Assembly: GCA_022703335.1 (NCBI GenBank)
Contig: JAKLDV010000014.1
Location: forward strand, 1 to 34,446
DNA length: 34,446 nt
Origin: Elusimicrobiota bacterium
GTDB lineage: Bacteria > Elusimicrobiota > Elusimicrobia > FEN-1173
Direction: 5' to 3'
Both the position numbers and the translations under genes were made by a program. The notes beneath the pieces were generated by a model that was given only the letters and a program-made list of their open reading frames with translations, did not search any database and was not told where the DNA came from. This document shows positions 1-34,446 of this stretch, piece by piece; the stretch's first letter is position 1, and each line of letters starts with the position of its first letter.

Positions 1-888
1 GTCTCCAACCTGATGAAGAGCGCCATCGACGCCCTCGAGAAGATGACCGAGAACAACAAGTACGTCACGGGCGTTCCCACGGGGTTCAAGGAGTTCGACA
101 AGCTCACCGCCGGCCTGCAGCCGTCCAACTTGATCATCGTGGCCGGAAGGCCGTCCATGGGAAAGACGGCCATCTGCCTCAACATGGCCATGCACGTGGC
201 CATCAAGGAGAAACGGCCCGTGCTCTTCTTCTCCCTGGAAATGAGCGACCAGGAGATGGGGCTGCGGCTCCTCTGCGGACTGGCGCGGATCAACCTGCGG
301 AGCGTGCGCGAGGGGTTCCTGGCGCGGAAGAGCTGGCCCGCCATCACCAACGTGGCCAGCGAGATCGCCAGTTCGCCGCTGTATTTCGATTTTTCCACCA
401 GCGCTTCCATCATGGATATCCGCAGCGCCGCCCGGCGCTACGCCTACGAGATGAAGCAGAAAGGGACCCCGCTGGCCCTGGTGGTCATCGACTACCTTCA
501 GCTCATGCACGGCGGCGGCGCCGTGGAAAGCCGCCAGCAGGAGATCTCCGAGATCTCCCGCTCGCTCAAGGCGCTGGCCCGGGAACTCCAGGTGCCCGTC
601 ATCGCGCTCTCCCAGCTGAACCGCCGTCCGGAGGACCAGGGCCGGGCGGGCCGGCCCCAGCTTTCCGATCTGCGGGAGTCCGGCGCCATCGAGCAGGACG
701 CCGACGTGGTGGCCGCCATTTTTCGCGAGGAGGTCTACAAGCGGGACGACCCGGACCTGAAAGGCAAGGCCAAACTTTTCATCCTCAAGCAACGCAACGG
801 TCCCATCGGCGACGTGGACTTGAACTTCCTCGAGGAATACACGCTCTTCGTGGATCCGGCGCCGTCCGAGGACGAGCCGTTTTCCTGA
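1..888 (+). CDS. dnaB: Replicative DNA helicase DnaB, C-terminal part (5' end outside window)
   Basis: Ring helicase that unwinds DNA at the replication fork; only the RecA-like ATPase domain, about 295 residues, is inside the window. The reading frame is open from base 1, so the ATG at 13 is internal and the start lies upstream. Visible motifs are the linker-to-ATPase entry (VPTGFKEFDKLTAGL), the Walker A loop GRPSMGKT, the Walker B stretch VVIDYLQLM, the SQLNR segment and the DLRESGAIEQDAD motif, all typical of DnaB. No intein interrupts the ATPase motifs. The stop is 16 nt before alr, and the two look co-transcribed. The dnaB-alr-radA neighbourhood occurs in several bacterial phyla, which supports a conserved chromosomal location. 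Identification is secure. Confidence 0.97.
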   Translation, partial: VSNLMKSAIDALEKMTENNKYVTGVPTGFKEFDKLTAGLQPSNLIIVAGRPSMGKTAICLNMAMHVAIKEKRPVLFFSLEMSDQEMGLRLLCGLARINLRSVREGFLARKSWPAITNVASEIASSPLYFDFSTSASIMDIRSAARRYAYEMKQKGTPLALVVIDYLQLMHGGGAVESRQQEISEISRSLKALARELQVPVIALSQLNRRPEDQGRAGRPQLSDLRESGAIEQDADVVAAIFREEVYKRDDPDLKGKAKLFILKQRNGPIGDVDLNFLEEYTLFVDPAPSEDEPFS

Positions 889-904
889 ACGACGGACGCC
901 GGGC

Positions 905-2080
905 ATGACGGTTCCTTCGCCGGAAACGAATCCGTTGCCGTCCGCGGCGTCTTTTTTCCGGCCCACCTGGGCCGACATCGACGTGGCGGCGTTCCGGCAT
1001 AACTTGAGGACGATGGCCGGCTGCCTGGCCCCCGGCGTGAAGACGATCGTGGTGTTGAAGGCCAACGGTTACGGTCACGGGGCGGTGCCGCTGGCCCGCG
1101 CGGCCGCGGCGGAGTCCGGCGTTTCCTTGTGGGGCTTCGGCGTCTCCAGCATCGAGGAGGGGCTTCTGTTGAGGGAGTCCGGTTTCCGCCATCCGGTACT
1201 CATCCTGGGGAGCCTGTTCCCGTTCGAGAATTTCGTTCCGGCGTTGGAGCACGACCTCATCCCGGCGGTGGCCAGCCTGGCCGCGGCGCGGGCGTTGGGG
1301 GGCATCGCCACGGAACGCGGCCGTCGCGCCGACGTGCACGTGAAGGTGGACACCGGGATGGGGCGCATCGGCGTTTCGCCGCAGGCCGCCGCCCAGATCG
1401 TGGACGCGGTGCTGGAAAACCGCTCGCTGCACCTGGAAGGGATCTTTACCCATTTGGCCCACGCGGAATCCGAGGAGGACACCCAGAGACAGCTCGACGT
1501 GTTCCAGGCGGTGGCGGAGGAGGCCCGACGGAAGAAGGGGGAGCCTCTCCTGGCCCACGCCGCCAACTCGGCCGCCACGTTCCTGTATCCGAGGTCCCAC
1601 GGCGATGCGGTACGGCCCGGCCTGTCGTTGTACGGCATTTATCCGAACGAGTCCCTTCGGGCGCGGGTGTCCCTGCAGCCCGTGATGACGTGGAAGACGC
1701 GGATCGTTTTTTTGAAGACGGTGAAGGGCGGAACGGCGGTCAGTTACGGCGCCACGTTCCGCACCAGCCGCCCCTCCCGCTTGGCCACCCTGCCCGTGGG
1801 ATATGCCGACGGATACCGGCGGATTCTTTCCAACCGCGCCTTCGTGCTGGTGAAGGGCCGACGCTGCCCCGTGCTGGGGCGGGTGACCATGGACCAGATC
1901 GTCGTGGACGTGACCGACGTGCCGGCCGTGGATGTGGGCGAGGAGGTCGTGTTGCTGGGTCGGCAGGGGAAAGACGCCGTGACGGCGGAGGAACTGGCCG
2001 GCTGGGCGGAGACCATCCCCTATGAGATCGTCTGCGGGGTGTCGGTGCGCGTGCCGAGGCGCTACGTGAACGTTTCATGA
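905..2080 (+). CDS. alr: Alanine racemase
   Basis: PLP-dependent interconversion of L- and D-alanine, supplying D-Ala for peptidoglycan. At 391 residues it has the usual family length plus an N-terminal extension of roughly 18 residues before the TWADIDVAAF start of the barrel domain. The PLP lysine is K52 in VVLKANGYGHG. The second catalytic base is Y281 in VSYGATFR, close to the GYADGYRR segment. The C-terminal beta domain contains LGRVTMDQI. The ATG at 905 has only a weak ribosome-binding sequence, so a slightly later start cannot be excluded. It sits between dnaB and the mla genes in the same transcription direction with short gaps. Confidence 0.97.
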   Translation: MTVPSPETNPLPSAASFFRPTWADIDVAAFRHNLRTMAGCLAPGVKTIVVLKANGYGHGAVPLARAAAAESGVSLWGFGVSSIEEGLLLRESGFRHPVLILGSLFPFENFVPALEHDLIPAVASLAAARALGGIATERGRRADVHVKVDTGMGRIGVSPQAAAQIVDAVLENRSLHLEGIFTHLAHAESEEDTQRQLDVFQAVAEEARRKKGEPLLAHAANSAATFLYPRSHGDAVRPGLSLYGIYPNESLRARVSLQPVMTWKTRIVFLKTVKGGTAVSYGATFRTSRPSRLATLPVGYADGYRRILSNRAFVLVKGRRCPVLGRVTMDQIVVDVTDVPAVDVGEEVVLLGRQGKDAVTAEELAGWAETIPYEIVCGVSVRVPRRYVNVS

Positions 2081-2106
2081 AAGGGCGAATGTGAAGAGGA
2101 ACCGCC

Positions 2107-2895
2107 GTGTTTCATAATCCCGTCGCGTTCGTCGGCCGCCGCCTGCTGGGATGGGCGCGGACGTTGGGCGGGGTCGTCGTCCTCGTCCAAAAGACGGTTT
2201 ATTGGCTGTTCAAGGCCCGTCCGGACGTGCGCAACACGGCCATCCAGATGAACGAGATCGGGGTGCGTTCCTTCCCGGTCACCAGCCTCACGGCGCTGTT
2301 CACCGGCATGGTGCTCGCCTTGCAGACCGGGTATTCGTTCCGGAAGGTTTTCAACGAGCCGCTCTACGTGGGCACCGTGGTGGGGCTGTCGCTCCTAAAG
2401 GAACTGGGCCCGGTGCTGACGGCGCTGGTGGTGGCCGGCCGGGTGGGCGCGGCCATCGCCGCCGAGCTCGGCACCATGAACGTGACGGAACAGATAGACG
2501 CCCTGTATACCTTGGGCACCAACCCCGTGCGGTACCTGGTGGTTCCGCGGTTCCTGGCGTGCCTGGTGATGGTGCCGCTGTTGACGGTGTACGCGGATTT
2601 GATCGGCATCCTCGGCGGGTTCGGCATCGCCCACTGGCGGCTGGGGATCCCCGCCCCGGTCTTTTGGGATGAGATCAACGCCATCGGGCTGGAGGACGGG
2701 TTCCATGGATTGATAAAGTCCGTTGCTTTTGCTCTCATTATCGTCATCACCGCTTGTTACAAGGGGATACGCTGCCAGGGCGGCGCCGAGGGCGTGGGTC
2801 AGGCGACCACCAGCACGGTGGTGGTGTCCATGGTGATGGTGCTGGTGAGCGACTACTTTTTGTCGTCGTTGTTGGTGTCCTTGGGCGTCGGATGA
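2107..2895 (+). CDS. mlaE: MlaE-type ABC transporter permease
   Basis: Inner-membrane permease of an MCE-type phospholipid transporter. The 262-residue protein has the MlaE hallmarks: LTALFTGMVLALQ near the N-terminus, the conserved ELGPVLTALVVAGRVGAAIAAELG core (residues ~98-121), EQIDALYTLGTNPVRYL, and hydrophobic segments through to the C-terminus. The start is a GTG at 2107 behind the purine-rich GAAGAGGA. The stop overlaps the ATP-binding subunit gene by four bases (ATGA at 2892-2895), indicating translational coupling. With the next two genes it forms a minimal E-F-D set; no MlaB or MlaC homologue is adjacent. The direction of lipid movement cannot be read from sequence. Confidence 0.95.
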   Translation: MFHNPVAFVGRRLLGWARTLGGVVVLVQKTVYWLFKARPDVRNTAIQMNEIGVRSFPVTSLTALFTGMVLALQTGYSFRKVFNEPLYVGTVVGLSLLKELGPVLTALVVAGRVGAAIAAELGTMNVTEQIDALYTLGTNPVRYLVVPRFLACLVMVPLLTVYADLIGILGGFGIAHWRLGIPAPVFWDEINAIGLEDGFHGLIKSVAFALIIVITACYKGIRCQGGAEGVGQATTSTVVVSMVMVLVSDYFLSSLLVSLGVG

Positions 2896-3653
2896 TCCGC
2901 CTGCAGGGGGTGCACAAGGCGTTCGGCGCCAACCGCGTGTTGCGCGGGGTGGACCTGGAGATCCCGGAGGGGGAGACCCTCACCATCATCGGGGGGTCCG
3001 GCACCGGCAAAAGCGTGACCCTGAAACTGATGGTGGGCCTGCTTCGGCCGGACCACGGGCGCATCTGGGTGGATGACACGGAAACCACCTTCCTGAACGA
3101 AGACAAGCTCTTTGAAGAACAGAAGAAGTTCGGGTTCCTGTTCCAGGGGGCGGCGCTGTTCGACTCGTTGACGGTGGCGGAGAACATTTTGTTCGGCGTG
3201 CGGAACCTCCGGCCGGAACTCCTGGCGAACGCGCGCGGCGTGGTCGAACAGAAGCTGGGGTTCGTGGGTTTGAAACCCGAGGTGGCGCTGCTGAAACCGG
3301 CGGAGTTGTCGGGCGGCATGAAGAAACGCGTCGGCCTGGCCCGCGCCATCGCCCACGAACCGAAATATATTTTATACGACGAGCCGACGACCGGGCTGGA
3401 CCCCATCATGTCGGACGTGATCAACGAACTGATCCTCTCGCTGCAGGAGAGGCTGAAGGTGACGTCCATCGTGGTCACGCACGACATGAAGTCCACCTAC
3501 AAGGTGTCCAACCGGATCGCCATGCTCCATGAGGGCCGCATCGTGGCGGAGGGGACGCCGCGGGAGATCCAGTCTTCGGAGAATCCGTTGGTGAAACAGT
3601 TCATCACGGGGTCGTCCCAGGGCCCCATACAGATGGCGGTGAGGCACGCATGA
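2892..3653 (+). CDS. mlaF: MlaF-type ABC transporter ATP-binding protein
   Basis: ATPase that powers the MlaE permease. The true start is the ATG at 2892, overlapping the mlaE stop; a longer reading frame upstream only covers mlaE in another frame. The 253-residue product begins MIRLQGVHKAFG and has Walker A GGSGTGKS (residues 34-41), a Q-loop in FLFQGAALFDSLT, the ABC signature LSGGMKKR (from residue 139) and Walker B YILYDEPTTGLDP followed by a switch histidine in VVTHDM. The insert after Walker A (DDTETTFLNED) and the LSGGM form of the signature fit the Mla subfamily. It ends in another ATGA overlap with the MCE gene. Confidence 0.96.
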   Translation: MIRLQGVHKAFGANRVLRGVDLEIPEGETLTIIGGSGTGKSVTLKLMVGLLRPDHGRIWVDDTETTFLNEDKLFEEQKKFGFLFQGAALFDSLTVAENILFGVRNLRPELLANARGVVEQKLGFVGLKPEVALLKPAELSGGMKKRVGLARAIAHEPKYILYDEPTTGLDPIMSDVINELILSLQERLKVTSIVVTHDMKSTYKVSNRIAMLHEGRIVAEGTPREIQSSENPLVKQFITGSSQGPIQMAVRHA

Positions 3654-5008
3654 ACGTCGAAACAAGAGTAGGCGCTTTTACCATGGCCGGCCTGGCTGTT
3701 TTCGCCGGCGGCATCCTCATCCTCGGCGACGTTCAATTTCGGGACCGGTACGACCTCAACGTCTATTTCCAGAACGCCGAGGGGCTGCCGGACAAGGGCC
3801 CCGTGAAGGTGGCCGGCGTGGAGGTGGGAAAGGTCAAGAAGATCACGCTGGAGGGGGGACGGGCCCGCGTGGAGGTGTCTCTGGACACGGACGTGAAGGT
3901 GCATGCCGACGCCGAGGCCAGCATCGCCGCCACCGGCCTCATCGGCACGAAATACCTGGACCTTTCCCTCGGCTCTCCCGAGGCGCCCCTCCTCAAGGAG
4001 GGGGACACCCTTCAGGGCCAGCCCGGCTTCAGTTTCGACGACGTGATGAAGGAGCTGCGGCAGTTTTTCAAGGAGGACCCGGAGGACGGGTCGCTCAGCG
4101 AGAATTTCCGCCGGACCATGGCCAACCTCCGCCGCGTGACCGATTCCTTGAACGTTGCTCTGGGGCAGCAGGGCAAGGAACTGACCGAGATCGTCCAGAA
4201 CATCCGCAGCCTCTCCGAGCACGCCAAGAACGTGTCGGCCAACCTCGACGAGGTCACCGAGCAGCACAAGGCCGACCTGAAAACGATGCTGACCAAATTC
4301 CGCTCCGTTTCCGAGCGGTTGGACGACCTTCTGGCGAAAGTCCAGAACGGCGAAGGGACGATGGGGAAACTCGTCAACGACGAGCAGATGGGGAAAGACC
4401 TCAAGCAGACCTTCACCGACGTGCGTCAGGCGGCGAAGGAGGCCCAGGCTATCCTCGGCCGCATCGCGATGATCGACGTGTATTGGGACTATCGCCAGCG
4501 CTACGATTTCGAGGACAACCAGTACCGCGCCGACCTCGGTCTGCGTATCGTGCCGCGGCCGGGAAAATTCTATTTCATCCAGGGGAACAACCTCGGCGCG
4601 CGGGAGGACCGCAAGCTGGCCGGCAACGATATCGAACGCAAGAACACCATCACCGGCGTGATGGGCAAGGAGTTCGGGCCCTTCACCCTCTACGGCGGCG
4701 CCATCCGCTCCACCGCCGGCGGCGGGATGCGTTTCCGGCCGTTGTTCATGTCTCAGAAATGGAACCGGCGTTTCGAGCTGGAGGCCGAGGCCTACAATTT
4801 CGGCCGCGACGAGGTGGTCCAGGGCCTCAAGATGGACGACCCCGTCTACTCGGCCGGCGCGCGTTTCCTGGTGGCGGACCCGTGGCTGTGGGTGGGTGGT
4901 CAGGTGGAGGATATCGCCGAGCGCAAGAATTTCAACGCCAACCTGAACGTGACGTTCAAGGACGAGGACGTCGCCTATCTGTTGGGGCTGGTCGGTCTCG
5001 CCAATTGA
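3650..5008 (+). CDS. mlaD: MCE-domain protein (MlaD) with a C-terminal beta-barrel-like domain
   Basis: Lipid-binding MCE subunit of the MlaEF transporter. The 452-residue chain starts with an inner-membrane anchor (residues ~7-26), then one MCE domain (~36-115; DLNVYFQNAEGLPDKGPVKV, VKVHADAEASI, GLIGTKYLDL). A long helical, probably coiled-coil stretch follows (~125-275; many heptad-like VTDSL, VSANLDEV, VSERLDDL units). The last ~175 residues are strand-rich with alternating aromatic and polar residues (YWDYRQRYDF, KFYFIQGNN, WLWVGGQVED), resembling an outer-membrane barrel. E. coli MlaD is about 180 residues and lacks this. A minimal MlaEFD with a barrel-ended MlaD has been described in the diderm Firmicute Veillonella, so a one-protein periplasmic bridge is the likely arrangement. 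The barrel assignment is inferred from pattern. Confidence 0.9.
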   Translation: MNVETRVGAFTMAGLAVFAGGILILGDVQFRDRYDLNVYFQNAEGLPDKGPVKVAGVEVGKVKKITLEGGRARVEVSLDTDVKVHADAEASIAATGLIGTKYLDLSLGSPEAPLLKEGDTLQGQPGFSFDDVMKELRQFFKEDPEDGSLSENFRRTMANLRRVTDSLNVALGQQGKELTEIVQNIRSLSEHAKNVSANLDEVTEQHKADLKTMLTKFRSVSERLDDLLAKVQNGEGTMGKLVNDEQMGKDLKQTFTDVRQAAKEAQAILGRIAMIDVYWDYRQRYDFEDNQYRADLGLRIVPRPGKFYFIQGNNLGAREDRKLAGNDIERKNTITGVMGKEFGPFTLYGGAIRSTAGGGMRFRPLFMSQKWNRRFELEAEAYNFGRDEVVQGLKMDDPVYSAGARFLVADPWLWVGGQVEDIAERKNFNANLNVTFKDEDVAYLLGLVGLAN

Positions 5009-5024
5009 CGGGGAGGGGAACCGC

Positions 5025-5540
5025 ATGATGAGGGAAGCGCGCATTTATTCGTTGGCCCAGGTCGGCGGCCAATGCGTCTTGGTGCTGGAGGAGGTCGACG
5101 GCCCGCGGCTGTTGCCCATCTGGATCGGACTTTACGAGGGCGGCTCCATCGGCATGGCCCTGGCCGGACAGAAGTTTCCGCGCCCGCTCACCCACGACCT
5201 GCTTTTGGAAGCGGTGGGGCAGCTCGGCGCCGAGGTGGAGAAGATCGTCATCACGGAATTGAAGGAGAGCACCTTTTACGCGCAGATTCACGTCAAGCGG
5301 GACAAAGAGGCCATCGTCCTCGACGCCCGCCCGTCGGATTCCGTGGCCCTCGCCGTCCGCCAGCCGTGCCCGCTGTACATCGACGAGAAGGTTTTCGAGG
5401 CCTGCCCCGAACTGTTGAAGCCCATCTCCGAGGACGAGGTTCAGGACTTCAAGAAGAAGCTGGAGTCCATGACGCCGGAAGATTTTTTCCGTGACTTGAA
5501 GAAAAAGAACGAAGGGGAAGGCGGCGGGGCGGAAAAATAA
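5025..5540 (+). CDS. Bifunctional nuclease family (BFN/DUF151) protein
   Basis: 171-residue member of the DUF151/BFN family, small proteins named after a plant homologue with RNase and DNase activity; the bacterial function is poorly defined. Seen here: LPIWIGLYEGGSI, followed by the family hallmark PRPLTHDL and the segment RPSDSVALAVR. The C-terminus is a charged, glycine-rich tail typical of the longer family members. Two ATGs are in tandem (5025, 5028) behind GGGAGGGGA; 5025 is used. It lies between mlaD and radA, with only 3 nt before radA, so it is probably co-transcribed with a DNA repair gene. I make no stronger functional claim. Confidence 0.9.
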   Translation: MMREARIYSLAQVGGQCVLVLEEVDGPRLLPIWIGLYEGGSIGMALAGQKFPRPLTHDLLLEAVGQLGAEVEKIVITELKESTFYAQIHVKRDKEAIVLDARPSDSVALAVRQPCPLYIDEKVFEACPELLKPISEDEVQDFKKKLESMTPEDFFRDLKKKNEGEGGGAEK

Positions 5541-5543
5541 CGC

Positions 5544-6920
5544 ATGAAGACGAAGGGCGCCTCCCGCACCGTTTTTCGTTGCCAGAACTGCGGCGACGCC
5601 CAGCCCAAATGGCTGGGACAGTGCCCTTCCTGCAATCAGTGGAACACCCTGGTGGAGGAAAAAGAGGCTCCCCCCGACCGGCCGGCCCGGCGGTTGACCG
5701 AGTTCTCCTCCGCCGTCACCAAGCTGTCCGACGTGACGGTGGAAAAGGCCCAGAGGAAGGTCACCGGGTTGGGCGAGTTCGACCGGATCCTCGGCGGCGG
5801 CGTGTGGCCCGGGTCCATGGTGCTTCTCGGCGGCGCGCCGGGCATCGGCAAGTCCACCCTGATGATGCAGGTGGCGGGCCGGCTGGCCTCCCGCGATTAC
5901 CCGGTGCTCTACGTTTCCGGCGAGGAGTCGCTGGGCCAGGTGAAGGGGCGCGCCACCCGCCTGAACATCGTCAACGACGCGGTGCTGCTGTTGTCGGAGA
6001 CGAACCTGGAGAATATTTTGGAGGTTGTGCGGCAGAACCAGCCGAAGGCGCTGGTGCTGGATTCGATCCAGACGGTGTACAAGTCGGACCTGGCCGGTGC
6101 GCCGGGCTCGGTGGGCCAGGTCCGCGAATGCGCCGCCGAACTGCTGCACCTGGCCAAAGGGATCGGCATCACGGTCTTCGTTCTGGGACATGTGACCAAA
6201 GAGGGGGATCTCGCCGGGCCGCGCGTCCTGGAGCACATCGTGGACACGGTCCTCTATTTCGAGGCCGAGCGCCAGCAGGTGCACCGCATCCTCCGGGCTT
6301 TCAAGAATCGGTTCGGGCCGACCAACGAGATCGGCGTCTTCGAGATGACCGGCGGCGGCCTGGCGGAGGTTTCCAACCCTTCGGAACTTTTTTTGGGGGA
6401 ACACGAGGCCGGCGTTCCCGCGGGCACGGCGGTGATTGCGGCCATGGAAGGCACCCGCCCCTTGTTGGTGGAGGTGCAGTCGCTGGTCTCCCGTACGCTT
6501 TTCGGAATGCCCCGCCGGCAGGTGGCGGGGGTGGATTACAACCGGGCGGCGCTTTTAATCGCCGTCCTGGACAAGCGCTGCGGTTTGAACCTGGAATCGC
6601 AGGACGTGTACGTCAACGTCACCGGCGGACTGCAGGTCCGTGAACCGTCCGCCGACCTCGGCATCGCGGTGGCCATCGCCAGCGCCTGTCTGGAGAAACC
6701 CGCGCCGCCCAAAACCGTTTGGCTGGGCGAAGTGGGGCTGGGCGGGGAACTCCGCGCCGTTCCGCAGCTCGGCGACCGGCTTCAGGAGGCGGCGAAACTG
6801 GGTTTCACGCGGGCTGTCGTCCCGCGGGCGGCGTTGAAAGGGGTCCGTCCTCCGTCCGGATTGGAGCTTTCCCCCGTTGTGACGCTCACGGAAGCGTTGG
6901 AGTTTGTATCCCGGCGATAG
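5544..6920 (+). CDS. radA: DNA repair protein RadA (Sms)
   Basis: RecA-related ATPase that helps branch migration and processing of recombination intermediates. The 458-residue chain is complete. The N-terminal four-cysteine zinc finger has C13, C16, C27 and C30 (FRCQNCG, GQCPSC). The RecA-like core has Walker A GGAPGIGKST (~96-105) and Walker B ALVLDSIQTV. The RadA-specific KNRFG motif is present in FKNRFGPTNEIG. The C-terminal Lon-protease-like domain covers the last ~150 residues (YVNVTGGLQVREPSADL, GEVGLGGELRAV) and lacks protease function in this family. It begins 3 nt after the BFN gene. Confidence 0.97.
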   Translation: MKTKGASRTVFRCQNCGDAQPKWLGQCPSCNQWNTLVEEKEAPPDRPARRLTEFSSAVTKLSDVTVEKAQRKVTGLGEFDRILGGGVWPGSMVLLGGAPGIGKSTLMMQVAGRLASRDYPVLYVSGEESLGQVKGRATRLNIVNDAVLLLSETNLENILEVVRQNQPKALVLDSIQTVYKSDLAGAPGSVGQVRECAAELLHLAKGIGITVFVLGHVTKEGDLAGPRVLEHIVDTVLYFEAERQQVHRILRAFKNRFGPTNEIGVFEMTGGGLAEVSNPSELFLGEHEAGVPAGTAVIAAMEGTRPLLVEVQSLVSRTLFGMPRRQVAGVDYNRAALLIAVLDKRCGLNLESQDVYVNVTGGLQVREPSADLGIAVAIASACLEKPAPPKTVWLGEVGLGGELRAVPQLGDRLQEAAKLGFTRAVVPRAALKGVRPPSGLELSPVVTLTEALEFVSRR

Positions 6921-6966
6921 ATATCGGGAAGTCCGGGAACTTTTGAGGAAGAGAAGGTAATCAATC

Positions 6967-8007
6967 GTGCTCATTAATCTCATACGTCTTCTTGTCATCA
7001 TCGTCGGCCCCGTCATCGGTTATATGCAGATATCCCCCGATGCCAAGGGCATTCTTATCGGTGTAGCGGCGGCTGTGTTGATCATCGCGGTGGAGATCGT
7101 CATCGACAAGGTCGCGCTGGATGCCCTCATCTCGGGCGTCATCGGCGCCATCGTGGGTCTGGTGTCCGCGCAGCTCCTGAACTGGGTCGTCTATCAGATG
7201 GACAACCCGCGTATCTACGAACTGCTGCAAAAATATTCGCTCCTCATCCACGTGGTCTTCGCCTACCTGGGCCTGGCCATCTTCGTTCGGAAACGTTCCG
7301 AGCTGGAACTGTTGGACCGGGACCTGATCGTCAAAGGGTCGAAGAAGAAGCTTTCCAACACGCACGTGGTCGACACCTCGGTCCTCATCGACGGCCGCAT
7401 CGCCGACGTCTGCGAGACGAAATTCCTCGGGGGCACGCTGGTGGTGCCCCGCTTCGTGCTCTCGGAACTGCAGCACATCGCGGATTCCTCCGACTCCAAC
7501 CGCCGCGCCCGCGGCCGGCGCGGGATGGAGATCCTTTCCCGCCTGCAGGAAAACCCCGATGTCCCCGTCAAGATATTCGACAAGGACTTTGCGGACATCA
7601 AGGAGGTCGACTCCAAACTCGTCGCCCTCTCCAAGGACTTGGGCGCCAAGATCCTCACCACGGATTTCAACCTGAACAAGATTGCCAGCCTTCAGGGCGT
7701 CGTGGTGCTCAACATCAACGACCTGGCCAACGCCCTGAAGCCCGTGGTGCTCCCCGGCGAAAGCATGAGCGTCTTCGTGGTGAAGGAGGGCAAGGAGAGG
7801 GAACAGGGCGTCGGATATCTCGATGACGGCACCATGGTGGTGGTGGAGGACGGCCGCCGGTTCATCGGGCATAAACTGAACGTGATGGTCACCTCCATCC
7901 TGCAGACCTCCGCCGGCCGGATGATCTTCACGAAATCCAAGGACCGGGCGCCCGCTCCGTCACAGGAAACGCCGGCCCCGTCCGGCCCCCCGCCGGCGGA
8001 AGGCTGA
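6967..8007 (+). CDS. PIN/TRAM-domain membrane protein (YacL-like)
   Basis: 346-residue integral membrane protein with cytoplasmic nuclease-like and RNA-binding domains. Four hydrophobic segments occupy residues ~1-105. The PIN domain follows (~130-250), with acidic positions D136 and D142 in VVDTSVLIDGRIADV and further acidic residues in TTDFNLNKIA. The TRAM domain covers ~260-320 (VFVVKEGKEREQGVGYLDDGT, then IGHKLNVMVTSI). A Pro/Ala-rich tail ends the chain. The start is a GTG at 6967 preceded by AGAAGG. Homologues often sit next to radA and ispD, as here, but their substrate is unsettled; a toxin-like or RNA-processing nuclease role is family inference only. Confidence 0.92.
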   Translation: MLINLIRLLVIIVGPVIGYMQISPDAKGILIGVAAAVLIIAVEIVIDKVALDALISGVIGAIVGLVSAQLLNWVVYQMDNPRIYELLQKYSLLIHVVFAYLGLAIFVRKRSELELLDRDLIVKGSKKKLSNTHVVDTSVLIDGRIADVCETKFLGGTLVVPRFVLSELQHIADSSDSNRRARGRRGMEILSRLQENPDVPVKIFDKDFADIKEVDSKLVALSKDLGAKILTTDFNLNKIASLQGVVVLNINDLANALKPVVLPGESMSVFVVKEGKEREQGVGYLDDGTMVVVEDGRRFIGHKLNVMVTSILQTSAGRMIFTKSKDRAPAPSQETPAPSGPPPAEG

Positions 8008-8023
8008 CCCCCGCCCTTTCCGG

Positions 8024-8722
8024 ATGCCTGTTTCCGCCGTCGTTCTTGCGGCCGGCCGGGGCGCCCGCTTCGGCGGTCCGCCCAAACAGTTCAGATCCCT
8101 CTCCGGTCGTCCCCTCCTGTATTGGCCGCTCCGGTCTTTTGAAAAATCGCCGTCGGTAAAGCAGGTGGTGCTGGTCGTCTCCGCGGCCCGGCTCCCTTGG
8201 GCGCGACGGTTCCTGCGGGAATGCCGTTTTTGGAAAGTGACCGCCGTGGTGGCGGGCGGCCGGGAGCGCATGGATTCCGTGTTGCGGGGGTTTGCGGCGG
8301 TCCCGTCCTCGACGGACGTGGTGCTGTTCCATGACGCGGCCCGCGCCCTGGTGTCGCCCGGCGTCATCGAGCGGGTGGCCCGGTCGGCCCGCCGCACCGG
8401 GGCGGCCCTCGCCGCCTGGCCCGTGCCGGACACCGTCAAGCTCGGCCGCGCGCCGCGCCGGGGAAAGGTCTTGGTGGCCCGCACCGTGCCCCGCCGAAAC
8501 CTCTGGCTGGCACAGACCCCGCAGGGTTTCACACGGGCCGTGGCGGAGAAGATTTTCCGGCGTTCCCGGAGGAACATCACCGACGACGTTCAATGGGCCG
8601 AACGCGCCGGCCGGTCGGTGGAGATCGTGCCGGGGTCCCCGGAGAACCTGAAGGTGACCCTGCCGGAGGATTTCAAATTGTGCGAAGCGCTTTTGGCCGC
8701 CCGGAAACGGGTTTCGAGGTGA
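8024..8722 (+). CDS. ispD: 2-C-methyl-D-erythritol 4-phosphate cytidylyltransferase
   Basis: Third enzyme of the MEP isoprenoid pathway; couples MEP to CTP. The 232-residue protein has the nucleotide-binding start VVLAAGRGARFGGPPKQF, the conserved acidic LFHDAARALVSP, PVPDTVKL, LAQTPQGF and TDDVQWAE motifs, and the C-terminal KVTLPEDF segment. Length is normal. It is followed after 4 nt by ispF, the enzyme two steps later; the two genes are adjacent or fused in many bacteria. Its products feed undecaprenyl phosphate, needed for peptidoglycan and by the polyprenyl-linked glycosyltransferase encoded downstream at 13529. Confidence 0.96.
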   Translation: MPVSAVVLAAGRGARFGGPPKQFRSLSGRPLLYWPLRSFEKSPSVKQVVLVVSAARLPWARRFLRECRFWKVTAVVAGGRERMDSVLRGFAAVPSSTDVVLFHDAARALVSPGVIERVARSARRTGAALAAWPVPDTVKLGRAPRRGKVLVARTVPRRNLWLAQTPQGFTRAVAEKIFRRSRRNITDDVQWAERAGRSVEIVPGSPENLKVTLPEDFKLCEALLAARKRVSR

Positions 8723-8726
8723 GTTC

Positions 8727-9212
8727 ATGACACGGACGGGTTGGGGATACGACAGCCATCGGTTCATCAAGGGCCGCCGCCTTGTTTTGGGCGGGGTACT
8801 CGTTCCGTTCGAGAAGGGGCTGAAAGGCCATTCGGACGCGGACGTGCTGTTGCACGCCGTTATCGACGCCGTGTTGGGCGCCTGCGCCCTCGGCGACATC
8901 GGCACGCTTTTCCCCGATACCGATCCCCGATTTAAGGACGTTTCCAGTCTTTTTCTCCTGCGCGAAGCGGTCCGTCTCGTTTCCAAACGTTTTTCCATCC
9001 GCCATATCGACGTCACTCTTTTGGCGGAGGCCCCGCGTCTCGGCCCCTACCGCCAGCGGATCCGCGCCAAGGTGGCCCGCGCCGCCGGCCTCCCCGTGGA
9101 GGACGTCAGCGTTAAGGCCAAGACGAACGAGGGCATGGGTTTTGTGGGCCGCCGCGAAGGCCTGGCCGCCGCCGCCGTGGCCACCGTGGAAGACCGTCCC
9201 CGCCGTCGATGA
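8727..9212 (+). CDS. ispF: 2-C-methyl-D-erythritol 2,4-cyclodiphosphate synthase
   Basis: Fifth MEP-pathway enzyme, a trimer forming cyclodiphosphate with release of CMP. The 161-residue chain has the zinc ligands D9, H11 (GYDSHRF) and H43 (DADVLLHA), the loop GALGD-like ALGDIGTLFPDTDP, and the C-terminal KAKTNEGMGFVGR motif that contacts the cytidine moiety. The start ATG at 8727 lies 4 nt after the ispD stop, and the stop overlaps the cysS start by four bases (9209-9212), so cysS translation is probably coupled. Confidence 0.97.
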   Translation: MTRTGWGYDSHRFIKGRRLVLGGVLVPFEKGLKGHSDADVLLHAVIDAVLGACALGDIGTLFPDTDPRFKDVSSLFLLREAVRLVSKRFSIRHIDVTLLAEAPRLGPYRQRIRAKVARAAGLPVEDVSVKAKTNEGMGFVGRREGLAAAAVATVEDRPRRR

Positions 9213-10639
9213 CGCCCGTCCCGCTCCTCCTCCACAATACCCTCTCCGGCCGGGAGGAGCCTTTCCAGCCGGTGGAGGAAGGCCGGGTGAAGATGTACGT
9301 GTGCGGCGTCACGCCGTACGATGTCTGCCATCTGGGCCACGCCCGCTGCTACGTCGCCTTTGATTTCATCCGCCGCGGCCTGCGCCATTTGGGCTACGAC
9401 GTCGAATACGTCCAGAATTTCACCGACGTGGACGACAAGATCATCAAGCGCGCGGCGGAACGGAATGAGGAACCGTCGGCGCTCACCGAGCGCTACATCG
9501 CCGACTATTTCGAAAAAATGGACGCGCTGAACGTCTTGCGCGCCGGTCACTACCCCCGCGTCACGCAGCACATCCCGCAGATCGTCAAGTTCGTCGAGCG
9601 GCTGGTGGCGAACGGTTTCGCCTATCCGGTGGAGGGCGACGTCTATTACGAGGTCCGGCGGTTCGAGCGGTATGGTCGACTCTCCAAGCGTTCCCTCGAC
9701 GAGCTTCAGTCCGGCGCCCGCGTGGGGGTGGATGAGCGTAAAAGGGATCCGCTCGATTTCGCCTTGTGGAAGGCGGCCAAACCCGGGGAACCCTCCTGGG
9801 ACTCGCCGTGGGGCCCGGGCCGCCCCGGTTGGCACATCGAATGTTCGGTGATGAGCATCGCCAGCCTGAAGACCGAAACCTTCGACATCCACGGCGGCGG
9901 CCAGGACCTGGTTTTTCCGCATCACGAGAACGAGATCGCCCAGGCGGAGGGCGCCACCGGCAAGACTTTCGCCCGCTACTGGATGCACAACGGGTTCGTG
10001 ACGGTCAACAAGGAGAAGATGTCGAAGTCCCTGGGGAATTTTTTCTCGTTGGCCGACATCTTCAAAAAGTACGAGCCGCGCGTGGTACGTCTGATGCTGC
10101 TGTCCCAGCATTACCGGTCCCCCCTGGAGTTTTCCGACAAATTGTTGGATATGGCTGCGGCGACTTTGGCGCATGTCGAGGGGACATTGAGCCGTGCTCT
10201 GTCGTTTGTGAATACGGCAGGATCGGCTGCGGGAGGGGAACTGCCGCTGGATTACAAGAAATACTTCGAGGAACAAAAGAATAAGCTGACGGAGGCGCTT
10301 GCCGACGATTTCAATTCCCCCAAGGCGTTATCGGTTGTTTTTGGGGCCGTTCAAACATTGTCCACGTATCAGAATTTGCGACAGCCGGTGTCGGATTTGG
10401 TTCTTAAAACTTACTCCGATTTCGTGAAAGAGACACTCGATAATGTTTTTGGGTTAAGACTGAACATCGAAGAAGTCGTTGAGGATCGGTTTGTTAACGA
10501 CATGCTTCTTCGACGGGAAAGAGCGCGGGAAGAGAAAAACTGGTCTGAGGCCGACCGGATACGGAAAGAACTGGCCGACCGCGGCATCACCATCGAGGAC
10601 ACGCCGACGGGATCGCGCTTGCTGAAAAAAAAGACATGA
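9209..10639 (+). CDS. cysS: Cysteinyl-tRNA synthetase
   Basis: Class I synthetase charging tRNA-Cys. The 476-residue enzyme has the zinc ligand region C32 (YVCGVTPYD), HIGH-type HLGH (41-44), GWHIECSVMS, the GGGQDLVFPHHENEIAQ segment with further zinc ligands, and KMSKS at 270-274. The C-terminal helical tRNA-binding domain follows (DDFNSPKAL). An oddity is that the part from about 10140 to 10560 is clearly lower in GC than the rest; by hand count 78 of 180 bases (43%) at 10321-10500 are G or C. The protein remains intact there. It overlaps both ispF and the next gene by four bases. Confidence 0.97.
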   Translation: MTPVPLLLHNTLSGREEPFQPVEEGRVKMYVCGVTPYDVCHLGHARCYVAFDFIRRGLRHLGYDVEYVQNFTDVDDKIIKRAAERNEEPSALTERYIADYFEKMDALNVLRAGHYPRVTQHIPQIVKFVERLVANGFAYPVEGDVYYEVRRFERYGRLSKRSLDELQSGARVGVDERKRDPLDFALWKAAKPGEPSWDSPWGPGRPGWHIECSVMSIASLKTETFDIHGGGQDLVFPHHENEIAQAEGATGKTFARYWMHNGFVTVNKEKMSKSLGNFFSLADIFKKYEPRVVRLMLLSQHYRSPLEFSDKLLDMAAATLAHVEGTLSRALSFVNTAGSAAGGELPLDYKKYFEEQKNKLTEALADDFNSPKALSVVFGAVQTLSTYQNLRQPVSDLVLKTYSDFVKETLDNVFGLRLNIEEVVEDRFVNDMLLRRERAREEKNWSEADRIRKELADRGITIEDTPTGSRLLKKKT

Positions 10640-11376
10640 ATCCTGCCGAGGACCTGGTTTTCGGCCGGAAACCCGTTCTGGAACTGCTGACCGCTGGCGG
10701 CGCGCGGTCCGTGGTGAAGCTGTGGCTGTTGCGGGGGCTGGCCGGCCCGCCCGTCGACGAGCTCGTGCAACGCGCCAAAGAAAAGAACATCGTCTTTCAA
10801 TGGGTCGACCGGCAACGCCTGAACCAGTTGACCTCCGGGAAAAACCATCAAGGGGTCGTGGCCCGCGTCAGTCCTTTTCAATACGCCGACCTTTCGGATT
10901 TTTTGGGGGCTTCCGGAGCCCCTTCGGGACTCCTCCTCCTGGACGGCATCGAGGACCCGCACAACCTCGGCGCCATCCTCCGCAGCGCCGCTTTTTTCGG
11001 CGCCCCGGCGGTCATCGTGCCCCGCTGGCGCTCCGCGGGACTGAGCGGCACGGTGGCCAAGACCGCCGCCGGCGCGCTGGAGAAGGTGCCGCTCATCCAG
11101 GTGTCCAACATCGCCCAGACCATCGCCGATTTGAAGAAAAGAAACTACTGGGTGTACGGGGCGGACATGAAGGGGGACCCCTGCGATCGGACGACCCTGA
11201 ACGAGCCTTATGCGCTGGTGATCGGCGCCGAGGGCGCGGGTCTCCATCGGCTGGTCCGCGAGAGATGCGACGCCTTGGTGAGCATTCCGGGCGGCGGCGG
11301 GATGGAATCCCTCAACGCCTCCTGCGCCGCCGGCGTGTTCCTCTACGAACTTTTCCGTCGTCGCCGTTCCGCATGA
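10636..11376 (+). CDS. rlmB: SpoU-family rRNA 2'-O-methyltransferase (RlmB/TrmH-like)
   Basis: SAM-dependent RNA 2'-O-ribose methyltransferase, most likely acting on 23S rRNA. The 246-residue chain has an N-terminal substrate-binding domain (EDLVFGRKPVLELL, KNHQGVVARVSPF) and a trefoil-knot SPOUT domain with the three motifs DGIEDPHNLGAILRSAAFFG, ALVIGAEGAGL and ESLNASCAAGVFLYE. The usual IPM before motif 3 is replaced by IPGGGG. It follows cysS with an ATGA overlap, a common arrangement, and its stop overlaps the start of the glycosyltransferase at 11373. Which nucleotide it methylates cannot be told from sequence. Confidence 0.92.
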   Translation: MNPAEDLVFGRKPVLELLTAGGARSVVKLWLLRGLAGPPVDELVQRAKEKNIVFQWVDRQRLNQLTSGKNHQGVVARVSPFQYADLSDFLGASGAPSGLLLLDGIEDPHNLGAILRSAAFFGAPAVIVPRWRSAGLSGTVAKTAAGALEKVPLIQVSNIAQTIADLKKRNYWVYGADMKGDPCDRTTLNEPYALVIGAEGAGLHRLVRERCDALVSIPGGGGMESLNASCAAGVFLYELFRRRRSA

Positions 11377-13532
11377 ACTTCGTCCCATGGCTGAGGAAAA
11401 ATAAAGGGACCGCCGCGCTGCTGCTGGCGTTGTGGGGCTGGCACGTTCTTTTGCTGACCACCTGGCTGCATCGCGACCAGCGCCCTCTTCAGTGGGACGA
11501 CGCCGTCCATGCGTCCACCGCGTGGGACTATAAAGAAGCGGCCCGCTCGTTCTCCTTGTTCGACCTGCTCCGCACGCCTCCCCGTCCCGGGCACCCCCCT
11601 TATCCACCCTTGGTCCATTACGGCATCGCGTCGTTTCTCGCGGTTTCCCAGGGGATCGGGGTGCCGATGGAAGACGCGGCCACCTGGGTCAACCTTGTTT
11701 TCATCGGGATTTTGATTTTAGGGGCGTGGCTTCTGGCGTCGACCTGGTGGGGGAATACGGCGGGACTGTGCGCGGCCGTGCTGGTGAGTCTGGCGCCTCC
11801 GGTGTTGATGCATTCGCGGGATATTTTGGTGGATGTGGCGCTGGCGTCATGGGTGGTCATGACCTACGCCTTGTGGATGAAAAGCGCCGCTTTTACCAAA
11901 CGAAAAATTACTTTTCTCCTGGGCCTCGTTTTCGCCGGCGGTCTTCTGACGAAATGGACGTTTCCCGTCTACGTTCTGCCTGTTTTGGCCGCCGCCGTCC
12001 GCGCGGCGGCCAAACCGAAAGACGACTCGATTCGGCGTTCGTTGCTTTACGGCGCCGGGGTCGCGTTTATCCTGGCCGCCCCCTGGTATGCCGTGAACGC
12101 GTTCACGGTCCTTCCTCGCCTCATCGGCGTCGCGTCGCAGGGGTCCCTGGAGGGGGATCCGGCGGTGTTGAGCCTTTCGTCATGGGTGTGGTATTTGAAA
12201 CTGCTGCCGCAGCAGCTGTCTTGGCCGGGGCTCCTGTTGTGCCTCGGCGGGGTGGCGTGGATCTTTTATCGCCGGTTGCCCGGCCGGGGCAGGCTGGCCG
12301 TTTGGTTTTTTGTGGGATACCTGGTGTGGAGCGCGGTCTCGAACAAGAACGATCGATATTTCCTCCCGGTCCTCCTTGTCCTGCCGTTGAGCGCGTCGGC
12401 GCTGCCGTACAGGATTCCCCAGGCGTCGGCGCTGGCCGCCGTGCTGTTTTCCGCCTGGTTCACGTGGGGGCCTGCGGGTTCGGCTTTTGCCCTTCCGCCG
12501 GCGGCCCAGTCCTGGCCGCTGGAGGAAATTATTTCCGCCGCGGCGCAGGATCGCGATCCCGCCGCGCCGTTCTCCATACTCACGGTGGTGTCGAACCACC
12601 AATACCTCAACGGCAACAATCTGCGCTGGACGGCCCAGAAAACGGGCGTGTTGGACAAGATCGTTCCGCGGACGAAATTGCAATCGTTGGGCCGCCTGTC
12701 TGAATTCGTTTTGGTGAAGACCGGGGATTTGGGGCCGGTTTACAGCATCGGCCGCACGCTGTCGGCCCGGGAAGAGATATTTCAGCCGGACGGCTGGTTC
12801 ACCCGCTCCTTCGACGTGCGGCGGAGATGGTCCTTGCCCGACGGCAGTGAGGCGATTCTGTATCGCCGTCGGGAGCCCGAGGCCTCCCGGGAGGGTGGTT
12901 TGTCCATGGAGACCGTGGCCTCGCTGGCGGCCGACGCCGAGTTGCGGCGGTTTTCGATGGATGTGGAGCCGAGCGCGCGGCGGGGGGGGGAATACGCCTG
13001 TCGCCTGCGCGCCGGGCAGGTCTCGTTCGGCGGGATCACTTTGCGCGACGTGGATGTGACCCTGGACGGCGCGCAGACCGGGAAAGACGATCAGGGGAAG
13101 ACACGACTTTTGCGGCTGCGGCGCGTGCATGTCTCCTCGGCGCGGTTCTTCGAATCGGACGCCGCCGCCTTTTTTCGGACGAAAATCAAAAACCTCGAGG
13201 ACGCGTCGGTCGTTTTTCTTTCCGACCGCCGCATCGCTCTCTCGGGCCGGGCGGCCGGGATCCCCCTGTATGCCGAAGTGGCCGTCCGCTATTCTTCGGA
13301 AAGAGAGTTCCCCATCCTCTCGGGCAGAATCCTAAAATTGAAGGCAGCGGGACTGCCGCTCCCGGTTTTTCTTCTGGGACCGCGGCGCACCGTGGCGCTT
13401 GAGTTGAAACCGCATCCGGGCCTGCCGTTCGAACTGACCCTGGCCGGACTCGAGGTGGTCCCTTCTCGGGCGGGCGGAGAAGGCGCGTTGGTGATAACGC
13501 AAAACCAAAAGGAAGGACGGGAGAACCGATGA
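11373..13532 (+). CDS. GT-C (GT39/ArnT-like) glycosyltransferase fused to a DUF2993/LmeA-like domain
   Basis: The 719-residue chain starts at the ATG at 11373 (ATGA overlap with rlmB). Residues ~1-440 form a multi-spanning membrane transferase. A signal-anchor helix is followed by the acidic catalytic-type loop LQWDDAVHAS (D42, D43, H46), about nine more hydrophobic segments and SNKNDRYFLPVLL, as in dolichyl/polyprenyl-phosphate sugar transferases. After a soluble stretch, residues ~515-719 form a second domain: a short helix, then repeated strands (RLRAGQVSFGGITLRDVDV, LRLRRVHVSSARFFESDAAA, RIALSGRAAGIPLYAEV) and a C-terminal AGLEVV strand. This resembles DUF2993, the family of mycobacterial LmeA. 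A G9 run lies at codons 537-540. Donor and acceptor are unknown; the domain call is from pattern recognition. Confidence 0.8.
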   Translation: MNFVPWLRKNKGTAALLLALWGWHVLLLTTWLHRDQRPLQWDDAVHASTAWDYKEAARSFSLFDLLRTPPRPGHPPYPPLVHYGIASFLAVSQGIGVPMEDAATWVNLVFIGILILGAWLLASTWWGNTAGLCAAVLVSLAPPVLMHSRDILVDVALASWVVMTYALWMKSAAFTKRKITFLLGLVFAGGLLTKWTFPVYVLPVLAAAVRAAAKPKDDSIRRSLLYGAGVAFILAAPWYAVNAFTVLPRLIGVASQGSLEGDPAVLSLSSWVWYLKLLPQQLSWPGLLLCLGGVAWIFYRRLPGRGRLAVWFFVGYLVWSAVSNKNDRYFLPVLLVLPLSASALPYRIPQASALAAVLFSAWFTWGPAGSAFALPPAAQSWPLEEIISAAAQDRDPAAPFSILTVVSNHQYLNGNNLRWTAQKTGVLDKIVPRTKLQSLGRLSEFVLVKTGDLGPVYSIGRTLSAREEIFQPDGWFTRSFDVRRRWSLPDGSEAILYRRREPEASREGGLSMETVASLAADAELRRFSMDVEPSARRGGEYACRLRAGQVSFGGITLRDVDVTLDGAQTGKDDQGKTRLLRLRRVHVSSARFFESDAAAFFRTKIKNLEDASVVFLSDRRIALSGRAAGIPLYAEVAVRYSSEREFPILSGRILKLKAAGLPLPVFLLGPRRTVALELKPHPGLPFELTLAGLEVVPSRAGGEGALVITQNQKEGRENR

Positions 13533-14482
13533 CGCGATTATCCATTGTGGTCCCGGTTTTTAACGAGGAAGAGGTCGTCTCCGAATTTTATCGACGGCTG
13601 AAACAGGTGTTGAGGTCCATGGACATCGCCCACGAAATTATCTTCGTGGACGACGGCAGCCGCGACAACACCGTTTCCCTGTTGCTGAAACAGGCCGCGG
13701 GGGACGACACGGTGAAGGTCATCGAATTCTCCCGCAATTTCGGCCACCAAAACGCCATTTCCGCCGGGCTGGACCATGCCGCCGGCGATGCCTGCATCAT
13801 CCTCGACGGCGACTTGCAGGATCCGCCCGAACTCATCCCCGAGATGGTCAGCAAATGGCGCGAGGGCCACGAGGTGGTCTACGCGGTGCGGAACGCGCGG
13901 GAAGGGGAAGGCTTTTTCAAGAAAGGGACCGCCGCCGTTTTTTACCGGCTCCTCCGGACGTTGGCGGGCGTGGACATCCCCAAGGATACCGGGGATTTCC
14001 GTCTGATGGACCGTCAGGTGGTGGACGCGCTGGGGCGTCTTCCGGAACGGAACCGGTTTCTGCGCGGGTTGGTGAGTTGGGTGGGGTTCCGGCAGGTGGG
14101 GATCCCGTTCGACCGTCCGGCGCGACTGGCGGGGGAGACGAAGTTTTCGCTTTTCAAGATGTTGAGGTTCGCGCTGGACGGCATCACCTCTTTCTCGCGG
14201 TTGCCTCTGCGGCTGGTGACGTTGGTCGGGCTCTTCTGTTTCCTCGGAAGCCTGGCTGTTTTGGGGTGGGCGTTCTATGTGCGGCTCTTCACGGTCCGGA
14301 GCGTCCAGGGATGGACGTCGCTCATCGGGGTGGTGCTCTTTCTCGGAGGAACGCAGCTCCTGGCCACCGGCGTCGTCGGCGAATACATCGCCCGGATCTT
14401 CGATGAGGCCAAGCAGCGGCCGCTCTATCTGGTGAGGCGCACGCACGGTTTCCCGCCGGGGCGGGGGACCCCCCAAGGATAG
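13529..14482 (+). CDS. Polyprenyl-phosphate glycosyltransferase, GT2 (GtrB/DPM1-like)
   Basis: Transfers a sugar from a nucleotide donor to a polyprenyl phosphate on the cytoplasmic face, making the lipid-linked donor that GT-C enzymes use outside. The 317-residue protein has the GT-A start SIVVPVFNEEEVV, FVDDGSRDNT (DDGS 41-44), SRNFGHQNAISAGL, the metal-binding DGDLQDPPELI (D93, D95), and GDFRLMDRQVV. Two C-terminal membrane segments (about 228-255 and 265-290) flank a short loop, as in GtrB and ArnC. The start overlaps the stop of the fused GT-C gene by four bases, so donor synthesis and use appear to be encoded as a coupled pair. Confidence 0.93.
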   Translation: MTRLSIVVPVFNEEEVVSEFYRRLKQVLRSMDIAHEIIFVDDGSRDNTVSLLLKQAAGDDTVKVIEFSRNFGHQNAISAGLDHAAGDACIILDGDLQDPPELIPEMVSKWREGHEVVYAVRNAREGEGFFKKGTAAVFYRLLRTLAGVDIPKDTGDFRLMDRQVVDALGRLPERNRFLRGLVSWVGFRQVGIPFDRPARLAGETKFSLFKMLRFALDGITSFSRLPLRLVTLVGLFCFLGSLAVLGWAFYVRLFTVRSVQGWTSLIGVVLFLGGTQLLATGVVGEYIARIFDEAKQRPLYLVRRTHGFPPGRGTPQG

Positions 14483-14491
14483 ATTCTTCCC

Positions 14492-15217
14492 GTGCCGCGT
14501 CTCTGGTTCCAGGTCCGTCGTTACGTCATCCTCTTCGAGGGTCGCACGGGGAGCTCGTATTTAACCGAGCTCTTCTGGTCGCATCCCCGGATAAGGGCGC
14601 GTTCGGAGGGGTTGGCGGCGATTTATCATGACGGCGGCACGGCGGCGGAACAACTCTGCTGGGCGCGCGCGGCCCTGACCCCGCCCGTCCTGGGAAGATT
14701 TTCGGCGGTGGGTTTTAAGACCAAGGTCCACGAGATGTTCGACCCCCGCCGGATGGCCGAACTTTTCAGGGCGAAGAACGCGCATGTCTTCCATATGCAG
14801 AGACGCAACCGGATAAAACTGCTCCTGTCCGAGATCAATGCCCTGCGGTTGTCCCAAAAGACGGGACAGTGGAACATTTATCGCGAGGAGGACCGCCTCC
14901 CCCCCGTGCGCGTCGATCCGGAGGAGTTCCGTTTTTTGTTGAAGGGGCGGGAGGAACGCGAACAGAAATTGACCGACTACGTGGCGGCGCTGGGCCTGCC
15001 GACTCTCCCGGTGTTCTACGAGGACCTGGTGAGGGAGAAGGAAAAAACGCTGGACCGGATATTTTCTTTTTTAGGGATTGAGCCGCGCGCCTTGCGGGCG
15101 AAGATGATAAAGCATAACAGCGAGGATTTGAGGGAAGTGATCGAGAATTTCGACGATCTTCGGAGCCGTTTCGTCGGAACGCCGTATGAACCCATGTTCG
15201 ACGAGGGAGCGAAATGA
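14492..15217 (+). CDS. Sulfotransferase-like protein
   Basis: 241-residue protein resembling PAPS-dependent sulfotransferases of the Stf0 or bacterial LPS-sulfotransferase kind. The N-terminal [16 protein letters not shown] matches the 5'-phosphosulfate loop position, and [15 protein letters not shown] matches the 3'-phosphate loop with its Arg and Ser. The C-terminal stretch [20 protein letters not shown] is also typical of that group. The start is the GTG at 14492, 9 nt after the GT2 gene; its stop overlaps sdaA by four bases. With the two glycosyltransferases upstream it suggests a sulfated surface glycan. No PAPS synthesis genes are in the window, so activity is inference. Confidence 0.8.
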
Positions 15218-16593
15218 CCATCAGCATTTTCGACCTGTTCGCCATCGGCGTCGGTCCGTCCAGCTCGCACACCGTCGGGCCCATGCGGGCGGCGCGGCGT
15301 TTCGCCGAGACGTTGCGCAACGGCGGCCGTTTCGCCGAGGTCTCCCGCCTGCGCGTTGAACTGTTCGGTTCCCTCGGCGTCACCGGGAAGGGGCACGGCA
15401 GCGATCATGCCGTTTTGCTGGGGCTGGAGGGGGAACATCCGGAAACGGCCGTCCCTGAAGACATCTCGGTGCGCGTGGCGGCCATCCGGAAGGCGAAACG
15501 GATCCAGTTGTTAAAGACCCGCTCCCTCCCGTTCGAAGAATCGCGTGATCTTATTTTCAATCAGAACGACCGGCTCCCGCTTCACTCCAACGGCTTGAAG
15601 TTTACGGCCTTCGACGGCGCCAGGGACGAGATCGCGTCCCGGGTGTATTATTCCGTCGGCGGCGGGTTCGTCGTGGACGAGGAGACGGCCGGACAGAACC
15701 GGTTCTCCGGCGACGAGACCGCGGTCCCGTATCCCTACCGCAGCGCGGCGGATCTGTTGAGACAGGGCCGCGTGACGAAGAAGGCGATCAGCGAGATCGT
15801 TTTCGAGAATGAAAAGGTCCGCCGAACACCCGAACAGATACAGGAAGGGTTGATGGGGATATGGCAGGCCATGCGGGCGTGCGTGGAGCGGGGTTTGAGG
15901 GGCGCCGGAGAACTCCCCGGGGGGTTGCGGGTTCCCCGACGGGCGCCGGGCCTGTATCAGACGCTCGTCAGCCGGCCGGAAGACTCGTTCAAGGACCCGT
16001 TGACCGTGTTGGATTGGGTGGACGTTTATGCGTTGGCGGTGTCGGAGGAAAACGCCGCCGGGGGGCGCGTGGTGACGGCCCCCACCAACGGGGCGGCCGG
16101 CATTGTGCCGGCGGTCCTGCATTTCTACAAGAAGTTCACCCCCAACGCCACGGACGACGGGGTCCGGCGATTCCTTCTGACGGCCGGGGCCATCGGCATC
16201 CTTTATAAGGAAAGCGCCTCCCTCTCCGGTGCGGAGGTGGGTTGCCAGGGAGAAATCGGCGTGGCGTGTTCCATGGCGGCGGGGGCCCTGGCGGCTGTCC
16301 TGGGCGGGACGAACGAACAGGTGGAAAACGCCGCCGAGATCGGCATGGAACACAACCTCGGTCTCACCTGCGATCCCGTGGGCGGGTTGGTGCAGATCCC
16401 CTGTATTGAACGCAACGCCGTGGGGGCGGTGAAGGCCATCAACGCGGCGCGCATGGCGTTGCGCGGCACAGGCCAACACAAGGTCTCCTTGGACAGCGTC
16501 ATCGCCACCATGCGCCAGACCGGGCTGGACATGCAGACCAAATACAAGGAAACGTCCCGGGGCGGGCTGGCCATCAACGTCATCGAGTGCTGA
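15214..16593 (+). CDS. sdaA: L-serine dehydratase, iron-sulfur type, single chain
   Basis: Deaminates L-serine to pyruvate and ammonia with a [4Fe-4S] cluster. The 459-residue chain joins the beta and alpha parts. It begins [19 protein letters not shown] and includes [17 protein letters not shown] and [14 protein letters not shown]. The three cluster cysteines are C344 (GCQGEIG), C386 (CDPVGG) and C397 (IPCIERN), nearly the same numbering as E. coli. The last residue is a cysteine (INVIEC), as in the Legionella enzyme, where a C-terminal Cys folds into the active site and ligates the cluster; the same self-blocking tail is likely here. It closes the long run that begins at dnaB. Confidence 0.96.
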
Positions 16594-16646
16594 CAGGGAG
16601 AAACGCCGCCCGGAGCGGTTGGGGGCCGGGCAGGGCAAAATCACAC
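16594..16646 (+). other. Hairpin-forming spacer after sdaA
   Basis: A six-pair all-GC stem (GCCCGG at 16608-16613 with CCGGGC at 16626-16631, 12-base loop) lies just after the sdaA stop. There is no immediate U-run, so it is at best a weak or factor-assisted terminator. Confidence 0.3.
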
Positions 16647-16675
16647 TTGTTTTTTCGGCGGCACTGAAATACAAT
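16647..16675 (+). promoter_or_regulatory. Sigma-70-type promoter for the 16816 gene
   Basis: A -35 box TTGTTT (16647-16652) and a -10 box TACAAT (16670-16675) are separated by exactly 17 bases. The predicted start is near 16682, giving a leader of about 134 nt before the ATG at 16816. This is the best two-box promoter I found in the window, and it lies in a locally AT-richer spacer. Confidence 0.6.
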
Positions 16676-16682
16676 CCATAGT

Positions 16683-16693
16683 GTAGGGCCTAC
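16683..16693. promoter_or_regulatory. Small dyad at the predicted transcription start
   Basis: GTAGG-G-CCTAC is a perfect 5+1+5 inverted repeat lying exactly where transcription from the 16647-16675 promoter should begin. It could be an operator or the foot of a leader hairpin. It is short and may be chance. Confidence 0.25.
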
Positions 16694-16747
16694 CTTTAGT
16701 AACTGGCATTAAATCCATCAAAAGACGGACGTTGAGGGAAAAATGAG

Positions 16748-16764
16748 ACCGCTGAGGCGGTTTT
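16748..16764 (+). terminator. Leader hairpin with short U-run (possible attenuator)
   Basis: ACCGC (16748-16752), loop TGAG, GCGGT (16757-16761), then TTT. It lies inside the untranslated leader of the 16816 gene, between promoter and start codon. That position fits a weak attenuator better than the end of an upstream gene. The five-pair stem is modest. Confidence 0.3.
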
Positions 16765-16815
16765 CATGGGCGGCCCCATTTTGTCCCGACAACAATCCCC
16801 GTCAAGGAGTCAGCC

Positions 16816-17730
16816 ATGAGAAAACAGGGGAATATCGTTCTTGTGGGGATGACGATGCTGATCGGGATCACCGTGGGGAGCCGTGCGGCCATCAACTGGG
16901 AGGAGATGGGGCGGCACGGCATGATGCCGCCGAAGACGTATAATTTCGACTCCGCCAAAAAGATCATCAACGCCACGCTGGAAATGACGGCGCGCGCCCG
17001 GGAGGCGTGGTGGATGGCCAACGGGATGCTCGGCGCCTCGCGTATCCCGGCCAATACGCCCAAGGGATCCTGCGCCTGCAGGGGGTATAATTCCCTTTTT
17101 TCGTCGGGCTTCGCCTCCTCCCAAAACACGAAGATGGAACGGGTGGCGACGGGTCCTTGTCTCGATATGCTGGTGCTGACGGACCATCCGGGATGCAACT
17201 CCTGGGTGTGTCTGCGGGAGCGGTACATCGGCCGGATCGGGTATTACTTGAACACCCGCTTTCAGGTGGACGGCCGCGGGTTTCCCGGCCGGATACTTTC
17301 GTCGGTGCGTGAGCACAAGAGCCATGAGGAACTGACCAAGTTCCTGGGGGACGCCTACGCGCTCTATCGGCGTCTGGAGGGGCGCGGGTACGAGGACCGC
17401 ACGCTGGGGGACGCCATCGGGATCGTCAGCGCGTTTTTGGATTACGACGGACTCATGCCTTCCGCCAGCGGCATTCGGGAGATCATGTACTTACCGGCCA
17501 CGTCACAGACTTACGCCGACACCGCCCGGTCGGTGATCGAGGACATGCGGCGGGGCCAGACTTTTTACAGCGCCCTGGCCGTGGAGATGGGCAAGCGGAA
17601 TCTCCACAGGAACGACATCATCGCCTTCCCGGACGATGAGGCGCAGCACAAGGTCCTCTTGTCGCTGATCCGGGAGGACCTGAATGGGCTGGAGAAGACC
17701 ATCAACGCCGCCGCCGTTTCGGGCGACTGA
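16816..17730 (+). CDS. Secreted protein of unknown function with five cysteines
   Basis: I do not recognise this 304-residue protein. It starts at ATG 16816 behind a good ribosome site (AAGGAG). Residues 1-24 look like a signal peptide (basic MRKQ, hydrophobic core, cleavage near SRAA). The mature part has five cysteines in the first half: C86 and C88 (a CxC in GSCACRGY), C115 (GPCLD), C127 and C132 (PGCNSWVC). The second half is mainly helical and charged, with no further Cys. The CxC and CX4C spacing could bind a metal or form disulfides. It has its own promoter and a long structured leader, unlike its neighbours, so it is probably regulated separately. Confidence 0.75.
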   Translation: MRKQGNIVLVGMTMLIGITVGSRAAINWEEMGRHGMMPPKTYNFDSAKKIINATLEMTARAREAWWMANGMLGASRIPANTPKGSCACRGYNSLFSSGFASSQNTKMERVATGPCLDMLVLTDHPGCNSWVCLRERYIGRIGYYLNTRFQVDGRGFPGRILSSVREHKSHEELTKFLGDAYALYRRLEGRGYEDRTLGDAIGIVSAFLDYDGLMPSASGIREIMYLPATSQTYADTARSVIEDMRRGQTFYSALAVEMGKRNLHRNDIIAFPDDEAQHKVLLSLIREDLNGLEKTINAAAVSGD

Positions 17731-17759
17731 GCCCGGGACTGGTCGAGGAACCTCAGACA

Positions 17760-18134
17760 ATGCGTAAAAAGACAGTGGCGGTGGTGGGGGCTTCGGCGGA
17801 CCCCTCGAAATATGGGAACAAAGCCGTCCGGGCGCATGTAAAGGCGGGGTACGACGTGTACCCCGTCAACCCCACCGCCGAGCTTATCGAAGGGTTGAAA
17901 GTGTATCGGAACGTCCTGGACATTCCGGTGGAACTGGATCGTGTCAGCGTGTATCTCCCGCCGGAGAAGGGGGTCCGCGTCCTCGAAGACATCGCCTGCA
18001 AGGGCACGAAGGAACTGTTCATCAATCCCGGCGCGGAAAGCCCCCGGCTCATCGCCCGGGCCCGGACCTTGGGCCTTGTCGTCATCCTCGGTTGCAGCAT
18101 CCTCTCGTTGGGAGAAGATCCGCAGACTCTCTGA
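17760..18134 (+). CDS. CoA-binding domain protein (YccU-like)
   Basis: 124-residue single-domain Rossmann protein of the CoA_binding_2 family. The start VAVVGASADPSKYGNKAV is the nucleotide-binding turn, followed by GYDVYPVNP, the conserved YLPPEKGVRVLEDI and the LFINPGAES segment. The family binds CoA in structures, but its physiological role is not established. The ATG at 17760 follows a GAGGA about 10 nt upstream and lies 29 nt after the 16816 gene, so it may share that promoter. The chain ends in GCSILSLGEDPQTL, and its C-terminal GC motif agrees with relatives. Confidence 0.9.
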   Translation: MRKKTVAVVGASADPSKYGNKAVRAHVKAGYDVYPVNPTAELIEGLKVYRNVLDIPVELDRVSVYLPPEKGVRVLEDIACKGTKELFINPGAESPRLIARARTLGLVVILGCSILSLGEDPQTL

Positions 18135-18169
18135 TTCTTTCCCTCCCGGCCTCCGTCTTCCCCGTCGCT

Positions 18170-18182
18170 ATTTTGCTAAAAT
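18170..18182 (+). promoter_or_regulatory. Extended -10 promoter candidate upstream of the repeat and tRNA-Thr
   Basis: TGC-TAAAAT (TG at 18174-18175, TAAAAT at 18177-18182) fits an extended -10 element. The -35 region is poor (GTCTTC). Transcription would begin near 18189 and run through the tandem repeat into the tRNA about 225 nt on. Confidence 0.4.
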
Positions 18183-18223
18183 CTCGATGCCGCTAGGTAT
18201 CGCCCCAGTTTGTCGGATGGGGC

Positions 18224-18293
18224 GATGCCGCGGGGTCGGTAGACGCCGCTGCCGATGCCGCGGGGTCGGTAGACGCCGCTGCCGATGCCGCCG
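18224..18293 (+). repeat. 30-bp tandem repeat, two exact copies and a degenerate third
   Basis: The unit begins GATGCCGCGGGGTCGG and ends GCCGCTGCC. Copies 18224-18253 and 18254-18283 are identical over all 30 bases; a third copy from 18284 diverges after about ten bases. A looser relative (GATGCCGCTAGGTATCG) starts at 18186. There are no spacers between copies, so this is not a CRISPR array. The whole 278-nt gap between the CoA-binding gene and the tRNA holds no convincing gene. Confidence 0.85.
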
Positions 18294-18412
18294 GGCGTTG
18301 CCTCCGGCTTGCGGAGAGTGGCAGACACAACGATACCGGTTTTTCTCAACACCGTGCCGCCCCGTTGCGCCGCCACGGGACAGGCAAGCGGCCCAGAGGG
18401 CCGACGACTCTT

Positions 18413-18485
<73 letters not shown>

Positions 18486-18532
18486 GATTTTTTCACATTT
18501 CGTCGCGGTCCTTCGCGACAAGGAGGATGAGG

Positions 18533-20113
18533 ATGAAACGACTCGCGCTGGCGCTGATGTTCTGCTTGGCCGGCTGCATCACGTTTCCGACGGATCCGCA
18601 ATCGGCGGTTCCGGAACCGGAACCGGCTTTCCTGACGGCCGACCGCGACGCGGCCCCGGTCTTGGTGAACCTGCTGGACGAGCGAAAGCTCGAAAGCCCC
18701 GTGGGCGCGGAGTTCAGTTCGACCATTCTGAAGGACATCGTTCGGCTGACCACGCCGACAGGATATCGTCTGAAGAACCGCTATCTCAAATTGGGGGTCC
18801 CGTTGGCGCAGGCGCTCTATTTCGCCAAGGACGCCCAGTTGCAGAACCGGCTTTTGGAGGCCGCCCGCTGGACCAGCAGCCCCCGGGCCCGTTCGGAAGC
18901 CCTCGTCGTGTTGGCCAAGCAGAGAAATCCGGAACATCTTAAATATTTCCGCGAAGCGCTGTTGGACAGCAACGTCGCCATCCAATTCGCCGCCATCGAG
19001 GCGCTTCAGGTCTGGGCGGGCGAAGGGGCCTCCGAACTTCTCCTAAGCGTGGCGAACCAGAATTGGTCTCCGGTCATCCGGGTGTACGCCGCCCAAGCCG
19101 CTCTGCGGCTGGGTTCTTCCGCCGGCCGGGACAAGCTCCTGGAGTTTTTGAGGGAGCGGAACTGGCTGATGCGGGCCATGGCGGCACGTTACCTGGGAGA
19201 CATGGGACGGCCGGAAGACGGGGATCTCCTGCTTTCGCGCATCGGGCCGGAACAGGACAACAAGTTCGTCCTGGCCGAGGTCTGCATCGCGGCGCTTAAG
19301 CTGACGGGCCGGCGGCTGCCGGCGTCGATGGCTCCTCCCCCGCCTCCGTCGCCGCGCGCGCCTCTGAAGCCCACTCGGCAGCCCTTCGAGTTGGAGCCTC
19401 TCGTCGTTACCGCGCCCCGCCTGAAACTCATGCAGCACGTGGACGTGCGCATCGACAACGACCTCGTGAGGCTTCTGGAAAAAATGGCTTCCGAACCGAT
19501 CGAAGTGGAAAAAGTCGTTGATCCCGACGTGGCTCAGCTTTCCCGCATCGAGACGCCGGTGGGATTCAGCCTGGCCGTGCGTTACAACGACCTCATTTTC
19601 CTCCTCATCGAAGGCCTGGCCGGTTCCCGCGACCTGGGGCTGGTTCGTCGTCTGGAGGAGATTGCCCGAAACAATTCCAACGCCAACGTCCGCGCCGCCG
19701 CCCTGGTGGCGCTGGGGTATGACCGCGACCGCACCGACTTGGCCATCTTTCAGGCGGCTCTGAGGGATGCCACCAACACCTCGGTCCGTTTCGCGGCGGT
19801 GGAGGCGTTGGGGCAGATCGGCGGTTCTCAGGTGATCGGGACCTTGGCGGACGTGGCCAACAGCGACCGGTCCCGCGCCGTGCAGATCTTCGCCGCGCAG
19901 GCGCTCCGCCGTTCCGGCGATCCCTACGGGCGCGAAATACTGTTGCGCGCTCTGGACGACGCCGATCCCTACGCCCGCGCCATGGCCACGTATTATCTGG
20001 GAGAAGTGGGCGAACCGGACGACTATAACCGCGTGCTCTTCCGGATGAACAACGAATCCAATAATTTCGCCGTGGCGGAGGCCTGCCTGGCTCTCTATCG
20101 GCTGTCGCCGTGA
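18533..20113 (+). CDS. HEAT-repeat lipoprotein with internal duplication and TonB-box-like linker
   Basis: 526-residue predicted lipoprotein. ATG 18533 is preferred over ATG 18527 because the AAGGAGG at 18520-18526 abuts the earlier one and sits six bases from the later. The signal sequence MKRLALALMFCLAGC ends in lipobox LAGC (C15); the next residue is Ile, favouring outer-membrane sorting. Two homologous halves (about 50-265 and 300-526) each hold HEAT-like repeats. TPTGYRLKNRY matches TPVGFSLAVRY, and KFVLAEVCIAALKLTG matches NFAVAEACLALYRLSP. Between them is a Pro-rich linker (APPPPPSPRAP) and then EPLVVTAPR at 288-296, which resembles a TonB box. TolQ, TolR and TonB follow 28 nt later. 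It is probably a scaffold or TonB partner; no enzyme motif is seen. Confidence 0.85.
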   Translation: MKRLALALMFCLAGCITFPTDPQSAVPEPEPAFLTADRDAAPVLVNLLDERKLESPVGAEFSSTILKDIVRLTTPTGYRLKNRYLKLGVPLAQALYFAKDAQLQNRLLEAARWTSSPRARSEALVVLAKQRNPEHLKYFREALLDSNVAIQFAAIEALQVWAGEGASELLLSVANQNWSPVIRVYAAQAALRLGSSAGRDKLLEFLRERNWLMRAMAARYLGDMGRPEDGDLLLSRIGPEQDNKFVLAEVCIAALKLTGRRLPASMAPPPPPSPRAPLKPTRQPFELEPLVVTAPRLKLMQHVDVRIDNDLVRLLEKMASEPIEVEKVVDPDVAQLSRIETPVGFSLAVRYNDLIFLLIEGLAGSRDLGLVRRLEEIARNNSNANVRAAALVALGYDRDRTDLAIFQAALRDATNTSVRFAAVEALGQIGGSQVIGTLADVANSDRSRAVQIFAAQALRRSGDPYGREILLRALDDADPYARAMATYYLGEVGEPDDYNRVLFRMNNESNNFAVAEACLALYRLSP

Positions 20114-20141
20114 ATTTGAACCTCGACTCAAAGGAGACATC

Positions 20142-20792
20142 ATGACTGAATTCGGAGCGTTGAAAGTTTTGGCGTATTCGGGTGGGGAGTGGGTCATCTA
20201 CCTCCTCCTCGCGTGCTCGATCCTGACGATCGCCGTCATCATCGAAAGGGCTTTGGTTTTGAGACGCGAACGGCGTCAACTGTGCGGTTTGGAAAAAGAA
20301 CTGGCGACCCTTCTGGAGAAGGGGAACCTGGAATCCGCCGCCAGCGTGTCGGCCGGCGCCCAGGGAGCCGCGGCCCGACTCCTCTCGTCGGGACTCGGCC
20401 ATCTCAAGGCCGGCCCCGCGGCCGTGGAGGAATACATCGCTTCGGCGAAGATCACCGAGAAACAGGCGATGGAACGGCGCCTGTTGATCCTGGGCAGTCT
20501 CGGCAACAACGCGCCGTTCATCGGTCTCTTCGGCACCGTGTTGGGCGTCATCAAGGCGTTCCACGACCTCGCCGAGACCGCCGGCGCCGGCCCGGAAGTG
20601 GTGATGCAGGGGCTTTCCGAGGCGCTCATCGCCACCGCGGTGGGCCTCCTGGTGGCCATCCCCGCGGTGATGGCGTACAACTATTTCCAGAAACGGGTGA
20701 ACGATTTCTTCGCCGACATCGAATCCCTCTCGAGGCTCCTCCTGGCGCGCCTGCGGGACGAATCGCCGTCCACCAAGTCCTCGGGCCGCTGA
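20142..20792 (+). CDS. MotA/TolQ/ExbB proton-channel protein
   Basis: 216-residue inner-membrane subunit that, with the ExbD/TolR partner, uses the proton gradient to drive TonB or TolA. One N-terminal membrane segment (about 13-33) is followed by a cytoplasmic part. The conserved pair of segments then appears: NNAPFIGLFGTVLGVIKAF and EALIATAVGLLVAIPAVMAYNYF, carrying the Thr and Ala positions typical of the family. The ribosome site AAAGGAG is strong. The gene is followed 3 nt later by the ExbD/TolR gene. I leave TolQ versus ExbB open: the TonB gene downstream favours an Exb-like role. Confidence 0.94.
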   Translation: MTEFGALKVLAYSGGEWVIYLLLACSILTIAVIIERALVLRRERRQLCGLEKELATLLEKGNLESAASVSAGAQGAAARLLSSGLGHLKAGPAAVEEYIASAKITEKQAMERRLLILGSLGNNAPFIGLFGTVLGVIKAFHDLAETAGAGPEVVMQGLSEALIATAVGLLVAIPAVMAYNYFQKRVNDFFADIESLSRLLLARLRDESPSTKSSGR

Positions 20793-20795
20793 CCC

Positions 20796-21203
20796 ATGGC
20801 CGGTCCTGCCGGGAATTCGGAAAACTCGCTCATCACAGGCATTAACATCACGCCCCTGGTGGACGTGGTGCTGGTGCTGCTCATCATCTTCATGGCCACG
20901 GCGCCGCTCCTCATGCGCCGCGCCCTGTCGGTGAACGTCCCCCGCGCCGCCCACAACGAACCCAAGGCCACCGCCACCCTCCAGATCCAGATGACGGCCG
21001 TCGGCGAGGTGTCCGTTGAAAAAAAGAAGTTGGACCTCGAACAGTTGGACCGGATGTTGCGCGAGCGGCTGCTGACCGACCCCGCCCTGCATGTTTCACT
21101 GGCCGCCGATAAGACCATCCCCTACGGCGAGGTGGTGGGGGTAATGGACGTGGTGCGCGGGGCCGGCGTCAAAAAATTGGCTTTGGAGGTGAAGTCAAAA
21201 TAG
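20796..21203 (+). CDS. ExbD/TolR-family proton-channel protein
   Basis: 135-residue single-span protein and partner of the preceding gene. The membrane segment INITPLVDVVLVLLIIFM carries the essential proton-carrying aspartate (D23). A short periplasmic domain follows, with VPRAAHNEPKA and a C-terminal VVGVMDVVRGAGVKKLAL strand-helix typical of ExbD/TolR. The length is normal. It is separated by 3 nt from the ExbB-like gene before it and by 4 nt from the TonB gene after it, so the three genes are almost certainly one transcript. Confidence 0.94.
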   Translation: MAGPAGNSENSLITGINITPLVDVVLVLLIIFMATAPLLMRRALSVNVPRAAHNEPKATATLQIQMTAVGEVSVEKKKLDLEQLDRMLRERLLTDPALHVSLAADKTIPYGEVVGVMDVVRGAGVKKLALEVKSK

Positions 21204-21207
21204 CGCC

Positions 21208-21915
21208 ATGCCCGCGATCCCCTTCGGCGCCTTTTTGAGACAGCATCGTCTTCCGCCGTTCGAAACGGCGTTGTTGGTGTCTTTTTTCCTGCATGTGGCC
21301 GCCTGGCAGGCGCTCACGTGGAAGGAGCGGTTTGTGCGCCAGGAAGAGGTGGACCGGCTGGAAATAGACCTCACGCGCCCGTTCCGCTTGACGGACAATC
21401 CTTTCCTGGCGCGCCGGGCCAAGGTGTCGGGGACCGGGGCGCCCATCGTGGAAAAACCCAAACCCGTGACCGCGCCGCCCGCGGGGGAAGTCAAACCGCC
21501 GAGCGAATGGGTCCTGCCCGGGCCGGACACGAAGGAGTTGGAAAAGCCGGTGACGGCCGAAGACCCGAGCGGGCTCGGCGGGTTCGGGGTGGGCGAGGGC
21601 GGCGGCGAAGTGGACTGGGTCTACCTCACCAGTCTGCCGCAGTTGTTGAACCGCGACGCGCTTTTGAGGAACCTGCGGCGGTATTATCCCGAATCGGAGC
21701 GCCGCGCCGGACGCGAGGGGCAGGTGGTGCTCGACCTGCACATCGACCGCCAGGGGAGCGTCACGGCCGTCGATGTGGTGACCTCCGCCGGGGCGGCGTT
21801 CGACGCCGCCGCCGAAAAGGTGATCCGCCTGGCCCGTTTTTCCCCGGCAAAAGTGGAAACCCGCGCGGTGCCGGTGAAGATCCGCCAGACCGTCGCTTTT
21901 CAACTGGAAGAGTAA
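21208..21915 (+). CDS. TonB-like energy transducer
   Basis: 235-residue protein with a cytoplasmic start, one membrane segment (about 19-36) and a periplasmic C-terminal domain. The membrane segment contains S25-x3-H29 (VSFFLHV), the same Ser/His spacing that is essential in E. coli TonB. The middle is Pro-rich (EKPKPVTAPPAGEVKPP) with a Gly-rich patch (GLGGFGVGEGGGEVDW). The TonB C-domain covers ~150-235: REGQVVLDLHIDRQGSVTAVDVV, AAAEKVIRLARFSPAK. It is shorter between domains than many TonBs. With the channel genes it should transmit energy to an outer-membrane partner. No TonB-dependent receptor lies in the window, but the HEAT lipoprotein upstream has a TonB-box-like motif. Confidence 0.92.
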   Translation: MPAIPFGAFLRQHRLPPFETALLVSFFLHVAAWQALTWKERFVRQEEVDRLEIDLTRPFRLTDNPFLARRAKVSGTGAPIVEKPKPVTAPPAGEVKPPSEWVLPGPDTKELEKPVTAEDPSGLGGFGVGEGGGEVDWVYLTSLPQLLNRDALLRNLRRYYPESERRAGREGQVVLDLHIDRQGSVTAVDVVTSAGAAFDAAAEKVIRLARFSPAKVETRAVPVKIRQTVAFQLEE

Positions 21916-21941
21916 ATCTTCCGCACGCAAAGAGGGTGTAG

Positions 21942-21947
21942 TATAAT
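21942..21947 (+). promoter_or_regulatory. -10 element upstream of the zinc-ribbon gene
   Basis: A perfect TATAAT, 21 bases before the ATG at 21969, would start transcription near 21954 with a leader of about 15 nt. No good -35 box is seen at the proper distance (TTCCGC at 21919-21924). It could begin the zinc-ribbon/parA/parB transcript. Confidence 0.45.
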
Positions 21948-21968
21948 TTGGCTCAACGGATTTAACCC

Positions 21969-22268
21969 ATGGCCGAGCGGCGCACGATAGAAATTTCCTG
22001 CCCCTGCTGTCAGGCGGTCCTCACGGTGGACGCCGAGACCGGCGATGTCTTGCTCCACAAGGAAGCCAAGAAAAAAGTGGAGATGGACATCGCCAAGGCG
22101 GCCCAGGCGTTGAAGGACGACGTGTCCCGCCGGGACGATATTTTCCGAAAATCCATCGAGGCGCAGAAAAGGAAAGGCGGCCGCCTGGACAAGCAGTTTG
22201 AAGAAGGCCTCCGGCGCGCCAAAGAGGAGCCGGAAACCCCGCGCCTCCGGGAGATAGACTTGGACTGA
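21969..22268 (+). CDS. Small CPCC zinc-ribbon-like protein of unknown function
   Basis: 99-residue soluble protein. The N-terminus has SCPCCQAVLTVDAETGDVLL, a CxCC knuckle followed by a beta hairpin typical of half a zinc ribbon; only one cysteine pair is present, so metal binding would need dimerisation or another partner. The rest is a highly charged helix (VEMDIAKAAQALKDDVSRRDDIFRKS) ending in acidic residues. There is no ribosome-binding sequence, and the leader is short. It sits between the TonB gene and parA with a 53-nt and an 81-nt gap. The 81-nt gap contains two T6 runs and a weak 4-bp hairpin. I do not know its role. Confidence 0.7.
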   Translation: MAERRTIEISCPCCQAVLTVDAETGDVLLHKEAKKKVEMDIAKAAQALKDDVSRRDDIFRKSIEAQKRKGGRLDKQFEEGLRRAKEEPETPRLREIDLD

Positions 22269-22349
22269 TTTTTTCGGCCTCCGCGAACGGAAGATTTTTT
22301 CCATCCGATCCGGCATTTCCACACGACACTGGACCCCGGGAGTTATCGA

Positions 22350-23177
22350 GTGGCACACATCATCGCAATCGCGAACCAAAAGGGAGGCGTCGGCAAGACG
22401 ACCACGGCGATCAACCTCGCCGCGTCCCTGGCGCATTACGGCCACGAGACGCTCCTGATCGACATGGATCCCCAGGCCAACCTGTCGTCGGGCTTGGGCC
22501 TGACGCACGATAAGGTGACCAAACACATCTACCACGTGCTTTTGCAGGACACCCCGCTGGAGGAGATTCTTCGCGAAACGGGCGTGGAGTGGCTGGACGT
22601 GGCGCCGTCCCACTTGGACCTCTACGGCGTGGAGGTGGAGTTGGTCAACGCCGAGCACCGGGAACGCCGCCTGCAGATGGCCCTGGAAAAATTCCAGAAG
22701 GCGTACAAGTTCATCTTCATCGACTGTCCGCCGGCGCTGAACCTCCTCACGCTCAACGCGCTGGTCTCGGCCGCCACCGTCCTCATCCCCATGCAGTGCG
22801 AATACTATGCCATGGAGGGGCTGTCCCTCCTCATTCAGACCATCGAGCGCGTGCGGGGAGGACTGAACCCGCGTTTGGAACTTGAGGGGGTGCTGATGAC
22901 CATGTACGATTCGCGGACCAACCTCGTCCAACAGGTGCATCAGGAGATCAAAAAGTTTTTCGGCAACAAGGCGTACAAGACGGTCATCCCCCGGAACATC
23001 CGCCTGGCCGAGGCCCCCAGTCACGGCCTGCCGGCGTTGGGCTACGACAAGCACTCCACCGGCGCGGAGGCGTACCTGGCTTTGGCGCGGGAGTTCCTCC
23101 GACGGCACGGCGCCGATGCGGAACACGTCGAGACCGCGTCCCCCGAACCCGTTTCGGCGGCGCCCGCCGGGGCCTGA
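22350..23177 (+). CDS. parA: ParA/Soj-family chromosome-partitioning ATPase
   Basis: Deviant-Walker ATPase that moves ParB-bound DNA. The 275-residue chain starts at a GTG (22350) with GGGAG eight bases upstream. It has the deviant Walker A KGGVGKTTTA with the signature lysine, Walker A' LLIDMDPQANLSSGLG, and Walker B FIFIDCPPALNLLT. There is no N-terminal helix-turn-helix, so it is the small chromosomal (Soj) type. ParB follows 21 nt later. Chromosomal parAB often sits near gidB and oriC, but neither is here. Confidence 0.96.
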   Translation: MAHIIAIANQKGGVGKTTTAINLAASLAHYGHETLLIDMDPQANLSSGLGLTHDKVTKHIYHVLLQDTPLEEILRETGVEWLDVAPSHLDLYGVEVELVNAEHRERRLQMALEKFQKAYKFIFIDCPPALNLLTLNALVSAATVLIPMQCEYYAMEGLSLLIQTIERVRGGLNPRLELEGVLMTMYDSRTNLVQQVHQEIKKFFGNKAYKTVIPRNIRLAEAPSHGLPALGYDKHSTGAEAYLALAREFLRRHGADAEHVETASPEPVSAAPAGA

Positions 23178-23198
23178 AGGTTTTTAAAAGGAGAACGC

Positions 23199-24095
23199 AT
23201 GGAACATAAACCGTTGGGACGTGGATTGGAAGCGCTCTTAAAACAAGGGACCTCGACGCTTTCCGCCGCGGACCGGGAGAGCGTCGCCAAGATCGCGGTG
23301 GACAAGATCCGCCCCAACCGCTACCAGCCGCGCGTCCATTTCTCTTCGGAATCCCTCCAGGACCTGTCCGCTTCCATCAAGGCCCACGGTTTGGCCCAGC
23401 CGCTGTTGGTGTCACCGTCGGCGGTGCCGGGCGAGTTCGAGCTGGTGGCCGGGGAGCGGAGGCTTCGCGCCTCCAAGATGGCGGGCCTATCCGAGGTTCC
23501 TTGCGTCGTCCGGGCGGTCAGCGAGCGGCAGAGACACGAGCTTTCCCTTGTCGAGAACATCCAACGGGAGGACCTCAACGCCGTTGAGGAGGCCGAGGCG
23601 CTGAAGAAGTTGATGTCCGAGTTTTCCCTCACGCAGGAGGAGGTGGCGCACGCCTTGGGCCGCAGTCGTTCGGCGGTGGCCAATAAATTGCGCCTTCTGG
23701 AGTTGCCGGAGGATATCCGGCAGGCCATCATGGTCGGCCAGCTTTCCGAAGGGCATGCGCGGACCCTGCTCGGCATCGAGGAACGAAGCCGCCAGACCGA
23801 ATTGAGCCGCCGTATCTTGCGCGAACACCTCACCGTGCGCGACGTCGAAAAAATCGTCGCTGATTGGCAGTCCGCGCACCACGAAGGCCGCGTCAAAACG
23901 ACGAAACGAAAAGACCCCGACGTCCGCCAGTTGGAGGAGGACCTGCAGAGAACGCTGGGCCGCAAGGTGGAGATACAGACCCGGGGCAAGAAGAAAGGGT
24001 GGCTCCGGCTCGCTTTCTATTCACTGGACGATCTGCAGCTGCTCATCCGCCACTTGAAGAAATCCAAAGACGGGCATTCCGGCCGCGGCGCATGA
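23199..24095 (+). CDS. parB: ParB/Spo0J-family partition protein
   Basis: CTP-dependent DNA clamp that loads at parS. The 298-residue chain has the N-terminal ParA-contact stretch (KPLGRGLEALL), the CTPase motifs GERRLRA and ENIQREDLN, a central helix-turn-helix (LTQEEVAHALGRSRSAVANKLRLLELP), and a C-terminal dimerisation region after a basic linker (KTTKRKDPDVRQLEEDLQ). Ribosome site AAGGAG is well placed. Its stop overlaps the start of the next gene by four bases (24092-24095). I found no complete parS palindrome in the window. Confidence 0.96.
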   Translation: MEHKPLGRGLEALLKQGTSTLSAADRESVAKIAVDKIRPNRYQPRVHFSSESLQDLSASIKAHGLAQPLLVSPSAVPGEFELVAGERRLRASKMAGLSEVPCVVRAVSERQRHELSLVENIQREDLNAVEEAEALKKLMSEFSLTQEEVAHALGRSRSAVANKLRLLELPEDIRQAIMVGQLSEGHARTLLGIEERSRQTELSRRILREHLTVRDVEKIVADWQSAHHEGRVKTTKRKDPDVRQLEEDLQRTLGRKVEIQTRGKKKGWLRLAFYSLDDLQLLIRHLKKSKDGHSGRGA

Positions 24096-25222
24096 ACAGG
24101 GTCTGCCTTTTTTGCGGAGTGTTTCTCCTCGGCGGCTTTTCTTGGGCCGGCGGAAGGAAACCGGAACGGATCTCCGAAAAATCCGCCGCCCCCGCTGCTC
24201 CGGCGGCGACGACACCGCCTCCGCCGACGTTGATGCCGTCGGCCCCGGCGGAGACGCCGCTTTTCTCGGTGCCCGACGACAAAAGCCCCGTCTATCTCAC
24301 GGAGATCTCCAACCCCAATGATTTTGTCCTCTTCGCCAACGGCGGGTGGGACGGGAATTGGTACGTGGGTTACAACACCTGTTGGGTCTCAAAGTTGCCG
24401 CCGGCGCCTCCCGGCGAATATAAGAGCGCTTTTCTGGGGGCCCGTCTGGGTCGGATGAAAACCGAGTCCGTTCCCGGCCGCCCGCCGTGGGAAAAAAGAC
24501 CCATCAAGGGGTTCATCAACATGGCTGTTGCCGATGAGCCGCTTTGGCCGCAGAGCCGCCGGTTTCGCCTGACGGAAACCGCCGACATCCCGCTGGAAGG
24601 GGACGCCGAAAACGCCGTGGAGGGGGTGGGGGAGTCCCGTTGGTTTTGGGTGGAGGTGCCGCTGAAGTTCATCTCTTTCGAAGAGGATAATTATGTGGCG
24701 CTCTTCTCCCCCAGCGAGGCGCTCTCCTCCTCGGCCCGCGCCCCCGTGCTGGCCGCCGCCTGGGGAGACACCCGTCAGAACACCTGGCTCAATTCCACCG
24801 TCAAGGGAGAGCCGCCGTTCACCTCCACGGACGCCTTGAAGACACCCGTCACCTATTTCGAGCCGGCCATCGCCATCAAGCTGGTTCCCGTCAACGACCG
24901 TCGGCCGGACATCCGCCTCTTGGAAACACCGGAGGAGGGCGCGACGGTCCAGGAGAAGATTTTTGTCTCCGCGTCCGTTTCCGGCCGGGACATGGCCGGG
25001 GTCTGGGTCGAATTTTCAACGGACACCAAGAATTGGCGCCGGGCGGGGAGCTTCCTGGCGATCGCTCCTTACGTGTTCACGGTCAAGCGGGAACAATTAT
25101 TGGAAGGGACGGTTCGGCTCCGTGTCGCCGCCGAGGATGTCATGGGCAACAGGGCCCAGAGTCCCATTTTTTCCGTCCGGGTCCCGCCCCCGCCCTCCGA
25201 ACCTCCCAAGAAGAGACGCTGA
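24092..25222 (+). CDS. Secreted protein of unknown function with C-terminal Ig-like domain
   Basis: 376-residue exported protein that I do not recognise. The start is the ATG at 24092 inside the parB stop. Residues 1-19 form a signal peptide (MNRVCLFCGVFLLGGFSWAG). A low-complexity Ala/Pro linker follows, then a globular part with NPNDFVLFANGGWDGNWYVGYN and many Trp and aromatic residues. The last ~95 residues look like an Ig-like or fibronectin-like sandwich (RRPDIRLLETPEEGATVQ, VEFSTDTKNWRRAG, LRVAAEDVMGNRAQSP), a pattern common in extracellular modules. A Pro/Lys tail ends the chain. Co-translation with parB is probably only positional. Surface or periplasmic location is inferred. Confidence 0.75.
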   Translation: MNRVCLFCGVFLLGGFSWAGGRKPERISEKSAAPAAPAATTPPPPTLMPSAPAETPLFSVPDDKSPVYLTEISNPNDFVLFANGGWDGNWYVGYNTCWVSKLPPAPPGEYKSAFLGARLGRMKTESVPGRPPWEKRPIKGFINMAVADEPLWPQSRRFRLTETADIPLEGDAENAVEGVGESRWFWVEVPLKFISFEEDNYVALFSPSEALSSSARAPVLAAAWGDTRQNTWLNSTVKGEPPFTSTDALKTPVTYFEPAIAIKLVPVNDRRPDIRLLETPEEGATVQEKIFVSASVSGRDMAGVWVEFSTDTKNWRRAGSFLAIAPYVFTVKREQLLEGTVRLRVAAEDVMGNRAQSPIFSVRVPPPPSEPPKKRR

Positions 25223-25242
25223 CTTTTTACGGGTCCTTTCCG

Positions 25243-26148
25243 GTGAAGCCGACGATATCCGCTTCTCTCCGTGCGCCGGTCTTCGCCGTCGGTCTTTTCC
25301 TCGCGGTTGCCGCCGGCGCCGGAGAATCGCTCCCCACGCAGAGTTACCGCTTCCTGGACTGGACCGTGCCTCACCGCGTGGAGGAGGCCTACATCCAGTA
25401 CGTCTACGACGGCGATACCGTTCAGGACCGCTACCAGCGCCGCATCCGCCTGCTCGGCGTCGACGCGCCCGAGGTGGCCCATCCGGAACACGATAAATTC
25501 ACCAACGAACCCGGCGGCATCGAGGCGTTGCACTTTACCGAAAACAAGGTCCGGGGGAAAAAGGCCTATCTGGCCATCGACGATGAAAACGCCGTCGATA
25601 AATACGGCCGCACCCTGGCCGTGGTGTTCGTGAAGGATGATTTGGGGGAGTGGTCCTGCCTGAACTGGGACCTGGTGCGGGAGGGGATGGCGGAGGTGAT
25701 GATCCTTCCCGGGAATCGTTTCTGCGTGGAGGCCGAATGGCACAAACTCAGCGCCGTGGCCAGCCGCCGCCGCGCCGAGGATTTCCGGGAGCTCGCCCAG
25801 TCGTTCAAGGACGAGGGGCGTTCGGAAAGCGCCGTGGAGACGTATCAGAGGGGGATCCGCCTTTTCCCCGATGCCCGGGCGCTTTACGAGGACCTGGCCG
25901 GCCTGTATCTGGGGATGAACCTTCCCGGGTTCTCCGTGGATATTTACCTGGCCTATCTGGAACGCCATCCCGGGGACGTCCTCATCCGTTATCGTTTGGC
26001 GCGGGCCTATGAGCTGATGGCCGCCGTGCAGTCCCTGCCGCTGGTGGATTACCGGAAAAAATCCACGGAGGAGTGGGGCCGGCTCCTCGGCACCGAATAC
26101 GACGCCGAGGCAAGGCAGACGCTTTTGCGACTGGAAGGGAAACCCTGA
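25243..26148 (+). CDS. Secreted thermonuclease (SNase) domain fused to TPR repeats
   Basis: 301-residue exported nuclease-like protein. I choose the GTG at 25243 as start because it gives a clean signal peptide (residues ~1-27, AVAAGAGES cleavage region); no ATG is available. The SNase domain (~50-180) keeps the active-site set: D58 (YDGDTV), R69, D74 and E77 in RIRLLGVDAPE, and R123 in DKYGRTL. After residue ~185 come TPR-like helices (AQSFKDEGRSESAVETYQRG, FPDARALYEDLAGLYLGMN, LIRYRLARAYELMA). SNase with TPR is an unusual pairing. Ca-dependent DNA/RNA cleavage outside the cytoplasm is the family expectation. Confidence 0.85.
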   Translation: MKPTISASLRAPVFAVGLFLAVAAGAGESLPTQSYRFLDWTVPHRVEEAYIQYVYDGDTVQDRYQRRIRLLGVDAPEVAHPEHDKFTNEPGGIEALHFTENKVRGKKAYLAIDDENAVDKYGRTLAVVFVKDDLGEWSCLNWDLVREGMAEVMILPGNRFCVEAEWHKLSAVASRRRAEDFRELAQSFKDEGRSESAVETYQRGIRLFPDARALYEDLAGLYLGMNLPGFSVDIYLAYLERHPGDVLIRYRLARAYELMAAVQSLPLVDYRKKSTEEWGRLLGTEYDAEARQTLLRLEGKP

Positions 26149-26173
26149 AGTTTTTTCATTACAAGGAGGAACC

Positions 26174-26599
26174 ATGCCGCGTCCGAATTTCCTGAAGCGA
26201 AAATATCTTGTCAATAAGCCGCTGCAGCTGAAATACGCCTTCTGGATCGGCGCCGCGCTGTTTGTCCTCATGCTGCTGGCGCAGGCGCACACCTACTTCA
26301 CCATCGAATCCATACTGCCGAACCTCTTTTCGAGCGCCCTGGGCCGCCAGGCGAGGTCCCTGCAGACGTGGCTTCTGCTGAACAGTTTGATCTACCTGGC
26401 GGTGGTGGTGATCCTGTCCGTTTTCCTGTCTCACCGCATCGCCGGTCCGGTGTATCATTTCGAAAAAGAGATACGGGAGGTTTTGGAGTCCAACGATCCT
26501 TCCCGCCGGATCACTCTCCGCAAGGGGGATGAACTTCATTCTTTGGCGGACCAGATCAACAAGCTTTTAGAGCGCCTGGCGCAGAGCCAGAGACGCTGA
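26174..26599 (+). CDS. HAMP-only membrane protein
   Basis: 141-residue protein with two membrane segments (about 23-43 and 70-90) and a HAMP-like domain immediately after the second (HRIAGPVYHFEKEIREVLE, then RKGDELHSLADQINKLLERL). There is no kinase, receptor or cyclase output module behind the HAMP domain. The chain simply ends in a helix, so it is a stand-alone signal-relay or partner protein. The 25-residue N-terminus is basic (PRPNFLKRKYLVNKPLQ). The ribosome site AAGGAGG is strong. A small lipoprotein gene follows 13 nt later and is probably co-expressed. Confidence 0.82.
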   Translation: MPRPNFLKRKYLVNKPLQLKYAFWIGAALFVLMLLAQAHTYFTIESILPNLFSSALGRQARSLQTWLLLNSLIYLAVVVILSVFLSHRIAGPVYHFEKEIREVLESNDPSRRITLRKGDELHSLADQINKLLERLAQSQRR

Positions 26600-26612
26600 A
26601 GAGGAGGCGACC

Positions 26613-26816
26613 ATGAAACGTTTATCCCTTATTATTTTTTTCCTCGTTGTCCTGGGCTGTTCGAAATCTCCTGAAGGCGTCTCCAATACCGCCACGCGCT
26701 ACGTGGACGGTCTTCAAGCCGATGTGGAGAAGGCGAAAGACGCCGCGGCCGCCGCCAATAAGGTCATCGCGGATACGCAGGCCATGATGAAAAAAGCCGG
26801 CGAGGCCGTCGAATAG
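26613..26816 (+). CDS. Small lipoprotein
   Basis: 67-residue predicted lipoprotein. MKRLSLIIFFLVVLGC gives a signal sequence with lipobox VLGC (C16); Ser follows the Cys, which favours the outer membrane. The mature part is a single Ala/Lys-rich amphipathic helix (DVEKAKDAAAAANKVIADTQ), like the small Lpp-type or osmotic lipoproteins that may trimerise. It is co-directional with the HAMP-only gene, which suggests a shared function, but I do not know it. Ribosome site GAGGAGG is strong. Confidence 0.82.
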   Translation: MKRLSLIIFFLVVLGCSKSPEGVSNTATRYVDGLQADVEKAKDAAAAANKVIADTQAMMKKAGEAVE

Positions 26817-26847
26817 GCGCACGGAAAGAAAAGTTTCAGCGGGATTT

Positions 26848-27951
26848 GTGAGAGTCCTCCACGTCACCGAAAGCCGCAGTTGGAGCGGCGGGACGGTCCA
26901 GCTTTGGCACCTGTGCCAGGCCCTGGCCCGGCACGGTCACGCGGCGGCGCTGTTTTGCCCACCGGAGAGCGAACTGCTCAGGCACGCCGCCGGATCCGAC
27001 GTGGCCGTCACCGTCTGCCCCATGCGACAAGATTACGACGTCTTCGCCGCCCGCGCCCTGGCCGAGGCCATCCGCCGTTTTCGGCCGGACATCGTCCATG
27101 CGCATCATCCCCGGGCCCACGCGTTGGCGCTTCTGGCGGGCTTTTTCGTCGACATCCCACGGCTCGTTGTTTCACGCCGGGTCTCTTTCCGTCTCAAAAA
27201 ATGGAATTTTTTCAGCCAATGGAAGTACCGCACCTCCCGCATCCGCCTCTTCGTGGCGGTCTCCGACGACATCAGGCGTGTGCTGGTGGCGGGGGGTGTG
27301 CCCGAAGAACGCGTGGAGGTGATCCAGAGCGGGGTGGACGTGGCGCGTTTTTCGCCCCGCCCTCCGGACGAGAAGTTGCGGACGGAACTGGCGTTCCCCC
27401 GGGGGACGCCCATCGTCGGCAATCTGACCCATTTCAGTTGGTGGAAGGGGCAGACCTTTTTCCTGGAGGCGGCCCGCCTCGTCCTTTCTTCCGGCGTGCC
27501 GGCCCATTTCCTGCTTGTTGGAAAAGACACGGATGGCCCCGCGGCGCGGGCCAAGGTGACCGAACTCGGCATCGAGAAAAACGTCACGTTGGCCGGGTTT
27601 CGGACGGACATGCCCGAGGTGTTGTCCCTGCTCGGCGTGAGCGTGGTGTCGTCCTTGGCCGGGGAAGGATTTTCGGGTGTTCTTCGCGAATCCATGAGCA
27701 TGGGGATCCCCGTTGTGGCCACCGACGTGGGGGGGAACAAGGAACTCGTGCTCAACGAAAAGACCGGACTTCTCGTGCCGCCGGGTGACGCGCGGTCTCT
27801 GGCCGATGCCGTCCGGCGTTTGCTGACGGATAAAACGTTGGCCGATTCTTGCGCGCGGGCCGGACAGGAGTCGGTGCGGTCCCGTTTTTCCATCGGGAAA
27901 ACCCTGGAGCGGACCGAAAAACTCTATGAACGGCTTCTGGCGGAACGATAA
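26848..27951 (+). CDS. Glycosyltransferase family 4
   Basis: GT-B fold retaining transferase, 367 residues. The start is the GTG at 26848. The N-terminal Rossmann domain has VTESRSWSGGTVQLWHLC (acceptor-side glycine-rich loop) and PDIVHAHHPRAHALAL. The C-terminal domain has the link NLTHFSWWKGQTFFLEAA, VTLAGFRTDMPEVL and the EX7E element in GEGFSGVLRESMSMGIPVVATD, ending in a NKELVLNEKTGLLV motif. This agrees with sugar transfer to a lipid or glycan. Substrates are unknown. The two outer-membrane protein genes follow after a single base. Confidence 0.93.
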   Translation: MRVLHVTESRSWSGGTVQLWHLCQALARHGHAAALFCPPESELLRHAAGSDVAVTVCPMRQDYDVFAARALAEAIRRFRPDIVHAHHPRAHALALLAGFFVDIPRLVVSRRVSFRLKKWNFFSQWKYRTSRIRLFVAVSDDIRRVLVAGGVPEERVEVIQSGVDVARFSPRPPDEKLRTELAFPRGTPIVGNLTHFSWWKGQTFFLEAARLVLSSGVPAHFLLVGKDTDGPAARAKVTELGIEKNVTLAGFRTDMPEVLSLLGVSVVSSLAGEGFSGVLRESMSMGIPVVATDVGGNKELVLNEKTGLLVPPGDARSLADAVRRLLTDKTLADSCARAGQESVRSRFSIGKTLERTEKLYERLLAER

Positions 27952-27952
27952 A

Positions 27953-28762
27953 ATGAGTTTTTTTAAAAAAACGCTCGTGGCCGCGTGGGTGATGGTTCCC
28001 GGGATCGCCGTGGCCGGGGAAATATCGCTCATGTATCTCCCTCAGTCCCAGATCGAATACGAAGGCACGGGCTATCGCCGTTTCGACGAAGGGTGGGAAT
28101 TGAAAGTGAAACCGCAGAGCGCGGCGGCGGGATTTCTTTGGAGGCATCCGTTGTCGGATCGATGGGATCTGCAGGCGCAGTTCTGGCGGAATCAGTCCTT
28201 CTTTGCGCGAGAGGACGGAAACGCCAAAAGCGATCTCATGCGTCAGACGGGCCAAACGGAATTGACGGTGAACAACCTCATCCTTGATGTCCGTCGGCCG
28301 TTGGCGGGCTCTTCCGTCCGTGCCGTCGCCGGCCTGCAGGGGGTCTACGAGAATTTTCACCGGAAAGAGATCCTCTTCAACGCCGTTCCGGAGGCGGGGG
28401 ATTCCCGGGAAAATCTTTCGGCCGCCGGCGCCGTGCTGGGGTTCGCGGGGGCTTCGCCCGATTCGACGGACAGGAACCGATTTTATTGCGGGTGGGAAGC
28501 CCTTTTCGGCCATTTTTTCTATACACGCACGTCCCACGCGATCGACGGCGGCTCCATCCACCGCGACGGTTATTCTTACGCTCTGCGTTTAGAAACCGGA
28601 TATCAGATGAGGAAATGGCGGCTGGGCGCGGGATTTGTGCGGCAATTGATCCAGGTGCAGGTTCCCGGCGGCCGGACGTTCCCCGGCGGCGCCGCGGCGT
28701 CTCTCCCCATCAACAAGACGGATTTCTTCGGTCTTTTCCTGGCGTTGTCCCATGTGTATTAG
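27953..28762 (+). CDS. Outer-membrane beta-barrel-like protein A
   Basis: 269-residue exported protein. I start at the ATG at 27953, one base after the GT4 stop; an upstream ATG at 27926 is inside GT4 and gives a poorer start. Residues 1-21 are a signal peptide (MSFFKKTLVAAWVMVPGIAVAG). The mature part has alternating polar and hydrophobic strands with glycine turns and aromatic belts (IEYEGTGYRRF, DLQAQFWRNQSFF, YSYALRLETGYQMRKWRLG), ending in LFLALSHVY with a C-terminal aromatic, as in barrels. It is related to the next gene. Codons 2-7 contain a T7A7 tract. Its role is unknown. Confidence 0.75.
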   Translation: MSFFKKTLVAAWVMVPGIAVAGEISLMYLPQSQIEYEGTGYRRFDEGWELKVKPQSAAAGFLWRHPLSDRWDLQAQFWRNQSFFAREDGNAKSDLMRQTGQTELTVNNLILDVRRPLAGSSVRAVAGLQGVYENFHRKEILFNAVPEAGDSRENLSAAGAVLGFAGASPDSTDRNRFYCGWEALFGHFFYTRTSHAIDGGSIHRDGYSYALRLETGYQMRKWRLGAGFVRQLIQVQVPGGRTFPGGAAASLPINKTDFFGLFLALSHVY

Positions 28763-29606
28763 AAGATTGTTGAAACCGGCCGCGTTCTTGTGGGTGATCC
28801 TCGCCTTGTTGCCCGTCCGGGCGTCGGCGGACGACGGCCTTCGCTGGAACCTGACGGTCCTTCCCCACGCCTCCCTCCGATACCGTGGGGAAGGAAAGGT
28901 CCTGCCGGAGAGTTACGTCAATCGGTTTGCCGGCGAAACGTCACCGATATACCGGTTTGAACTGACACAGGTCCCCCGCTCGGACGGCTATTGGGGCGTG
29001 AGTTTCTGGCACACGGGGGTTTTCGGAGGGGGCTCTTATGCCGAGGAGCGCGTGCCGGACAACACCACCGGCGGCGCCTATCAGATCAACCAGCTCAACG
29101 TGGGATTTACCAACCTGTTCGTCACCTACCACCGTCCCGTGGCGGCTCTGCCGGTGGAGGCCCGGGTGCATGCCTCGGTGGTGAGGGAGATATTTAAAAG
29201 GAAACAGTTCATCGTTCAGAACGTGGATTATCGCTGGACGAACTTCGACGACGTCAATGAGATCTCCGCCGAAGGGCTGGGTTTCGGTTTGGCCGGTCGG
29301 CACGGGGGACGATTCTATCTGCGTTGGCAGGCCGACGCCCACTACTACATACAACTCTTCGATGCCAAGACCGATTCTTCGGCGGGGCAGATTTATCAGT
29401 CGGAGGCCGCCCTCGGGGCCCGCGTCCTGCCCCGCCTGTCCGTGGAATTCGGCGCCTTGTGGCAGTACTGGTTCACGCATTCTCAGGGGAACCGCCGGCT
29501 GGTCATCCCCGGCACGGACGGCGCGGTCATTTCATGGAACCGGCAGGAGACGCGCGCGTCCGGCGCCTTTTTGCGGTTGGACTATTTTTTTGCGGGGCGG
29601 GACTGA
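28752..29606 (+). CDS. Outer-membrane beta-barrel-like protein B (paralogue of A)
   Basis: 284-residue exported protein starting at 28752, overlapping gene A by 11 bases. Signal peptide residues ~1-25 (LLPVRASADD). The mature part has strand-rich segments (LPHASLRYRGEG, YWGVSFWHTGVFGG, FYLRWQADAHYYIQLF) and ends ASGAFLRLDYFFAGRD. It aligns with protein A over the middle: NNLILDVRRPLAG corresponds to NVGFTNLFVTYHRPVAA, and YENFHRKEILFNAV corresponds to VREIFKRKQFIVQNV. The two genes are therefore tandem paralogues. They may form a paired pore or receptor. No TonB box, plug domain or enzyme motif is seen. Confidence 0.75.
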   Translation: MCIRRLLKPAAFLWVILALLPVRASADDGLRWNLTVLPHASLRYRGEGKVLPESYVNRFAGETSPIYRFELTQVPRSDGYWGVSFWHTGVFGGGSYAEERVPDNTTGGAYQINQLNVGFTNLFVTYHRPVAALPVEARVHASVVREIFKRKQFIVQNVDYRWTNFDDVNEISAEGLGFGLAGRHGGRFYLRWQADAHYYIQLFDAKTDSSAGQIYQSEAALGARVLPRLSVEFGALWQYWFTHSQGNRRLVIPGTDGAVISWNRQETRASGAFLRLDYFFAGRD

Positions 29607-29632
29607 CGACGTCGGTGTCGAATGGGATGGTC

Positions 29633-29638
29633 TAAAAT
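29633..29638 (+). promoter_or_regulatory. -10-like element before nfeD
   Basis: TAAAAT 23 bases before the ATG at 29661, in the only gap of appreciable size (54 nt) between the outer-membrane genes and nfeD. No convincing -35 box is present, so it is only a weak candidate. Confidence 0.25.
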
Positions 29639-29660
29639 TCGAATTTCGGAGCGTACGACG

Positions 29661-31016
29661 ATGAAAAAGAAACCAATAAAGTATGCACGACGCGGGTTCT
29701 TCGCCGCGTTGACGGTTTTTGCGGCGGTTCTTGTCGCGGAGGAACCCGGCAAGCCCGCGTCGGCTTCGGGACCGGTCTATGTTTTGAACATCGACGGGAC
29801 CATCGACCCGGTCATCGCCAAATACGTGGCGGATGCTTTTGCGGAGGCAAAAGAGGAAAATGCCGCGGCCGTTGTGATCCGGCTGGACACCCCGGGCGGA
29901 CTCTTGGACGCCACCCGCGACATCATCCAGCAGATATTGAACGCGCCGATGCCGGCGATCGTGTACGTGTCCCCGCGGGGCTCGCGGGCGGCCTCCGCCG
30001 GGGTGTTCATCACCGTCGCCTCGGACGTGGCCGCCATGGCTCCGGAAACCCACCTGGGGGCGGCTCATCCCGTGTCTCTCGGAGGCAATCCGTTCATGCC
30101 GGCGAAACCCGCCGATCCGGAGAAAAATGGGAAAGAAGACGAGGGAAGATCCGTCATGGAGGAGAAGATCGTTTCCGATACCGCCGCCTACGCCCGCACC
30201 CTGGCTTCCGCCAAGGGCCGCAACGCGGATTGGGTGGAAAAAGCGGTGAGGGAAAGTCTTTCCCTTACGTCAACGGAGGCGCTGGAGAAAAACGTGGTGG
30301 ATATGTTGGCGGAGGACGAGACGGACCTCTTTAAAAAGCTCTCGCCCCGGGATATAAAGAAGAACGAGAAGGTCTTCCGCATTGATTTCGAGAAGGCAAG
30401 GATGGTCCGGTTCGAGATGGGCCGCCTACGGCAGGTTCTGCACGTGTTGGCCAACCCCAACGTGGCCTACCTCCTTCTGATGCTGGGTTTTTATGCGCTC
30501 ATCTACGAGTTCGCCACGCCGGGCATCGGGTTGGGCGCCGCGGCGGGGCTGATCAGTCTGGTGATGGCCTTTTTTGCCCTCCAGGTGCTTCCGCTCAGCT
30601 ACGCGGGGCTGGCGCTCTTGTTGGCGGGGATGACGCTCATGGCCATGGAGCTGTTCGTCGTCAGTCACGGGCTGTTGATGGTCGGCGGCACGCTCTGTTT
30701 CATCGCGGGTTCCCTGTTGCTGTTCGAATCCCCGGAGCCGTATTTCCGGGTTTCGCTGGAAATCATCGGCGGCACGGCGGTGGCTTCTCTGGCGTTCCTT
30801 GTCTTCGTGGTCAAGAAAATACTGGCCGTGCGCGTCATGGCGTCCATCACAGGCAAGGAGGCGCTCGTCGGCCAAATCGGGGAGGCCCGTCCGGACGGCA
30901 TGGTTTTTGTGCACGGGGAATACTGGGAAGCGGAATCCGCCGCGCCTCTTTCGCCGGGACAAAAAGTCCGGGTGGTCGAAGTCATGGGGAACCGGCTCAG
31001 GGTGGAAAAAGTATAG
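29661..31016 (+). CDS. nfeD: NfeD1b-type membrane-bound serine protease (ClpP-class/NfeD)
   Basis: 451-residue membrane protease partner of slipin. The start is the ATG at 29661, with GGAG eight bases upstream. A signal or anchor segment (about 9-26) precedes a ClpP-like domain: TIDPVIAKYVADAF, RLDTPGGLLDATRDI, and SRAASAGVFI with nucleophile S112, followed by K169 in EEKIVSD as the catalytic dyad (assigned by analogy to the archaeal PH1510 protease). About four to five membrane segments follow (residues ~260-390) and then a soluble NfeD domain with an OB-fold-like end (GKEALVGQIGEARPDGMVFVHG). It is adjacent to the slipin gene, the standard arrangement, and both are thought to control membrane-protein quality. 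Confidence 0.94.
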   Translation: MKKKPIKYARRGFFAALTVFAAVLVAEEPGKPASASGPVYVLNIDGTIDPVIAKYVADAFAEAKEENAAAVVIRLDTPGGLLDATRDIIQQILNAPMPAIVYVSPRGSRAASAGVFITVASDVAAMAPETHLGAAHPVSLGGNPFMPAKPADPEKNGKEDEGRSVMEEKIVSDTAAYARTLASAKGRNADWVEKAVRESLSLTSTEALEKNVVDMLAEDETDLFKKLSPRDIKKNEKVFRIDFEKARMVRFEMGRLRQVLHVLANPNVAYLLLMLGFYALIYEFATPGIGLGAAAGLISLVMAFFALQVLPLSYAGLALLLAGMTLMAMELFVVSHGLLMVGGTLCFIAGSLLLFESPEPYFRVSLEIIGGTAVASLAFLVFVVKKILAVRVMASITGKEALVGQIGEARPDGMVFVHGEYWEAESAAPLSPGQKVRVVEVMGNRLRVEKV

Positions 31017-31112
31017 GCGGCGCAAGCGGTTTGGGCCCCTTGATGGATTTTTCAGGGAGCCGCCCGGAAACAAAAAGATTTTCAGAGAAAGTCTAATACC
31101 GGAGGTTTTAAA

Positions 31113-31868
31113 ATGATGGGAATTATGCCGATCATTATCATCGCAGCGATCATCATCATCAACGCCGTCAAAATCGTGCAGGAATACGAGAGGGGCGTCA
31201 TTTTTCGTTTGGGCCGTGTCGTCGGGGCCAAGGGGCCGGGGCTCTTTTTCATCATTCCCATCGTGGACCGCATGGTGCGCGTGGGGCTGCGAACCGTGAC
31301 CCTGGACGTGCCCGTGCAGGAAGTCATCACCAAGGACAACGTCCCCTGCAAGGTGAACGCGGTGTGTTACTTCCGCGTGCTCGACCCCGTCAAGTCGGTC
31401 ATCGAGGTGCAGGACTACATCATCGCCACGTCTCAAATCGCGCAAACAACGCTCCGCAGCGTGCTCGGGCAGGCGGAGTTCGATGAGCTCCTCAGCCAGC
31501 GGGAGAAAATCAACACCAAACTCCAGCACATCATTGACCAGCAGACCGATCCGTGGGGCATCAAGGTGAGCATCGTGGAGGTGAAGGACGTGCAGGTGCC
31601 GGAACAGATGCAGCGGGCCATCGCCCACCAGGCGGAGGCCGAACGCGACCGGCGAGCCAAGATCATCGCCGCCGAAGCCGAATACCAGGCCGCCCAAAAA
31701 CTGGCGGACGCCGCCCAGATCATCTCTTCCCAGCCGGTGTCCTTGCAGTTACGGTTCCTGCAGACGGCGCTGGAGATATCGAATCAGAAAAATTCCACGC
31801 TGATCTTCCCGTTGCCCATCGAACTCTTCAAGAGTTTTGGAGCGTATCTGGAAAAAGCCAGGAATTGA
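31113..31868 (+). CDS. Slipin (stomatin/SPFH-family) membrane protein
   Basis: 251-residue protein of the SPFH family that assembles as membrane-anchored rings. An N-terminal hydrophobic segment (residues ~4-17) is followed by the SPFH domain ([63 protein letters not shown]). A coiled-coil tail rich in Ala/Glu follows ([21 protein letters not shown]). The ribosome site GGAGG lies 8-10 bases before ATG 31113. The gene follows nfeD after 96 nt that hold no other gene. It is the last gene of the plus-strand half and ends 22 nt before a strong terminator. Confidence 0.95.
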
Positions 31869-31890
31869 TCCACATCGTTTCCGAGCAACA

Positions 31891-31920
31891 AAAGGCCGCC
31901 CTTCCCGGGGCGGCTTTTTG
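31891..31920. terminator. Strong hairpin terminator, probably bidirectional, between slipin and thiI
   Basis: GCCGCCC (31895-31901), loop TTCCCG, GGGCGGC (31908-31914), followed by TTTTT. A flanking A-run (AAAAG) extends the stem and supplies a U-run on the opposite strand. The convergent genes slipin (+) and thiI (-) both end against it. Confidence 0.85.
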
Positions 31921-31939
31921 TTGGGCCGACAGGGATGGT

Positions 31940-33151
31940 TTAATTGGACAGCGGTTGGTTTTTGAAGGAAAGCGCCGGGGCGGAGATGGTTTCTCCGTCC
32001 CAGAGTTCCAGGGAGGCGAGGGAATCGGCCACCACGGCGTCGAGGTTGATCTTTTTTTCCAGTTCAAGGGCCTTGTGGACCGGCATCATGGTCTTGGGAT
32101 GCCGCGACATCAGGGAACAGCAGTCCTTGTAGGGCTGGATGGAGAGGTCGTAGGTGCCGATTTTTTGCGCCAGGCGGACGATGTCGTCCTTGTCCTGCGA
32201 GATGAGGGGGAGGAAAACGGGGATCTTCAGGTCGGCCTGGGCCGCCGCGATGTTCTCCAGCGTTTGACTGGCCACCTGGCCGAGACTGTCTCCGGTGACC
32301 AGCGCCTTGCACCGTCGACGTTCGGCCAGTTTTTCGGCGGTCTTGAACATGAATCGGCGAAAAAGGACCATCTCGTACATGCTGGGCACGTCCAACGCGG
32401 CTTTCAGCTGAAAATGGTAGTGCGGAATGAGGTAGAGGCGGGAGCCGGGGCTGTAGAGAAGCAGTTGCTTGTGCAGAGAGAAAATTTTGGTGTCGCGCAG
32501 TTCTTCCGCCCGGCGGAACGGGTGGAAATGCAGCAGGTGCACCATCGCGCCCCGCCGAGCCAGCAACCAGGCCGCGACGGGGGAATCGATCCCGCCGGAA
32601 AAAAGGCAGAGCACTCGGCCGGAGCTGCCCTGCGGCATGCCGCGCAGCCCGGGCTTCCGTTCGCTGTAGACGAAAACCTCGTCGGCTAAAATCTCCACGT
32701 AGATGGCCAGGTCGTGCCGCTCCAGGTCCACTTTGAGGCCGTATTTTTCCACCACCGCTCGGCCCAGGCGGTTGCATATTTCCTGGGAGGAGAGCGGGAA
32801 AGTTTTGTCGGCCCGGTGGGAGTAGACCTTGAAGGCGCGCGCGGCCGGGTGGGCCGCGGCGCAATCCAGTCCCGCCTGTAAAATGGGTTCCCATTCGCGC
32901 GGCACGCTTTGGGCCAAGGCATACCACGCCACACCGAACACCTGATTCAAGTGGGATTCCAGCCGCCCTTTTTCGAACCCCGGGGACAGGCGCACCACGA
33001 CCCGTCCCGATTCCACGCGAACGCCTTCGGCGTCCGGCCCCAGCCGTTTTTCGATATCGTTGCGGAGCCGTCGTTCGAAAAACGAACGGTTCTTCCCCTT
33101 GGTGCCGATTTCGGAGTAGTGAACCAGCAAAATGTCGTTCATGTCAGCCAT
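31940..33151 (-). CDS. thiI: tRNA 4-thiouridine synthetase ThiI
   Basis: Adenylates and thiolates U8 of tRNA, and in some bacteria also donates sulfur for thiamine. The 403-residue chain has an N-terminal ferredoxin-like and THUMP region (KNRSFFERRLRNDIEKRLG; KVDLERHDLAIYVEIL), then a PP-loop ATPase domain with SGGIDSPVAAWLLA. No C-terminal rhodanese domain is present, so the catalytic cysteine for persulfide relay seen in the longer E. coli form is absent, as in the Bacillus type. The ATG is at 33151, with a second in-frame ATG at 33142; neither has a clear ribosome site. It is transcribed toward the terminator at 31891. Confidence 0.95.
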   Translation of the reverse strand: MADMNDILLVHYSEIGTKGKNRSFFERRLRNDIEKRLGPDAEGVRVESGRVVVRLSPGFEKGRLESHLNQVFGVAWYALAQSVPREWEPILQAGLDCAAAHPAARAFKVYSHRADKTFPLSSQEICNRLGRAVVEKYGLKVDLERHDLAIYVEILADEVFVYSERKPGLRGMPQGSSGRVLCLFSGGIDSPVAAWLLARRGAMVHLLHFHPFRRAEELRDTKIFSLHKQLLLYSPGSRLYLIPHYHFQLKAALDVPSMYEMVLFRRFMFKTAEKLAERRRCKALVTGDSLGQVASQTLENIAAAQADLKIPVFLPLISQDKDDIVRLAQKIGTYDLSIQPYKDCCSLMSRHPKTMMPVHKALELEKKINLDAVVADSLASLELWDGETISAPALSFKNQPLSN

Positions 33152-33156
33152 GATAC

Positions 33157-33193
33157 AAAAAAAGTCCGTCGGCCGCCGGTTTGTCGACGACGG
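33157..33193 (-). terminator. Hairpin terminator candidate between the DUF4340 gene and thiI
   Basis: On the minus strand, CCGTCG (33193-33188) pairs with CGACGG (33171-33166) across a 16-base loop. It is followed two bases on by seven T residues (33163-33157). It lies 28 nt after the DUF4340 stop and just before thiI. Loop size makes it less than ideal. Confidence 0.5.
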
Positions 33194-33220
33194 GCATTTT
33201 CGCGGGGAGCGAGAGGGCGG

Positions 33221-34147
33221 TTATTTGCGGTTGTCGGCGGGCCGGAGCCGTTGGAGCCCGGAAAAGAGCCCGTCCCAGTCGTTGGCGGAAATCCAAAAGA
33301 GGCTGGGTTCCTCGTTGCGACGGAGCGGATATCGGTTTTGAACGGCGTCTTTTTCGCCGGCGTCGAGGCGGACGGTTTTTCCGGAACTAAAAAGGACTTC
33401 CAGGCTGTTCTTAGTCGTCAACAAACCGAATTTTTTTGTGTCGGAGGAGGCCGGGGGATCGATGAATTCCTCCACGCTCAGGACGCGCAGCGAGGCAAGG
33501 AAATTTTCAACCGCCGACGTTTCCGCGGTCTTCCCGGCGAGGGTCCAGGTGTCCGAGGCGCGGAGCAGTTCCAGAGCGGTTTTCTCCCGGCGGAACACCA
33601 GTCGGTGGATGCCGTCGGCGGGGTCCGTCTTGAAGAGGCGCCGTTCGCGCCAGCGGGCGAGCGGCTGGGTGAGCGCGTCCCGCTCCACGCCTTTGGCCAG
33701 ATACACCTCCGGCCGCCCCGGCCGGCGGAGGTAGATGTGGAGGAAGTCCGGGGCCGTTTTCCCGAAGAGCCATTCGGCCGGCTCTTTTCCTTGCGGACCC
33801 CAAACGCGCACCAGAATGGCGCTGGAATCGTTCACTTCATAGAGAGAATGCGTCTCCGCGCGGTCGGTGAGGCGTTCGTCCGTCGACAGGGAGGAGAGGG
33901 AGGAAAAAAGAAGCTTCAGCGTTTCGGCGTCCGCCGGATAGTCCAGAGGTTGTTGCAGGGTCCACTCGTCGCCGGACTTCTGGAAAAGAAGACGCGCGTC
34001 GGGGCGGACGATCTCCAATTTTTCCGGAGATGCCGGCAATTCGGGAAGGGGCGGTTTGGGCGCGGGGCGGGGGATTTTAACGGCGATCGTTGCCGCCGTG
34101 ACGAGAAGGAGAATGCCGAGAAGCCGTTTCAGCCAGGAGGGAAGCAT
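33221..34147 (-). CDS. DUF4340-domain protein
   Basis: 308-residue protein with an N-terminal membrane anchor (LKRLLGILLLVTAATIAV) and a periplasmic part containing DUF4340-like repeats. Markers are EWTLQQPLDYPADAETLKLLFSSLSSL, AEWLFGKTAPDFLHIYLRRPG, VYLAKGVERDALTQ and RLFKTDPADGIHRLVFRR. The family is usually encoded beside GldG/GldF-type ABC transporters and is thought to be part of that complex. Here it follows a GldG-like gene after one base (stop at 34149-34151, start at 34147), so the two are coupled. Confidence 0.9.
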   Translation of the reverse strand: MLPSWLKRLLGILLLVTAATIAVKIPRPAPKPPLPELPASPEKLEIVRPDARLLFQKSGDEWTLQQPLDYPADAETLKLLFSSLSSLSTDERLTDRAETHSLYEVNDSSAILVRVWGPQGKEPAEWLFGKTAPDFLHIYLRRPGRPEVYLAKGVERDALTQPLARWRERRLFKTDPADGIHRLVFRREKTALELLRASDTWTLAGKTAETSAVENFLASLRVLSVEEFIDPPASSDTKKFGLLTTKNSLEVLFSSGKTVRLDAGEKDAVQNRYPLRRNEEPSLFWISANDWDGLFSGLQRLRPADNRK

Positions 34148-34148
34148 G

Positions 34149-34446
34149 TCAGGTCGCGGGGTTCCGTTGAAAGAGGGACCGGACCCGCTCGCGTTGTTTC
34201 CGCCGGTTCTGCCAGCGCCACAGCCCGCCCGCCAAGACCACGACAGGAAGCAGAAAGTAGCCCGCCAGTTTGAATCCCTGTTTGGCGGGGTCGGACAGGG
34301 GGCGGATGGGGCGGAACGGAGAGTTTTTCGACGGAATGGAGAGAAAGTTCGGATCCTGGGCGAGCCATTCGCTGAGACTCGCCAGGGTGGTCAGGTTGGT
34401 TTCCGGCACGGGCATGTGGGGGGCGGCGTAAAAGGCCGTTCCGAAG
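34149..34446 (-). CDS. GldG-like ABC-transporter accessory protein, C-terminal end (partial)
   Basis: Partial gene that runs off the window end; the open frame covers the last 98 residues. The visible part includes APHMPVPETNLTTLASLSEW, a proline-rich stretch (SFRPIRPLSDP region), and a C-terminal membrane segment LAGYFLLPVVVLAGGLWRW followed by a basic tail (QNRRKQRERV). This matches the end of the auxiliary proteins (ABC_transp_aux/GldG) that pair with an ABC permease. The DUF4340 gene lies 1 nt downstream, supporting the assignment. The rest of the operon lies outside the window. Confidence 0.7.
   Translation of the reverse strand, partial: FGTAFYAAPHMPVPETNLTTLASLSEWLAQDPNFLSIPSKNSPFRPIRPLSDPAKQGFKLAGYFLLPVVVLAGGLWRWQNRRKQRERVRSLFQRNPAT

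Follow-up and report, generated by a model that had tools for sequence, protein, structure and literature searches.

What does a TonB protein act on when the gene encoded ahead of its motor specifies a HEAT-repeat lipoprotein? This question is raised by a locus on a 34,446-nucleotide contig (C46) of an Elusimicrobiota bacterium, the whole of which was analysed and is called the window here; the host draft genome amounts to 2.66 Mb. To our knowledge, outer-membrane transporters are the resident proteins that TonB engages by way of a TonB box, and bacteriocins are the other carriers of such boxes. The initial annotation had suggested that this TonB acts on a lipid-anchored HEAT scaffold through a TonB-box-like motif, instead of on a receptor or as a bridge to one.

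Directly behind the HEAT gene, and at short spacing, lie exbB, exbD and tonB; the HEAT gene, these three genes and the features within them are all on the + strand. They encode an ExbB/TolQ-type motor subunit (20142–20792; PF01618, E = 9.7e-32), an ExbD/TolR-type motor subunit (20796–21203; PF02472, E = 3e-29) and a TonB (21208–21915; PF03544, E = 1.2e-18), and the ExbB, ExbD and TonB_C matches are all over the curated cut-offs. The transmembrane helix of the TonB carries the S-x3-H motif as SFFLH (21280–21294), and S-x3-H is found in every operon TonB examined. The C-terminal domain of the window TonB (21679–21906, the PF03544 region) is the predicted reader of the box. These matches bear out the earlier description of an S-x3-H TonB with ExbB/ExbD partners downstream of the HEAT gene. 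The best-scoring models for the ExbB- and ExbD-like subunits are TolQ and TolR, yet both subunits fall below the respective equivalog cut-offs (TIGR02796, 124.5 vs 221 bits; TIGR02801, 97.3 vs 127.3 bits), and the ExbB/ExbD equivalogs fail too. In a tree of TonB C-terminal domains, built on 93 columns and with many forks unresolved, the operon TonBs group with TonBs linked to TonB-dependent receptors (TBDRs), apart from TolA-like proteins and also away from a second, long TonB-like class.

The same tree places three receptor-adjacent TonBs, L175 (G012:C3:20862), L176 (G031:C4:744051) and L181 (G003:C65:735), inside the operon TonB group, which suggests, as far as the sequences tell, that copies of the operon-type TonB have been recruited to receptors. 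A second motor-like set is present in the host genome at G000:C225:24749-26894 (L077, L210, L211), consisting of a tandem pair of ExbD genes together with a long TonB_C protein (ORF of 676 aa; no obvious S-x3-H in the part read). Proteins of relatives that are akin to this long TonB_C protein make up a branch of their own.

The HEAT gene (18533–20113; Pfam HEAT_2, E = 5.7e-38) belongs to an ORF at 18527–20113 with two candidate start codons, ATG 18527 and ATG 18533, of which the latter is favoured by its better spacing from AGGAGG at 18521–18526. Residues are numbered from ATG 18527 below. A lipobox, LAGC (18566–18577), was read from the sequence behind the signal peptide, and most orthologues from families f1, f6, f9 and f13 have a cysteine at the same place. 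Since the residue directly after the lipobox cysteine is isoleucine, the lipoprotein would be sorted to the outer membrane, by analogy with the E. coli +2 rule. The description of the scaffold as lipid-anchored holds for some families and does not extend to all: most members of f5 carry a signal peptide but no lipobox, and split loci have the box on a separate secreted protein.

A Pfam search with the HEAT protein matched HEAT families only, and fold and sequence searches of the PDB returned only generic HEAT and alphaRep matches. The AlphaFold2 model of the fused protein consists of two confident all-helical solenoids, and no Plug or beta-barrel domain is present. The N-terminal solenoid (18626–19315, residues 34–263) is mostly at pLDDT >85, and the C-terminal one (19445–20104) covers residues 307–526. 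Between them lie a Pro-rich variable linker (19316–19390, residues 264–288; pLDDT <50 at 267–289) and the TonB-box-like motif LEPLVVTAPR (19391–19420, residues 289–298), within the peptide FELEPLVVTAPRLK. EPLVVTAPR, at residues 290–298 in this numbering, falls at 288–296 when counted from ATG 18533, so that its earlier placement behind a Pro-rich stretch and between two HEAT halves was right. Burial of the motif in a HEAT helix, which would have spoken against a TonB box, is not seen in the model, where the region 291–300 is mostly coil, outside every HEAT helix, with a mean pLDDT of 82. At this confidence the box may pack on the fused protein as modelled.

The motif is conserved far beyond its surroundings. 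Among 55 distinct orthologues, residues 289–298 have a mean pairwise identity of 0.76, compared with 14% in the preceding linker (266–285) and 48% in HEAT-C, as expected from the proposal that EPLVVTA is kept among homologues. Conservation is uneven within the segment: P291, L292 and R298 are nearly invariant, while at positions 293–294 V, I, T, L and F all occur. The flanking E-P-L and P-R are thus better conserved than the VVT core, whereas in receptor boxes local structure has been reported to matter more than individual side chains (PMC11658791); the segment may therefore also play a structural part. The invariant flanks and the pLDDT of about 82 at 291–300 in the fused model would also fit an explanation, in our view improbable, in which the conserved motif serves as a structural hinge holding the linker in place on HEAT-C, with a convergent resemblance to a TonB box and no binding by TonB.

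The specificity of the motif points away from such a hinge. A TonB-box profile was made from 23 TBDR boxes of the host genome and its relatives, delimited by hand. On this profile LEPLVVTAPRL scores 19.7 bits and ranks first of the 10,431 11-mers in the window's proteins, the next best outside the HEAT protein reaching 7.8 bits, and none of 400,000 random 11-mers attains 19.7 bits. The receptor boxes themselves, left out one at a time, score 4.6–27.3 bits, a range that includes the HEAT site. A DNA pattern for L[D/E]x-hydrophobic-[VIM][VIM]TAx[R/S] gave 27 matches over 60 genomes (18 in the HEAT family, 6 at TBDR N-termini and 3 others, two of which fall in ORFs 21 and 48 codons long), and a reversed-pattern control gave 2. 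This near confinement of a degenerate motif to the HEAT family and TBDR N-termini is hard to reconcile with a hinge. In some genomes the receptor and HEAT boxes are almost identical, as in G002, where the receptor box LEPLVITATR compares with LEPLVVTAPR in the HEAT protein. The motif is most likely a real TonB box, judging by these sequence comparisons. Chance occurrence, which had been allowed for on the grounds that the motif is short, is ruled out by the profile rank, the conservation in 55 orthologues and the specificity of the pattern.

Linkage to the motor genes was followed across relatives. A single-sequence scan of genome contigs with the HEAT protein found no relative, and an alignment query of the same contigs found 46 loci of the family. 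The relatives found in this way come nearly all from Elusimicrobia/Elusimicrobiota metagenome-assembled genomes; the eight remaining matches are HEAT proteins from other phyla, only distantly related. The family is present in families f1, f2, f5, f6, f9 and f13 of the class and was not found elsewhere in the phylum sample. Outside f6, exbB lies downstream of the HEAT gene in every informative locus, that is, every locus with enough downstream sequence, and exbD and tonB then follow almost always, the exceptions to the order being cut by contig ends. That the motif always adjoins tonB outside f6 is a further difficulty for a hinge. No flanking genes were found to be conserved across families, and the neighbourhood therefore offers no clue to function.

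The two halves are separate in most f9 members, with HEAT-N as a lipoprotein and HEAT-C as a secreted protein of its own. The box of the split HEAT-C lies just behind the signal peptide, near the mature N-terminus, which is its placement in TBDRs. In the split HEAT-C model, based on an alignment of only ten sequences, the first 46 residues, including the box, are at pLDDT <50; a motif modelled as a disordered N-terminal extension is not what would be expected of a hinge. Separate overlapping or adjacent genes for the two HEAT halves, which form one gene in other genomes (fission/fusion), are seen in many genomes, at L040-L050 and L134-L153, in f9 and relatives.

Family f6 provides the exception to the linkage, which stands for all informative loci outside this family. 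The HEAT gene has no adjacent motor genes in all three f6 members with enough flank, and ExbB matches elsewhere in f6 genomes are weaker or part of receptor-linked sets. The f6 orthologues (L060, L061 and L064) include one from Candidatus Obscuribacterium magneticum. In their boxes VPPR has replaced VTAPR at the core, giving EPLIIVPPR or close variants (the counterpart of the host peptide is ELEPLIIVPPRL), and they score at most 7.5 bits on the TBDR-box profile. Both BtuB and colicin M lose function on proline changes in their TonB boxes (PMC11658791). Retention of EPL..PPR without neighbouring motor genes would fit a hinge, but the core is degraded exactly in the clade that lacks these genes. 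Since f6 is one clade, the change in the box core and the absence of motor genes count as one event.

The receptors are the next point to consider. No Plug-domain gene is present within the window, as had been noted, but this absence carries no weight because the host genome has four TBDRs (Plug-domain genes), all on contigs other than the window. The TonB of the window is apparently the only canonical TonB of the host, to judge from the genome sequence, and for this reason it may serve both the HEAT protein and the four receptors. These counts, together with the box sequence common to the HEAT protein and receptors of the same genome, could be read to mean that the HEAT protein is an adaptor between TonB and TBDRs. 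We regard this as highly unlikely. The receptors have boxes of their own, the flanks of the loci examined yielded no recognisable receptor gene, and at least six high-quality genomes retain the unit without a detectable receptor. As scored on draft metagenome-assembled genomes, G008, G017, G034, G037, G040 and G050 (each ≥90% complete) keep the unit and have no Plug or receptor-barrel match, and the same is true of G036 (80% complete). Because the unit is kept in these genomes, a receptor is an unlikely partner for their TonB, and as a general role the earlier alternative of a bridge to a receptor is disfavoured.

The receptor-free genomes bear equally on a regulatory role, in which the HEAT protein would present a decoy box that occupies TonB and limits its access to receptors. 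Such a competitor needs only a box and co-expression, and both the box and the gene linkage are observed. There is nothing to limit in receptor-free genomes, yet box and motor are retained, and a decoy has no need for linked ExbB/ExbD; we find this role scarcely credible.

With a probability of about three in four, we propose that the four genes make up a Ton-type motor unit with a dedicated client that is no outer-membrane transporter but a HEAT-repeat protein of the periplasm. Comparative evidence lends strong support to the suggestion that TonB acts on the HEAT scaffold by way of a TonB box; this evidence comprises the conserved box, the linkage to exbBD-tonB, the near-identity to TBDR boxes and the retention of the unit in genomes without detectable TBDRs. 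TonB thus probably pulls on a non-transporter protein in this branch of the Elusimicrobiota. In the host, the HEAT protein would be lipid-anchored, probably to the outer membrane, and would display LEPLVVTAPR between its solenoids. By homology with receptor boxes, the box would be added as a beta strand to the TonB C-terminal domain, and the proton-driven ExbB/ExbD motor would then pull the HEAT-C solenoid off HEAT-N, or off an outer-membrane or cell-wall partner. This force step may be likened to TolA pulling TolB off Pal, and the HEAT protein is perhaps loaded by TonB as TolB is by TolA.

The proposed unit shares with the Ton system the three motor genes, the S-x3-H TonB, the TonB_C domain and a box that scores in the range of receptor boxes, but its co-encoded client is a HEAT solenoid protein without plug or barrel, and the genome may have no detectable receptors. 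Colicins B, M and Ia differ from the HEAT protein in that they are secreted toxins which enter cells, not resident envelope proteins, and have no HEAT repeats. Like it, they carry a TonB box without being receptors (PMC11658791). FecA/FpvA-type receptors have an internal TonB box beside an N-terminal periplasmic signalling domain (PMC11658791), and the HEAT box likewise lies between two domains, but these receptors are transporters with plug and barrel.

The Tol-Pal system resembles the unit in the TolQ/TolR-leaning scores of the motor subunits and in a periplasmic client that would be engaged via a short, possibly disordered segment; in Tol-Pal, strand augmentation joins the TolB N-terminus to TolA (PMC12905483). 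The unit differs in having no TolB propeller or Pal, and neither tolB nor pal was recognised in it. Replacement of Tol-Pal by the unit was considered and rejected for the host genome, which has a TolB_N match on another contig (C196). The TolA-like protein of the host also groups away from the window TonB. No TolB_N match was found in the f9 genera g20 and g31, possibly through divergence.

Searches of the open-access literature turned up no HEAT protein described as carrying a TonB box, and on sequence grounds the HEAT protein is apparently an unreported kind of client for Ton-type systems. Belief and doubt are evenly balanced on the broader claim that Ton and Tol-Pal are joined by a third trans-envelope system driven by protons, in which a dedicated TonB-ExbBD motor has a HEAT-lipoprotein load docked via a true TonB box and works in the cell envelope independently of nutrient uptake. 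A box-bearing HEAT protein that is encoded with a motor of its own and retained where receptors are not detected would mean that the Ton machine also drives processes other than receptor-mediated transport. It would further represent a present-day Ton-type system whose client resembles that of Tol, which bears on the origin of TolA/TolB from TonB.

Upstream of the HEAT gene, two copies of a direct repeat of ~30 bases (gatgccgcggggtcggtagacgccgctgcc) lie at 18224–18295, in the gap before a tRNA-Thr gene (18413–18485), and an Rfam search returned this upstream tRNA only. Downstream of tonB, at 21969–24095, are genes for a 99-aa protein with no Pfam/NCBIfam match and for ParA/ParB. The order tonB, 99-aa protein, ParA/ParB is also found in one other family member (L057).
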